From an uncultured Pelagibacteraceae bacterium (GTDB lineage: Bacteria; Pseudomonadota; Alphaproteobacteria; Pelagibacterales; Pelagibacteraceae): a DNA stretch of 64,000 bases. The position numbers and the translations under genes were made by a program. Below the pieces are notes generated by a model. It was given only the letters and a program-made list of their open reading frames with translations. It had not been told where the DNA came from and searched no databases. Below, piece after piece: positions 1 to 64,000 of the stretch (the stretch's first letter is position 1; the number at the start of each line of letters is the position of its first letter). Where the stretch lies: the NCBI GenBank assembly GCA_902552475.1, contig CACDJC010000001.1, positions 1 through 64,000 of the forward strand, given 5' to 3'.

Positions 1-1124
<1,124 letters not shown>

Positions 1125-1127
1125 AAA

Positions 1128-2405
1128 ATGGAGTTTGAAAATACTTCAAAAACTTACTATTTAAATAAATTAACATATGTAAATTTAAGATGGATAGCAA
1201 TTATTGGTCAATTTATTACAATAAACTCAGTAAAATTTATTTTTGAATTTGAATTTAATTTTATTTTAGCAAATATAATAGTTTTTTTAGGAGCAGTCAG
1301 TAATTTATTTTTAATTTATTTTTTTAAAAAAATTCAATTATCAAATAAGGTTTCTTTTAATTTTCTTATTATAGATATTTTCCAATTAAGTTTTTTATTA
1401 TATTTAACAGGTGGAACAATTAATCCATTTTCAATTTTTTTGATAATTCCAAGTATTTTTGCATCAAACAGTTTAAATTTAAAAACAAATATTTTGCTAA
1501 TTATTTTAACAATTATTTCAATTATTTTTTTAGCATTTATTCATGAAGAACTTCCATCACCACTAAATGAATATATTTTTAATAAATATTATTATTATTC
1601 GCTACCGATAGCACTAATTGTAGCTTTACTTTTTTTAAGTTTTTTTGCAATTACATTTGGAAATGAGTCTAAAGTTAGAAAAGAAGCTCTAGATAAAATT
1701 CAAGAAGTTATATCAAAAGAACACGAATTAGTATCACTAGGAGGTCAAGCCGCAGCAGCGGCTCATTCTTTGGGAACCCCATTGTCAACAATAAAAATAA
1801 TTTCCCAAGATTTATTTGATCAATTTAAAGATAAAAAAGATGTTAAAAAAGATTTAGAACTTTTAGTTAGTCAAGTTGATAGATGCAATGAAATTTTAAA
1901 AAGATTAACCTTAAATCCAAATATTGAAGATGATTTTATAGATAAAGATTTAAGTTTATATGGGTATGTAAGAGAAATAGTAAACTCCTTTCAAGAAATT
2001 TCCGACAAGTCCTTTAATATTAATATTGAACAAAATTCTAATTCATTTGATATAAGAAAATCTATAGAAATAGTTTATGGCATAAGAAATTTTATTGGAA
2101 ATGCAAATAAATTCGCACGAAAAAATATTTATATATCTATAATTAGTGACAGTGAGATTTCTTATATTACCATCGAAGATGATGGTCCTGGTTTTTCAAA
2201 AGATGTATTTAATAAAATAGGTGAACCTTATATTAAATCATTAAACCCTAAAAATAATAAAAAATCTGGATTAGGTCTAGGTATTTTTATAGGAAAAACT
2301 TTATTAGAAAAAAATAGAGCAAAACTTTTATTTAGAAATTCTGAAACACGAGGCGGTGCAGAAATTAAAATAGAATGGTTAAATAAAAATTTAGTTGATA
2401 TTTAA
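1128..2405 (+). CDS. regB: Sensor histidine kinase, RegB/PrrB/ActS family
   Basis: Six or so N-terminal TM segments; H-box [23 protein letters not shown] typical of RegB; HATPase_c motifs DDGPGFS and [13 protein letters not shown]. Confidence 0.88.
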
Positions 2406-4195
2406 TGAAGTTTTTTTTTATTTTCGAATAATCCACTTAACTGATCTATCATTACATCACCCAATTCTTGAACATCTGAAATTTTTATAGCCTTTTTATA
2501 ATATCTAGATACATCGTGACCAATACCAATTGCAAGAATTTCAATATCACTTTTATTTTCTATAAATTTAACAACTTTTTTTAGGTTTTTTTCTAAAAAA
2601 TCTCCAGAGTTTACTGATAGAGTAGAGTCATCAACTGGTGCACCATCAGAAATTACCATAAGAATTTTTCTTTCCTCTTTTCTTCTTCCAAGTCTGTTAA
2701 ATGCCCATGTTATAGCTTCTCCATCAATATTTTCTTTTAATAAACCTTCTTTAAGCATTAATCCCAAATTTTTTTTTGATTGTCTCCAATGTGTGTCTGC
2801 AGATTTGTAAATTATATGTCTTAAATCATTTAATCTTCCAGGATTTTTACTTTTACCAAGTCTGTTCCATTCCTCTCTACTTTTTCCACCTTTCCAATTC
2901 TTTGTTGTGAAACCAAGAATTTCAACTTTAACAGAACATCTCTCTAGTGTTCTAGACAGTATATCTGCGCAGATTGCTGCTATGGTAATTGGTCTTCCTC
3001 TCATAGATCCAGAATTGTCTATAAGTAAAGTTACAATTGTATCCTTAAAGTCTAAATCTTTTTCTTTTTTAAATGATAAGGAGTTATACGGATCAATTAT
3101 TATTCTTGGTAACTTTGAACTATCTAGTATTCCTTCTTCCAAATCAAAGTTCCACGCTCTATTTTGTTTGGCCATAAGTTGTCTTTGTAATTTATTTGCT
3201 AATTTTGTTATTAAATCTTGAAAACTTATAAGTTGTTGGTCTAAATTTTTTCTTAGTTTTAAAATTTCTTCAAAAGTTTCAAGGTTTTCCGCTTTAGCTA
3301 TTTCATCATATTCTGTAGTGAATATTTTATAATCTTTGTTAGTTTCAGATAAATTTTTTTGTTGCATTATATTTTCAGCATCATGATTTTCAGTATCCTG
3401 ATTTCCTAACTCATCATCTAATCTAAACTCATTAACATCATCCATTCCGTCTATTCCTTCATTAATATTTTCTTCTTCACTTTTTGATTCTGAGTTATCA
3501 TTTTGATTTTCTTCATTTTTATTTAAATTATTTTTATCTTTTTCATTTTCTAATTCTTCATCTGTATTTTCCTTGTTATCTTCATTTTCAAAAATTTCCA
3601 TATTTTGCAATAATTCTGAGAATTTTGCATTATAAAGCTCTTGATTTTCTAAATTTTTATTTAAGTAATTTAAATGTTTATCAAATGACTTTTGGAAATC
3701 TTCATTCCAAAATTTTAATATTTCTTTATTTTTTTCATTTAATTCTATTTTAAAAAATTTGTTCAGCATATAAATTTCAAATGCATCTGCAATATTTACA
3801 TCATTTTTTTTTGTGATTTTTTCATATTTTAAAGAATTTAATTTATTACTATAATTATCGTAAAAATTTTTTGAAATACCTTTTAACATTTTCGAACCAA
3901 GTATTTCATATCTGATTTTTTCAGAAGTTTTATATAAATTTTGACAAGTTGGTTTTCTGGGAATATTTTTCTCAAATATTTTGTTATTTGAAAACTTAAT
4001 TTTTAATGCCTCAGAATCTGTTTCAGCTCTTAATTTTTTAAATTGATTTTTATCATTGATATTTTCTAGTTCACCAATTTGAAAACCCTTTTCATCAAAT
4101 TTTTTAGTATTTATATTGTAATCATCTGAAATTACTTTAAACGTTGAGGTTAAAGCCTGTTTAAATTTTTCTTTGATATTATCTTCTTTGTTCAT
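2402..4195 (-). CDS. cobT: CobT-like cobaltochelatase subunit (VWA domain)
   Basis: Acidic central region; C-terminal VWA MIDAS motif [14 protein letters not shown]; next to CobS. Confidence 0.9.
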
Positions 4196-5170
4196 TTATA
4201 TCTGAATATTTATCATTGACTCTGGTAAATCCTCACCCAAACATCTTTGATAATATTCAGCAATGGTATTTTTTTCAGACTCATCACATTTATTTAAAAA
4301 TGTTACTCTAAAGGCATAACCTATATCCTCAAAAATTTCTGAATTTTCAGCCCAGTGCAATACTGTTCTTGGACTCATCACTGTTGAAATATCACCCGTC
4401 ATGAAACCTTTTCTAGTTAATGATGCAACTTTTATCATGTTTGCAACTTTTTCTTTACCTTTGGCATTGTTTAAATTTTTGTTTTTAGCTAAAACTATTT
4501 CCATTTCTTTTTCATGAGCAAGATAATTAAGCGTTGTTACAATGTTCCATCTATCCATTTGGGCTTGATTGATTTGTTGTGTGCCTGTGTAAAGCCCAGT
4601 AGTATCACCTAACCCAACTGTATTAGAAGTTGCAAAAAGCCTAAAGTAATTGTCTGGTTTAATAACTTTGTTTTTTTCCAGCAAAGTTAATCCACCTTCC
4701 GCCTCAAGCACTTTTGTTAATAAAAAAGCAACATCTGGTCTCATAGCATCGTATTCGTCAAAAATTAAAGCAACAGGGTTTTGTATTGACCAAGGAAGAA
4801 TCCCTTCATGAAATTCTGTTATTTGCTTTCCATCTTTAATTACAATTGCATCCTTTCCAATTAAATCTATTCTACTAATGTGTGAATCCAAGTTTACTCT
4901 AACGCAAGGCCAATTTAATCTTGCAGCAACTTGAGTTATATGAGTTGATTTTCCTGTTCCATGATAGCCAGCGATTAATGCTCTCTTATTAAATTTAAAA
5001 CCTGCAAGAATTGCTAAAGTGGTATCTTTATCAAATTTATAGTGTTTATCTATTTCAGGAACTAATTCACTTTTTTTTGAAAAAGCTTCGATTTCCATAT
5101 TACTATCAAAACCGAAAGTTTGTTTTACTGATAATTTTATATCTGGTTTAATATTTAAATTAGCTGTCAA
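4196..5170 (-). CDS. cobS: CobS-like cobaltochelatase AAA+ ATPase
   Basis: Walker [20 protein letters not shown], Walker [10 protein letters not shown]; adjacent to cobT. Confidence 0.92.
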
Positions 5171-5687
5171 TTTTTTTCCTATATGTATTTTTAAGTTGAG
5201 TATAAGCTAAAGTTATAACTTTTAGTTTATCTTCAAATTTTTTATTCCCAGCATTCATATCAGGGTGAAATTTTTTGACAAGCTTTTTGAACTTTTCTTG
5301 AATTTTTTTCCAATCTAAGCCAACAGATATTCCCAATATATCAAAAGCTTTAATATCATTATTATTAAATTTAAATTTATTCATATTGTTAAAGTCATTA
5401 TTAAACTTAATTTTATCCATTTCGTCTTTAAGAGTATTACTCCACAAAACTTTAAAAAAATTATCTGATGAGCCAAAACTTTGTGTTGGTTTATGCCAAG
5501 TCATATCAGATCTTAAAAATTCAATTATTTGATTATTATCCATACCAGAAAAATAATTCCAGTTTTTATTAAACTCTTTTACATGTTCTAGGCATAATAA
5601 TCTAAAATTTTTACTATTATCGCGTTCTTTTGGTGCTTTATATAGACCCTCTTCAGAACAATTATTCCAATCACAAATATTTTTCAT
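5160..5687 (-). CDS. J-domain (DnaJ-like) protein with N-terminal Cys-rich segment
   Basis: C-terminal J domain [32 protein letters not shown] with HPD; overlaps cobS start by 11 nt. Confidence 0.87.
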
Positions 5688-5707
5688 GTTATATAATAAT
5701 TTATAAT

Positions 5708-5968
5708 ATGAATATAAATCAATTATCTGAAATTATAAAAAAAAAACTTTCAGTTTATGAATTTATTAAAAGAGTTAATATTGAAGATAAATCATTTCTT
5801 CATAAAAACCATAAAACTAATGAAAAAGGAAAATTTCATATTAAATTAAAAATAGAATCAGAAAAACTTAAAAATAAAAATAAATTAGATTCAAATAGAT
5901 TTGTATATAAAATTTTGCAGGCTGAATTAAAAAACCATATTCATTCATTACAAATAGAACTTCACTAG
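5708..5968 (+). CDS. bolA: BolA family protein
   Basis: MNINQLSEIIKKKL...HKNHKTNEKGKFHIKLKIESEKLKNKNKLDSNRFVYKILQAELKNHIHSLQIEL; start set at 5708, not 5630 (track start lies inside the divergent DnaJ gene). Confidence 0.87.
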   Translation: MNINQLSEIIKKKLSVYEFIKRVNIEDKSFLHKNHKTNEKGKFHIKLKIESEKLKNKNKLDSNRFVYKILQAELKNHIHSLQIELH

Positions 5969-7062
5969 TTTTTATATAGATATTTTTTTAATTTCGCATG
6001 CGATATTTGAAAATCAGTTTTAATTTTTCCAATATCTTTAATTAAAATTAAATTAATTTTTTCTGTATTGTTTTTTTTATCTGTTCTCATAAATTTTATA
6101 ATTTTACTAATATCTCTTTTTTTAAAAAGTTTTTCTAATTTAGATATTATATTAATTTTATTTATGTGATCATCTATCATTTTGTATTTATTTTTTGATA
6201 ATAAATTATAATCATGGCTAAATTTAATTGCATTTTTTATACCAAGTATAACTGCCTCACCATGGTTAAGTTTTTTTGAGAAATTTAATGTAGACTCATA
6301 TGCATGAGCAAATGTATGTCCTAGATTTAAAACTTTTCTTAAATTTTTTTCTTTTTCATCTTTTTCAACAATTCTTTTTTTTAACTTACAGCTATTTATT
6401 ATAGCTTTTTGAATAAAAGGTGATTTTAATTTTAATATTTTATAAATATTTTTATTTAAAAAATTAAAATTTTTGTAGTTATCTATTAAGCTACTTTTAA
6501 AAATTTCAGCATAACCGCATATAATTTCTCTTTGTGGCAAAGAAGTCAAAAGACTGGTATCAGAAATTACCAAGTCTGGTTGATAAAAACTACCTATTAA
6601 ATTTTTACCAAATTGATTATTGATTCCTGTTTTGCCCCCTATAGAAGAGTCTACTTGAGCTAAAAGTGTTGATGGAATATTAATGAATTTTATTCCTCTT
6701 TTATAAGTGCTTGAAGCGAAACCCACAACATCTCCTACAATTCCTCCTCCAAAAGAAATTAGACAATCTTCTCTATTAAATCTATTTTTTAATAATATTT
6801 TATGTATTTTATCTACATTTTTATAATTTTTATTTTTTTCGCTGGCATTAAATTTATGAATTAATAGTTTTTTTAATTTTAATTTTTTTAATAAGTTTAA
6901 TTTAAATTTTTTTGGAATATTTTTATCAACTACAACAAGACATTTTTCAAATGACATTTTTTGATTAGAGAAAATACTTGAAATATTTTTAATAATATTA
7001 GGTCCAATTAATATTAAATATTTTTTTGTTTTTGTTTTTACTTTTATTTTATTTATAATCAT
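5965..7062 (-). CDS. aroB: 3-dehydroquinate synthase
   Basis: SFGGGIVGDVVGFASSTYKRGIKFINIPSTLLAQVDSSIGGKTGIN; NLGHTFAHAYES. Confidence 0.96.
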   Translation of the reverse strand: MIINKIKVKTKTKKYLILIGPNIIKNISSIFSNQKMSFEKCLVVVDKNIPKKFKLNLLKKLKLKKLLIHKFNASEKNKNYKNVDKIHKILLKNRFNREDCLISFGGGIVGDVVGFASSTYKRGIKFINIPSTLLAQVDSSIGGKTGINNQFGKNLIGSFYQPDLVISDTSLLTSLPQREIICGYAEIFKSSLIDNYKNFNFLNKNIYKILKLKSPFIQKAIINSCKLKKRIVEKDEKEKNLRKVLNLGHTFAHAYESTLNFSKKLNHGEAVILGIKNAIKFSHDYNLLSKNKYKMIDDHINKINIISKLEKLFKKRDISKIIKFMRTDKKNNTEKINLILIKDIGKIKTDFQISHAKLKKYLYKN

Positions 7063-7561
7063 AAAGTTTAATTATTCTTTCTACAATTTGATCTTTATTT
7101 AATTTATCACAATTTATTTTATAGTCAGACAAATTGTAAATTTTTGATCTTTTAATAATTAATTTATTTAACTCAAAATAATTTAGTTTCATCGCCAGAG
7201 GTCTTTTTTTACTACCAATTATTCTTTTTATTAAAATCTCATTTTTCCAATTTAACCAAAAGGTTGTACAGTTTTTAAAACATTGTTTTCTAATTGTGTC
7301 ATTAATATATCCGCCACCTCCTAACGAAACTATTTTGTTTTTCAACCTAAGATAATTGATTGATATATTTTTTTCGATTTCTCTAAAATGGCTCTCTCCC
7401 TTTTTTTTAAATATATCTGAAATAGTATTATTTTCACTTTCTTCGATTTTTTTATCTATATCAATAAAATCTAAATTTAATTTTTTAGATATTTTTTTTC
7501 CGATCAATGATTTACCAGAACCCATCATTCCAACTAATACAATGTTTTTTTTAGATTTCAT
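7049..7561 (-). CDS. aroK: Shikimate kinase
   Basis: P-loop VLVGMMGSGKSLIGKKI, DIDKKIEE, SLGGGGYI; coupled to aroB. Confidence 0.94.
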   Translation of the reverse strand: MKSKKNIVLVGMMGSGKSLIGKKISKKLNLDFIDIDKKIEESENNTISDIFKKKGESHFREIEKNISINYLRLKNKIVSLGGGGYINDTIRKQCFKNCTTFWLNWKNEILIKRIIGSKKRPLAMKLNYFELNKLIIKRSKIYNLSDYKINCDKLNKDQIVERIIKLYDYK

Positions 7562-7617
7562 GAATTTCTATATTGAAAAAACACAAATATGTCTTATTTT
7601 GAAATTATTTAACGTAT

Positions 7618-7803
7618 ATGCAATTTACAAAAAATACAAGTAAAGGCAAACCTTTTGGTTCTGGAAAGATATTAATTAAACTTATTGCAGTTATTATTAT
7701 CCTTTTTGTAGGAATAATTATAATTGATAGAATTGACTTACCTGCCCCTGTTAAAAAATTTGAAAAAGTAATATCTAATGAAAATTTCAAAACTATTAAA
7801 TAG
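7618..7803 (+). CDS. Small single-TM hypothetical protein (61 aa)
   Basis: Single hydrophobic segment LIKLIAVIIILFVGIIIIDRI; overlaps the start of the downstream secreted protein by 26 nt. Confidence 0.55.
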   Translation: MQFTKNTSKGKPFGSGKILIKLIAVIIILFVGIIIIDRIDLPAPVKKFEKVISNENFKTIK

Positions 7804-9520
7804 ATTTTGCTTTGTTTTAGTTGTTTCACTTTTTTTATTTCAGACAGCTTTTGCTGAAGAAAAAGTTGAAAATATTTGGAGAACAATTGAAACAAAAGAA
7901 ATTAAAAATAAAAATAATAAAAAAGATAATGATTCAAATGATGAAAAAATTATTCAAGGCGTTAAGACTAAATTAACAGATGAAAATATAGTTATTAATA
8001 ATAATATTGATAAATCACAAGAATTATTAGCGGGCTTATTTGATCCTTCAGATAATGAGCTAAAATTAAATATGTGGTCTAACAGCAATGGAAAAGAAAT
8101 TAAAAGTTTATTAAATAAAATTAATTCAAAAGATCTATCCAATTTATCTGAAAAGATTATGGATATAGTTTTATTAACAAATTCATATTTGCCCAAAAAT
8201 GATATTACTTCTGAAGAATTTCAAAATTTTACAATCGAATATTTAATAAAAAAAAAAGATTACGATTTAATAAAAAAATTTATTATAAAAAATCCCAATA
8301 TATTAAGTAAAGAAAAACTAATTAGGTTAATAGCTGATCATCATTTATCTAATTCTGAAATAGAAAAATCTTGTGATGTTTTTAATAATATTGACTTAGT
8401 AAGTGATGAATATTTAACATATTTTAAAATTTATTGCTTAATCAGTCAAAATAAAAAAGAACAAGCTCAACTTTTATTTGATCTTAAATCAGAGATGGAA
8501 ATGATGGATGAGTTTTTTACAAAAAAATTTCAAGTCCTAATGGGATATGAAGAAAATAATTTTATAGTTTCAGATAAAAATATACTTTATTTTCATCTTT
8601 CTCATAAAACAGATGAAAATTTTATTTACCTTCCGCAAGTAGATTCACCAGAATTTATTTGGAAATACTTTTCTACCTCAAATTTATTAAAAAATTTAAA
8701 TTCTTTTGAACTAGAAGATATCACACAGATTAAATTTGTGGAAAAAGCAACAAGTGAAGAAATTTTTAACGACAAGGAATTATTAAATTTATATAAAAAA
8801 TTTCAATTTGATATTGATCAATTGTTAAATGCTAAAAAAGCATATAAATTATTGCCTGGATATGAAGGAAGAGCACTTTTGTATCAAAGACTTCTTTTAA
8901 CAGAAGACATAGATAATAAGCTTAGCTTGTCTTTAAAATTAAAAAATTCTTTCGATAATGAAAGTTTATCAAAAGCATTTGATGAGGAATTATCTTATAT
9001 ATTAAAAAAAATAGATGAAAGAGAAATTCCTTTAAACTATTCAACATTCTATTCGGAAAATAAAGAATTTAAAAAAAATAAAAAACCTAAAATTAAATTT
9101 AACAATAAAATTCTTCATCAATCAAAAATTTTAAATTATTTTCTAAATAAAACTAGCCTTCAAAAAACTGAAAAAATAGTTAATGATTATTTAAAAAAAA
9201 TTAAAAAGGATAAAAAATATTCATTTTCTTCAAAAGATATTTTAATGCTGGAGTCTTTAAAGTCAGATGGAATTAAAATATCAGAGGAAAATGCTGAATT
9301 ATATGATTACAAATCACGAATATCTCCCGAAGTTAAATCTATGATAGAAAATGAAGAAACAGGTTTAGTTTTGTTAAAAATTGTTGAAATTATTGGTGAA
9401 GCAGAGATTGAAAATTTAGATACAGACTCTTTATTCCATATTGTTGAAATAATGACTGAATTAAAAGTGATTAATCTTAGAAATCAAATACTATTAAAAA
9501 TTCTTCCTTTAAAAGTTTAA
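7778..9520 (+). CDS. Secreted/periplasmic hypothetical protein (580 aa)
   Basis: Long ORF; signal peptide MKISKLLNRFCFVLVVSLFLFQTAFA-EE; helical, Lys/Glu-rich; no family recognised. Confidence 0.85.
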   Translation: MKISKLLNRFCFVLVVSLFLFQTAFAEEKVENIWRTIETKEIKNKNNKKDNDSNDEKIIQGVKTKLTDENIVINNNIDKSQELLAGLFDPSDNELKLNMWSNSNGKEIKSLLNKINSKDLSNLSEKIMDIVLLTNSYLPKNDITSEEFQNFTIEYLIKKKDYDLIKKFIIKNPNILSKEKLIRLIADHHLSNSEIEKSCDVFNNIDLVSDEYLTYFKIYCLISQNKKEQAQLLFDLKSEMEMMDEFFTKKFQVLMGYEENNFIVSDKNILYFHLSHKTDENFIYLPQVDSPEFIWKYFSTSNLLKNLNSFELEDITQIKFVEKATSEEIFNDKELLNLYKKFQFDIDQLLNAKKAYKLLPGYEGRALLYQRLLLTEDIDNKLSLSLKLKNSFDNESLSKAFDEELSYILKKIDEREIPLNYSTFYSENKEFKKNKKPKIKFNNKILHQSKILNYFLNKTSLQKTEKIVNDYLKKIKKDKKYSFSSKDILMLESLKSDGIKISEENAELYDYKSRISPEVKSMIENEETGLVLLKIVEIIGEAEIENLDTDSLFHIVEIMTELKVINLRNQILLKILPLKV

Positions 9521-9540
9521 ATAATATAATAAAATTAATC

Positions 9541-10065
9541 ATGACAATAAGAAAAATTTTAACTGAGCCTAACAAAATTTTAAGACAAGTGTCTAAGACA
9601 GTTGAATTTGTTGGAAAAGAAGAACAAAGACTTATGGATGATATGTTAGAAACAATGTATCATGCTAATGGTATAGGCTTGGCAGCTATTCAAATAGGAA
9701 TACCAAAAAGAATTATTGTTTTAGATATTTCAAAAAATAAAGAAAAAAAAAATCCAATGTATTTTGTTAATCCTGTAATCAATAGCAAAGATTCTGAAAG
9801 CTCAACATACGAAGAAGGATGTCTTTCTGTCCCAAATTATTTTGCAGAAGTAGATAGACCCAAAAAGTGTAAAATACAATATTTAGATTATAATGGAAAA
9901 AAACAAATTCTAGAAACAGATGGATTGCTTGCAACTTGTATTCAACATGAAATGGATCATCTCGAGGGAATTTTATTTATTGATTACTTATCAAAACTAA
10001 AAAAAACAATGATTGTAAAAAAACTTTCTAAACAAAAAGAAAAACCAGATAGAATTATTGTTTAA
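9541..10065 (+). CDS. def: Peptide deformylase
   Basis: GIGLAAIQIG, EEGCLSVP, QHEMDHLEG motifs. Confidence 0.97.
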   Translation: MTIRKILTEPNKILRQVSKTVEFVGKEEQRLMDDMLETMYHANGIGLAAIQIGIPKRIIVLDISKNKEKKNPMYFVNPVINSKDSESSTYEEGCLSVPNYFAEVDRPKKCKIQYLDYNGKKQILETDGLLATCIQHEMDHLEGILFIDYLSKLKKTMIVKKLSKQKEKPDRIIV

Positions 10066-10068
10066 CTT

Positions 10069-10992
10069 ATGAATAAAAAAATAGTATTCATGGGTACACC
10101 AAGTATTTCAGGTCATATATTAAAATCGCTTTATCAAAATGGTTACAATATAGAACTTGTATATACTCAACCTCCTGTTGCCTCTAATAGAGGGCAAAAA
10201 GTTAACAAATCTTCAGTTCATTTAATTTCAGAAACACTAAATTTATCAGTAAGAACACCAATTTCATTGGATAATAAAGATGAAATAAATTTTCTTAAAA
10301 ATAAAGATATAAGTTTAGGTATTGTAGTTGCATACGGACAAATTTTAAAAAAGGATTTTCTTAATATCCCAAAATATGGTTGGATCAATATACATTATTC
10401 ACTTCTGCCAAAGTTTAGAGGAGCCGCTCCTATACAAAGAGCAATTATGGAAAATGAAACTTTAACAGGAATTTCTATTATGAAAATAAATGAAAGTTTA
10501 GATGCCGGACCAATTTGTAATCAATATCAATTAAATATATTAAAAAATGAAAATAGTGAAGATTTATCAATTAGATTATCTGATTTAGCATCAAAAAAAA
10601 TTTTAGAAAATATTGATAATATTTTTGAAGGTAGGGCAGTTTTTAAAGATCAGGATCATAGCAAATCCACATATGCAAAAAAGATTAAAAAAGAAGAGGG
10701 AAAAATTAATTGGAAAGATAGTAATGAAAAAATTATAGGAAAAATAAATGGTTTATATCCTTACCCAGGAAGCTGGTTTATGTTTAAAGGAGAAAGATAT
10801 AAGGTTTTAAGAGCAGAAATATCAAATTTGAAAGGAAAACCAGGGGAAGTTTTGTCACAAAATTTAGATGTAGGTTGTGGAAATAACTCAATCAAAATAA
10901 TTGAAATTCAAAGACAGGGAAAAAAAGTACAAAAATTTAAAGAATTTTTACTTGGAAATCCAATAAAGAACGGATCAAATCTAAATTCATAA
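10069..10992 (+). CDS. fmt: Methionyl-tRNA formyltransferase
   Basis: MGTPSISGHIL, NIHYSLLPKFRGAAPIQRAI; follows def. Confidence 0.97.
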   Translation: MNKKIVFMGTPSISGHILKSLYQNGYNIELVYTQPPVASNRGQKVNKSSVHLISETLNLSVRTPISLDNKDEINFLKNKDISLGIVVAYGQILKKDFLNIPKYGWINIHYSLLPKFRGAAPIQRAIMENETLTGISIMKINESLDAGPICNQYQLNILKNENSEDLSIRLSDLASKKILENIDNIFEGRAVFKDQDHSKSTYAKKIKKEEGKINWKDSNEKIIGKINGLYPYPGSWFMFKGERYKVLRAEISNLKGKPGEVLSQNLDVGCGNNSIKIIEIQRQGKKVQKFKEFLLGNPIKNGSNLNS

Positions 10993-11733
10993 ATGTTTCG
11001 ATATCAAATCTTAATCGAATATTTAGGAACTTCATTTGTGGGTTGGCAAGTTCAAAAAAAAGGAATTTCTGTTCAAAAGGTAATTCAATCAGTTTCGTCA
11101 AAGTTATTAAAACAAAAAATTATATTTTATGGATCTGGTAGAACAGATGCAGGAGTTCATGCACTTGAACAATCAGCTCACTTTGATTTAAAAAATAAAA
11201 TTCAAAATATTGAAAAATTTATAAAATCCTTAAATTATTTTTTAAATCCAAAAAAAATTTCAGTAATTAGCATCAAAAAAAAAAATCTAACCTTCCATGC
11301 AAGATTTTCTGCAAAAGAGAGATCTTATATTTATTTAATACAAAATAGAATATCACCTTCAATAATAAATAAAAATAAAGAATGGCATATAAGGAAAAAA
11401 CTAGATTTAGATTTAATGAAAAAAGGATGTAAAAAATTAATTGGTACTCATGATTTTTCTACTTTTAGAGCTTCTAATTGTAATGCAAATTCACCAATCA
11501 GAACATTAAATAAAGTATTTGTAAAAAAATCAAAAACTCAAATTAAATTTAATTTTAAATCAAGATCATTTTTAAAAAATCAAGTTAGATCTATGGTTGG
11601 ATGTTTGAAATTTTTAGGTGAAAAAAAGTGGACTCTTAAAAAATTTGAAAAAGTTATGAAATCAAAAAATAGAAAAAATTGTGCACCACCTGCACCAGCT
11701 CATGGTTTATATTTAGAAAAAGTTACTTACTAA
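10993..11733 (+). CDS. truA: tRNA pseudouridine(38-40) synthase
   Basis: YLGTSFVGWQVQ, GSGRTDAGVHALEQ. Confidence 0.96.
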   Translation: MFRYQILIEYLGTSFVGWQVQKKGISVQKVIQSVSSKLLKQKIIFYGSGRTDAGVHALEQSAHFDLKNKIQNIEKFIKSLNYFLNPKKISVISIKKKNLTFHARFSAKERSYIYLIQNRISPSIINKNKEWHIRKKLDLDLMKKGCKKLIGTHDFSTFRASNCNANSPIRTLNKVFVKKSKTQIKFNFKSRSFLKNQVRSMVGCLKFLGEKKWTLKKFEKVMKSKNRKNCAPPAPAHGLYLEKVTY

Positions 11734-12181
11734 TTTTTTGTTTTTTTTTTATTCTCCATCTAGAACCTTCTCTTACAATGTAACCACAACAATTATTACT
11801 TCTGCATTTACATGGAAAATCTTTATAATCTTTATCAAAACTGAAACCATAATCATAGGATAGTTCGTCACCTTTTTTTATATCTTTAATTGAACTAATC
11901 CAAAGTTTTAAACCTTGTCCCCTAACCTCACAATTTGGGTTACATGAATGATTTATCAGTCTTGCTGTATTGTATTTAAAATCACCATCAAGATCATATC
12001 TATTATTTAAATTGTATAAATATATTGCTTTATCATTATCAAATTTAGGATTTTCATCTGTTTGTTTTTTTGTAATTATTTTACCAATATAATTAATTAT
12101 TTTAGTTCCACGTTTTATATCTTTGTTTGCAAAAAGACCTTTTTTATTAATTTTAGAGAAACCTTCTTTGTATAATTTCAT
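11723..12181 (-). CDS. SET-domain protein (putative protein-lysine methyltransferase) with post-SET-like Cys cluster
   Basis: KGLFANKDIKRGTKIINYIG, RLINHSCNPNCEVRG, ELSYDYGFSF, CKCRSNNCCGYI. Confidence 0.88.
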   Translation of the reverse strand: MKLYKEGFSKINKKGLFANKDIKRGTKIINYIGKIITKKQTDENPKFDNDKAIYLYNLNNRYDLDGDFKYNTARLINHSCNPNCEVRGQGLKLWISSIKDIKKGDELSYDYGFSFDKDYKDFPCKCRSNNCCGYIVREGSRWRIKKKQKISK

Positions 12182-12186
12182 GAAAT

Positions 12187-13113
12187 TTACTTATTAAATT
12201 CTAAAAGTGCGTTTACATGAAAATTGGCACTTTCTGCAAGTGCTTTTAAGTCGTACCCACCTTCTAAAATTGAAACAACTTTTCCTTTTGTAAACTTATT
12301 TGTGGAAATTAGTGTTCTTTTAGTAATTTCATAAAAATCAATTGAATTGAGTTGAAATTGGGCCAAGGGATCATTTTTATGAGCATCAAAGCCAGCTGAA
12401 AATATAATAAATTCAGGCTTGAATTCGACCAATTTATTAATTACGTGATCATATGCATTTAGATATTCTTCTGAATTAGTTCCAGCAGGCAAGGGAATAT
12501 TTAAAGAATTATTAAATTTTCCTTTATCATTTTCCCTTCCTCCACCAGGATAAAATGGATATTGATGAGTTGATATGTATAAAACTTTTTTATTATCATA
12601 AAAAATGTCATAGGTACCATTTCCCCAATGGACATCAAAATCAATTATAGCAACTTTATTGTAATTATAATTTTTAATTAAATAGTTAGCTCCACAACCT
12701 ACATTATTATAAATACAAAATCCCATAGCTTTTTGTTTTTCAGCATGGTGTCCTGGCGGCCTAACAGCACAAAATGCATTATTAAATTTTTTATTTTCAA
12801 CTCCATCTATTGCAGAAATAATTGATCCTACAGCATATTTTGTAGCATCCTTACTACCTGGAGAAACAATAGTGTCTCCATCAAGAAAATTTAATCCTGA
12901 ATTAGGAAAAGATTTTTTAACTTCTGAAACATATTTTGATGTATGTGTCGATTCTAAAAGAGTCTCATCAAATTCTTTACTTTTTTTCCAGATTAAATTT
13001 TCATTTTGTTTTAACTTATTTATTACCGAAGTTACTCTATCAGGCTGTTCTGGATGTCCAATACCAGTTAAGTGATTTATTGAACTATCAGATGTAATTA
13101 TCGCAGTTTTCAC
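12187..13113 (-). CDS. Histone deacetylase / acetylpolyamine amidohydrolase family protein
   Basis: RPPGHHAEKQKAMGFCIYNNVGCGA, AIIDFDVHWGNGT, FSAGFDAHKNDPL, ILEGGYDL. Confidence 0.93.
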   Translation of the reverse strand: MKTAIITSDSSINHLTGIGHPEQPDRVTSVINKLKQNENLIWKKSKEFDETLLESTHTSKYVSEVKKSFPNSGLNFLDGDTIVSPGSKDATKYAVGSIISAIDGVENKKFNNAFCAVRPPGHHAEKQKAMGFCIYNNVGCGANYLIKNYNYNKVAIIDFDVHWGNGTYDIFYDNKKVLYISTHQYPFYPGGGRENDKGKFNNSLNIPLPAGTNSEEYLNAYDHVINKLVEFKPEFIIFSAGFDAHKNDPLAQFQLNSIDFYEITKRTLISTNKFTKGKVVSILEGGYDLKALAESANFHVNALLEFNK

Positions 13114-14252
13114 TTAAAGTAATTCTTTAAAATATTTGAATATATTAAAGTTAATTTTTTTAAATCTGAAATTGAAGTTCTTTCATTTACTTGATGAATA
13201 CTGTTATTTCTTAAACCTAGCTCAAGTCTTGGAATTGAACCCAAAAAACGACTATCACTAGTTCCACCTCTGCAATTTAATTTTGCTGTAAGTTTAGTTA
13301 CTTTTTTAACAACTTTTTTAACCATATGAATATCTTTATTTGGTTCGGTATAAAAAGCTTCACCACTTACTTTATATTCTATTTTAGTTTTACATTTTTG
13401 TTTTTTTGAAACTGTATTAATTATTTTATTTAGTTTTTTCTTTAAAGCAGATGATTTGTATTTAGAGTTAAATCTCACATTAAATTTTGCACTTGCAGAT
13501 CGAGGTACTACATTTTCTGATAAATTATCGACATTCATTTTGGTAAATTCTAGATTAGATGGTGGCATGTATTTAGTTCCATTATCTAAAGTAGAACTTT
13601 TTAACTTTGTAATTATTTTAGCTAAAGCTGTACAAGGATTAATATAAGAGCCATAAAATGCTGAGTGACCACTTTTTCCATATACAGTTATAACTCCATT
13701 CATAGAACCACGTCTTCCAATTCTTATTTCATCCCCAACTGATTTGTTTGAAGATGGTTCTCCCACCACAGAAAAATCTATTTTTTCACCTTTTTTTCTT
13801 AAGTATTTCATAACTGCTGGACATCCATAGCCTGTAGTTTCTTCGTCCGCAGAAATAATAATCGAAATAGATCCTTTAAATTTATTATTTTTTATAAAAT
13901 TACTCACTGCACTTATCCAGCAAGATATACCACCCTTCATATCTTGAGCACCTCTACCGTTTAGATATCCTTTGCTTACAACAGCTTTAAAAGGTGGAAG
14001 TTTCCAATTATCCAGATTTGCAACAACATCTGTATGACCTAAATACATAATATGAGGCTTTGATTTACCATATCTTGCATATAGATTGAGAGCTGGCTCT
14101 GGTCCAATTCCTCTTGATTTTATTATAGTGCATTTAAAACCGATAGCAGTTAATTTTTTAGATAAGAATTTCATTATACCCTTATCTTCTGTTTTGATGG
14201 TAGGAAATCTTATTAGCTCTTGAGCTAATTTTATTTCATTATAAGTTTTCAT
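13110..14252 (-). CDS. dapE: Succinyl-diaminopimelate desuccinylase
   Basis: MYLGHTDVV, GRGAQDMKGG, SADEETTGYGC, CRGGTSDSRF. Confidence 0.93.
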   Translation of the reverse strand: MKTYNEIKLAQELIRFPTIKTEDKGIMKFLSKKLTAIGFKCTIIKSRGIGPEPALNLYARYGKSKPHIMYLGHTDVVANLDNWKLPPFKAVVSKGYLNGRGAQDMKGGISCWISAVSNFIKNNKFKGSISIIISADEETTGYGCPAVMKYLRKKGEKIDFSVVGEPSSNKSVGDEIRIGRRGSMNGVITVYGKSGHSAFYGSYINPCTALAKIITKLKSSTLDNGTKYMPPSNLEFTKMNVDNLSENVVPRSASAKFNVRFNSKYKSSALKKKLNKIINTVSKKQKCKTKIEYKVSGEAFYTEPNKDIHMVKKVVKKVTKLTAKLNCRGGTSDSRFLGSIPRLELGLRNNSIHQVNERTSISDLKKLTLIYSNILKNYFK

Positions 14253-14256
14253 TAAT

Positions 14257-15084
14257 CTATTCTCTTAAAAGATCGTTAATAGATGTTTTTGATCTTGTTT
14301 TTTCATCAACCTGTTTAATTATAACCGCACAATATAAAGAAGGTGCTGCTGGATTATTTTTATCTGGTAAAGAACCTGGCACCACTACTGAATAAGGAGG
14401 AATTTTTCCATAAGTAATTTCACCTGTTTTTCTATTTATTATTTTTGTAGATTGTCCAATATACATTCCCATACTTAAAACAGAACCTTCTCCTACAATA
14501 ACACCTTCCACAACCTCTGACATTGCTCCAAGGAAAACATTATCTTCAATAATTGTGGGTAAAGCCTGAGCGGGTTCTAAAACTCCACCAACACCAGTGC
14601 CTGCAGAGATATGACAATTTTTTCCAATTTGGCAACAACTACCTGCTCTTGCAAAAGTATCTATCATTGTACCTTCGTCTATATAAGCACCAATATTGAC
14701 ATAACATGGCATTAATACTGCATTCTTTCCTACAAAAGAACCTTTTCTAACTGGAGAATTTGGAACCATCCTAAAACCAGCTTTCTCATGATCTTCTTTT
14801 GTCCAACCAGCTGTTTTTCCTTTTAGTAAATGAGCTTTGTCATACCAGCTACTATATGGGCCATTTAAGTTTTCCATAGGGTACATTCTAAAACTTAGCA
14901 TTATTGCTTTTTTAATATGCTGATGAGTTACCCACTCACCATCTATTTTTTCAGCAACTCTAACTTTACCACTATCTAAATCTTCTATAATTTTATTAAC
15001 AGTGTCCTTTAAATTTTGATCTGAATTTTGATTTATTTGGTCTCTTTTTTCCCAAGCTTCATTTATAATATTTTCTATACTCAT
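14257..15084 (-). CDS. dapD: 2,3,4,5-tetrahydropyridine-2,6-dicarboxylate N-succinyltransferase
   Basis: Left-handed beta-helix hexapeptide repeats; GTMIDTFARAGSCCQIGKNCHISAGTGVGGVLEP. Confidence 0.96.
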   Translation of the reverse strand: MSIENIINEAWEKRDQINQNSDQNLKDTVNKIIEDLDSGKVRVAEKIDGEWVTHQHIKKAIMLSFRMYPMENLNGPYSSWYDKAHLLKGKTAGWTKEDHEKAGFRMVPNSPVRKGSFVGKNAVLMPCYVNIGAYIDEGTMIDTFARAGSCCQIGKNCHISAGTGVGGVLEPAQALPTIIEDNVFLGAMSEVVEGVIVGEGSVLSMGMYIGQSTKIINRKTGEITYGKIPPYSVVVPGSLPDKNNPAAPSLYCAVIIKQVDEKTRSKTSINDLLRE

Positions 15085-15088
15085 AATT

Positions 15089-15751
15089 TTATGATTTTTT
15101 TAATAACCTTATTTCTTTTAAAAATAAAGAAAGATTTTTGATTTTATAATCAATAAAATCCTTTTCAGAGTCTTTTTTGCCCCAATATTCATTATTGATT
15201 AGCCAAACTGTAGTGGCTCCTCTTTCTTTGGCAATCGATAGATTTTTAGCAATATCTTCAATGTAAAGTGTCTCTTTAGGATTAATATTAAATTTTTTTG
15301 CCATTAAATCAAATGCTTTAGCTTCAGGTTTTGGATGAAATTCTGCGTCAACAATATCAAAAATACCATTAAATAAGTCCTCTATACCAAGATGGGTAGT
15401 TATATTTTTAACGTGTTCTCTAGAGCCATTAGTGAATACAAATTTTTTAATATTTAATTTTTCCAACTCTTCTCTTAAAGCCAAATCTTTTTTCATAAAT
15501 GATAAATCGATATCATGAACATATTTTAAAAATTCTTCTGGTGGTATATCATGATGAATCATTAATCCGTTAAGACTTGTATTATATTTATGAAAGTAAT
15601 TTGTTTGAAGCTCTTTTGCTTTTATTAAATCTATATTTAATTTTTTAGAGATATACTCAGTCATTTTTTTACTAACTTGACCAAAAACAGATTCTAGATC
15701 TTGATATAAAACTCCATCACAATCAAATAGAATATTTTTTATGTTTTTCAT
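15089..15751 (-). CDS. HAD-family hydrolase (pyrimidine 5'-nucleotidase-like)
   Basis: LFDCDGVLYQD, VFTNGSREHV, YIEDIAKNL. Confidence 0.86.
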   Translation of the reverse strand: MKNIKNILFDCDGVLYQDLESVFGQVSKKMTEYISKKLNIDLIKAKELQTNYFHKYNTSLNGLMIHHDIPPEEFLKYVHDIDLSFMKKDLALREELEKLNIKKFVFTNGSREHVKNITTHLGIEDLFNGIFDIVDAEFHPKPEAKAFDLMAKKFNINPKETLYIEDIAKNLSIAKERGATTVWLINNEYWGKKDSEKDFIDYKIKNLSLFLKEIRLLKKS

Positions 15752-16596
15752 TTTCTAATTAAAGTACCAGCTCCTTTATCAGAGAATAATTCAAATAAAA
15801 TTGAGTGAGGCTGCCTTCCATCCATAATTACAACTCCAGTAACTTCATTATTTACAGCGTCTAGACATGTATTAATTTTAGGAATCATACCTTCGGTGAT
15901 AGTCTCGTTTTGAATCATCTCTAAAATTTCAGATGAAGAAATTTCATTAATTAACTTTTTTTCTTTATTTAAAACGCCTTGTACATTTGTCATTAAAAGC
16001 AATCTTCTAGACTTTAGTGATTTTGCAACAGCGCCAGCAGCTGTATCGCCATTTATATTGTAAGTTTGATTATTTTTTCCCAATCCCAAAGGCGATATAA
16101 TTGGTATTAAATTTTTTTTTAACATATCTTCTATAATATTATTATTAATCTTACTTGGCACTCCAACAAAACCTAGCTCTTCTGCTTCAGGAATAACTTC
16201 AATTATATTATTTTTCTTAGTATTTATTGAGACTGCTTTAGAACCTTTTTTTTTTAAAGAATTAACAATATCTTCATTGAAATCAATGAGGACATCTTCA
16301 ACTATATTTATAATTTTCTCGTCTGTTACCCTTAATCCTCTGATAAATTTGGATTGAATATTTGACTTCTCTAACTCTCTTTTTATTCTTGGACCACCCC
16401 CGTGAACTACTACAATCGAGAGTCCTAATTTATTTAATACACTAATATCTGCTATAAAATTGTTAAATATATTTCTATCAATAAAAACATTTCCTCCATA
16501 TTTAATAACTATTAAATCATTTTTATATTTTTCTATGTATTTTTTAACTTCTTCGATGGAAGGACCATCATTTGGTATAATTTTATCTAAATTCAT
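15748..16596 (-). CDS. argB: Acetylglutamate kinase
   Basis: VIKYGGNVF, VVVHGGGPRIKRELEKSNI, NINGDTAAGAVAKSL. Confidence 0.95.
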   Translation of the reverse strand: MNLDKIIPNDGPSIEEVKKYIEKYKNDLIVIKYGGNVFIDRNIFNNFIADISVLNKLGLSIVVVHGGGPRIKRELEKSNIQSKFIRGLRVTDEKIINIVEDVLIDFNEDIVNSLKKKGSKAVSINTKKNNIIEVIPEAEELGFVGVPSKINNNIIEDMLKKNLIPIISPLGLGKNNQTYNINGDTAAGAVAKSLKSRRLLLMTNVQGVLNKEKKLINEISSSEILEMIQNETITEGMIPKINTCLDAVNNEVTGVVIMDGRQPHSILFELFSDKGAGTLIRK

Positions 16597-16599
16597 TAT

Positions 16600-18282
16600 T
16601 TAAGTTGTTTTAATCTTAGTCTTTCTCATCACAAGATATTGTTGAAGCATTTGCAGGCAGTTATTTACTGTCCAATAAATTACTAGCCCGCTTGGGAAAG
16701 GTGCAAGAATTACTGTTAAAAATAATGGAAAGAACATAAATATCTTTGCTTGCACTGGATCAGGAGGAGTAGGATTTAATTTTTGCTGAATATACATTGA
16801 TAAACCCATCGCAATAGGCCAAGCTCCAATAATTAAAAATGACGGTGGATCCCAAGGTATTAGTCCAAATAAATTAAAAACCGAAGTCGGATCTCTTTCA
16901 CTTAAGTCTTTTATCCAACCAAAGAAAGGTTCATGTCTACCATCTAATGTTACAAATAATACTTTGTATAATGCGAAGAATATAAAAATCATTGGTAATA
17001 TTGGCAAACATCCGCTCATAGGATTTACTTTTTCACGTTTATATAAAGCCATCATTTCCTGCTGAAGTTTCATTTTATCTTCCTTATGAAGCTCTTTTAA
17101 CCTTTTCATTTCTGGCTGTAGCAATTTCATTCTGGACATGCTTTTAAAGCTAAGCTGAGCTAAAGGAAATAAAGCAATTCTAATACAAATTGTTACAGCA
17201 ATAATTGCTAATCCATAATTGCCTAAAAGTTTAAAAAAATAATCTAATGCAAACCACATTGGTTTTGTTAAAAAATACAGATAACCCCAGTCAATCACCA
17301 AATCTAATTTTTCAATGTTAAGATTTTTTGCATAATTATCTATAACTCTTACTTCTTTTGCAGCTATTAAAACTTTTATTTCATTTGACTTGGTTTCATT
17401 TGCTCCTATTTCTGTAGCATTTGTTTCAATAAAATTAGCTCTAAATTTATTTTTATAATCAAAATCACTTCTAAACTTTCTATTTTCTTCCGGAATTAGA
17501 CTAGTAATCCAATATTTGTCTGTAATTCCTAACCAACCTTTATCAGCATTTACAGAGTACGACTTTTCCTGAATATCGTCATAGTCTTTTTCAACAAGTT
17601 CTGAATTAAAAACGCCAAGTGGACCTTCATGCAAAATAAAAAAATTTGTTATTTCGGGTATTTCATTTCTAATTATCTGTCCATAAGGATAAAAATTGTA
17701 AGTCTTTTCGGAATTATTTATTATCTTTTGATTTATTTTGAATAAATATTGATTATCAATACTTATTATCTTTTCAAATTTTATGTTTTGATCATTCGAC
17801 CAAATCAATTTTATTGGTGAATTTGGAGTTAGTTTTTTGTTTCCTTCGATTGACCAATTTGACTTAGCATTTGGAACATTAATATTTTTATTTGTTGTTG
17901 CCCAACCAGTTTCAACATAATAACCATTTTTAACCTTTTTTGGATTTAATAAAATAATATTATTTTCACCATCCAAAGTTTCTTTAAATTTTTTAAATTC
18001 TAAATTGTCAATTGTTCCGCCATTTAAAGAAATAGAACCTTTAATATTATCATTTTCAAAAAAAATTCTTTCATTCTCTTTAAGAGCTTCCTCTCTAGAA
18101 ATTTTTAATGTTTCATCATTTTGGTCTAGTGATGGTGCATCAGTATTTGCTGTTTCAATATTTTTATTATTATCTTTTTGAATTAATTTCGGATCTTGAG
18201 GTGGAGGTGCAAAAAATAAACCATACAAGATTATAACTGCGGCACTTAGAGAAATTGCGGCTATTACATTTTTTGTATCCAT
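16600..18282 (-). CDS. yidC: Membrane protein insertase YidC
   Basis: C-terminal YidC/Oxa1 domain (YGLAIIAVTICIRIALFPLAQLSFKSMSRMKLLQPEMKRL), large periplasmic domain. Confidence 0.96.
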   Translation of the reverse strand: MDTKNVIAAISLSAAVIILYGLFFAPPPQDPKLIQKDNNKNIETANTDAPSLDQNDETLKISREEALKENERIFFENDNIKGSISLNGGTIDNLEFKKFKETLDGENNIILLNPKKVKNGYYVETGWATTNKNINVPNAKSNWSIEGNKKLTPNSPIKLIWSNDQNIKFEKIISIDNQYLFKINQKIINNSEKTYNFYPYGQIIRNEIPEITNFFILHEGPLGVFNSELVEKDYDDIQEKSYSVNADKGWLGITDKYWITSLIPEENRKFRSDFDYKNKFRANFIETNATEIGANETKSNEIKVLIAAKEVRVIDNYAKNLNIEKLDLVIDWGYLYFLTKPMWFALDYFFKLLGNYGLAIIAVTICIRIALFPLAQLSFKSMSRMKLLQPEMKRLKELHKEDKMKLQQEMMALYKREKVNPMSGCLPILPMIFIFFALYKVLFVTLDGRHEPFFGWIKDLSERDPTSVFNLFGLIPWDPPSFLIIGAWPIAMGLSMYIQQKLNPTPPDPVQAKIFMFFPLFLTVILAPFPSGLVIYWTVNNCLQMLQQYLVMRKTKIKTT

Positions 18283-18284
18283 AT

Positions 18285-18527
18285 TTATTTATCTTTCTTT
18301 TTAACTGGATCAAATCCTTCGCCACCTCCCAAAAATTTGATTGGATGGCAAGAGAATATTCTTTTTGTTCCTTTTAATGTTCCTTTTATAACACCGAATT
18401 CATTTAAGCTATCTATAAAATATTCGGAGCAAGTTGGCAGGTATCTACAACTTGGTTTTAAAAAAGGAGATACAAAAATTTTATAAATTTTAATAATTTT
18501 GATTAAAATGATTTTTATAATTTTCAT
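18285..18527 (-). CDS. yidD: Membrane protein insertion efficiency factor YidD
   Basis: SPFLKPSCRYLPTCSEYFIDSL; between rnpA and yidC. Confidence 0.93.
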   Translation of the reverse strand: MKIIKIILIKIIKIYKIFVSPFLKPSCRYLPTCSEYFIDSLNEFGVIKGTLKGTKRIFSCHPIKFLGGGEGFDPVKKKDK

Positions 18528-18868
18528 TATTTTATTTTTTCAAATTCATTAAATAAAGTTTCTTTAATTTTTTTATAAGAGTCATTTAAAATGTAAGATT
18601 TTGCAATTAGTAAATAGCAATAATTAAAATTAATATTTATTTTTTTTACAGCATCATTCATGATATTTCTTAGTCTTCTTTTAATTTTATTTCTATTTAC
18701 AGCTTTGCCAATTTTTTTTTTAGTTATAAAACTTATGTTTAATTTGTTTTTATCTTTATCAGATAACTTTTTAAAAAAAATCGTTAAATATTTATTTGAT
18801 AATTTTTTTCCGTTAAGAATTGATTTAAAATCCTCATTCTTTGAAAGACTAATTATCTTGCTCTTCAT
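18527..18868 (-). CDS. rnpA: Ribonuclease P protein component
   Basis: GKAVNRNKIKRRLRNI; between rpmH and yidD. Confidence 0.92.
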   Translation of the reverse strand: MKSKIISLSKNEDFKSILNGKKLSNKYLTIFFKKLSDKDKNKLNISFITKKKIGKAVNRNKIKRRLRNIMNDAVKKININFNYCYLLIAKSYILNDSYKKIKETLFNEFEKIK

Positions 18869-19002
18869 TAAACAGTAAGTTTTTTTCTACCTTTGCTTCT
18901 TCTTCGTTTTAATAATTTTCTTCCACCTTTAGTTTTCATTTTTGCTCTGAAACCTACTGATTTCTTTCTTTTTCTGTTGCTTGGTTGATATGTTCGTTTC
19001 AT
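18868..19002 (-). CDS. rpmH: 50S ribosomal protein L34 (missing from ORF track)
   Basis: Manual translation [44 protein letters not shown]; stop overlaps rnpA start by 1 nt. Confidence 0.96.
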
Positions 19003-19085
19003 TCTAAGTTAATTTAATGTTAAATTTCGGTAGTTATACAAATATATATATATAAGTACAGCTATTTTTAATAAGTTTAAAATCA

Positions 19086-19805
19086 ATGAATAAAGAAAAA
19101 AAAATTAAATTGTTTTTAGGTTCTACCTATATTTTGATTGTCTTTGTTTTTTTATGGATCTTTTTTAACAATTTTTCAATACAAGATTTTTCAAGTTTCG
19201 AATTAATAAAGAATAATAGAAATGCTTTAGAAGAATTAAAAAATCGTAATATCTTAATATCCTGTACAATATTTTTTATAGCTACGATTATTTGGGTTCT
19301 TCTACTAGGATTTGGTTCGCCTATACTATTGATTAGCGGATTTATTTTTGGGAAATGGTTAGGCACCTTTCTTGCTGTTTTTGGTTTATCTATTGGAGCT
19401 ACCCTATTATATATCTTTGCAAATTATTTTCTAAAAGATATCGTAAATCAAAAGTTTTCATCGAAATTTATTAATTTAAATAATAAATTTAAAAAAAATG
19501 AGTTTATATTTTTTTTAATTTATAGATTTGTTGGAGGAATTCCTTTTTTTATTTCGAATATTCTCCCAACTATTTTTAATGTTAAAATTGGGAATTTCTT
19601 TTTTGGATCTTTAATAGGCATGACTCCACAAATATTTATAGGTGTATCTTTAGGATCGGGTTTTAATAAAATTTTAGAAGAAAATTCAAATCTTCCTAAT
19701 TTTTTAGATCTACTTTTTACCCCAGATATTTATCTTCCTATCTTGGGATTAATAATTTTAGTATTTTTTGGATTAGTATTAAGAAAAAAATTTATTATTA
19801 ATTAA
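19086..19805 (+). CDS. TVP38/TMEM64 (VTT-domain) membrane protein
   Basis: GFGSPILLISGFIFGKWLGTFLAVFGLSIGATLLY; FFISNILPTIFNVKIGNFFFGSLIGMTPQIF. Confidence 0.82.
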   Translation: MNKEKKIKLFLGSTYILIVFVFLWIFFNNFSIQDFSSFELIKNNRNALEELKNRNILISCTIFFIATIIWVLLLGFGSPILLISGFIFGKWLGTFLAVFGLSIGATLLYIFANYFLKDIVNQKFSSKFINLNNKFKKNEFIFFLIYRFVGGIPFFISNILPTIFNVKIGNFFFGSLIGMTPQIFIGVSLGSGFNKILEENSNLPNFLDLLFTPDIYLPILGLIILVFFGLVLRKKFIIN

Positions 19806-19811
19806 ATTTGG

Positions 19812-19884
19812 TGCCCTCAGCAAGAATCGAACTTGCGACCTCTTCCTTACCATGGAAGCGCTCTACCAACTGAGCTATGGGGGC
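19812..19884 (-). tRNA. tRNA-Thr(GGT)
   Basis: Reverse complement GCCCCCATAGCTCAGTTGGTAGAGCGCTTCCATGGTAAGGAAGAGGTCGCAAGTTCGATTCTTGCTGAGGGCA; anticodon loop ATGGTAA; CCA not encoded. Confidence 0.94.
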
Positions 19885-19978
19885 AATAAAATGTTAGATT
19901 AGTGTATAAAATAAAATTTTTCAAATTATTGCCTTAATTTTTTTTTAAAATGAGTTATACCTAAATTAAGGAAATGAT

Positions 19979-20176
19979 ATGGGAATTCACTACGACTATA
20001 AATCTACACGTGGAGCTAAGGCTATGGAAAAGCAAGCAAAGAGAGAGAAAAAACTTGCTGAGAAGAGAGCCAAAAAACAAGCCAAAACAGGACTTGATAA
20101 TAGTAAACAAGATAAATCAATTCCTATAGATCAAGTAATTACTTTAGATCACCTTACAAATCCTGATAAAAAATAA
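19979..20176 (+). CDS. Small basic hypothetical protein (65 aa)
   Basis: SD-like AAGGAA upstream of ATG; MGIHYDYKSTRGAKAMEKQAKREKKLAEKRAKKQAK. Confidence 0.75.
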   Translation: MGIHYDYKSTRGAKAMEKQAKREKKLAEKRAKKQAKTGLDNSKQDKSIPIDQVITLDHLTNPDKK

Positions 20177-20180
20177 ACTA

Positions 20181-20285
20181 ATGAATTCAAAAAAAGAAAA
20201 ATTCAGTAAACTCGAAATTGCACTAAAAAAAAATTTGAAAAAAAGAAAAATTTTTCAAAAAAAAATTAAAAAGAATAAAAAATAA
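20181..20285 (+). CDS. Very small, Lys-rich putative ORF (34 aa; missing from ORF track)
   Basis: ATG at 20181; [34 protein letters not shown]; stop overlaps dcd start as TAATG. Confidence 0.45.
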
Positions 20286-20839
20286 TGTCAGTTCAGTCTG
20301 ATAAATGGATTATTAAAATGGCTAAAAATAATGCTATGATAACTCCATTCGAAGATAAACAAATTAGAGGTGATAAAATTTCTTTTGGAGTTTCATCTTA
20401 TGGATATGATGCTAGAGTTTCTGATGAATTTAAAATATTCACAAATGTAAATTCTGAAATTGTTGACCCAAAAAATTTTAAACCAACAAATTTTATAACA
20501 AAAAATAGTTCAGAGTGTATTATACCTCCTAACTCCTTTGTTTTGGCGAGAACAGTAGAATATTTTAAAATTCCAGACGATATTCTTGTGATTTGTTTAG
20601 GAAAATCTACATATGCAAGATGTGGAATAATAGTAAACGTAACACCTTTAGAGCCTGGCTGGGAGGGTCATGTAACCCTGGAATTTTCAAACACTACTCC
20701 TTTACCTGCTAAGATTTATGCTAATGAAGGAGTTGCTCAATTTATTTTTATTAAAGGAAACGAAAAACCCGAAGTGACTTATGCTGATAGAAAAGGTAAA
20801 TATCAAGGTCAAAAGGGAGTAACTCTTCCAAAAGTTTAA
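20285..20839 (+). CDS. dcd: dCTP deaminase
   Basis: [65 protein letters not shown]. Confidence 0.96.
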
Positions 20840-20840
20840 A

Positions 20841-22103
20841 ATGGAAAAATTTTTGATTAAAGGCCCTTGTAAGATTAAGGGACAAGTCAATATTTCAGGA
20901 AGCAAAAATGCTGCTCTTCCCATATTAGCGGCAACCTTACTTTTCGATACACCTGTTATAATTAAAAATTTACCCAGAGTAAAAGATATTGATACAATGT
21001 TGAATTTATTAAGTTCTTTAGGATCAAAAATTCAATTAAGTAAAAATAAAAAAATAGTAAGAATATCAAAAACAAGCAAGAAAAGAGTATTTGCATCTTA
21101 TTCATTAGTTAAAACAATGAGAGCTGGAATTTTGGTTCTAGGACCGTTGTTAGCAAAGTTTAAAAAAGCTCAATGTAGTATGCCAGGAGGATGCAATTTA
21201 GGATTAAGGCCAATTGATATTCACTTAAACGCATTAACTCAGTTAGGTATAAAATACAAAATAATCAAAGGTTATGTTCATGCAAGTGCAAAAAAAGGTA
21301 TCATTGGAAAAAAAATTAAATTTTCAAAAATAAGTGTTGGAGCAACAGAAAATTCGATTATTGCAGCTTGTTTAGGTAAAGGAAAAACTATTTTAAAAAA
21401 TTGTGCTATAGAACCTGAAATAAAAGACTTAACAAACTTTTTAAATTCAGCTGGTTCAAAAATAAAATGGATTGGAAAAAGGACCATTCAAATTGAAGGT
21501 GTTAAATCTCTAAATAGTATAAAATATTCAGTAATGGGTGATAGAATTGAAACAGGTACATTTTGCGTTGCAGCTTGCCTTTCAGAAGGCAATTTAATAG
21601 TGAAAAACTTTAATCCCAAACTAATAAACACTGAGCTTAATTTATTAAAGAAAGTAGGAGCAAAAATAAAAACTTTTAAAAATGAAATTCATATAAAAGG
21701 ACCAAAAAAAATAAAAAATTTAAATAATATTATTACAAAAGAATATCCAAATTTTCCTACTGATCTACAAGCTCAGTTCATGGTTTTGCTTTGCAAGGCT
21801 CATGGTAGAAGTACTATCACTGAAAATATTTTTGAAAATAGATTTATGCATGTAGCTGAACTCAGAAGATTAGGGGCTAAGATTTTAATAAAAGAAAATA
21901 AAGCTGTTATAGAAGGAAGTACTAATTTTCAAGGTGCAGAGTTAATGTCTAGCGATCTAAGAGCTTCAGTTGCTTTAGTTTTAGCTGCTATAATTTCGAA
22001 TGGACAATCAATAATCAATAGAATTTATCATTTAGACAGAGGATATGAAAAAATTGAAAAAAAACTTAAAAAGTTAGGAGTTGATATTAAAAGAGTATCT
22101 TAA
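20841..22103 (+). CDS. murA: UDP-N-acetylglucosamine 1-carboxyvinyltransferase
   Basis: ISGSKNAALPILAATLL, RAGILVLGPLLA, FPTDLQAQF. Confidence 0.97.
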   Translation: MEKFLIKGPCKIKGQVNISGSKNAALPILAATLLFDTPVIIKNLPRVKDIDTMLNLLSSLGSKIQLSKNKKIVRISKTSKKRVFASYSLVKTMRAGILVLGPLLAKFKKAQCSMPGGCNLGLRPIDIHLNALTQLGIKYKIIKGYVHASAKKGIIGKKIKFSKISVGATENSIIAACLGKGKTILKNCAIEPEIKDLTNFLNSAGSKIKWIGKRTIQIEGVKSLNSIKYSVMGDRIETGTFCVAACLSEGNLIVKNFNPKLINTELNLLKKVGAKIKTFKNEIHIKGPKKIKNLNNIITKEYPNFPTDLQAQFMVLLCKAHGRSTITENIFENRFMHVAELRRLGAKILIKENKAVIEGSTNFQGAELMSSDLRASVALVLAAIISNGQSIINRIYHLDRGYEKIEKKLKKLGVDIKRVS

Positions 22104-22510
22104 TGAGAAGGAAATTCTTAAAAAAAATTATTGCACAATCCCCAGAAGATCTACATATAATATCTGCATGCTGTTCAGAAGCTAAGGTAAATTTAAATGA
22201 TATCAAATATTTACCTTCTAATAAAATTTTTCTTTTATCAATATCAAGATTCAACATAGAAAGTGAAGGTAAAAAGAAATCGATCAATAGCATTATTAAA
22301 TTTGAATTTGTGCAATCTTCAAAATCAAAAAATATTGATCAAAATAATGCTGATTTAGTTCTAGAATTATTAGCAATAGATATTTTTAAAAAAGAAGATA
22401 ATTTTGAAATAACGCTATTATTTTCAAAAAATAGAATTATAACTCTTTCCGTCGAAGTAATTGAAGTAACTTTGGAAGACCAAAAAATAACAAATGATAA
22501 AAGTTCTTAA
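22103..22510 (+). CDS. DUF2948-like protein
   Basis: Position between murA and hisD, as in other alphaproteobacteria; ESALVYQ-free translation AQSPEDLHIISACCSEAKVNLNDIKYLPSNKIFLLSISRFN. Confidence 0.75.
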   Translation: MRRKFLKKIIAQSPEDLHIISACCSEAKVNLNDIKYLPSNKIFLLSISRFNIESEGKKKSINSIIKFEFVQSSKSKNIDQNNADLVLELLAIDIFKKEDNFEITLLFSKNRIITLSVEVIEVTLEDQKITNDKSS

Positions 22511-23747
22511 CTGTAAAAATAAAAATTTTTCAAAACAACTTTCTATTTTTTTAAATAAAAGAAGGTCTGTAAAACAAGTTGATGCTAAATTAGTAAATCG
22601 GATTATAAAAGATGTAAAAAAAAATAAGCTAAAAGCTGTTTTGAAGTATGAGAAGAGATTTAGCAAAAATAATATAATTAGACCAAGCTCAAAAAAAATT
22701 AATAAATCAATAAAATCTTTGAATACAAAAATAAAACGAGCAATAGACTTTGCTTATAATAGAATCTTAAATTTTCACTCAAGGCAAAAATTTAAAAATA
22801 TTTCTTATATAGATAAATTTAAAAATAAGTTAGAATATAAGTATGTTCCAATTAAATCTGTTGGAATATATGTGCCATCAAATCTTCCTTCAACTTTATT
22901 AATGAATGCAATTCCAGCAAAGCTTGCGGGCGTGAAGAAAATTATTTTAGCAAATCCAGATTTAAATTCAGCAGTTTTGTATGCTGCAAGAAAAATTGGA
23001 ATAAAAGAAATATATTCTATGGGAGGAGCACAAGCTATAGCAAGTTTGGCATATATTCAAAATGTAAATAAAATAGTCGGACCTGGAAATATTTATGTGG
23101 CCAAAGCAAAAAGAGAAGTCTTTGGAGATGTAGGAATTGAAGGAATGATAGCAGGACCATCAGAAATTACTGTCGTTGCAGATAAAAATACAAATCCAAA
23201 TGAAGTTATTACTTCACTTGTTGCACAAGCTGAACATGATGTAAATTCACAAAGTATATTAATTACAAAAGACAAAAATTTAATAAAAAAATTAAATAAA
23301 AATATTTTTAAAAATCTAAAAAATTTACCAAGAAATAAAATAGCTAGTAAAAGTTTGAAAAGTAACGGTTTAATTATTTGTGCACAAAACGATAAACAAA
23401 TAATTAGAGTAATTAATGAAATTTCTCCTGAGCATTTAGAACTTAACGTTAATAATTATAAAAAATATTTAGGTAAAATATATAATGCTGGCAGTATATG
23501 CATTGGAAAATATTCACCAATGGCAGTGACTGATTATAATAGTGGAACAAATCATGTCCTTCCAACTATGGGAACAGCTAAATTTTCATCTGGATTGAGT
23601 GTAAGTGAATTTTATAAAAAAATTAGCCACATAAAACTATCAAAAAAAGGTATTGAGAAAATAGGAGAATACGCTACACATCTCGCAGAGTATGAAAAAT
23701 TAGAAGGCCATGCTCAAAGTATAAAATCAAGAATGAGGAGAAAATAA
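22494..23747 (+). CDS. hisD: Histidinol dehydrogenase
   Basis: [49 protein letters not shown]. Confidence 0.97.
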
Positions 23748-23749
23748 AT

Positions 23750-23965
23750 TTGTCAAAACAAGACTTATTAGAATTCAAAGGTAAGGTTATTGATTTATTG
23801 CCCAATGCTATGTTTAGAGTAAGACTTGAAAATGATCATATAGTTACTGCTCATACAGCAGGAAAGTTAAGAAAGAATAGAATAAGAGTGCTTCAAGGTG
23901 ACAATGTTACAGTCGAAGTAACTCCATATGATTTGACAAAGGGTAGAATTATTTTTAGATTTTAA
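23750..23965 (+). CDS. infA: Translation initiation factor IF-1 (TTG start)
   Basis: [62 protein letters not shown]. Confidence 0.97.
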
Positions 23966-23971
23966 ATTAAT

Positions 23972-24047
23972 GGCTTCGTAGCTCAGTTGGTAGAGCAGAG
24001 CCCTGAAAAGGCTTGTGTCGCTGGTTCGAGTCCCGCCGAAGCCACCA
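23972..24047 (+). tRNA. tRNA-Phe(GAA), CCA encoded
   Basis: ggcttcgtagctcagttggtagagcagagccctgaaaaggcttgtgtcgctggttcgagtcccgccgaagccacca; anticodon loop CTGAAAA. Confidence 0.95.
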
Positions 24048-24163
24048 TTAATTTTTAATTTATTTTTCCAATAATGCTTGCATTCAATTTTAAAATCTAA
24101 TAATTATCCCGCTAGCTGAAGTTTAGCTAAGTTTAATACAATAAAGAAAGAGTAAAAATAAGT

Positions 24164-24376
24164 ATGAGTACATTAAAAGGAAAAGTAAAGTGGTTCAACG
24201 GTAAGAAGGGCTACGGATTTATAGAAAGAGAAGACGGAGAAAAAGATTGTTTCGTTCATGCAAGCGCAGTTCGTGAAGCAGGACTTCGTTTTTTGAATGA
24301 GAACGACGCTGTGGAATTTGAAATTCAGGACGGAGACAAAGGTCCAAGCGCAGTGAATTTAAAGAAAACATCTTAA
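24164..24376 (+). CDS. Cold-shock domain protein
   Basis: [31 protein letters not shown]. Confidence 0.97.
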
Positions 24377-24399
24377 AATTTATTTCATTTAAAATATTT

Positions 24400-24442
24400 G
24401 TATAGGGATAAGGTAGCTTAAAAGCTATATTTATTCCTATAC
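24400..24442 (+). terminator. Long stem-loop downstream of the cold-shock gene (terminator or 3'UTR structure; no U-tract)
   Basis: GTATAGGGATAAGGTAGCTT-AA-AAGCTATATTTATTCCTATAC; about 19 pairs including G.U, one bulge. Confidence 0.6.
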
Positions 24443-24537
24443 AATTCATTCTTGCATTTTAATTTTTAGGTGCTATTTAACCTTCAATGATTAATAAAAA
24501 CATAATATTCAGAAATACACACAGACATCATTTTCAT

Positions 24538-24554
24538 GCTGGCTGAAAGCTAGC
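24538..24554. other. 7-bp stem-loop GCTGGCT-GAA-AGCTAGC
   Basis: Inverted repeat with one G.U wobble, in the csp to tRNA-His intergenic region. Confidence 0.5.
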
Positions 24555-24612
24555 TATTTAATCATTTTATAAATTTAATTTTATCCACATTTAGTATAAA
24601 ACAATAACAGGA

Positions 24613-24689
24613 GCACGAGTAGCTCAGTTGGTTAGAGCAGCGGTTTGTGGAACCGAAGGTCGGCAGTTCGAATCTGCCCTCGTGTACCA
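24613..24689 (+). tRNA. tRNA-His(GTG), CCA encoded, A73 and no G-1
   Basis: gcacgagtagctcagttggttagagcagcggtttgtggaaccgaaggtcggcagttcgaatctgccctcgtgtacca; anticodon loop TTGTGGA. Confidence 0.95.
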
Positions 24690-24693
24690 AAAA

Positions 24694-26082
24694 ATGGAAA
24701 AACAAAATAAATTAATTCCTAGTCTTGCAAAAGGTTTTAAGGATAGGTGGGGAAAAGAGTTAGCCCTTAAGAAAAAAATAATAAACACTATAGAACAAGT
24801 TTTTATTAACTATGGTTTTGAACCATTAGAAACACCGCCTTTTGAAAAAAGTGAAAATATAGGTTCGTTTCTTGCAAACGATGAGACTAATCCTATGAGC
24901 GATGTATTTTTATTTAAAGATGAAAAGGAATCTTTAACATTAAGATATGATTTGAGTGCACCACTAAGCAGATTCGTTGCTCAAAATTTTAGGGATCTTG
25001 TATTCCCTTATAAAAGATATGCTTATGGAGATGTTTTTAGACAGGAAAAAGCTGACAGTGCTCGTTTTAGATCTTTTACACAATTTGACTCAGATATAAT
25101 TGGTGATGCAAATGAAGCCCAAGTAGATGCAGAAATATGTAATATTATTGCTGACTCATTTTTAAGTTGTGGTCTTAATAAAAACCAATTTACCATAAAT
25201 GTATCTAATAAAAAAATTCTTCAGGGTTTATTAGCTGAACTTAAAGTTGAAGAACAAAAACAATATAAAGTTTTAAAATCTATAGATAAGTTAGATAGAA
25301 TAGGTTCAGATGGAGTTGGTGAACTATTAAAGCAAGGAAGAAAAGATAAGTCTGGAGCATTTACAAAAGGTTGTGAATTGTCCAACGATCAAGTTTCAGA
25401 AATATTAAGCTTTCTGAATTTAAAAAAAATTAAAGAACTAAAAACAAATTTAAAAAATTTCCTTTCAGTCGAAGGTGTTCAAGAATTGGAAGAGTTATTA
25501 GAAGTAATTTCATATGGTAAAAATATAGATTTAGTTAAAGTTGATGTTACAAAAATTAGAGGTTTGAGCTATTACAGCGGTTTTTTAGTAGAAACTAATC
25601 TTAATTTTAAAGCTAAAAATATAAAAGGAAAAGAAATTGAAATAGGAAGTTGTGCGTCTGGTGGTCGTTATAATAATTTAATAGCAAGATTTAAAGGTGC
25701 AGACTACAAAGGAAGTGGAATGTCAATTGGGATAGACCGATTACTCTATGCTTTAAATCAGTTAGAAGATATAAATGTAGATACAAAACAACCAGTATTA
25801 GTTTGTGTATTAGACCAAAAGTATATTCAACAATATTATAATATTTTAAACGAGTTAAGATCAAATGGAATTCAGTCTGAAATATATTTGGATAAAAATA
25901 AAAATCTAAAAAAACAACTTCAATATGCTGATCGAAAAAATATAGAATTAGCAATAATTGGTGGCGAAAATGAATTTAATGATAATAAATTAGTTATAAA
26001 AAAACTAACTTCTTCAAAAGAAAACGATCAAATCATTATAAATAGAAACGATCTAATAAATGAAATCAAAAAACTTATCTGA
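24694..26082 (+). CDS. hisS: Histidyl-tRNA synthetase
   Basis: LRYDLSAPLSRFVAQN, YAYGDVFRQEKADSARFRSFTQFDSDIIG, RGLSYYSGFLVE; start at 24694 because the track start 24628 lies inside tRNA-His. Confidence 0.96.
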   Translation: MEKQNKLIPSLAKGFKDRWGKELALKKKIINTIEQVFINYGFEPLETPPFEKSENIGSFLANDETNPMSDVFLFKDEKESLTLRYDLSAPLSRFVAQNFRDLVFPYKRYAYGDVFRQEKADSARFRSFTQFDSDIIGDANEAQVDAEICNIIADSFLSCGLNKNQFTINVSNKKILQGLLAELKVEEQKQYKVLKSIDKLDRIGSDGVGELLKQGRKDKSGAFTKGCELSNDQVSEILSFLNLKKIKELKTNLKNFLSVEGVQELEELLEVISYGKNIDLVKVDVTKIRGLSYYSGFLVETNLNFKAKNIKGKEIEIGSCASGGRYNNLIARFKGADYKGSGMSIGIDRLLYALNQLEDINVDTKQPVLVCVLDQKYIQQYYNILNELRSNGIQSEIYLDKNKNLKKQLQYADRKNIELAIIGGENEFNDNKLVIKKLTSSKENDQIIINRNDLINEIKKLI

Positions 26083-27112
26083 AAATATACTTAGATCAAT
26101 AAAAGTTAAAGGTTTTAAATTTATAGAATTAGATTCTGTAATCGAAACAAATCACATTGTTGAAAGATCAGGTGAATCTTTCAGAAGATTTATTTTTTCA
26201 TTTAATGATCAAAATGGAAATGAACTTTGCTTAAGACCCGATTTAACAATTGCTTCTTGTCTACGATATTTAAATGAAAGGATTAAGGGAACAGCAAAAG
26301 TACATTATTATGGTCAGGCATTTAGAAAGAATTTAAACAAAACTGACCCAATAATAAGAAATCAAATAGGTTTTGAAATTATTGGATCTAAAGATGAAAA
26401 AAAAGATGATAAACAAATCGTTGAAACATCTCTTAAATCATTATCTAAATTTAATTATTCATCAGGTAATCTAGTTATAGGAAATGTTGAGATATTTAAA
26501 TTGTTATTAAATAAACTTGATATTCCAAAAAGGTGGAGGTTAAGGTTGCAGAGACATTTTTGGAGAGAAAGTTATTTCAATGATTTACTAAAAAGATTAG
26601 AGACTAACTCAGATGTAGATCCCACGATTGTTGAAATTGATAAAAAAAAATATCAAAGAATGTTAAAAGGTAATCAATCAAGACAAATTGCAGGAAGATC
26701 AGTTAATGAAATTTTATCTAGATTTAATAATAAAATTAAAGATCCAAGACGTGCAAAAAAAGGAAGAAATGTTTCAAAAATTATAAAAGAATTTCTAAAA
26801 ATAAACTGCCCTATAGATCAGGCGGCAAATAAATTAAATCTATTTTTTAAAAAAAATAAAATTAATCTAAGGGTTCAAAAAGATTATTTTCCTATTCTTA
26901 AAAATAAATACGCTAAATTAAATATTAAATTTTCAGCATCTTTTGGAAGACAGCTTGAATATTACACGGGCATGGTTTTTAAAATTGATATTAAATCTAA
27001 ATCAAAAAAAATTAACATAATAAATGGTGGTAGATATGATAATCTTATAGGCGATCTTGGGTCTTCTAAAATAATACCAGCTGTTGGAGCGGCCATTAAC
27101 TTAAACAATTAA
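26060..27112 (+). CDS. hisZ: ATP phosphoribosyltransferase regulatory subunit
   Basis: HisRS-like paralogue (LCLRPDLTIASCLRYL, GRQLEYYTGMVF) directly upstream of a short-form hisG. Confidence 0.85.
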   Translation: MKSKNLSENILRSIKVKGFKFIELDSVIETNHIVERSGESFRRFIFSFNDQNGNELCLRPDLTIASCLRYLNERIKGTAKVHYYGQAFRKNLNKTDPIIRNQIGFEIIGSKDEKKDDKQIVETSLKSLSKFNYSSGNLVIGNVEIFKLLLNKLDIPKRWRLRLQRHFWRESYFNDLLKRLETNSDVDPTIVEIDKKKYQRMLKGNQSRQIAGRSVNEILSRFNNKIKDPRRAKKGRNVSKIIKEFLKINCPIDQAANKLNLFFKKNKINLRVQKDYFPILKNKYAKLNIKFSASFGRQLEYYTGMVFKIDIKSKSKKINIINGGRYDNLIGDLGSSKIIPAVGAAINLNN

Positions 27113-27790
27113 ATGATTAGAATAGGAATACCAAGCAAAGGAAGACTTAGAAAAGATACTTTAAATGTATTTAGCAAGAAAAAACTAAAAATTTTATCTG
27201 AAAGAGGTGAAAGAGATTTATTTGGATTTATTAAAAATTATAAAAATATCAAAATAACCTATCTTCATGCAAGAGAGATTGTTGAAAGACTTGGAGATGG
27301 ATCATTAGATATTGGATTTTCTGGATATGATTTACTTAAAGAAAGTGAAATTAACATTCAAAAAAAAGTAATTGTTAAGAAAAGATATAATTTTGGTAAC
27401 GCCACATTAGTAATTGCTATTCCCAATGATTGGATTGATGTTCAAACAATAGCAGACCTTGAAGAAATAGCTTTTGAATTTAAAGATAAAAAGAAGAGTA
27501 GAATAAGAGTTGCAACTAAATATCCTAATTTAACAAGAGAATTTTTATTCTCGAAAGGTGTTACTCAGTTTAAATTAGTTAAAAGCCTTGGTGCTACAGA
27601 AATTTATCCTTTTACAGGATCATCAGAGATTATAACTGATATCACTTCAACTGGCGAAACATTAAAGGCAAATAACTTAAGAATTTTAAAAGACGGCGAA
27701 ATACTTAAATCACAAGCATGTTTAATGATTTCTAAAAAAAGTCAAAAAATAAAAGGTTTCAAAAGGATTTTAAACATACTTTCTAAATAA
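27113..27790 (+). CDS. hisG: ATP phosphoribosyltransferase catalytic subunit (short form)
   Basis: RIGIPSKGRLRKDTL, GDGSLDIGFSGYDLL, GSSEIITDITSTGETLKAN. Confidence 0.94.
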   Translation: MIRIGIPSKGRLRKDTLNVFSKKKLKILSERGERDLFGFIKNYKNIKITYLHAREIVERLGDGSLDIGFSGYDLLKESEINIQKKVIVKKRYNFGNATLVIAIPNDWIDVQTIADLEEIAFEFKDKKKSRIRVATKYPNLTREFLFSKGVTQFKLVKSLGATEIYPFTGSSEIITDITSTGETLKANNLRILKDGEILKSQACLMISKKSQKIKGFKRILNILSK

Positions 27791-27836
27791 GTTACTTAAA
27801 GTTGATTTATAGTTAATCAAGTATATCCTACGAATC

Positions 27837-28931
27837 ATGGACAGTTTATTATCAATATTAGTTAGTATTTTAATATTAATTAGCTTACTTATTTTATATT
27901 TCCAGCTTAAGAATAAAACTAGACAAGAAGAAAATCCTAATCAAAAAATTCAGGAAGAAATAAACTCCTTGAGAAATTCATTAAATGAATCTTTTGGCAG
28001 CATGTCTAAGGACATGGCAAAGGATTTTACGGCATCTTTTGGATCTATGACAAAAGAAATAGCAAAAGACATGACAGGCGCATTAACTAAAGTGGATGAA
28101 AAAGTTGCAGCCTTTAATACTCAAGTAGAAAATTTAAATAAAAGCCAAGAAGATATAAATAAAGTTTTAGCAGGAGTTAAAAAATATGGAACTCTTGCTG
28201 AGTTTTCATTAGATGCATTAATAAAAGATTTGTTACCTTCATCTCAATATATGATCAATGTTAAAATGAAAGAGGAAACAGGTGAAAATGTAGAATTTGC
28301 AATTAAACTTCAAGATGGAGTTTTAGTCCCTGTAGATAGTCACTTTCCAGTAGAAAAATTTAAAGCCATTGATGATGCTTATCAAGCAGATGATAAGAAG
28401 GCAGCAGCAGAAGCTAGAACAAAATTAGCAAGAGCATTTAAAGATAAAGCTAAAAGTGTAAAAGAAAAATATATAGTTCCACCAAAAAGTACAGATTTTG
28501 CTATAGTTTATGCTCCCACAGAGAGTTTATTTTCAGAATTAACTTCATACCAAGATCCAGTAACAAAAGAATTATTAACCCAGGAATTAATGAAAAAATA
28601 TAAAGTTGTAATTTTAGGACCTAATACTCTTTCAGCTTATTTGCAATCTTTGCATATGGGCTTTCAAACATTGAAAGTTCAGAAACATGCAACTGAAATT
28701 TATGATCATTTAAAAACAATAAGTACTAGATTCTCAAAACATTTTGATGGAATTATTAATCTTAGAAAAAAATTGGAAGAAGCAATGAGTGCTGTTGATA
28801 AGTTTGGAACAGATGCAAGATCAATTACAAGAACCTTAGAAAATATAAAGGATCCAGGTCAAATTGAAATAGCAGCCGAAAAAGAAAATGTTGAAAAATT
28901 TGAAGACCACTCAAAGCAGCTTAAAAATTAA
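27837..28931 (+). CDS. rmuC: DNA recombination protein RmuC-like
   Basis: N-terminal TM; AEFSLDALIKDLLPSSQYMIN; VPVDSHFPVEKF; VILGPNTLSAYLQSLHMGFQTL. Confidence 0.88.
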   Translation: MDSLLSILVSILILISLLILYFQLKNKTRQEENPNQKIQEEINSLRNSLNESFGSMSKDMAKDFTASFGSMTKEIAKDMTGALTKVDEKVAAFNTQVENLNKSQEDINKVLAGVKKYGTLAEFSLDALIKDLLPSSQYMINVKMKEETGENVEFAIKLQDGVLVPVDSHFPVEKFKAIDDAYQADDKKAAAEARTKLARAFKDKAKSVKEKYIVPPKSTDFAIVYAPTESLFSELTSYQDPVTKELLTQELMKKYKVVILGPNTLSAYLQSLHMGFQTLKVQKHATEIYDHLKTISTRFSKHFDGIINLRKKLEEAMSAVDKFGTDARSITRTLENIKDPGQIEIAAEKENVEKFEDHSKQLKN

Positions 28932-28968
28932 ATTTCTTTTCAATTTAAATACACTTATAAGAGACTCT

Positions 28969-29655
28969 ATGAAATGGAATAATAAATTTAATTATCCAAA
29001 ATCATCAAGATCTATTGAAGATGGAATGAGAAAATATTTATTTGGTGAAGAAAAATTGCCAAGCGTAACTTCTATATTAAGTGCTACAAAATCTGAAGAA
29101 GATAAAGCGTCTTTGGAGCTTTGGAAACAGAGAGTAGGGCATAAAGAAGCAAATAGAATTAAATCTGAAGCAAGTAGCAGAGGTACATCTATGCACTCTT
29201 ATATTGAAGATTACCTCAGAGGCAGAATAAATGAAAGTTTTTTTGAAAGTAATGAACAATATAAAAATATGGCTAAAGAAATTATTCAAAAAGGTTTAAA
29301 GGGAAAACTTGAAGAAATATATGGTATGGAGGAAACGTTGTATTATCCAAATAAATATGCTGGTACCGCAGATTTAATTGGTCAATATAAAGGCAATATT
29401 TGTATAATTGATTTTAAGCAGAGCAATAAACCAAAAAAAGTTGATTTTATTCAAGATTATCTACTACAACTAGGCGCATATACTTTGGCTCATGATGTTG
29501 TTTATGAGACAAAAATGTATGCAGGTATAATTCTACTTTGTACAAAGGATATATTATTTCAGGAATTTAAAATTGAAGGAGCCGAATTAGCAATGTATCA
29601 AAACTTATTTTTAGGAAGATTAAAAAAATTTAATGAAATTAATAATTTAGCTTGA
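28969..29655 (+). CDS. PD-(D/E)XK-type nuclease-like protein
   Basis: LPSVTSILSAT, RGTSMHSYIEDYLRGR, GTADLIGQY...ICIIDFKQSNKPKK...YLLQLGAYTLA (D-(D/E)xK core plus QxxxY). Confidence 0.78.
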   Translation: MKWNNKFNYPKSSRSIEDGMRKYLFGEEKLPSVTSILSATKSEEDKASLELWKQRVGHKEANRIKSEASSRGTSMHSYIEDYLRGRINESFFESNEQYKNMAKEIIQKGLKGKLEEIYGMEETLYYPNKYAGTADLIGQYKGNICIIDFKQSNKPKKVDFIQDYLLQLGAYTLAHDVVYETKMYAGIILLCTKDILFQEFKIEGAELAMYQNLFLGRLKKFNEINNLA

Positions 29656-29776
29656 CTTTCTATAATCTGTTCATAAAAAAGAAAATACTAACCGGCTACT
29701 TGTTTAGATGCTTAAGTTTAGTCTTAAAAACTATCCAAAACATCATAAAATCTAGCTTTAACAAGGTGATTTAACT

Positions 29777-31210
29777 ATGAAACTAGCTATATGGGATATA
29801 GAAAGCTCAGGGGCTTCAACTGACTGGTCCTCAATAATTGAAATTGGGGGAGTTTTGGTTGATGAAAATTTTAAAGAAATAGATCGATTTAATTTGAGAT
29901 GTAGTTTACCTGAAGGTGAAATTTTTCAGGCAATGGCTTTAATAGTAAATCGTACTTCTATCAAACAACTGACTCAAACAAATTTAAGTCATTATCAAAT
30001 GCTTGGAGAAGTTGAAAAAATATTTAAAAAATGGAGTCCAGCAATCTTTTTAGGTTGGAGTTCGATAGGCTTCGATGAAGAACTTATTAGGAAAGAATTT
30101 TTTAAAGGACTTAGATATCCTTATATTACAAGCACTGCACCAAATAAAAGACATGATGGAATAAATATTGCAAGAGCAGCATATGCAGTAGATCCTTCAA
30201 TTTTACAAACTGAAATAAATGAAAAGAATAATGTTGTATTTAAATTGGAGTCACTTGCAAGAATGCAAGGATTAGATACAAGTGATGCTCACTCAGCAAT
30301 AGCCGATGCTGAGTTAACAACCAAAATTTTAAATATTGTAAAAAAAAAACAGAAAAATACTTGGGAATCTTTTTTAAAAACTGCAAATAAATCAGATACA
30401 GAAACTATTATAAAAAAAGGAGAAATAATAACGCTCAACGAATATTATTATGGAAAATCTAGACTTCATCTAGTTGTGCCATTACATCCTAAATATTGCG
30501 TTCATCCTATTTACCATGGTTGGTATTATTCTGTAGATTTAAGAACTGACGTTGAACCATTGCTTAATCTTTCAATTAATGAATTAAAGAATGAAATGAA
30601 AAAAACTCCAAAGTTTTTGAGAACCATCAGAGCTAACAAAGCCCCAATAATTATTGGATCAGAATTTGGAATGAAAGTAGAGCCTTACAATAATATAGAC
30701 TTAAATTTATTAAAAAAAAGAGCTTATCTTGTTCAAAAAGAAGAAAAATTTTCACAAAATATTCTTACAGCTTTAAGAGAAGTAGCAGAAGAAAAAGAAC
30801 AATCAAAATCACAGGAAGATATTTATGCTGAAGAAAGTATTTATACTCAATTTACATCGAATAAAGATACTGCACTTTTTCCTGCATGGCACGCCGCATC
30901 ATGGAAAGATAAATTGAATTTATTAGATAAATTTGATGATGAAAGACTAGTAGGTTTTGGAAAAAAAATAATTTATCAGGAAGCGCCTGAGACTTTGCCT
31001 CCAGAAATGTTTAAAAAAATTAAAAGAGAAATTGCTAAAAGAATATTAAGCGAAAGAAAAGAAAGATGGTGGACAATCCCTACTTTATTTACAGAGATAG
31101 ATACATTGAGAGAAAAATACACCAATGAAAATGATCATGATAAGCTAAATCTTCTAGATGAATTCAATAATTATGCAATGGTGATACAGAAAAAGTACGA
31201 AAATGCTTAA
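29777..31210 (+). CDS. sbcB: Exodeoxyribonuclease I
   Basis: DEDD exonuclease IWDIESSGASTDWSSIIEIGGVLVD, GWSSIGFDEELIRKEFF, SAIADAELT; ExoI-type C-terminal region. Confidence 0.9.
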   Translation: MKLAIWDIESSGASTDWSSIIEIGGVLVDENFKEIDRFNLRCSLPEGEIFQAMALIVNRTSIKQLTQTNLSHYQMLGEVEKIFKKWSPAIFLGWSSIGFDEELIRKEFFKGLRYPYITSTAPNKRHDGINIARAAYAVDPSILQTEINEKNNVVFKLESLARMQGLDTSDAHSAIADAELTTKILNIVKKKQKNTWESFLKTANKSDTETIIKKGEIITLNEYYYGKSRLHLVVPLHPKYCVHPIYHGWYYSVDLRTDVEPLLNLSINELKNEMKKTPKFLRTIRANKAPIIIGSEFGMKVEPYNNIDLNLLKKRAYLVQKEEKFSQNILTALREVAEEKEQSKSQEDIYAEESIYTQFTSNKDTALFPAWHAASWKDKLNLLDKFDDERLVGFGKKIIYQEAPETLPPEMFKKIKREIAKRILSERKERWWTIPTLFTEIDTLREKYTNENDHDKLNLLDEFNNYAMVIQKKYENA

Positions 31211-31276
31211 TGTTAATAAATTTAAATTACCTTTTTTACCAGTTGATTTAAAACAATAACTTTATATAAAAATATC

Positions 31277-31597
31277 ATGGCAACTTTAAAAGTAACTGAT
31301 GAAAATTTTGACACTGAAGTTATAAAGTCTTCAAAGCCAATAGTAGTTGACTTTTGGGCAGAATGGTGTGGACCTTGTAAAATGATTGGTCCAATTTTAG
31401 AGGAAATTTCAGACGAGATGGTAAATGATGTTTCTATTGCAAAACACAATATTGATGAAGAGCCCAACACTCCAACTAAATACGGAGTAAGAGGAATACC
31501 TACTATGTTATTATTTAAGGATGGAGAATTAAAATCTACTAAGGTTGGGGCTACTCCTAAGTCTGATATAGTTTCTTGGATAAAAGAAAATATTTAA
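31277..31597 (+). CDS. trxA: Thioredoxin
   Basis: [36 protein letters not shown]. Confidence 0.97.
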
Positions 31598-32859
31598 TTT
31601 AGTTTTAAAACTTCTCCTGCAAGATATAAAGATCCTGTAATTAAAATAATATCATTTTCAGATACTGGACAAGAGGTAATAGCTTCAACTATTGAATTTT
31701 TAAATTGAGTTTTTTTATATTTATCCAGTTTTTTTTTTAAATCTTCACCTTTAATTGCATTTAGTTGATTTGGAATATCAATTGTAGTTAATGAAGAAAT
31801 ATTTTTAAAATAACTTATATATTTTTCATGATCTTTATTTGCCATCATTCCTATTACTATATGTTTTTTACAATTTATTTTTTCTAGATGTTCGCTTAAA
31901 ACTTTTGCACCCAATGGATTGTGTGAGCCATCAACATATATTTTATTATTTTTGCATAAATCTTTTAATTTACCTTTTTTGATTTCTTGAAATCTGGCAA
32001 TACTTTGAATTTTAGTAATACCAGTTTTTATATTATCATCACTCACATTCAAATTAAGTTTCCTTATTGTTGCAATAGCTGTTGATATATTCTCCATTTG
32101 AAAACTTCCTAATACATTTGGCTGAGGTAATTTTAAACTTCCAAATTCGTCCTCATAATATATGAAACCATTTTCATTTAAAGAATAGCTAAATTTTTCG
32201 TTAAATATTATTTTATTTGATTTATTATTAGAGATATTTTTTTTTATTAAATTTAAAGTTTCTTTTGAACTTTGTTTGGCTATAAATATATTTGAATTTA
32301 ATAAATTTGATGTTTTTTCAAAAACTATTTTTTCTATTGTTTTTTCATTTTCAGGAAGCCAGTCTAGATGATCTAAACCTATAGAAGTTATAATACTTGC
32401 TAAATTTTTATTAATTATATTAGTTGCATCAAAACGATGAAATAAACCACTTTCTATTATATTGATATTATCTTTAAATTTCTCAGCTCCATAAAAGTAA
32501 GCTGCGGTTAATATTTCAAAATAAGTGATAGGATCACCATTATTTATTTCTTCAACTTCAAAAAGTAATTTTGCAAGATTTGCATCAGATATTTCTTGAT
32601 CATTATAAACAAATCTTTCATTAATTTTTAGAATATGTGGACTAGTATAAATATTACAATTAATATTTGCTTCTTTGAGTATTGCTCTTATCGCTTGAAT
32701 AGTAGAATATTTTCCATTAGTTCCTACCACAGAAATACATCTACTAAGATTTTGAGGATTCCCTAATTTTTCACAAAGTTTTTTAACTCTATTTAAACTT
32801 AAATCTATTTCTTTAGGATGCAGCTTTTGTAAGCGGCTCAATATTTTCTGAAGTTTCAT
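31594..32859 (-). CDS. folC: Folylpolyglutamate / dihydrofolate synthase
   Basis: [42 protein letters not shown]. Confidence 0.94.
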
Positions 32860-33745
32860 CTAGATTATTTAAATTTACCTCAGAATTTTTCTTAAGCAAT
32901 ATTGATAAAAGAGTACTTATTTCTTTTCGTAAGTCTTTTCTTTGAACTACTCTGTCAACAAAACCATGTTTTTCTACAAATTCTGCGGTTTGAAAATCTG
33001 GGCTAAGTTCTTCCTTAACTGTTGCTTGAATAACTCTTTTCCCTGCAAATGCTATCAAACATCCAGGTTCAGCAAAATGAATATCACCAAGCATGGCAAA
33101 TGAAGCAGTTATTCCTCCAGCCGTTGGATCAGTGAAACAAACTATATAAGGTAAGTTATTTTTTTTGAGTTCGTTAATTGCAAGTGTGGTTCTAGTCATA
33201 TTTGCTAATGCAATAGGAGATTCAAACATTCTTTGGCCACCCCCGCAAGGGAAGAAGACGTAAGGTGTCTGGTTGTCAATTGCATACTGCACCCCATAAA
33301 TTATTGCTTCGCCTTCAGCAGCTCCAACTGAACCACCAATAAAATCAAAATTGATTGCACCTGCTGTAACTTCAATTCCATTTATTTTTCCTCTTGCAAT
33401 CATTACTGCGCAGTCTTGGTTAGTTTTTTTTCTAGCTATTTTTAATCTGTCTTTATATGACTTTGTATCTTTCCAATTTAATGGGTCCTCCGAAGGTATT
33501 GGAGTTTCTAATAATTGGTAAGAGTTTTTTCCAAAAAAAATATCAAACCTTTGTCTGCATCCTATTCTATGATGTTTATTGCAAGCACTACAAACCCATA
33601 AATTTTCTTCCAAGTCTTTTTTTAAAATTGGTCCCTTACAACAACTGGTCCAATCGGAATTTTCAATTTCTTCTTTTGAAGGTCTTTTTTTTAAAACCTT
33701 TTTAATTTTTTCTCCAAATTTTATTGCTTTTGTTAACCAGTTCAT
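32813..33745 (-). CDS. accD: Acetyl-CoA carboxylase carboxyltransferase subunit beta
   Basis: Zn finger CCKGPILKKDLEENLWVCSAC, GGSVGAAEGEAI, TDPTAGGITASFAMLGDI. Confidence 0.95.
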   Translation of the reverse strand: MNWLTKAIKFGEKIKKVLKKRPSKEEIENSDWTSCCKGPILKKDLEENLWVCSACNKHHRIGCRQRFDIFFGKNSYQLLETPIPSEDPLNWKDTKSYKDRLKIARKKTNQDCAVMIARGKINGIEVTAGAINFDFIGGSVGAAEGEAIIYGVQYAIDNQTPYVFFPCGGGQRMFESPIALANMTRTTLAINELKKNNLPYIVCFTDPTAGGITASFAMLGDIHFAEPGCLIAFAGKRVIQATVKEELSPDFQTAEFVEKHGFVDRVVQRKDLRKEISTLLSILLKKNSEVNLNNLDETSENIEPLTKAAS

Positions 33746-34542
33746 AAAATTTTATTTTTTAATCTTTTTACTATCCTACTTACATTTATGACAGGATTTT
33801 GTCCATTTTTTAAACTTTTTGTAATTTCTTTACAAATAGCGCTTCCGACTACTAATCCATCAGCATTTTTAAGTTTAGAAATTGTTTTTTCGGTTATACC
33901 AAAACCTATTACACAATTTTTTTTAGGATTAATTTTTTTTATTTTTTTATAATTTGACAAAATTTGCTTTGGTGAAACTTTTAATTTTCCACCTGTCGTA
34001 GACAACATACTAATATAATAAATCATATTATGAGAGTCTTTTATAATTTTTATTAATCTTTCTTTTGAAGTAGTTGGAGACAATAATTGAATAAAACTTA
34101 TTGAATTTGATTTACATTTTTTTGCAAAATTCTTATTTTCTGGCCAAGGTAGATCGACAACAATTAATCCATTTACCCCAGAGCTTTTACATTTTTTTAT
34201 AAATTTATTTTCACCGTATTGATAAATCATATTATAGTAACCCATCAAAATAACAGGTTTTGAATTTTTTGTTTTTTTAAAAATTCTAACTAGCTGAAAT
34301 ACATCTGAGATTTTAATTCCATTTTTAATTGCTCTATATGCGCTCGTCTGTATTTGGCCACCGTCTGCTATTGGAGTATTATGAGGAAATCCAATTTCAC
34401 ATATATCAACATCCTTTGAAATTGATTTTAATATATCTAAAGATTTCTTTTTAGTACTATCACCAGCAACAGTATAAGTTAAAAAAGCTGGTCTATTATC
34501 TTCTCTGGCTTTTTTAAAAGCTAAACTTATAAATTTATTCAT
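33742..34542 (-). CDS. trpA: Tryptophan synthase alpha subunit
   Basis: DICEIGFPHNTPIADGGQIQ, GLIVVDLPWPE, VVGSAICK. Confidence 0.96.
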   Translation of the reverse strand: MNKFISLAFKKAREDNRPAFLTYTVAGDSTKKKSLDILKSISKDVDICEIGFPHNTPIADGGQIQTSAYRAIKNGIKISDVFQLVRIFKKTKNSKPVILMGYYNMIYQYGENKFIKKCKSSGVNGLIVVDLPWPENKNFAKKCKSNSISFIQLLSPTTSKERLIKIIKDSHNMIYYISMLSTTGGKLKVSPKQILSNYKKIKKINPKKNCVIGFGITEKTISKLKNADGLVVGSAICKEITKSLKNGQNPVINVSRIVKRLKNKIL

Positions 34543-35771
34543 ATTTTTTTTCCCAACTTTTTTCTTAATATGTCTCTATCCTTTTTTGCATCTCCACATG
34601 AGTTAACGATTACAATTGTATTTTTACTTAACTTAGGAGCAATTTTAATTGCTTCAGCAAACGCATGACTTGGTTCTAAGCTTGGATTAATTTTTTCAAG
34701 TTTTGTAACAAGTTTATATGCATTTAATGCATCTTCGTCAGTCGCATAAGTGTATCTTGCTCTTTTTGTATCTTTAAGAAAGCAGTGTATTGGACTTACA
34801 CCAGGATAATCTAGTCCAGCACTAATAGACTCAGTTTCTTTAATTTGACCTTCGCTGTTTTGACAAACATATGAAGCCGCTCCATGCAATACTCCTAATT
34901 TAGCCCCTCTACTTAAAGGAGCAGCATGTAGTTTTGATTTTTTTGGACCTCCCGCTTCTACTCCAATTAATTCTATTTGTGATTTAGGATAATCAACAAA
35001 TTCACTCCAAAATCCATAAGCAGAACTTCCTCCACCAACACAATTAATTAATTTAACTTTATTAGGAATTTTATTAAATTTTTTCTTAATTTGTTTTTTT
35101 AATTCTCTTGAAATTTGTGAAGTGCTCCAGCCACAAATTTTAACAAATATATTTGGTCCAACGGTGGAACCAACACACATATGAGTAGTGTCACAATTAG
35201 AAACCCAATATCTCATGCACTCACTGACAGCATCAACTAAAGTTTGACTGCCTGAAAACACTGGCACAATTTCAGCGCCGTTTTTTCTCATTGCATCACA
35301 GTTAGGTTTTTGTCGCTTAATATCTTTTGCTCCCATAAAAATTTTGCATTTGAGACCAAATTTTTTAGCAGCCATGCTTAACATTTTGCCAGCATATCCC
35401 GCTCCGGTATCACCTACTATGTATTTTTTTCCCATATTTTTGCAAATTAATGCATGGACCGTTGCATTATATATTTTATGGGCTCCTCCATTAGCATCAG
35501 AAACAACTTTTGCCCAAATTTGAGCACCACCTAAATATTCAGTTAAATTTTCTAATTTTATAAATCGGGTAGGAGATCCAATATAGTTCTTAAAATAGAA
35601 ATTTCTTTTTTTAATGAAATTTTTATTTTTTCTTAATTTTTGAAAATCTTTTGTAAGGTCATCTATAGGTTTTTTTAATGTTTCAGGTATAAAACTTCCT
35701 CCAAACTTACCACCCCAGAAACCAAATTTATCATGTTGATCTATTAATGGAATTTTTCTTTTAAGTTTCAT
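34539..35771 (-). CDS. trpB: Tryptophan synthase beta subunit
   Basis: WAKVVSDANGGAHKIYNA (typically KREDLNHTGAHKIN), DTGAGYAG, CVGGGSSAYG; assignment by homology and trpA neighbour. Confidence 0.94.
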   Translation of the reverse strand: MKLKRKIPLIDQHDKFGFWGGKFGGSFIPETLKKPIDDLTKDFQKLRKNKNFIKKRNFYFKNYIGSPTRFIKLENLTEYLGGAQIWAKVVSDANGGAHKIYNATVHALICKNMGKKYIVGDTGAGYAGKMLSMAAKKFGLKCKIFMGAKDIKRQKPNCDAMRKNGAEIVPVFSGSQTLVDAVSECMRYWVSNCDTTHMCVGSTVGPNIFVKICGWSTSQISRELKKQIKKKFNKIPNKVKLINCVGGGSSAYGFWSEFVDYPKSQIELIGVEAGGPKKSKLHAAPLSRGAKLGVLHGAASYVCQNSEGQIKETESISAGLDYPGVSPIHCFLKDTKRARYTYATDEDALNAYKLVTKLEKINPSLEPSHAFAEAIKIAPKLSKNTIVIVNSCGDAKKDRDILRKKLGKKI

Positions 35772-36384
35772 AATTTAATTTTTTTATATTATTTAAAAAA
35801 GTATTAATTTTTGAAATATCTTTTTCTCCCAGCGTTTCTAAGCTTCCTGAGATATCAATAATATCTGCTATTTTAATATATTTATCAAGCTTATCATTAT
35901 ATTGAATATTGCCTGCCAACATTTTATTTATAGACTTAGGTACGTTATCTAGTAACTTATGATCAAAACCAACAGATTTTTCAAAACCTTTACTATCAAA
36001 TAATATAATATCAGAAATTTTTTCGTAATCTTTGTAACCTAATACATCATTAATATTTTCAATTGTAAGAGCGGTAATTATTTTAATATTTAAATTTTGT
36101 TTTATTATTTTAGTTCTTTCTGCACCAACTTTATAAAGTTGAAGATAATCAAATTTTAATTCTTTAATTTTTTTAAGTATAAAATCATCAGGATCAACCA
36201 AAACACAAACAAATTTAACATTTTTTTTATTTGTATTTACTAATTTTTTTAAATCTTCGAATTCTAAATATCTTTTAGACTTTGGATAGTTGGCAATGAA
36301 TCCAACAAATTTTGGAGGATATTCGTGATTAACAATATAACTTAAAGTTTTTGGACTCTTGACTCCACAAATCTTAGCATCCAT
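35761..36384 (-). CDS. trpF: Phosphoribosylanthranilate isomerase
   Basis: AKICGVKSPKTLSYI, FVCVLVDPDD, adjacent to trpBA. Confidence 0.92.
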   Translation of the reverse strand: MDAKICGVKSPKTLSYIVNHEYPPKFVGFIANYPKSKRYLEFEDLKKLVNTNKKNVKFVCVLVDPDDFILKKIKELKFDYLQLYKVGAERTKIIKQNLNIKIITALTIENINDVLGYKDYEKISDIILFDSKGFEKSVGFDHKLLDNVPKSINKMLAGNIQYNDKLDKYIKIADIIDISGSLETLGEKDISKINTFLNNIKKLNYET

Positions 36385-36385
36385 A

Positions 36386-37057
36386 TTAATTTAAGTGATT
36401 TATTAAAGTATGAATATTTTTTTTTATATTACCTTTAGTTATAGGTCTTCCTACAACAAGCCAATCACTTCCATTTTTATAAGCTTGTTTAGGAGTTAAA
36501 ATTCTCTTTTGATCATTTGCTTTGGAACTAAATCTTATACCAGGAGTTATTATTTCTTTTTTAAATACTTTTTTTACTATTTTTACTTCTTGAGCGCTAC
36601 AAACTATGGCATCTAAATTTAATTTATTAGCTAATTTAGCCTGATGAACAACTAATTTTTTTACATCTTTGTTAAATCCTATTTTTTTTAATGCATTATT
36701 GTCTAAAGATGTAAGTATTGTTACACCTGTTAACTTAATTTTACCTGAAACTTTTTTAGCAGCTTTGAGAGCTTCTTCTCCTGAACTGATATGCATTGTC
36801 AAATAATCAACTTTTAAATCTCTTATGGCTTTAATTGCCGATACGCATGTGTTTGGTATATCATGGAGCTTAAGATCAGCAAAAACAATTTTATTTTTAA
36901 GATTAGCTATAAAATTTCTTCCATTTTTAGAATTTAAGAACTCTAAACCAAACTTATATCCAATTTTTAATTCCGAATTTTTTGTATTATTGATTATTTT
37001 CCTAATTTTTGAAATATTATTAGTATCGCATGCAATAAAAACTTTATATTTTTTCAT
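36386..37057 (-). CDS. pyrF: Orotidine 5'-phosphate decarboxylase
   Basis: FADLKLHDIPNT, TPGIRF, LVVGRPIT. Confidence 0.95.
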   Translation of the reverse strand: MKKYKVFIACDTNNISKIRKIINNTKNSELKIGYKFGLEFLNSKNGRNFIANLKNKIVFADLKLHDIPNTCVSAIKAIRDLKVDYLTMHISSGEEALKAAKKVSGKIKLTGVTILTSLDNNALKKIGFNKDVKKLVVHQAKLANKLNLDAIVCSAQEVKIVKKVFKKEIITPGIRFSSKANDQKRILTPKQAYKNGSDWLVVGRPITKGNIKKNIHTLINHLN

Positions 37058-37334
37058 TTATTTTTTTAGACCATTCTTTAGAAATTTTCATTAATACTGT
37101 TTTTTTTTCTGGAGTATTAATCTTTTCATTTGTTTTTGGATTTCTTGAAATTCTAGCTTTTTGAATTCTTGACTCAATTGTAAATATATCTCTAAGCTCA
37201 ACTCTTTCTCCTCTTTTTAAAGAATTTTGCATTTCCTCTAGAATTATATCAACTAGTTTTACAAGATCTCTTCTTAGAAAATTAGGATAATTATTTGATA
37301 ATTCTTTAATTAAGTCTGATTTTACGACTGACAA
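37044..37334 (-). CDS. ihfB: Integration host factor beta subunit
   Basis: HU/IHF fold: RGERVELRDIFTIESRIQKARISRNPKTNEKI; upstream of pyrF and downstream of rpsA. Confidence 0.9.
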   Translation of the reverse strand: MSVVKSDLIKELSNNYPNFLRRDLVKLVDIILEEMQNSLKRGERVELRDIFTIESRIQKARISRNPKTNEKINTPEKKTVLMKISKEWSKKINEKI

Positions 37335-37344
37335 TTTATTTTAT

Positions 37345-39078
37345 TTATTCAGATTCTTTTTTCTTCTTTATATCATCTAATTTTTCTGAAAGCGATGAGA
37401 AAGGCAAATTTTTTCCACTTAGTGGGCTTGAAAATTTAGATACTGCTTCTTTATTTTGAAGTTCTTCAAGTAATTTAATACTTAGAGAAACTTTTCTTTT
37501 GTCTAAGTTCAAATCAGCAATAGCCGCATCGATTCTTTCTCCACCAACAAATCTGGAAGGTCTAGCATCAGCGGAATTCATAGCAATTTGAGATTTTTTA
37601 ATTAAAAGCTCTATTTCACATCCTTCTGGCTTGACCATTAAGCCTTTATTGTCGGATGAAGTTACTTTTACAGTTATGGCATCATTAATTTTTTTATCTT
37701 TAAACCATTCAAAAGGATCTTTTTGTAGTTGTTTTAATCCAACTCTAACTTTTTGTTCGTTATTTTTGATTTCTAAAATTTTGACTTTTAATTTATCACC
37801 CTTTTTATATTTATTTAATTCCTCTTCTGGTTTACCTGAGTAAGAAAGGTCGTTAGAATGTAAAAAACCATCAATATCAAAGTCATCTAATTTAACATAA
37901 AGCGCATACTCATTTAAATTGCTTACAACTCCATTTATTTCAGAACCGACTGGAAAATTGTCTTCAAGAGTTTTGTAAGGATTTTCAATTGTTAATTTAT
38001 GAGATATTGCTACTCTTCTTTTTTCTTTGTCTATTTCAGTTATAACACAATCAATTTGATCACCAATTTTAAATAATTTTTTTGGTGATATATTTTTTTT
38101 AGTCCAACTAATCTCGCTTGAGTGAAGCAAAGTACTTAATCCAGCCTCTAGCTCGCAGAAACATCCATAATCAGTAATCTTAACAACTTTAACTTTATAT
38201 GGTTTTCCAATTTCATAGTTAGAAATATGCTCGAAAGGATCTGGAGAAAGTTGTTTAATAGAACAACCTATTTGTAATTTTTCCATATCAATAGAAATTA
38301 TTTTTAAATCATGTTTTTCACCAATATTAAAAATCTCATCAGGATGGTTTACTCTAGAATAAGAAATTTCTTGCAAATGGACCAAAACATCAATTTCATT
38401 GTTTACTTCAAAAAAGCAACCAAAAGAGGAATAGCCTTTAACAACTGCATCCTTTATGATGTCACCAACTTTAAATTTTTCAATTATTTTTACTTTATCT
38501 TCTTTTTTATTAGACGAAACTACTTGTCTTCTAGATACAACGCTATTTCCTCTTACCATATCAAGCTTAATTAGAGCAAATTTCTGTTCAACGCCGATCA
38601 AATGATCTATATTTTTTATTGGCTTATCTGAAATTTGAGAACCAGGACAAAACATTAGGGAACCAGTTTCCACATGTTCTACAATCACACCACCTTTAGT
38701 TTTTTGGGTAATTTTTCCATTAATTAGCTCGTTATTTTCATAACATTTTACTAATTGATTCCAACCTTTGATTTTTTGAGCCTTTTGAGCTGAGACAATA
38801 ACCTCGCCGTTTCTGTCTTCGATCTTTTCTAATAATACAGGTATTGTTTCTCCTTCTACAATCTTATCCTTCATTCCAATCATTTTAATTTCATTAATAT
38901 CTATAACTGGTTCGCTTTTTAGTCCCGGGATAAAAAGAAAAACATATTTATTTGTAATTTTGGTTATTTTACCTTCAATAATTTTACCTTCTTCTATTTT
39001 AGTTTTTGATAGTTGACTATTTAGTAATTCTTTGAATTGCTTGGTTGCTGGAGATGATAGGTCTTTATAAATTTCCAT
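37345..39078 (-). CDS. rpsA: 30S ribosomal protein S1
   Basis: Multiple S1 domains (e.g. KITDYGCFCELEAGLSTLLHSSEISWTKK); follows cmk. Confidence 0.96.
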   Translation of the reverse strand: MEIYKDLSSPATKQFKELLNSQLSKTKIEEGKIIEGKITKITNKYVFLFIPGLKSEPVIDINEIKMIGMKDKIVEGETIPVLLEKIEDRNGEVIVSAQKAQKIKGWNQLVKCYENNELINGKITQKTKGGVIVEHVETGSLMFCPGSQISDKPIKNIDHLIGVEQKFALIKLDMVRGNSVVSRRQVVSSNKKEDKVKIIEKFKVGDIIKDAVVKGYSSFGCFFEVNNEIDVLVHLQEISYSRVNHPDEIFNIGEKHDLKIISIDMEKLQIGCSIKQLSPDPFEHISNYEIGKPYKVKVVKITDYGCFCELEAGLSTLLHSSEISWTKKNISPKKLFKIGDQIDCVITEIDKEKRRVAISHKLTIENPYKTLEDNFPVGSEINGVVSNLNEYALYVKLDDFDIDGFLHSNDLSYSGKPEEELNKYKKGDKLKVKILEIKNNEQKVRVGLKQLQKDPFEWFKDKKINDAITVKVTSSDNKGLMVKPEGCEIELLIKKSQIAMNSADARPSRFVGGERIDAAIADLNLDKRKVSLSIKLLEELQNKEAVSKFSSPLSGKNLPFSSLSEKLDDIKKKKESE

Positions 39079-39734
39079 TAATTATTTAATTTCCTGTCCA
39101 TAATTGCTTTTATTTTTTTAAAGCACGATTTGATACTATCTTTACTGGTATTAAGCAATATGCTATCTGAAGTTTTTTTTAATTTGCCATATTTTCTATT
39201 TTTGTCCGAAAAATCGCGCTTTTTTAAGGATGTTAAGACTTGATTATAACTAATTTTCTTATTTAATTTTTGGTATTCTTTGTAACGCCTCATGGCTCTT
39301 GTTTGTATATTTGCTGTTATATAAAATTTAAACATTGCATCTTTGCATATAACACTGCCAATGTCTCTTCCATCAAGGACAGAACCATTATATTTTTTTG
39401 GAGGATTGTATGCACACTTAGTTTGAAAATTTCTAACAATTTTTCTTATTTTTTTATCTTTAGCTATAATGGAAGCCATTAAAGCTACACTATCAGTTAA
39501 CAAATTTTTATTATTAAGGTCTTTAATTTTAAGTTTATTAATTTTATTTTTAATCAAAGTATAAGTAAAGTTTTTCGGATTTTTTAATTTTAACATACCA
39601 ACAAATCTGTAAATTTTCCCAGTATCAAGGTAGAATAAATTATAATGTTTGGAAATTAGTTTAGCTTGCGTACCAGCTCCAGCAGCAGCAGGCGAGTCAA
39701 TCGCAACAGTTATAATTTTTTTTCTTTGTTTCAA
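39078..39734 (-). CDS. cmk: Cytidylate kinase
   Basis: VAIDSPAAAGAGTQAKLI, YLDTGKIYR, LDGRDIGSVI; between aroA and rpsA. Confidence 0.94.
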   Translation of the reverse strand: MKQRKKIITVAIDSPAAAGAGTQAKLISKHYNLFYLDTGKIYRFVGMLKLKNPKNFTYTLIKNKINKLKIKDLNNKNLLTDSVALMASIIAKDKKIRKIVRNFQTKCAYNPPKKYNGSVLDGRDIGSVICKDAMFKFYITANIQTRAMRRYKEYQKLNKKISYNQVLTSLKKRDFSDKNRKYGKLKKTSDSILLNTSKDSIKSCFKKIKAIMDRKLNN

Positions 39735-41056
39735 TTTATTTTTGCTCCAAGTTTTTTTAAAATATTAATAAATTTTGGAAAAGAAGTATTTATAGATTCT
39801 TTATCATGAATCTGCCACCTTCCACCAAATGTCAAAGCAGTTATACAGCCCATCATAAAAACTCTGTGATCCTTCAAAAATTTTTTTAAATAATATTTAC
39901 TTTTTAAATTAATTTGAGGTTTGCCATAAATTTTAATATCATTTTTTTTTCTTAAAACTTTAATTCCAATCATTTTAAGAAATTTAACAGCTACATCTAG
40001 TCTAGGACTCTCTTTTTTATTTAGCTCTCCCAAATCTTTAAATACTGATACTCCATTAGCTTTAGCTGCAACTAAAAATATTATTAAAAATTCATCTATA
40101 GCAGAGCTATTTAATTTTGAAGGACAATATATTGATTTTAAATTTTTTGTACTTCTTACATAAATATCTGCTGTTTTTTCACCTTTGTATATTTTTTTAT
40201 TTTTAAGAATTATATTTGCGTTCATTTTATTTAGAATTTTAATTATTCCAATTCTGCTATCGTTAATATTTATTTTTTTTAAAATTAATTCTGAATTTTT
40301 TGACAATAGAGTTAAAACTATGAAAAAAGCACTTGAGCTTATATCTCCTGGAATAATATAATCGAAAGAATTATATTGCTGTAATCCAGTAACTTGAATT
40401 AAATCGTATTTTTTTTCTTTTTTAATTTTTATAGGAATTTTTAAGAATTTAAAAAACAATTCAGTATGATTTCTTGATTTTTTTGCCTTTATTCTAGTTA
40501 TCCCTGGTGTATTTAAGGCTGCCAACATAACTGCACTTTTGCATTGCGCACTTCCCTTATCTTCAACATAATTTATTGGTCTTAAAAAATTTGTTCCCTT
40601 AATTTCAACTGGCAAAAAATTTCCTTTAGATTTGATATTTGCTCCAAAGCTTTTTAAAGGCTCAGTTATTCTCGAAAAATCTCTTTTTGATAAACTTTTA
40701 TCTCCAATTAATCTAATTTTTTTTTTAGATTTAACTAAGAGGCCTAATATCAATCTCCCCAAAGTTCCAGAATTACCTGAATTTATTACTGTATTATTTT
40801 TTGGCTCAAAACCGTTTAATCCAAAGCCATCAATTTCGTATATTTTACCTTTTTTTTTACATTTAATTCCTAGTTTTTTTATCGCTTTTAAGGCATTTAA
40901 AACATCTTCGGATTCCAAAAGGTTATATATTCTAGATTTACCAATGGCTTGTGAAGCAAGCAATACCGCTCTTATAGACAGACTTTTATCTGAACTTACT
41001 TCAATTGTTTTTTTAAAAGTAGGTATTTTTTTGTTTATTAAAATTTGATTAGGCAT
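39731..41056 (-). CDS. aroA: 3-phosphoshikimate 1-carboxyvinyltransferase
   Basis: SSDKSLSIRAVLLAS, NSGNSGTLGRLILG, LPVEIKGT...DKGSAQCKSAVMLAAL. Confidence 0.95.
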   Translation of the reverse strand: MPNQILINKKIPTFKKTIEVSSDKSLSIRAVLLASQAIGKSRIYNLLESEDVLNALKAIKKLGIKCKKKGKIYEIDGFGLNGFEPKNNTVINSGNSGTLGRLILGLLVKSKKKIRLIGDKSLSKRDFSRITEPLKSFGANIKSKGNFLPVEIKGTNFLRPINYVEDKGSAQCKSAVMLAALNTPGITRIKAKKSRNHTELFFKFLKIPIKIKKEKKYDLIQVTGLQQYNSFDYIIPGDISSSAFFIVLTLLSKNSELILKKININDSRIGIIKILNKMNANIILKNKKIYKGEKTADIYVRSTKNLKSIYCPSKLNSSAIDEFLIIFLVAAKANGVSVFKDLGELNKKESPRLDVAVKFLKMIGIKVLRKKNDIKIYGKPQINLKSKYYLKKFLKDHRVFMMGCITALTFGGRWQIHDKESINTSFPKFINILKKLGAKIN

Positions 41057-41063
41057 TGATGAA

Positions 41064-41840
41064 TTAGTTTATCTTAAATTCATCTCCAAAGTATGCTGAT
41101 CTAGCGTTAGAGTCATTAATAATTTCACTAGGACTTCCAGAAGCAATAATTTTTCCATTTGAGAGGACTATAGCTCTATCTACACAGCTCAAAAGGTCTC
41201 GTGCCTGATGGTCACAAACAACTACAGTGATTTTTTCTATTGATTGTAAATTTATAATAATTTCCTGAAGCATTTTAATTGTTAATATATCTAATGCTGC
41301 AAACGGTTCATCTAAGAGTAAAATATTTGGATCATTTATTAATGCCATTGAAATAACCAACTTTTTTTTTTGTCCTCCAGAAAGATGTTTTGCTTTTATT
41401 TTTAGTATAGGGTCAAACTCAAATTGAGAGATTAATTTGTCAATTTTTGTCTGTCTTAGATCTTTTTCTTTGATATGTATCTCAGCAACCAGATTTAAAT
41501 TATCTATTAAACTTAAATCTTGAATAAAACCTCCGTGCTGAGGTACATACCCAAGTTTGAATCTTGTTGCTCTTTCGTAAATAGGTAATTTAGTACAGTC
41601 AAAACCATTTATTAGTACTTTTCCATAATTAGGATCTTTCAAACCTGTTATAATATGAAATATAGTTGATTTTCCAACTCCATTAGGTCCTAGCATTCCC
41701 AAAACTTCTTGTCTATTTATTTTTAAATTTAAATTATTTAAAATTTGTCTCTTATTATAAAACATAGAAATTTTTTCTAATTCAAGTAAAGGCTCTTGGT
41801 CTTTAAAACTTTTTATTCGAAATTTTTTAATTAGGGCCAT
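41064..41840 (-). CDS. lptB: LPS export ABC transporter ATP-binding protein
   Basis: Walker A GPNGVGKSTIFHIITG, HLSGGQKKKLVISMAL, LLLDEPFAALD; next to LptC-like gene and kdsD. Confidence 0.92.
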   Translation of the reverse strand: MALIKKFRIKSFKDQEPLLELEKISMFYNKRQILNNLNLKINRQEVLGMLGPNGVGKSTIFHIITGLKDPNYGKVLINGFDCTKLPIYERATRFKLGYVPQHGGFIQDLSLIDNLNLVAEIHIKEKDLRQTKIDKLISQFEFDPILKIKAKHLSGGQKKKLVISMALINDPNILLLDEPFAALDILTIKMLQEIIINLQSIEKITVVVCDHQARDLLSCVDRAIVLSNGKIIASGSPSEIINDSNARSAYFGDEFKIN

Positions 41841-42787
41841 TAGTCTGATATAACTTTAATTTTGGTTTCGTCACTTTTAGGATTAATATTTATATTTTTT
41901 GTTTCAAGATCAAAAGTAATGATTCCTGCTTTCATAGTTGATTTTGGATCAGTAACAGTAACATTGTTATAAGCTATTGCTTCATTAGTTTCCATATCAA
42001 TATCAAAATTTTCGCATATAATTTCTTTATCAATATGATTAATTATTACATTTTGGTAAAATTTTGAATTAGAATTTGACGAGTTGTATTGAGCAAAGTC
42101 GGAAACAATGTAAATAGGATCTCTAATATCAGACGTTATAACACCTCTTACTTCTTTAAGATCTAATATGTTATTATTTTTCGTATTTGATTTTGCAGAT
42201 GTAGCCAAAAGTCTAAATTTATTTCCTTTTTTATCTGTGGTTATATATTCTACATCTTTAACTGTGTTAATTATTTTTTTTTCTTTGGTATTTGATTCTT
42301 TTTTTTCGTTTTCAAATTTTTTTGCGTTATCGAGTAATTTCTTTTCTTCATCTAGTAATTTTTTTTCCTCTTTAAGTTTATTTTCAATTTCATCTAATTT
42401 TTCTTTTTCTTTTTCTCTTTTAGCAGTTTCAATTTTTTTTGCGTTATCGAGTAATTTCTTTTCTTCATCTAGTAATTTTTTTTCCTCTTTAAGTTTATTT
42501 TCAATTTCATCTAATTTTTTTTGTGCTTCTAAGTTTTCTTCTAATTCTTTTTTTTTATTTAATTGATCAATTTTAATTTCAATTTCATCTCTCAATTTAT
42601 TATTCTTTTTTTCTAGTTCTAAAATTTTATTTTCTAAATCATTGTATAGTTTTTCATTTTGTAGTTTTAAATTAGTTGTTTCTTCTACTAAAATTTTTTC
42701 TTTTGAAAAGTACTGAAAATAAACACTTCCAAGTATTACTAAAATTATTATTAATATTATTATTTGAATAAAGGATTTAATCGACAT
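41840..42787 (-). CDS. LptC/LptA-like LPS export protein with N-terminal TM and repeat coiled coil
   Basis: N-term TM; Lys/Glu coiled coil; C-term ITTDKKGNKFRLLATSAKS...LKEVRGVITSDIRDPIYIVSDFAQYN...FYQNVIINH. Confidence 0.75.
   Translation of the reverse strand: MSIKSFIQIIILIIILVILGSVYFQYFSKEKILVEETTNLKLQNEKLYNDLENKILELEKKNNKLRDEIEIKIDQLNKKKELEENLEAQKKLDEIENKLKEEKKLLDEEKKLLDNAKKIETAKREKEKEKLDEIENKLKEEKKLLDEEKKLLDNAKKFENEKKESNTKEKKIINTVKDVEYITTDKKGNKFRLLATSAKSNTKNNNILDLKEVRGVITSDIRDPIYIVSDFAQYNSSNSNSKFYQNVIINHIDKEIICENFDIDMETNEAIAYNNVTVTDPKSTMKAGIITFDLETKNININPKSDETKIKVISD
42317..42519 (-). repeat. Tandem in-frame duplication, two identical 86-bp copies, period 117 bp (39 codons)
   Basis: 42317-42402 and 42434-42519 match base for base by eye; encodes LDEIENKLKEEKKLLDEEKKLLDNAKK twice. 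Confidence 0.9.
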
Positions 42788-43765
42788 TTAACTAATATTT
42801 GCATTTAAAATATTATGTATATGAATAAAACCAATTGTTCTTTTTTTTTGCTTTTTAGAATGTACACACAAGCTTGTTATTTTTCTTCCATTCATTATAG
42901 ATAATGCTTTTACAGCTAGCATATTTTTATCAATAGTAATTGGATTTTTTTTCATTACATTTTTAATTTTTAAAGAATGATAATCCTGATTTTTTTGAGA
43001 TAATCTTTTTAAATCACCATCTGTCAATATTCCTGAAGTTAAATTTTTATTATTTTTTATAATTAATGCTCCAAGACCTTTTTTTGATATAATTTTCAAA
43101 GCTTTTTTCATTAACGTATTTTCTGAAATGAAAGGTATCTTTTTACCTTTAAGCATTAAATCACTTACTGTTTTTAGTTTTACTGAAAGTGAACCACTGG
43201 GGTGAAATTTTTTAAAATCTAAACTATCAAAGTTTTTGTATTTCATACAGGCTATTGCAATTGCATCACCTAAAGCTAGTTGTGCAGTTGTGGATGATGT
43301 GGGAACTATATTTCCTGGACCAGCTTCTTTTACTATTGGAATTAAAATTTTTAAATCAGCATTTTTATAAAGGAGAGAATCTTTTTTTGCAGTTACTCCT
43401 ATTAGCTTTATATTCTTATTTCTTGATGTAAATTGAATTATATTTTTCAATTCATTGCTTTGACCACTATGGCTAATCAATATAACGATATCATTTGAAG
43501 TTATTTGACCCATATCTCCATGGCTTGCATTTGAAGCATCAAGAAAAAACGAAGAAGTTCCAGTTGATGAAAGTGTTGCGGCCCACTTTTTTCCAATTAT
43601 TCCGCTTTTACCAACACCAGATATAATTATTTTTCCATTTTTACAGTTGGCTATAGTTTTAACAGTTTGATCAAATGAATTTCCAATGCTTGATCTAAGT
43701 TTTTTCAAAGCGGTTATTTCATGATTTATGACTTCTTTAGCAATTATTTTAAATTTTTTTTTCAT
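42788..43765 (-). CDS. kdsD: Arabinose-5-phosphate isomerase (KpsF/GutQ type: SIS + CBS)
   Basis: SGVGKSGIIGKKWAATLSSTGTSSFFLDASNASHGDMG; CBS C-term. Start placed at MKKKFKII (43765), 1 nt after the upstream stop. Confidence 0.93.
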   Translation of the reverse strand: MKKKFKIIAKEVINHEITALKKLRSSIGNSFDQTVKTIANCKNGKIIISGVGKSGIIGKKWAATLSSTGTSSFFLDASNASHGDMGQITSNDIVILISHSGQSNELKNIIQFTSRNKNIKLIGVTAKKDSLLYKNADLKILIPIVKEAGPGNIVPTSSTTAQLALGDAIAIACMKYKNFDSLDFKKFHPSGSLSVKLKTVSDLMLKGKKIPFISENTLMKKALKIISKKGLGALIIKNNKNLTSGILTDGDLKRLSQKNQDYHSLKIKNVMKKNPITIDKNMLAVKALSIMNGRKITSLCVHSKKQKKRTIGFIHIHNILNANIS

Positions 43766-43766
43766 A

Positions 43767-44378
43767 TTAGTGAGACCATATATCTTCATTGAAAGAAGCA
43801 AAATCTAACTCCACTCTGGTTTTAAGGAATTTTATTGTATTGTTGTATAATTCAATTCTATTTTCTCTCACAAGAATATTATTTAAACTATCACAAATTC
43901 TATGAAGAAATATAACATCTTGGGCACAATATTTAAGTTGTTTTTCAGAAAGATTTCCACCGAAATCAGAAGATTGTAACTGTTTACTTATATCTATACC
44001 AATAAATTCTTTAATAAGGTCTTTCAATCCATGTTTGTCAGTATAACTTCTTGCTATTTTGCTCATTATTTTAGTGCAAGTAACATTTTCAACATCAACA
44101 TTTAAGTATTTTTTTATAAATAAAAGATCAGCCCTAGCAAAATGAAATATTTTGTTTATGTTTTTATCAAGTAATATTCTTTTTAAGTTTGGCGCATTAT
44201 ATTTTTCTTTATCCAGTTGAATTATATGAGCATCATCATTGCCAGATGAAATTTGAACAAGACACAACCTATCTCTTTCGACATTTAATCCCATGAATTC
44301 ACAATCAATTGCAATTTTGTCACTAAATTTTATTTGGTCTGGTAAATCTACTTTATGTAATTTAATATCTGTACTCAT
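43767..44378 (-). CDS. Ribonuclease D-like 3'-5' exonuclease
   Basis: IAIDCEFMGLNVERDRLCLVQIS, FHFARADLLFIKKYL, YCAQDVIFLHRICDSL. Confidence 0.9.
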   Translation of the reverse strand: MSTDIKLHKVDLPDQIKFSDKIAIDCEFMGLNVERDRLCLVQISSGNDDAHIIQLDKEKYNAPNLKRILLDKNINKIFHFARADLLFIKKYLNVDVENVTCTKIMSKIARSYTDKHGLKDLIKEFIGIDISKQLQSSDFGGNLSEKQLKYCAQDVIFLHRICDSLNNILVRENRIELYNNTIKFLKTRVELDFASFNEDIWSH

Positions 44379-44395
44379 TTAATAGATATATATAT

Positions 44396-45358
44396 ATGAA
44401 AAATCAGGATTCAATTTTATTATTTGGTGCCTCTGGCCAAATTGGCAAATCACTTATAAGAAAATTTACAAAAAATAACTATAAAGTTATTGCTGTTACG
44501 AGAAGCATTCATAGAAAGGGATATAAAATAAAAACGCAGTCAAATTACGGATACCTAGAAGTTGTGGAGCTTAATAACTTTGATGAAGAGAATATATTAC
44601 CTTTAATGGAAAAATGTTCGATATGTATAAATTTAATTGGAATTTTATTTGAAAAGAAAAAAAATGATTTTAAAATTATCCATTCAGAATTTCCGTCTTT
44701 ACTTTCTAAATTATCTAAAAAGAAAAAATTGAAACAATTTATTCATGTTTCGGCACTAGGAATAGAGCAAGCAACCGATAGTCTTTATGCTTTAAGTAAA
44801 TTAGAAGGAGAAAGTGAGGTAAAAAAGAATTTTAATAATACATTGGTGCTTAAACCATCGGTAGTTTATTCTGTAGATGATAATTTTACTACTTATTTAA
44901 TGATGCTACTTAGTAGGATGCCAATCATGCCCTTGTATTATAACGGTAATACAAAATTTACTCCAATACATGTTACAGATTTGGCTGAAATAATTTTTGA
45001 GGTTGTTAAAAAAAAAATAGTAGGAGAAACAATAGAGTGTATAGGACCTGAAGTATTAACTTTTAAAGATATAATTTTAATAATACTTAAATCTATAAAA
45101 AAAAAGAGATTATTAATTTCAATGCCTCTGATATTTGCAAAATTAATTGCAAAAATACTTCAAATGATGCCTGAACCTTTATTAACAATAGATCAATTGA
45201 AGCTATTAAAATACGACAATGTTGCATCGGGGAAATTTAAAACAAATTTTGATTTTAATATAGATTCAAAAAAAAAGTTTCAAAATGAAATAGAAACCTA
45301 CAGTTTTAATTGGTCTAGCGGTGGCCAGTTTTCAAAAAAAAATTATAAAAAAAACTAA
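44396..45358 (+). CDS. NAD(P)-binding SDR-like protein, NDUFA9/complex I 39-kDa type
   Basis: LFGASGQIGKSLIRKFTKNNYKVIAVTRS, FIHVSALGIEQATDSLYALSKLEGE. Confidence 0.83.
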   Translation: MKNQDSILLFGASGQIGKSLIRKFTKNNYKVIAVTRSIHRKGYKIKTQSNYGYLEVVELNNFDEENILPLMEKCSICINLIGILFEKKKNDFKIIHSEFPSLLSKLSKKKKLKQFIHVSALGIEQATDSLYALSKLEGESEVKKNFNNTLVLKPSVVYSVDDNFTTYLMMLLSRMPIMPLYYNGNTKFTPIHVTDLAEIIFEVVKKKIVGETIECIGPEVLTFKDIILIILKSIKKKRLLISMPLIFAKLIAKILQMMPEPLLTIDQLKLLKYDNVASGKFKTNFDFNIDSKKKFQNEIETYSFNWSSGGQFSKKNYKKN

Positions 45359-45627
45359 TGCTTATAAATTTTATTTATTTTCTTATATTTTTAATTTTAA
45401 CATTCGTTCTTGTGATTGCGGTAAAAGCAATAACAAGAGGCATTGAAGCAAAAGAAAATAATAAATTAAATTTATCAAAAGAAAAAATTGTTGAAAATGA
45501 GATTTCAAATTATAATGAAAAAGATATAATTATAACTAATGAAATTAAAGAATTAAAAAAACTTTATGATGATGGAATTATAGATGAAGATGAATTTAAA
45601 AAAGCAAAGGAAAAAATTTTAAAGTAA
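45358..45627 (+). CDS. Small TM protein with C-terminal SHOCT-like domain
   Basis: N-term TM; EIKELKKLYDDGIIDEDEFKKAKEKIL. Confidence 0.8.
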   Translation: MLINFIYFLIFLILTFVLVIAVKAITRGIEAKENNKLNLSKEKIVENEISNYNEKDIIITNEIKELKKLYDDGIIDEDEFKKAKEKILK

Positions 45628-46122
45628 TTAAGCAGACTTAATTTTTTTTTCGATAAATTTAGGAACTTCATCATCTTTATCAACTACATCTTCCTTTTTA
45701 CCTTTAGGCTGAAAAACTATCATTAAGTGAAGTGGACAATAAGAAAATTTTTCTACATTTTTTCTACCACAAAATGAAGAACTTTTTTCATCCGGATGTC
45801 CTTCCATATATTTACAGGTATCATCCGTTAGTGCTTCTAATTGTAAATTTTTTGCTGGTTCAAAATTTTTATCTAACAGAAGAGATTTAAATCTATTTTT
45901 TCTTCCTTTTTTTGTTATTTCTTCATTTTTAGAATTAAATGATCTAGTTTCTTGCGAGACAGCGGGTCGTGTTTTTATTTTTGCAGATAAATTTAGGCGA
46001 TGGGCTTTACCAATTACTGCATTTCTGCTTACTCCACCGATAATTCCAGCTATTTGGCTTGCAGTCTTGCCTTTGCCCCAGAGCTCTTTTAGGGTATTTA
46101 CCTTTTCTTCTGTCCAGCTCAT
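45628..46122 (-). CDS. gcrA: GcrA family cell-cycle regulator
   Basis: MSWTEEKVNTLKELWGKGKTASQIAGIIGGVSRNAVIGKAHRLNLSAK. Confidence 0.94.
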   Translation of the reverse strand: MSWTEEKVNTLKELWGKGKTASQIAGIIGGVSRNAVIGKAHRLNLSAKIKTRPAVSQETRSFNSKNEEITKKGRKNRFKSLLLDKNFEPAKNLQLEALTDDTCKYMEGHPDEKSSSFCGRKNVEKFSYCPLHLMIVFQPKGKKEDVVDKDDEVPKFIEKKIKSA

Positions 46123-46249
46123 ATTACTATATTTAGTGTATACATTATTTTATATAACATTATCTTGAAAACATAAATAATAGATAATAACAAGCTTTTT
46201 TTATTGTTTTTTAACAATTATTTTAAAAAAAGTTTATGACTAAATACTT

Positions 46250-47062
46250 ATGGTTGAATTAGAGAAAAAATATCAGATTGGCGTTAGAAGATTTGGAATA
46301 ATTAATTGGGTTGGAACTTATTCACTTTTAAAAAAAGAAATATTAAGGTTTGTAACGGTATCTGGACAGACTTTAGCCGGTCCTATATTAACAAGCATTT
46401 TATTTTTGACGGTTATATCTTTAGCAATTGGAAAAGAAAGAGCCGATGTATTAGGAGTACCTTATATTCAATTTTTAGCAAGCGGCTTAATTATGATGCA
46501 AGTAATTCAACAAAGTTTTGCTCATTCAAGTTCGTCTGTAATGATGGGAAAAATGATGGGTACGTTAACCGATATCGTTCACAGTCCTTTATCAGCAATA
46601 GAAGTTATAACTGCAATAACTTTAGCGGGTGCCGCAAGAGGATTATTAATTGCTTTTATTTCAACTTTAATTTTTATCTTTTTTTTAGATCTAACTATAC
46701 AAAATTATTTTTTATGGTTTGTTTATCTATTTCTTGGAGGTATTTTTATGGGATCAACAGGAATTATAGCTGGACTGTATGCTGATAAATTTGATCAAAT
46801 GAGTACTCTTACAAATTTTATCATTGTGCCATTATCTTTTCTTAGTGGAACTTTTTATAGTATTAATAAATTGCCAGATTTATTAAAAACACTTAGTTTC
46901 TACAATCCTTTTTTTCATATGATTGATGGTTTTAGATATTCTTTTATTGGTAAACTTGATGGGTCTCTCAATTTTGGAATTTTTCTTTTAATAATAGTTT
47001 CTTTAGTTTCAACATATTTAGCTTATTATTTATTTAACAAAGGTTATAAAATTAAGTCATAA
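46250..47062 (+). CDS. ABC-2 type transporter permease
   Basis: Six TM segments, ABC-2 pattern GPILTSILFLTVISLAIG...PLSFLSGTFYSINKLP. Confidence 0.86.
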   Translation: MVELEKKYQIGVRRFGIINWVGTYSLLKKEILRFVTVSGQTLAGPILTSILFLTVISLAIGKERADVLGVPYIQFLASGLIMMQVIQQSFAHSSSSVMMGKMMGTLTDIVHSPLSAIEVITAITLAGAARGLLIAFISTLIFIFFLDLTIQNYFLWFVYLFLGGIFMGSTGIIAGLYADKFDQMSTLTNFIIVPLSFLSGTFYSINKLPDLLKTLSFYNPFFHMIDGFRYSFIGKLDGSLNFGIFLLIIVSLVSTYLAYYLFNKGYKIKS

Positions 47063-47069
47063 AAGAGAT

Positions 47070-48236
47070 ATGAGCTCATTAGCAAATAATTATAATAGAA
47101 GAAAATTATCTTTTAAAAGAGGCAAGGGTTCTTTTTTGTATGCAAATAATGGAAAAAAATATTTAGACTTTGTCCAAGGTATAGCGGTAAATTCATTGGG
47201 ACATGCTAATCTAAACTTAATTAAAGCAATAAATAAACAATCAAAAAAAGTTTGGCATGTTTCTAATGCTTTTATTATTCCAGAAGGAGAAAGACTTGCA
47301 AAAAGATTAACCAAAAAAACTTTTGCTGATTCAGTAATTTTTCAAAATAGTGGAGCGGAAGCAACAGAAGCTGCAATTAAAGTTGCAAGAAGATATTTTT
47401 ACTCAATTGGAAAACCAAATAAAAACAGAATTATTTGTATAAAAAATTCTTTTCATGGCAGAACAATTGCCGCAATAAATGCTAGTGGATCAAAAAAAAT
47501 GATTGAAGGCTTTGGCCCAAAAGTTGACGGTTTTGATCATTTTGAATTTGGAGATCATAAAAAACTTAAAAAAATGATAACTAAAAAAACTGCAGCTATA
47601 ATGGTTGAAACAATTATGGGCGAAGGTGGAATTAAAATTATACCAAATTGGTGTCTAAAAGAATTAAGAAAAATTTGTAATAAAAAAAAAATACTTCTAA
47701 TTTTAGATGAAGTTCAATGCGGAATAGGAAGAGCGGGTAAATTTTTTGCCTACGAATATGCGAAAATTAAGCCTGATATTGTACCAATAGCTAAGGGAAT
47801 AGGAGGAGGTTTTCCAATAGGTGCTGTTTTAATGACAAAAAAAGTTGCATCTGGTATGACGCCAGGAACACATGGTTCAACTTTTGGAGGCAATCCCTTG
47901 GCAATGTCTGTCGGAAATGCTGTATTGGATCAAATATTTAAAAAAAATTTCCTTAAAAATGTAAAAAAACTGTCGAAATATTTTCATCTTGAATTAAATA
48001 AGCTCAAAAAAGAATTTCCAAAAATTATTAAAGAAATAAGAGGTATTGGTTTTTTAATAGGTCTACAATTGTTTCAAGATCAAACTAAGTTTATTCAAAA
48101 GTTAATGGATAATAAATTATTAACAATAAGAGCAGCAGAGAATGTTATAAGAATATTACCTCCATTAAATGTAAAAAAAAAAGAAATAGATTTAGCTGTA
48201 AAAATTATAAAGAAAGTTTGTCATACATATAAATAA
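47070..48236 (+). CDS. argD: Acetylornithine aminotransferase
   Basis: GSGAEATEAAIK-type motif (QNSGAEATEAAIKVARRY), NSFHGRTIAAINASGS, LDEVQCGIGRAGKFFAYE. Confidence 0.94.
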   Translation: MSSLANNYNRRKLSFKRGKGSFLYANNGKKYLDFVQGIAVNSLGHANLNLIKAINKQSKKVWHVSNAFIIPEGERLAKRLTKKTFADSVIFQNSGAEATEAAIKVARRYFYSIGKPNKNRIICIKNSFHGRTIAAINASGSKKMIEGFGPKVDGFDHFEFGDHKKLKKMITKKTAAIMVETIMGEGGIKIIPNWCLKELRKICNKKKILLILDEVQCGIGRAGKFFAYEYAKIKPDIVPIAKGIGGGFPIGAVLMTKKVASGMTPGTHGSTFGGNPLAMSVGNAVLDQIFKKNFLKNVKKLSKYFHLELNKLKKEFPKIIKEIRGIGFLIGLQLFQDQTKFIQKLMDNKLLTIRAAENVIRILPPLNVKKKEIDLAVKIIKKVCHTYK

Positions 48237-48238
48237 AC

Positions 48239-49168
48239 ATGAAACATTTTATAAATCTAAAAGATATATCTGCATCTGATCTTAGAAAAATTTTAAAAGA
48301 TGCAAAAAAGAGAAAAAAAAATAGAAAAAAATTTAATACAATGAAAGTTGATAAAGACAATCCATTAAATGGAAAGTTAATTATTCAAATGTTTGAAAAG
48401 GCTAGTTCAAGAACAAGATTAAGTTTTTATATTGCCGTAAAACAATTGGGTGGTGAAACTATAACAATAAAAGCAAATGAATTACATTTAGGGAAAGGTG
48501 GTGAAAGTTTAGCTGATACAGCAAAAATTTTATCAACTTATGGCGATGCATTTCTATTAAGAACTGATAGTGATAAGAAGATTGATGATTTTAGAAAGAA
48601 TTTAACTATACCTATTGTGAATCTACTTAGCCCAAGCTCGCACCCTTGCCAGGTTCTTTCTGATATATTCACTATAGAGGAGATTAAAAAGAAACCAGTA
48701 TCAAAATTAAATATATGTTGGATTGGAGACTCTAACAATGTTCTTAATAGTTTGATTGCAACTTCTGTTAAATTCAGGTTTAATTTAAATATTGGATGTC
48801 CAAGAAATTATAGACCTCAAAAGTTTGTATTGAGTTGGGTTAAAAAAAATAAAAGAAAGATAAATATATTTGATGATCCAAAGAAAGCAGTCAAAAATGC
48901 AGATGTACTATTATCAGATAAAGTAGTTTCTTTAAATGATAAAGTAAACAAAAAAAAAAAAATTAAAGATTTTAAAAACTACCAAATAAATTTAAATCTT
49001 ATGAAATATGCAAAAAAAGATGCAATATTTTTACATTGTCTTCCAAGAGGTAACGAAGTCTCAGATGATATTTTTTTAGGAAAATATTCTAGAGTTTGGC
49101 AACAAGCTTTAAACAGAGTTGATGTTCAAAAAAGTATTTTATTATATTGTTTTGGAAAATTAAGGTAA
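48239..49168 (+). CDS. argF: Ornithine carbamoyltransferase
   Basis: FEKASSRTRLSFYIAVKQLGG, HPCQVLSDIFTI, HCLPRGNEVSDDIF. Confidence 0.96.
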   Translation: MKHFINLKDISASDLRKILKDAKKRKKNRKKFNTMKVDKDNPLNGKLIIQMFEKASSRTRLSFYIAVKQLGGETITIKANELHLGKGGESLADTAKILSTYGDAFLLRTDSDKKIDDFRKNLTIPIVNLLSPSSHPCQVLSDIFTIEEIKKKPVSKLNICWIGDSNNVLNSLIATSVKFRFNLNIGCPRNYRPQKFVLSWVKKNKRKINIFDDPKKAVKNADVLLSDKVVSLNDKVNKKKKIKDFKNYQINLNLMKYAKKDAIFLHCLPRGNEVSDDIFLGKYSRVWQQALNRVDVQKSILLYCFGKLR

Positions 49169-49690
49169 AGGTAAAGGACTGTCAGAGTTTTGGTTCATAA
49201 ATAGTATTACTGAAGCTCTGTCCTTTTCTTTTTTTAAACCAGCAAATGCCATTTTAGTACCTTTAATATATGACGTAGGTTTAATTAAAAAACTATTCAT
49301 TTCATCAAATGTCCACGATTTACCAAAAGCAATTAATGCTTTAGAATAATTATAATTCTCTAGTCCGCCCATATTTCTTTCGAAGACATTATATAATGCA
49401 GGTCCAATTTTATTTTTTCCGCCTTTTTTTACTGAGTGACAAGCGCTGCATTTTTTAAAAACTTTTTGACCATGATCAACACTTCCCATTGCTAGCAAAG
49501 CAGAAATATCAACACTAGTAGCAGTGTTTACACTATCTGAAGTATTTGCTGTCAAAAGTTCAACTTTGTAAGCAGATTTATTTGGTTTTTCTACATGGTA
49601 AATTAGATTTGAAATTTTACTTATTCCAAAAACAACTACAAAAACTACTAATACTGCCGCAATTATTTTGTTTATTTCAAATGAATCCAT
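49160..49690 (-). CDS. Membrane-anchored c-type cytochrome
   Basis: N-term TM; CSACHSVKKGGKNKIGPALYNVFERNMG; distal Met in KGTKMAFAGLKKEKDR. Confidence 0.92.
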   Translation of the reverse strand: MDSFEINKIIAAVLVVFVVVFGISKISNLIYHVEKPNKSAYKVELLTANTSDSVNTATSVDISALLAMGSVDHGQKVFKKCSACHSVKKGGKNKIGPALYNVFERNMGGLENYNYSKALIAFGKSWTFDEMNSFLIKPTSYIKGTKMAFAGLKKEKDRASVILFMNQNSDSPLPLP

Positions 49691-49756
49691 GATTATTACT
49701 TATTATGGTCGTATAACATGTTAAACAAAAAAAATACTAAATTTAATTTCAATTAT

Positions 49757-49773
49757 TGCGTCTGAAAGACGCA
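49757..49773. promoter_or_regulatory. 17-bp inverted repeat TGCGTCT-GAA-AGACGCA upstream of kdsB
   Basis: Perfect 7-bp arms in the 97-bp cytochrome c/kdsB divergent region, 14 nt before the kdsB ATG. Confidence 0.6.
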
Positions 49774-49787
49774 TAAAGATTGAATTT

Positions 49788-50528
49788 ATGAATAATACTA
49801 TAATTTTAATACCTTCAAGATTGGCTGCATCTAGGCTTCCTAACAAACCTCTCCTTAAAATCAATAACTTGTCGATTATAAATCATGTTTATCAAAAAGC
49901 AAAAGAATCTAATATAGGAGATGTATATGTTGCAACGGGGGATAAAGAAATTTTTAATGATGTTAATTTAAAAGGTGGAAATTGTATTTTAACAGAAAAA
50001 GATCATAGTTCTGGAACAGATAGAATTTTTGAAGCTTACCAAAAACTTGGACTAAAAAATATTGAATATATTATTAATCTTCAAGGAGATGAACCAATAA
50101 TAGATGTTAAAGATATTATTAATTTATATAAAAAAACATTAAAAAATAGTTCTGAAATGTCAACTTTGGCTTGCGAAATATTAAATAAAAACGCTTTTAC
50201 TAAGGAAAGCGTAGTCAAGGTAATTACTGAGGAAAAATTGTCTTTTGAAAATTCTTCAAAAGCAAAAGTATTTTCAAGAATTATTTTAAAAAATGACTAT
50301 AAAAAAACTTATCATCATATCGGAATTTATATGTATAAGGTTTCTATTTTAGAAAAAATTATAAATTTAAAACAAACAGAAAATGAAATATTACATAAAT
50401 TAGAACAATTAAGAGCAATGGAAAATAATATTGATATTGACGTTAATTTGGCAAATTCATCACCAATTGGGGTTGACACTTACGAGGATTATATCAAAAT
50501 AAAAAATTTAATGGAAAACAAAAATTAA
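49788..50528 (+). CDS. kdsB: 3-deoxy-manno-octulosonate cytidylyltransferase
   Basis: IIPSRLAASRLPNKPLLKI, NLQGDEPIID, HHIGIYMYK. Confidence 0.95.
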   Translation: MNNTIILIPSRLAASRLPNKPLLKINNLSIINHVYQKAKESNIGDVYVATGDKEIFNDVNLKGGNCILTEKDHSSGTDRIFEAYQKLGLKNIEYIINLQGDEPIIDVKDIINLYKKTLKNSSEMSTLACEILNKNAFTKESVVKVITEEKLSFENSSKAKVFSRIILKNDYKKTYHHIGIYMYKVSILEKIINLKQTENEILHKLEQLRAMENNIDIDVNLANSSPIGVDTYEDYIKIKNLMENKN

Positions 50529-50532
50529 ATTT

Positions 50533-51360
50533 ATGAAGATAGCATACCAAGGTATAGCAGGAAGTTACAGCGAAAGTTGTGCTAAAGAGATGTACCCAAA
50601 ATGTGAAACTATATCTTGTAAAACTTTTGATGAATGTTTTGAAATGGCAAATAATGATAGTTCAATACGTTCAATTATTCCTGAGTCAAACAAAACTACT
50701 GGCAATATTGGTGTTGAATATTTAATTTTTAAATACAGATTGAACATTTATGCCGAGCATTTTTTTCCAATAAAACATAATTTGCTGGGAATCAAAGGAT
50801 CGAAAATTAGTGATATAAAAAATGTTTACTCACATGCACAAGCATTAAGTCAGTCTACTGAATTTATAAAAAAAAATAAATTAAATGAAAATATAAGAGC
50901 AGATACAGCAGGATCTGCAAAATATGTTTCAGAAGCAAATGACAAATCAAAAGCTGCGATAGCCTCAAATCTTAGCGCTGATATTTATGGTCTTGAAATA
51001 TTGAAAGAAAAAATTCAAGATGACAAAAATAATGTAACTAGATTTTTGTTAATGGGAAAGGAGATCTATCAGCCAGAATTTAAAGATAAAAAATATATAA
51101 CTTCAATTTTATTTAAATTAAAAAGTAAACCTGCAGCTCTTTATTCTTCTCTTTCTGGCTTTGCAATAAATGGAATTAACATGACCAAACTTCAGAGTTT
51201 TCCTGAGAAAAACTCGTTTTCTTCATATTTCTTTCTATGCGATATAGAAGGTCACCTTGAATCAGAAAAAATTAAAAATTCTTTAGAAGAACTAGGCCTT
51301 CATTGTGAAGATATGCACGTTTTAGGTGTTTATAAGTCTGATAAATTTAGGTTAAAATAA
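50533..51360 (+). CDS. pheA: Prephenate dehydratase
   Basis: YQGIAGSYSESCA, IPESNKTTGNIG, HAQALSQS; C-term ACT domain. Confidence 0.93.
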   Translation: MKIAYQGIAGSYSESCAKEMYPKCETISCKTFDECFEMANNDSSIRSIIPESNKTTGNIGVEYLIFKYRLNIYAEHFFPIKHNLLGIKGSKISDIKNVYSHAQALSQSTEFIKKNKLNENIRADTAGSAKYVSEANDKSKAAIASNLSADIYGLEILKEKIQDDKNNVTRFLLMGKEIYQPEFKDKKYITSILFKLKSKPAALYSSLSGFAINGINMTKLQSFPEKNSFSSYFFLCDIEGHLESEKIKNSLEELGLHCEDMHVLGVYKSDKFRLK

Positions 51361-51408
51361 TATTTAAGTTTATTGTAGATTAGAAAATTTTATTGATATA
51401 ATAAAGTT

Positions 51409-51497
51409 GGAGGCCAATCAGGTGGATCTACCATGAACTCCCCCAGGCTTGAAAAAGAGCAAGGGTAATGAGTATTTTTCCAGGTTGATTGGTCTCC
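51409..51497 (+). ncRNA. ffs: Signal recognition particle (4.5S-type) RNA
   Basis: Terminal helix ggaggccaatca/tgattggtctcc; domain IV ccaggcttgaaaaagagcaagggtaa. Confidence 0.9.
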
Positions 51498-51502
51498 TTA
51501 AA

Positions 51503-53137
51503 ATGACAAATAATTCAAAAGTATTAGCTCTTAAATATAGGCCCCAAGTTTTTGAAGATTTAATAGGGCAAGAAGTAATTTCAGAAACAATTTATAATTC
51601 TATTAAGTCAAACAAATCAGCGAATGCTTATCTTTTTACAGGTATAAGGGGAGTGGGTAAGACAACTTTTGCTAGGATAGTTGCAAAATCTTTAAATTGT
51701 GAAAAAGGAATTGATAATTTGTGTAAAGAAAATTTTTGTGAGCATTGTAATTCTATTATAAATTCTAATCATATCGATGTTTTGGAAATGGATGCTGCTA
51801 GTAAAACAGGGGTAGACGATGTAAGAGAACTGATAGAATTTTCACGTTATGGACCTACATCAGCGAAATATAAAATTTTTATTATAGATGAAGTCCATAT
51901 GTTGAGCAAACAAGCTTTTAATGCACTTTTAAAAACTTTAGAAGAACCACCAAAATATTTAAAATTTATATTTGCAACAACTGAAATAAAAAAAATTCCA
52001 ATAACAGTTGTTTCAAGATGTCAAAGGTTTGATTTGTCAAGAATTAAATCTGAAGTTTTATTTAAATTTATAAAACAAATTAAAGATAAAGAAAAGGGAA
52101 GAGCTTCTGATGATGCTTTAAAATTAATAGTAAAAATTTCCGAAGGATCTGTTAGAGATGCTTTATCATTATTAGATCGTGGATTATTGAGCAATAAAGA
52201 AAATGAAGAGTTAGATTTAAAAAAAGCTCAAAAAATTTTTGGATATTTTGATAAAAGTTATTTAATAGATTTACTTGAAAATTTATTTAAAGGTGATGAA
52301 AAAAATGTTATAAAATTATATAAGCAAATTTATCAAAATGGTGTTGAACCAAAAAACTTTCTAAATGATTTCTTAGAAATATTGTATTATTTAAAAAATA
52401 TATCTACAATAAAAGTAGATGGAACAAATTTTTCTCTAAATGATGAGGATTTTGATAAACTTCTTCAAATTTCAAATCAACTTGATCAAAAGAATATAAT
52501 TTTATTTTGGCAATTTACCATTGAAACTATTGATGAATTGAATGTTGTTTCGAATCCGAATTTGTCAGTTGAAATGTTTTTAATTAGATTAATGTATCTC
52601 AAAGATTTTCAAAAAATTGAAGAAAATTATTATGAAAAAAAAGAAATTTTTCATAATTTAAATATATCTTCAAACAATAAAACAGTAAATCAAATTAAAA
52701 ATATATCTCAACAAGATAAGATTGATCCTAAAGTGAAATCTGAAAATATTACTTCAGAAACCAGAATTGATAGTTTTATTGAATTGATTAATTTATGTAA
52801 CAAAAAAAAAGAAATTAAATTAAAATATGAACTTGAAAACAATGTAAACCTTGTGACATTTTCTGAAGGTTTTATAGAAATAGCCTTTAATGATCAGTTG
52901 GATAAAGATTTTATAAAAAATTTATCAAACAAATTATATGAATGGACTAATATTAGATGGATAATCTCATTATCAAAAAAAGAGGGAGCAATTTCAAAAA
53001 AGCAACAAGAAGAAATAAATAAAAAAAACCTTTTTTCTAAAGTAAAAAAAAGCGAAGTTTATAAAAAAGTATTAGAAACTTTACCTGATGCAGAATTGAT
53101 AAATGTAGATTTAAATGAGGAAAAAGAAGATGAATGA
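51503..53137 (+). CDS. dnaX: DNA polymerase III subunit gamma/tau
   Basis: LALKYRPQVFEDLIGQEVISETI, FTGIRGVGKTTFARIVAKSLNC, IIDEVHMLSKQAFNALLKTLEEPP; start at MTNNSK because the track start 51449 lies inside SRP RNA. Confidence 0.96.
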   Translation: MTNNSKVLALKYRPQVFEDLIGQEVISETIYNSIKSNKSANAYLFTGIRGVGKTTFARIVAKSLNCEKGIDNLCKENFCEHCNSIINSNHIDVLEMDAASKTGVDDVRELIEFSRYGPTSAKYKIFIIDEVHMLSKQAFNALLKTLEEPPKYLKFIFATTEIKKIPITVVSRCQRFDLSRIKSEVLFKFIKQIKDKEKGRASDDALKLIVKISEGSVRDALSLLDRGLLSNKENEELDLKKAQKIFGYFDKSYLIDLLENLFKGDEKNVIKLYKQIYQNGVEPKNFLNDFLEILYYLKNISTIKVDGTNFSLNDEDFDKLLQISNQLDQKNIILFWQFTIETIDELNVVSNPNLSVEMFLIRLMYLKDFQKIEENYYEKKEIFHNLNISSNNKTVNQIKNISQQDKIDPKVKSENITSETRIDSFIELINLCNKKKEIKLKYELENNVNLVTFSEGFIEIAFNDQLDKDFIKNLSNKLYEWTNIRWIISLSKKEGAISKKQQEEINKKNLFSKVKKSEVYKKVLETLPDAELINVDLNEEKEDE

Positions 53138-53447
53138 TTTCAATAAAATTTTAGATAAGGCCAAAGAGCTAGAAAAAAAAATGAAAGAAAGTCAAGAAAA
53201 GATAAAAAAAATTGAGGCAATTGGCTTATCAGGAGCGGATGCAATAAGGGTTACTTTAAATGGAGAAGGAGAAATGACCAAACTAGAAATAAGTGATGAA
53301 ATTTTAAAAGAGGAAAAAGGTATAATTGAAGACTTGATTTTGGCTGCTCACAATAATGCAAAATTGCAATTAAAATCAAAAACATCAGAGGAAATTTCTA
53401 AAGCAGCAGGTGGCTTTGGAATTCCAGGTTTCAAATGGCCGTTATAA
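53130..53447 (+). CDS. YbaB/EbfC family nucleoid-associated protein
   Basis: MNDFNKILDKAKELEKKMKESQEKI; dnaX-ybaB-recR order. Confidence 0.92.
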   Translation: MNDFNKILDKAKELEKKMKESQEKIKKIEAIGLSGADAIRVTLNGEGEMTKLEISDEILKEEKGIIEDLILAAHNNAKLQLKSKTSEEISKAAGGFGIPGFKWPL

Positions 53448-53452
53448 AATAA

Positions 53453-54061
53453 ATGCACAATATTCCTGAAATAGAAAATTTAATTAAATTAATATCAAAA
53501 TTGCCTGGCCTAGGACCAAAGTCTGCTAAAAGAATAATTTTAAAAATGATAAATAATAGAAAAGAATTAATGAAGCCATTGGCAGAAAATATAAGTGAAG
53601 TTTTTAAAAATGTTATAAGGTGTAAAATTTGCGGTACATTAAAATCAAATTTATTACCTTGTGATAATTGTGAAAATATAAAAAAAAAATTTAATAAGAT
53701 TTGTGTAGTTGAAAACATATCTGATCAATGGGCAATTGAGAGTTCAAGTGTATTTCAGGGTTATTTTCATATACTAGGTGGAACTTTGTCAAATAATAAT
53801 CTCCAAAAAAAAGAAGATTTGCTTATAGATTCACTTATTGAAAGAGTAAAAAGAAATAATATAGAAGAAGTTATTTTGGCTACAAGTGCAACAGTGGAAG
53901 GTCAAACAACTGCATTTTACATTCAAGATAGTTTGAAAAAAACTAATATTAAAGTTTCTAAGCTTGCTCAAGGACTTCCCGTCGGAGGAGAAATAGAAAG
54001 TTTAGATGATGGAACTTTAATTTCAGCTTTTAAAAACAGACAAAGTTTAATAGATAATTAA
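53453..54061 (+). CDS. recR: Recombination protein RecR
   Basis: LPGLGPKSAKRIILKMI; Zn finger CKICGTLKSNLLPCDNC; LAQGLPVGGEIESLDDGTL. Confidence 0.95.
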   Translation: MHNIPEIENLIKLISKLPGLGPKSAKRIILKMINNRKELMKPLAENISEVFKNVIRCKICGTLKSNLLPCDNCENIKKKFNKICVVENISDQWAIESSSVFQGYFHILGGTLSNNNLQKKEDLLIDSLIERVKRNNIEEVILATSATVEGQTTAFYIQDSLKKTNIKVSKLAQGLPVGGEIESLDDGTLISAFKNRQSLIDN

Positions 54062-54062
54062 A

Positions 54063-56213
54063 TTAACTTTTTCTAATAAGTCTATTTAGGTGTAAAAGCG
54101 GTTCAGTATAACCTGAGGGTTGAGACTTTCCATGAAATATTAACTCACAAGCAGCTTTAAATGCAATTGATTTGTCATAATTGGGAGACATATTTTCATA
54201 ATATGGATCATTAATATTTTGTTTATCTACAATTTTTGCCATTTTTTTTAATATTTCTAGAACTTGTCTATTTGAACATAATCCATGATGTAGCCAATTT
54301 GCAATATGTTGAGATGAAATTCTCAATGTCGCTCTATCTTCCATTAGTCCAATATTATTGATATCCGGAACTTTTGAACAGCCAATACCTTGATCAATCC
54401 ATCTTACTACATAACCTAAAATTGTTTGCGCAGAATTTGATATTTCAGAATTTATTTCGTCATTTGACCAATTTGGTCTTTCAATAATAGGTATAGTTAA
54501 AAGGTCAGACAACTTTGCTTGGTTTCTTTTTTTTAATTCTTTTTGTTTTCTGAAAATATTTATTTTATGATAATGCATAGCATGTAAAGCTGCAGCCGTA
54601 GGAGAAGGAACCCATGCACAATTCGCACCAGCATTTAAATGTCCAATTTTTTGTTCCATCATGTCTTTCATTTTATCAGGCATTGCCCACATACCTTTTC
54701 CAATTTGAGCGACTCCAGAGAAACCACATTTAATACCAATGTCTACGTTATTGTCCTCATAAGTTTTAATCCATTTAGATTTTTTCATATCTCCTTTTTT
54801 AATCATAGGTCCAGCTTCCATGGATGTATGCATTTCATCACCAGTTCTATCTAAAAATCCAGTGTTGATAAAAAAAGCTCTATTTTCTAAAGTTCTTATA
54901 CATTCTTTTAAATTTGCAGAAGTTCTTCTTTCTTCATCCATAATTCCACATTTAATTGTATTTTTTTTAATTTTTAGAACTTCTTCGACTTTAGAAAAAA
55001 TTGTATCAGTAAATTTAGTTTCTTCAGGACCATGCATTTTAGGTTTAACTATATAAATTGAACCTTTTCTAGAATTTCCTCTTCTTTTTAAATCATGTAA
55101 ACAAGCAGCTGAAGTCATAAATGCATCCATAATTCCTTCAGGCACTTCAGATCCATCATCTAATATTATTGCTGGATTTGTCATTAGATGCCCAACATTT
55201 CTTACAAGTAATAAGCTTCTACCATGTAATTTTAGACCCTTTCCTTTTTTTGAAATATAACTTCTGTCAGGATTAAGCTTTCTTTCCAGTTTTTTTCCAT
55301 CCTTTTCAAAAACAGCTTTTAAATCTCCCTTCATAAGTCCTAGCCAGTTTCTATAACATGACACTTTATCTTCAGCATCCACTGCAGCGACACTGTCTTC
55401 GTGATCACAAATTGTAGAAATTGCAGACTCTATAATAATATCACTTATTCCTGCAGCATCTCGAGCCGCGCTAAAAGCTCTTGGGTTAATAATTATTTCT
55501 AAGTGAAGATTGTTATTTTTAAGAATTATAGCTGAAGGTTTGTTCACCTCACCTCTATGGCCGACAAATTTTTCTAAATCAATTAAATCAAATTTTTTCT
55601 TTCCCTTAATAATTTTTAATTTATTTTTTTCAACTTCTAACCCAGTTATATCTTTCCAATTCAAATTTTTTATTGGAAAATATTTATTTAAAAAATCTCT
55701 AGTATATTTTATTACTTCTTGTCCTCTTAATGGATCATATTTTTCGCTACCACTTTCTTCTGACTCTATTATGTCCGATCCATATAAACTATCATATAAA
55801 CTTACCCATCTTGCGTTCGAAGCATTCAAGCTATATCTTGCATTCATAATGGGTACCACCAACTGTGGACCAGCAATACTAGAAATTTCTTCATCCAAAT
55901 TCTTTGTTTTTATTTTAAAATCTGGACCTTCTCTTTTTAAATATCCAATTTTGATTAAAAAATTTTTATATTCTTTATAATCAAATTTTTTTGATCTTTT
56001 TTTCTTATGCCAAAGATCTATTTCTTGTTGTAATGTTTCTCGAAATTCTAATAATTTTTTATTTTTAGGAGCTAATTCATGCACCACTTTATCAAAACCT
56101 TGCCAAAAATGAATTGTAGAGATGCTTGTTCCTTTTAAAAGTTCTTTATCGACAAAATCAAACAAAATTTTTGCAACTGATAAATTATTTATTTTTATAA
56201 ACTCTTCTTTCAC
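54063..56213 (-). CDS. glcB: Malate synthase G (GTG start)
   Basis: NLHLEIIINPRAFSAARDAAGISDIIIESAISTICDHEDSVAAVDAEDKV; GDEMHTSMEAGPM. Confidence 0.95.
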   Translation of the reverse strand: MKEEFIKINNLSVAKILFDFVDKELLKGTSISTIHFWQGFDKVVHELAPKNKKLLEFRETLQQEIDLWHKKKRSKKFDYKEYKNFLIKIGYLKREGPDFKIKTKNLDEEISSIAGPQLVVPIMNARYSLNASNARWVSLYDSLYGSDIIESEESGSEKYDPLRGQEVIKYTRDFLNKYFPIKNLNWKDITGLEVEKNKLKIIKGKKKFDLIDLEKFVGHRGEVNKPSAIILKNNNLHLEIIINPRAFSAARDAAGISDIIIESAISTICDHEDSVAAVDAEDKVSCYRNWLGLMKGDLKAVFEKDGKKLERKLNPDRSYISKKGKGLKLHGRSLLLVRNVGHLMTNPAIILDDGSEVPEGIMDAFMTSAACLHDLKRRGNSRKGSIYIVKPKMHGPEETKFTDTIFSKVEEVLKIKKNTIKCGIMDEERRTSANLKECIRTLENRAFFINTGFLDRTGDEMHTSMEAGPMIKKGDMKKSKWIKTYEDNNVDIGIKCGFSGVAQIGKGMWAMPDKMKDMMEQKIGHLNAGANCAWVPSPTAAALHAMHYHKINIFRKQKELKKRNQAKLSDLLTIPIIERPNWSNDEINSEISNSAQTILGYVVRWIDQGIGCSKVPDINNIGLMEDRATLRISSQHIANWLHHGLCSNRQVLEILKKMAKIVDKQNINDPYYENMSPNYDKSIAFKAACELIFHGKSQPSGYTEPLLHLNRLIRKS

Positions 56214-56283
56214 GAAATTTTTACCTCATTTTTATATTAACTTAGGTTTCAATTTTAGAAGAAATTAATTTACTTCTAATAAT

Positions 56284-56367
56284 CTTATTTTTCAGCAAAC
56301 CCAGCCTATTTTGAACTTAAATAGTTCATTATGTACTACTTTTTGTAGTTTTAGCCGATAAAATAAG
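56284..56367 (-). promoter_or_regulatory. Candidate structured 5'UTR RNA (three-way junction) of glcB
   Basis: Manual pairing on minus strand: closing helix 56354-56367 with 56284-56296 (13 bp, one bulged A, one G.U); hairpins 56335-56349 and 56312-56328. Confidence 0.5.
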
Positions 56368-56421
56368 TTATAAATTTTTAAACATTTTATTGCCTTTTTT
56401 AAATATAATAAAGCTTTTTTA

Positions 56422-57528
56422 ATGAAAAATTATTTAAATTTCGAAACAGAGGTAAAAAATCTTGAAAATGAACTTGAGCAATTAAAAGATCCTTATAATC
56501 AAGAGGGACTATCAGAGGTAGATACCTTAAAAATTTCTAAGGTTGAAAAAGAAATTGCGGAAAAATTAGAAAAAATATATTCAAATTTAGATCCTTGGCA
56601 AACAGCATTAGTTGCGCGCCATGAAGATCGTCCAAAAGCAAAATTTTTTATAGATAACCTTTTTGATGAGTTTATTTCACTTTCTGGAGATAGGTTTTAC
56701 GGCGAAGATAAGTCTGTAATTACAGGTTTTGGAAAATTTAATAACAAGTCAGTTTTAATAATTGGTCAAGAAAAAGGAGAAGATTTAGAAAAAAGGATAG
56801 AGCACAATTTTGGCATGATGAAACCTGAGGGTTATCGCAAAACAATAAGATTAATGGATCTCGCAAATAAATTTAATATACCTATTATATCAATTATAGA
56901 CACTCCTGGAGCATATCCTGGAGTAGGAGCAGAAGAAAGAGGTCAGGCGGAAGCAATTGCAAAATCAATTGAGGCTTGCATGAAGCTTACTGTTCCAACC
57001 ATATCAATTATAATTGGTGAGGGGGGCTCAGGAGGTGCTATAGCTTTGGCATCTTCAAATAAAGTTCTTATGCTGCAAAATGCAATTTATTCTGTAATTT
57101 CCCCAGAAGGCTGCGCAACAATTTTGTGGAGAGATCCAAAAAAAACTTTAGAAGCAGCAACAGCAATGAAGATGTCTTCAAAAGATCTTCTAAGTTTAGA
57201 TATTATTGATGAAATTATTCCTGAGCCGATAGGAGGAGCACATAGAGATAAGGACTTAATATTAGATAATGTAAGAAATTCAATAGAAAAAAATTTAGAA
57301 TTCTTCAATGGAATGGAAAAAGATGAAATTTTAAATCATAGAAAAAATAAATTTTTATCAATAGGAAGATCCAAAGGCTTTTCAAGTAAGTCAGATGTTT
57401 CAAATAATATTTCAATGAAGGAAAATATAATTGAAAAATTAAAATTAAAATTAAAAAGAGAAAGTAAAACTACTTATATTTTAGCTACAATTTCAGTTTT
57501 TTTAATTATTTTATATATTTTTTTATAA
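56422..57528 (+). CDS. accA: Acetyl-CoA carboxylase carboxyltransferase subunit alpha, with C-terminal hydrophobic tail
   Basis: DTPGAYPGVGAEERGQAEAIA, IIGEGGSGGAIALA; about 50-residue C-term extension ending TTYILATISVFLIILYIFL. Confidence 0.95.
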   Translation: MKNYLNFETEVKNLENELEQLKDPYNQEGLSEVDTLKISKVEKEIAEKLEKIYSNLDPWQTALVARHEDRPKAKFFIDNLFDEFISLSGDRFYGEDKSVITGFGKFNNKSVLIIGQEKGEDLEKRIEHNFGMMKPEGYRKTIRLMDLANKFNIPIISIIDTPGAYPGVGAEERGQAEAIAKSIEACMKLTVPTISIIIGEGGSGGAIALASSNKVLMLQNAIYSVISPEGCATILWRDPKKTLEAATAMKMSSKDLLSLDIIDEIIPEPIGGAHRDKDLILDNVRNSIEKNLEFFNGMEKDEILNHRKNKFLSIGRSKGFSSKSDVSNNISMKENIIEKLKLKLKRESKTTYILATISVFLIILYIFL

Positions 57529-60048
57529 AGATCCGTGACAATGTTTATATTTTTTACCTGAATTACATGGGCAGGGCTCATTTCTACCAATTTTTTTTGA
57601 TGAAAGTTGATTAAATTTTTCATCTATTTTTTTTTCTGCATCTTTTTCTTCTTCATTTTTTTCAACAATTTTTAAATTAAATAAAATTGTAATTAAATCA
57701 TTTTTTAGTTTATTTAATAAATTTTCAAAAAGTGAAAATGCTTCTTTCTTATATTCAACCAAAGGATCTCTTTGTCCATATGACCTTAGTCCTATCACTT
57801 GTCTTAATTGTTCTAGGTATTGTATATGCATTTTCCAGTTTTGATCTATTAATTGTAAAAAAATTCTTTTTTCTATTTCTAAAGCCTGTTCTCTTCCTAA
57901 GATTTTAATTCTTTCCTCTCTTACTTTAGCAAACTTATTAAAAATTGAACTTTTAAATTCTTCATCATTAAAATTAGATAATTTGTTAATATCTTCTTCA
58001 ACAAAAGATTTACCTAATATTGATTTTAATTGGATTAAAAATTCATTTGAGCTTTTTTTCCCTAAACTTTGTGATTTTTGATTTTTTAAACTAATGATTA
58101 TTTCATCTAAAAAATTATCTGAATAGCTTTCGGCATTTTTACTTTCAATAACTTCATTTCTTTGAGAAAAAATAACATGTCTTTGATCATTAAGAACATT
58201 ATCAAATTTTAAAAGAGTTTTACGAATATCAAAATTTCTAGCCTCAACTTTTTGTTGGGCTCTTTCCAATGCTTTATTTATCCAAGGATGGTCTATACTT
58301 TCTCCATCTTTAAGTCCAAGTTTTTCTAGAATATTATTCATTGATTCTGATCCAAAAATTCTCATAAGATCATCTTCCAAACTTACAAAAAAAACTGAGT
58401 TTCCTTCATCTCCTTGTCTTCCTGATCTTCCTCTGGCTTGATTATCTACTCTTCTGCTTTCCATTCTTTCAGTACCAACCACAAATAAACCTCCTAAATT
58501 TTTTATATGACTTTTTTCACTTTCATCTTGTCCTCCTAATTTTATATCCACACCTCTTCCAGAAATACTAGTGGTAATGATTATTGAATTTTTTTTACCC
58601 GCATCTGCAATTATCTCTGCTTCTTTTTCATGATTTTTTGCATTAAGAACAGTATGGCTGACTCCTTTATCTTTTAATAATTTTGAGTAATGTTCAGATT
58701 TATTAATACTTGATGTAAATACAAGCAAAGGTTGACCTAAATTATTACATTCAATTATTTTTTTGATTATTGCTGTGTCTTTTTCTTTGCTTGTTCTAAA
58801 TATTTGATCATTAAAATCTTTCCTTATCATTTTTTTGTTTGTGGGAATACTTACAACCGAAAGATTATATATTTCAAAAAATTCTTCTGACTCAGTTTGG
58901 GCAGTACCTGTACATCCGGCTAATTTTCTATAAAGTTTAAAAAAATTTTGATAAGTTATAGATGCTAACGTTTGATTTTCTGAATTAATATTTAATTTTT
59001 CTTTTGCTTCAAGACTTTGATGCAAACCATCCCCAAATCTTCTTCCTGGCAGCTGTCTTCCTGTTTGTTCATCAATTATTACCACTTGTCCATCTTTAAC
59101 AATATAATCTCTTCCATTTTGAAAAAGATGGTTTGCTCTTAAAGCTTGATTAACATGATGAACTATATGTAAATTTGATGGATCATAAAAATTGTTATTT
59201 TTAAGAACACCTGCATTAGAAAATATTTTTTCAATATTATCGATACCTTTGTTGGTAAGTAGTATATTTTTATCTTTTTCGTCAATTTCAAAATCTTCAT
59301 TCTTTAAATTTTTTACAAGTTTGTCTATTGCAATATATTGATTTGTTTTATCTTCAGCAGCTCCCGAAATAACCAAAGGTGTTCTTGCTTCATCAATTAG
59401 ACAAGAATCGATTTCATCAACTATTGCATAGTTATGATTTCTTTGAACCATTTCCTTTTTAGAAAATTTCATATTATCTCTTAAATAATCAAAACCTAGT
59501 TCACTATTTGTTGCATAGGTTATATCTTTTGCGTAATTTTCTTTTCTTTCTAAATCTGTCTGTCCAGTATTTATATATCCACAAGAGAGTCCTAAAAAAT
59601 TATAAATTTTTCCCATATTTTGGCTATCTCTTTTTGCCAAGTAATCGTTGACTGTAACTATGTGTACCCCTTTTTTTTCTAAAGCATTTAAGTATGCCGC
59701 TAACACAATTGTTAAAGTTTTTCCTTCACCAGTTTTCATTTCAGCTATTTTCTTTTCATGAAGAACTACTCCACCAACCAACTGCACATCAAAATGTCTT
59801 TCATTATTTATTCTTTTGGAAGCTTCACGCACAAGAGCAAATGCTTTAGGCAAGATATCATTGAGTTTTTTTCCTTTATTTAATTCTTCAATTAATTCAT
59901 TTGATTTTTTTGGAAATTCATCATCTTTTAGTGTTTCAATTTCTTTTTCTAGAGCGTTTATATTTTCTACAATTTTTTGAATTCGATTTAGTTCTTTTTG
60001 ATTCCCGCTTTTTATTAGCTTTGAAAATAGGTTTAGTGGGTTAAACAT
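57523..60048 (-). CDS. secA: Preprotein translocase subunit SecA
   Basis: MKTGEGKTLT, DYLRDNMKFS, DEIDSCLIDEARTPLVISG; C-term GRNEPCPCNSGKKYKHCHG. Confidence 0.97.
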   Translation of the reverse strand: MFNPLNLFSKLIKSGNQKELNRIQKIVENINALEKEIETLKDDEFPKKSNELIEELNKGKKLNDILPKAFALVREASKRINNERHFDVQLVGGVVLHEKKIAEMKTGEGKTLTIVLAAYLNALEKKGVHIVTVNDYLAKRDSQNMGKIYNFLGLSCGYINTGQTDLERKENYAKDITYATNSELGFDYLRDNMKFSKKEMVQRNHNYAIVDEIDSCLIDEARTPLVISGAAEDKTNQYIAIDKLVKNLKNEDFEIDEKDKNILLTNKGIDNIEKIFSNAGVLKNNNFYDPSNLHIVHHVNQALRANHLFQNGRDYIVKDGQVVIIDEQTGRQLPGRRFGDGLHQSLEAKEKLNINSENQTLASITYQNFFKLYRKLAGCTGTAQTESEEFFEIYNLSVVSIPTNKKMIRKDFNDQIFRTSKEKDTAIIKKIIECNNLGQPLLVFTSSINKSEHYSKLLKDKGVSHTVLNAKNHEKEAEIIADAGKKNSIIITTSISGRGVDIKLGGQDESEKSHIKNLGGLFVVGTERMESRRVDNQARGRSGRQGDEGNSVFFVSLEDDLMRIFGSESMNNILEKLGLKDGESIDHPWINKALERAQQKVEARNFDIRKTLLKFDNVLNDQRHVIFSQRNEVIESKNAESYSDNFLDEIIISLKNQKSQSLGKKSSNEFLIQLKSILGKSFVEEDINKLSNFNDEEFKSSIFNKFAKVREERIKILGREQALEIEKRIFLQLIDQNWKMHIQYLEQLRQVIGLRSYGQRDPLVEYKKEAFSLFENLLNKLKNDLITILFNLKIVEKNEEEKDAEKKIDEKFNQLSSKKIGRNEPCPCNSGKKYKHCHGSL

Positions 60049-60106
60049 TTTGATGTAAAATTAAATATTATGATTATATAGTAATTATTTAATTAATTTA
60101 AATATC

Positions 60107-61408
60107 ATGGATTTTAACATAAGCAATTTTATTGATATTAGATCTAGAAAGTCAAAAATAGGCGATTTTCAAGATCTAGATCATATCGATGGAGTAGCTA
60201 TCTCCACAATTAACGCTGGCTTATATCAAGAAAAAAGAGATGATTTGGTTTTATTTTACTTTAGAGATGGAGCTAGCCATGCCTCAGTTTTTACTCAATC
60301 AAAAATAATATCAGAAAATTTAAAATGGAATAAAAAAATCAAAAGTAACAAAATATATGGATTATTAATAAATACTAGAAACGCTAATGCTCTTACGGGC
60401 ACAGATGGATTTAATGCATTAAAACAAATTTCAGTTGATCTTTCAAAAATATTATCTGCCAAACAAAATAAAGATGAAGAAAATCCAAAAAAAATTAAAC
60501 CAAAAGAAATATTATTTGGATGCACAGGTACTATTGGCGAAAAGTTTCCCTTAATAAAAATTCAAAATTCAATTTCAGATTTAATACATAAATTAAAATA
60601 TACACAAAATAAATTAATTTGGATGAAGGCTGCAATGGGAATTTTAACAACAGATTTAAAACCCAAACTTTCAATGAGTGAAGCAAAAATTGGATCAAAA
60701 AATATTAAAGTCTATGGAATTGCAAAGGGATCAGGGATGATCTACCCCAATATGGCAACAACGTTGGGCTTTATTTTTACAGATGCAAATTTATCTTCAT
60801 CAATATTAAAAGATATTTTAAAAAAAAATATTAAATCAACATTTAATGCAATTTCATGTGATGGTGATACAAGTACAAATGATATGGTATCAATATTTTC
60901 AACTAATAAAGCAAATAATCCTATTATAAAAAAATCAGATGATCCAAAACTTAAAAGTTTTAATAAAGCTGTTAATGAAGTTCTTTTAAATTTGGCAAAA
61001 CAAGTTGCTTTTGATGGAGAAGGTGCTTCCAAGTTTATTACAATAAACTGCAAAGAGTGCAAAAGTGATAAAGATGCAAAAAATATATCCCTTTCGATTG
61101 CCAATTCACTTTTGGTTAAAACCGCTATTGCTGGCGAAGATCCTAACTGGGGAAGAATTGCAATGGCAGTAGGAAAGAGCAATGGAATTATAGATGAAAA
61201 AAAGCTGTCTATTTATATAGGACCCTACAAGATTTTTTTTAAAGGTTCTCTATATGAAAAATATGATGAAAAAAAAGTTAGCGAGTATATGAAAAATGAT
61301 TCAATTGAAATTACTGTTGAAATTGGCATGGGAAATAAAAGTTTTACAGCATACACAATGGATTTAACAAAAAAATATATTGAAATTAACGCAGACTATA
61401 GAACTTAA
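60107..61408 (+). CDS. argJ: Bifunctional ornithine acetyltransferase / N-acetylglutamate synthase
   Basis: GSGMIYPNMATTLGFIFTD, GEDPNWGRIAMAVGKS; C-term INADYRT. Confidence 0.96.
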   Translation: MDFNISNFIDIRSRKSKIGDFQDLDHIDGVAISTINAGLYQEKRDDLVLFYFRDGASHASVFTQSKIISENLKWNKKIKSNKIYGLLINTRNANALTGTDGFNALKQISVDLSKILSAKQNKDEENPKKIKPKEILFGCTGTIGEKFPLIKIQNSISDLIHKLKYTQNKLIWMKAAMGILTTDLKPKLSMSEAKIGSKNIKVYGIAKGSGMIYPNMATTLGFIFTDANLSSSILKDILKKNIKSTFNAISCDGDTSTNDMVSIFSTNKANNPIIKKSDDPKLKSFNKAVNEVLLNLAKQVAFDGEGASKFITINCKECKSDKDAKNISLSIANSLLVKTAIAGEDPNWGRIAMAVGKSNGIIDEKKLSIYIGPYKIFFKGSLYEKYDEKKVSEYMKNDSIEITVEIGMGNKSFTAYTMDLTKKYIEINADYRT

Positions 61409-61449
61409 GTTATATTGAATTTTTGTATTCAAGTTACTAAATATTAATA

Positions 61450-61875
61450 ATGATCAAGTACTCTTTAAAATGTAAAAAATGTTCAATCGAGTTTGAAAGT
61501 TGGTTTGGATCTTCAAAGGAATTTGATCGATTAAAAAAACTTAAACTTTTAAAATGTCAAAATTGCAATTCTTTAAAAATTGAAAAGTCTTTAATGTCCC
61601 CAAATTTGGCTAATACTAAGAAAAAAAGTAATTATCAAAATGTTAAAAAATATGAGTTAGTAAAAAAGAAACTAAAAAAATATCAAAAATTTATTAAGCA
61701 AAATTTTGATTATGTTGGAGATAATTTTACATATGAAGCACGATCTATACATTATAACCAAAAAAAATCAAAAAAAGGTATTTATGGTAAAGCTTCAATT
61801 GAAGAGGTTAAAGAATTAAAAGAAGAAGGTATTGAAACTGAAATGATACCCTGGATTGAAGAAAAAGAGAATTAA
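61450..61875 (+). CDS. DUF1178 family protein
   Basis: IKYSLKCKKCSIEFESWFGSSKEFDRLKKLKLLKCQNCNSLKIEKSLMSPN. Confidence 0.86.
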   Translation: MIKYSLKCKKCSIEFESWFGSSKEFDRLKKLKLLKCQNCNSLKIEKSLMSPNLANTKKKSNYQNVKKYELVKKKLKKYQKFIKQNFDYVGDNFTYEARSIHYNQKKSKKGIYGKASIEEVKELKEEGIETEMIPWIEEKEN

Positions 61876-62600
61876 ATTTTTTTCAATTTCATAATATAAT
61901 TTACTGATTTATCATCTGATACGCTCCACTTATTTAAAATTGGATTAAAAGTCATGCCGTTAATTTTTTTTAAGTCAAGATAATTTTTTTTACATATATT
62001 TGTTAAGGTCTCTGGTTTTACAAATTTATTCCAGTCATGAGTTCCTATTGGTAGCCATTGTAAAATATATTCAGCTCCAATAATAGCAAAGATATAAGAT
62101 TTTAAAGTTTGATTTAATGTTGCGATAAACATTATTCCTGATTTTTTTAAAAACTTTGAACTTTGTTTTATAAAAGAATTTACGTTTTCAACATGTTCAA
62201 CTATTTCCATATTTAATATTATGTCAAATTTCTCACTAGTCTTTAAACTTTCAGGAGATGTATTTAAATACTTAATTTTAAGTTTACTTTTTTTTAAATG
62301 ATATTTTGCAACTTTAATGTTTCGATCTGATGCATCTATACCAACCACTTTGGCTCCAAGTCGTGCCATTGGTTCAGATAAAAGTCCTCCACCGCATCCG
62401 ATATCTAGAACACTCAGTCCATTTAATGGTTTATATTTATTTTTTATATTAAGATCTGATTCTATATTTTCTTTAATATATTTAATTCTTATTGGGTTAA
62501 ATTTATGTAAAGGCTTAAATTTACCGTTTGGATTCCACCATTCTTCTGCAATTTTTGAAAATTTTTCTATTTCTTTTTTATTAATTGTGTTAGTTTTCAT
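61872..62600 (-). CDS. ubiG: Ubiquinone biosynthesis O-methyltransferase
   Basis: AEEWWNPNGKFKPLHKFNPIRI, LDIGCGGGLLSEPMARLGAKVVGIDAS, HDWNKFVKPETL. Confidence 0.95.
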   Translation of the reverse strand: MKTNTINKKEIEKFSKIAEEWWNPNGKFKPLHKFNPIRIKYIKENIESDLNIKNKYKPLNGLSVLDIGCGGGLLSEPMARLGAKVVGIDASDRNIKVAKYHLKKSKLKIKYLNTSPESLKTSEKFDIILNMEIVEHVENVNSFIKQSSKFLKKSGIMFIATLNQTLKSYIFAIIGAEYILQWLPIGTHDWNKFVKPETLTNICKKNYLDLKKINGMTFNPILNKWSVSDDKSVNYIMKLKKI

Positions 62601-62669
62601 TGTTTATTGACATTACAATCAAGATGTATTTTATCAATATATTTTAACTAAAATTAGAAAAAAAAATCA

Positions 62670-63881
62670 ATGAAAATTGTAGTTTTAAAATTTGGTGGGA
62701 CTTCAGTAGGAAGTATTAAAAGAATTAAAAAAATTTCCGATATTATAAAACAATACAAAAAAAAATATAAAGTTATTGTTTTATCATCTGCGATGAGCGG
62801 AGTTACTAATGAATTAGTTAAAAAATCAAAACAAATTAGCAAAAACTTCTCAGATGCTGAATATGATGCACTAGTTTCAGCAGGAGAACAAATGTCTTGT
62901 TCATTAATTGCTGGTCAGCTAATTGAAAGAGGTCAAAAAGCAAGATCTTGGCTTGCTTGGCAAATTCCAATTATAACAGATGGCAAACACAAATTTGCAA
63001 GAATAAACCAAATTAAAAAAAAAAATATTCTAAATTATTTAAAAATCGGAGGAATACCGATAGTAGCTGGATTCCAAGGAATAAATTATCAAAATAGAAT
63101 AACTACAATTGGAAGAGGCGGAACTGATGCTAGCGCAATAATGTTTGCAAAATTTTTTAATGCCGAAAAATGTATTATTTATACAGATGTAGAAGGAGTA
63201 TATACTACCGATCCAAATAAACTTAAATCTGCAAAAAAAATTAAGGAAATATCTTATGAAGAAATGCTAGAAATGGCGTCTTTAGGTGCAAAAGTTATGC
63301 AACCACACTCAATTCAAGATGCTAGACTTAATAGAATAGATATAGAGGTAAAATCATCTTTTAAAAATAAATCTGGCACCTTAATTACTAAAAGAAAAAA
63401 TATTATAAATAATAAAATTATTACTGGTATTTCTTCTACTCAGAATGATGCTAAAATAACTCTTTTGGGAGTTAAAGACAAACCGGGTATCGCTGCTTCT
63501 ATATTTAAACCTCTTTCAGAAAACTCCATAAATGTTGATATGGTTGTTCAAAATATTTCAGCAAATGGAAAAGAAACTGATTTAACATTTACAATAAAAT
63601 CAGATGATTTGAATAAAGCAAAAAAAACTATTATAGAAAATAAAAAAATAAATTTTAAAAGTTTATTAATAGACAAAAATGTATCGAAGATTTCAATAAT
63701 TGGGGTAGGAATGGTTACAACTCCAGGTGTAACTTATAAAATGTTTCAAGCTTTAGCTGAAAAAAAAATTAACATTCAAGTTATATCAACTTCAGAAATT
63801 AAAATTTCAGTTTTAATTAACAAAAAAAATATTAGAAAAGCTATAAAAGCACTTCACAAAGAATTTAAATTAGATAAATAA
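62670..63881 (+). CDS. lysC: Aspartate kinase
   Basis: VVLKFGGTSVGS, TIGRGGTDASAIMFA, two ACT domains. Confidence 0.96.
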   Translation: MKIVVLKFGGTSVGSIKRIKKISDIIKQYKKKYKVIVLSSAMSGVTNELVKKSKQISKNFSDAEYDALVSAGEQMSCSLIAGQLIERGQKARSWLAWQIPIITDGKHKFARINQIKKKNILNYLKIGGIPIVAGFQGINYQNRITTIGRGGTDASAIMFAKFFNAEKCIIYTDVEGVYTTDPNKLKSAKKIKEISYEEMLEMASLGAKVMQPHSIQDARLNRIDIEVKSSFKNKSGTLITKRKNIINNKIITGISSTQNDAKITLLGVKDKPGIAASIFKPLSENSINVDMVVQNISANGKETDLTFTIKSDDLNKAKKTIIENKKINFKSLLIDKNVSKISIIGVGMVTTPGVTYKMFQALAEKKINIQVISTSEIKISVLINKKNIRKAIKALHKEFKLDK

Positions 63882-63885
63882 TTGA

Positions 63886-64000
63886 ATGAGCATTAGACCA
63901 TTTAGAGACATCAAAAGAAAAAAAACTAAAGAAATAAATGTAGGAAATGTAAAAGTTGGAGGGGATAATCCCATATCTGTCCAATCAATGACTAATACTC
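63886..64000 (+). CDS. ispG: 4-hydroxy-3-methylbut-2-enyl-diphosphate synthase, 5' portion
   Basis: [38 protein letters not shown]; truncated by window edge. Confidence 0.88.

What the first reader, a model, noticed from the sequence alone, without database searches (positions are those of the whole stretch)
56214..56421. Candidate three-way-junction RNA (possible riboswitch) in the glcB malate synthase leader
On the minus strand upstream of glcB, 56367-56354 (CUUAUUUUAUCGGC) pairs with 56296-56284 (GCUGAAAAAUAAG). This gives 8 bp, a bulged A, then U-A, C-G, G.U, G-C, C-G. It encloses two tandem hairpins, ACUAC-AAAAA-GUAGU (56349-56335) and UGAACU-AUUUA-AGUUCA (56328-56312), plus an unpaired AAAUAGGCUGGG joiner. 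The G.U pair would be A.C on the other strand, which favours a glcB transcript. Downstream are a further hairpin (UAGAAG...CUUCUA, 56278-56256) and an ACCU (56247-56244) that could pair with AGGU (56226-56223) and hide the GAGG Shine-Dalgarno about 10 nt before the GTG. SAR11 glcB is known to be controlled by a glycine riboswitch, but I see none of its core motifs (GGAGAG, CCGAAGG, AGGUAAA.GGAC). So this may be a different or strongly diverged switch on the same gene.
Basis: partly seen in the sequence, partly recalled or inferred. Interest (0 to 1): 0.78.

Follow-up and report, generated by a model that had tools for sequence, protein, structure and literature searches.

The report
Worn-out glycine riboswitch before glcB
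In this SAR11 ocean bacterium the RNA leader of the malate synthase gene is the worn-down remains of the glycine-sensing switch that relatives carry in the same place: the glycine-binding heart is gone, but the clamp helix that closed the first sensor is still there and is stronger than before.

Summary
It is not a new three-way-junction riboswitch class. Between accA and glcB, close relatives carry a canonical tandem glycine riboswitch (RF00504) in an intergenic gap of almost equal length (215-218 nt; here 208). The near-invariant glycine-binding core is erased and Rfam finds nothing. The sister species (91% glcB identity) also lost the core, keeps P1 and a clearer aptamer-II remnant, but shares no new core with the window. 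Both genomes keep an intact tandem glycine riboswitch elsewhere (in the window genome directly before gcvT). Best reading: a vestigial tandem glycine riboswitch; glcB is probably uncoupled from glycine, with P1 kept as a ligand-independent 5' stem. Selection on P1 is suggestive, not proven. A new ligand is not excluded but is unlikely, because the interior is not conserved.

The parts
54063..56213 (-). glcB, malate synthase G, GTG start
   Evidence: open frame of 716 aa; orthologues found in 363 of 399 genomes of the genus; the GTG aligns with the ATG of relatives. The name glcB comes from the finding and from the same glcB/accA arrangement in HTCC1062
56422..57528 (+). accA, divergent neighbour that bounds the leader
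   Evidence: the same divergent neighbour is found upstream of glcB in the relatives; HTCC1062 annotation
56354..56367 (-). P1 5' arm of the former aptamer I (CUUAUUUUAUCGGC)
   Evidence: 12/12 identical to L038 over UUAUUUUAUCGG; pair probabilities 0.92-1.0
56284..56296 (-). P1 3' arm of the former aptamer I (GCUGAAAAAUAAG)
   Evidence: 10/11 identical to L038 over CUGAAAAAUAA; the one change turns G-C into G.U
56335..56349 (-). hairpin at the place of aptamer-I P2 (ACUAC-AAAAA-GUAGU)
   Evidence: aligns with CUA-GAAAAA-UAG of L038; pair probability about 0.45
56312..56328 (-). hairpin at the place of aptamer-I P3a (UGAACU-AUUUA-AGUUCA)
   Evidence: by position; pair probability 0.86-0.98. 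Interior alignment to L038 alone is not significant (p = 0.10)
56256..56278 (-). hairpin at the place of aptamer-II P2 (UAGAAG...CUUCUA)
   Evidence: linker plus aptamer II aligns with L038 better than shuffles, p = 0.0045
56216..56263 (-). weak match to SAR11 aptamer II, ending in AUGAGGU (56229-56223; AUGGGGU in relatives), which holds the GAGG Shine-Dalgarno
   Evidence: model R2, 11.2 bits, E = 0.0068 for the leader alone, E = 1 for 33.6 kb
56244..56247 (-). ACCU, possible partner of AGGU (56226-56223) over the ribosome-binding site
   Evidence: sequence only; four pairs, not tested on its own. The predicted ensemble leaves GAGG about 5% unpaired (A and GG), but mostly through other partners

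Best explanation
The glcB leader is a vestigial tandem glycine riboswitch. An ancestor carried the usual SAR11 tandem glycine aptamers between accA and glcB. In the lineage of this genome and its sister AG-365-P13 the near-invariant glycine pockets of both aptamers were erased, while the P1 helix closing aptamer I, at the expected 5' end of the mRNA, was kept and in this genome lengthened to 13 bp. glcB is therefore most likely uncoupled from glycine, and the leader now acts, if at all, as a ligand-independent folded 5' UTR (a stem at the 5' end and a partly hidden ribosome-binding site). Shown: position, intergenic length, P1 identity, core loss, sister state, intact glycine riboswitch elsewhere in both genomes. 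Inferred: that the transcript starts at P1, that glycine control is lost, and that P1 is kept by selection.
For: Canonical tandem in the same slot, gap 215-218 nt, in L037-L044. P1 arms 22/23 identical to L038 with the same bulged A, against 66/119 in the rest (Fisher p = 9e-5), while fourfold sites of glcB between the two are 46% identical. Aptamer-II remnant: p = 0.0045 in the window and p = 0.0005 in the sister against shuffles; R2 model E = 0.0068 and E = 0.0002 in the two leaders. Tree: window and L035 are sisters (100/99) inside a part of the tree where tandem carriers also lie. Core erased: no Rfam or R1 match. Window P1 is stronger than all 39 canonical glcB P1 helices. Window and sister have the two lowest fold z-scores of 29 leaders. 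Intact tandem RF00504 in both genomes, before gcvT in the window genome.
Against: Aptamer I of the window is not significantly similar to canonical aptamer I outside P1 (p = 0.10; R1 does not score). The R2 hit is not significant when 33.6 kb are searched (E = 1). Only two genomes of this lineage are known here. The P1 3' arm alone gives only p = 0.02, and the 5' arm may be kept for the promoter or start site.
Confidence: 0.62

Rival explanations
1. Same ancestry, but the leader is now inert: it drifts without constraint, P1 is a chance survivor, and it is on the way to deletion as in neighbouring lineages.
For: Neighbouring clades have deleted the element (leaders of about 96 nt). The interior differs freely between window and sister (p = 0.90). 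The P1 3' arm alone gives p = 0.02.
Against: All 11 P1 pairs kept in 0.24% or fewer of neutral simulations; P1 stronger than in any canonical relative; window and sister the most structured of 29 leaders for their composition.
Confidence: 0.22
2. The scaffold has been refitted: P1 closes a new aptamer or other regulated fold that senses something else, in this species at least.
For: Stable fold, z -3.6 to -4.1; P1 and a perfect P3a-like hairpin; malate synthase would be a sensible target of glyoxylate or malate sensing (inference).
Against: No interior similarity to the sister, which prefers another fold; no family match; no other carriers found.
Confidence: 0.09
3. A leader of unrelated origin that resembles the old riboswitch by chance in AT-rich sequence.
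For: No significant Rfam match; aptamer I of the window fails its own model; helices as strong as P1 do occur, in 0.3% of tiles.
Against: 22/23 P1 identity to L038 with the same bulge, matching gap length, and aptamer-II remnants at the right place in window and sister.
Confidence: 0.05
4. Still a working glycine riboswitch that has diverged beyond recognition.
For: Same gene, same place, P1 kept.
Against: The lost bases are invariant in canonical glcB leaders across the genus (alignments A1-A3); window and sister differ from each other throughout the interior.
Confidence: 0.02

Closest known systems
Tandem glycine riboswitch of SAR11 glcB (RF00504; PMC2211319, PMC2704228, PMC5069720; Tripp et al. 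2009, not held here)
   Same: Same slot between accA and glcB, near-equal gap length, P1 of aptamer I with the same bulged A, helices at P2, P3a and aptamer-II P2, AUGRGGU before the start codon
   Different: The invariant glycine-binding core of both aptamers is gone; no significant model score; P1 longer and stronger
Ghost aptamer of singleton glycine riboswitches (PMC6944388)
   Same: A degraded glycine aptamer that keeps its P1 stem
   Different: There one aptamer stays intact and the ghost supports it through tertiary contacts; here both are degraded, so the kept stem has no known partner

Membership tests
RF00504 glycine riboswitch | Score above the family's gathering cut-off | tested here: not met
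   No RF00504 hit in the leader even at E up to 10; the only hits in the genome are the tandem on contig C2
RF00504 glycine riboswitch | Conserved core (GGGAGAG, GCCGAAGGAGCAA, CUCAGGCAAAAGGAC) | tested here: not met
   Absent by inspection and in alignments with relatives, apart from AGGC
RF00504 glycine riboswitch | P1-P2-P3 three-way junction | tested here: inconclusive
   P1 and a P3a-like hairpin robust, P2 about 45%; interior not conserved in the sister
RF00504 glycine riboswitch | Homologous position and descent | tested here: met
   Synteny, gap length, P1 identity, aptamer-II remnants, sister state and tree
RF00504 glycine riboswitch | Glycine binding and control of the gene | not testable with these tools
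   Needs in-line probing or a reporter assay
Ghost aptamer / singleton glycine riboswitch | One intact aptamer next to the degraded one | tested here: not met
   Neither aptamer is intact

The most novel reading that the evidence does not exclude
A riboswitch scaffold refitted in place: the P1 clamp of a dead glycine aptamer now closes a new structured regulator of malate synthase that senses something other than glycine.
Probability: 0.09. Interest if true: 0.8.

Novelty: new variant of a known kind. Interest (0 to 1): 0.42.

Why it matters
Glycine control of malate synthase by a riboswitch is a known feature of SAR11 regulation. The leaders sampled here show that control in several states: intact tandem, point-mutated tandem (L011), both cores erased but P1 kept (window and sister), internal deletion to a singlet (L186), stub (L188), gone (about 96-nt leaders). 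Ordering these as stages of one decay path is an inference. The window and its sister look like a late intermediate that shows which part of the RNA goes first (the ligand pocket) and which lasts (the P1 clamp), and they make it testable whether a dead riboswitch can leave a working 5' stem behind.

Tried and rejected
Rfam at loose thresholds gave only chance hits to snoRNA, miRNA and sRNA families. The leader as a DNA query finds in relatives only short pieces, best in the stretch near accA, so no further members of this lineage were found beyond AG-365-P13. A sequence-only model of the tandem did not find window or sister. Model R1 (aptamer I) does not recognise the window or sister leader. 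A shared new core between window and sister was tested and rejected (p = 0.90). Conservation of the three-way junction in the sister was tested and rejected. The promoter scan was uninformative. A first regular expression for canonical leaders was too strict and found none, then was corrected. Tripp et al. 2009 is not in the library.

Full report
Observation. Every sequence element in the finding is present at the stated minus-strand coordinates. The 208-nt stretch between accA (+) and glcB (-) folds better than dinucleotide shuffles: z -2.2 for the whole leader, -3.6 and -4.1 for the 89-nt P1-to-P1 part. The long helix is robust (pair probabilities 0.92-1.0), as is the UGAACU/AGUUCA hairpin; the ACUAC/GUAGU hairpin competes evenly with another helix. 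Rfam release 15 gives no match of note to the leader.

What relatives carry there. The window lies in a SAR11 genome: its glcB relatives are labelled Pelagibacteraceae. Orthologous glcB leaders were taken from 33 of the sampled genomes, from 80 GTDB loci and from further genomes of the genus. Most of the GTDB loci show core motifs of a glycine riboswitch (GGGAGAG, GCCGAAGGAGCAA, CUCAGGCAAAAGGAC) in this slot; in the genome sample most leaders do not. In HTCC1062 the same intergenic region between glcB and accA is listed with a glycine riboswitch (PMC2704228). The relatives L037-L044 (glcB about 81% identical) have it in intergenic regions of 215-218 nt. Others, including the 84% group (L002-L004, L036, L154-L178), lack it and have about 93-102 nt left.

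Homology of the leader. The arms are 22/23 identical against 66/119 in the rest of the leader (Fisher p = 9e-5), while fourfold-degenerate sites of glcB between the two genomes are 46% identical, with about 38% expected at saturation. L038 was picked as the most similar carrier, so this p value is somewhat optimistic. The two hairpins lie where P2 and P3a lie, but the aptamer-I interior as a whole is not significantly similar (p = 0.10). Downstream, linker plus aptamer II aligns better than shuffles (p = 0.0045). A covariance model built from 11 canonical SAR11 aptamer-II sequences places its best leader match at 56216-56263 (-), 11.2 bits, E = 0.0068 for the leader; that is E = 1 when 33.6 kb are searched, so it counts only because it falls in the expected place. 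Aptamer I of the window does not score.

The sister species. L035/L153 (AG-365-P13; glcB 91% identical, 100/99 support as sister) has a 210-nt leader with P1 (UUUUUGGU/ACCGAAAA, pair probabilities 0.72-1.0), no aptamer-I core, and a clearer aptamer-II remnant (17.7 bits, E = 0.0002 in the leader, 0.03 in 33.6 kb; p = 0.0005 against shuffles). Its aptamer-I interior is no more similar to the window's than shuffled sequence (p = 0.90) and does not favour the three-way junction (-2.7 against -11.5 kcal/mol).

Is P1 under selection? For: neutral simulation from L038-like arms, with the AT-rich equilibrium of fourfold sites, keeps all 11 pairs in 0.24% of runs on the shortest branch considered and in fewer on longer ones. 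Window P1 (-11.5 kcal/mol, 13 bp) is stronger than all 39 distinct canonical glcB P1 helices (median -5.6 kcal/mol). Window and sister have the two lowest folding z-scores (-2.99, -2.39) among 29 glcB leaders. Against: only two genomes of this lineage are known here, the helix was noticed because it is strong, the 5' arm may serve the promoter or start site, and the 3' arm alone gives p = 0.02. I call it suggestive.

Mechanism. In HTCC7211 the glcB transcription start lies 162 nt before the start codon, and the riboswitch reads began at the first base of the P1 domain or up to 15 nt before it; the paper adds that most of its riboswitch reads belonged to gcvT (PMC5069720). The P1 5' arm here begins 154 nt before the GTG, so the mRNA would begin with this stem (inferred). 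Without a glycine pocket the switch cannot respond to glycine in the known way. What remains is a fixed 5' stem and a ribosome-binding stretch (AUGAGGU here, AUGGGGU in relatives) that is largely paired in the predicted ensemble. A stem at the 5' end could protect the mRNA from decay; this is inference from general knowledge of bacterial mRNA and was not tested. Both genomes keep an intact tandem RF00504, in the window genome directly before gcvT. Glycine sensing is therefore not lost from the cell; it has most likely been uncoupled from malate synthase.

Relation to the known. This is not a member of RF00504: core and score were tested and not met. It is most likely a descendant of it. The nearest described phenomenon is the ghost aptamer of singleton glycine riboswitches, where one aptamer decays to its P1 while the other stays functional (PMC6944388). 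Here both have decayed, and the kept stem has no intact partner.

Verdict. The interest lies in a decay intermediate with a kept, strengthened clamp helix.

Noticed in passing
[quoted passage not shown] PMC6944388 considered this route to singletons but judged it unlikely. Seen.
   Followed up: partly
L011 1332-1495 (G028:C14, glcB leader): A tandem glycine riboswitch with several changed core bases (e.g. GGGAGAG to GUAGAG, GGAC to AAAC) that still scores 61.7 and 68.8 bits: possibly an early stage of decay.
   Followed up: partly
L188 (G114:C9, glcB leader): Only a stub, CUAGAGAGACUA, of aptamer I is left in a 127-nt leader.
   Followed up: no
L184 (G228:C2, glcB leader of 206 nt): No riboswitch, but a perfect 9-bp helix CUCAAUAAA/UUUAUUGAG read by eye from the sequence; overall fold z only -1.35.
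   Followed up: no
window 51407-51502 (+): Bacterial small SRP RNA (46.4 bits) ends one base before codon 19 (ATG) of the mechanically called ORF at 51449-53137, which by its order next to the SRP RNA is dnaX (HTCC1062 order). The gene therefore most likely starts at 51503, not at 51449.
   Followed up: no
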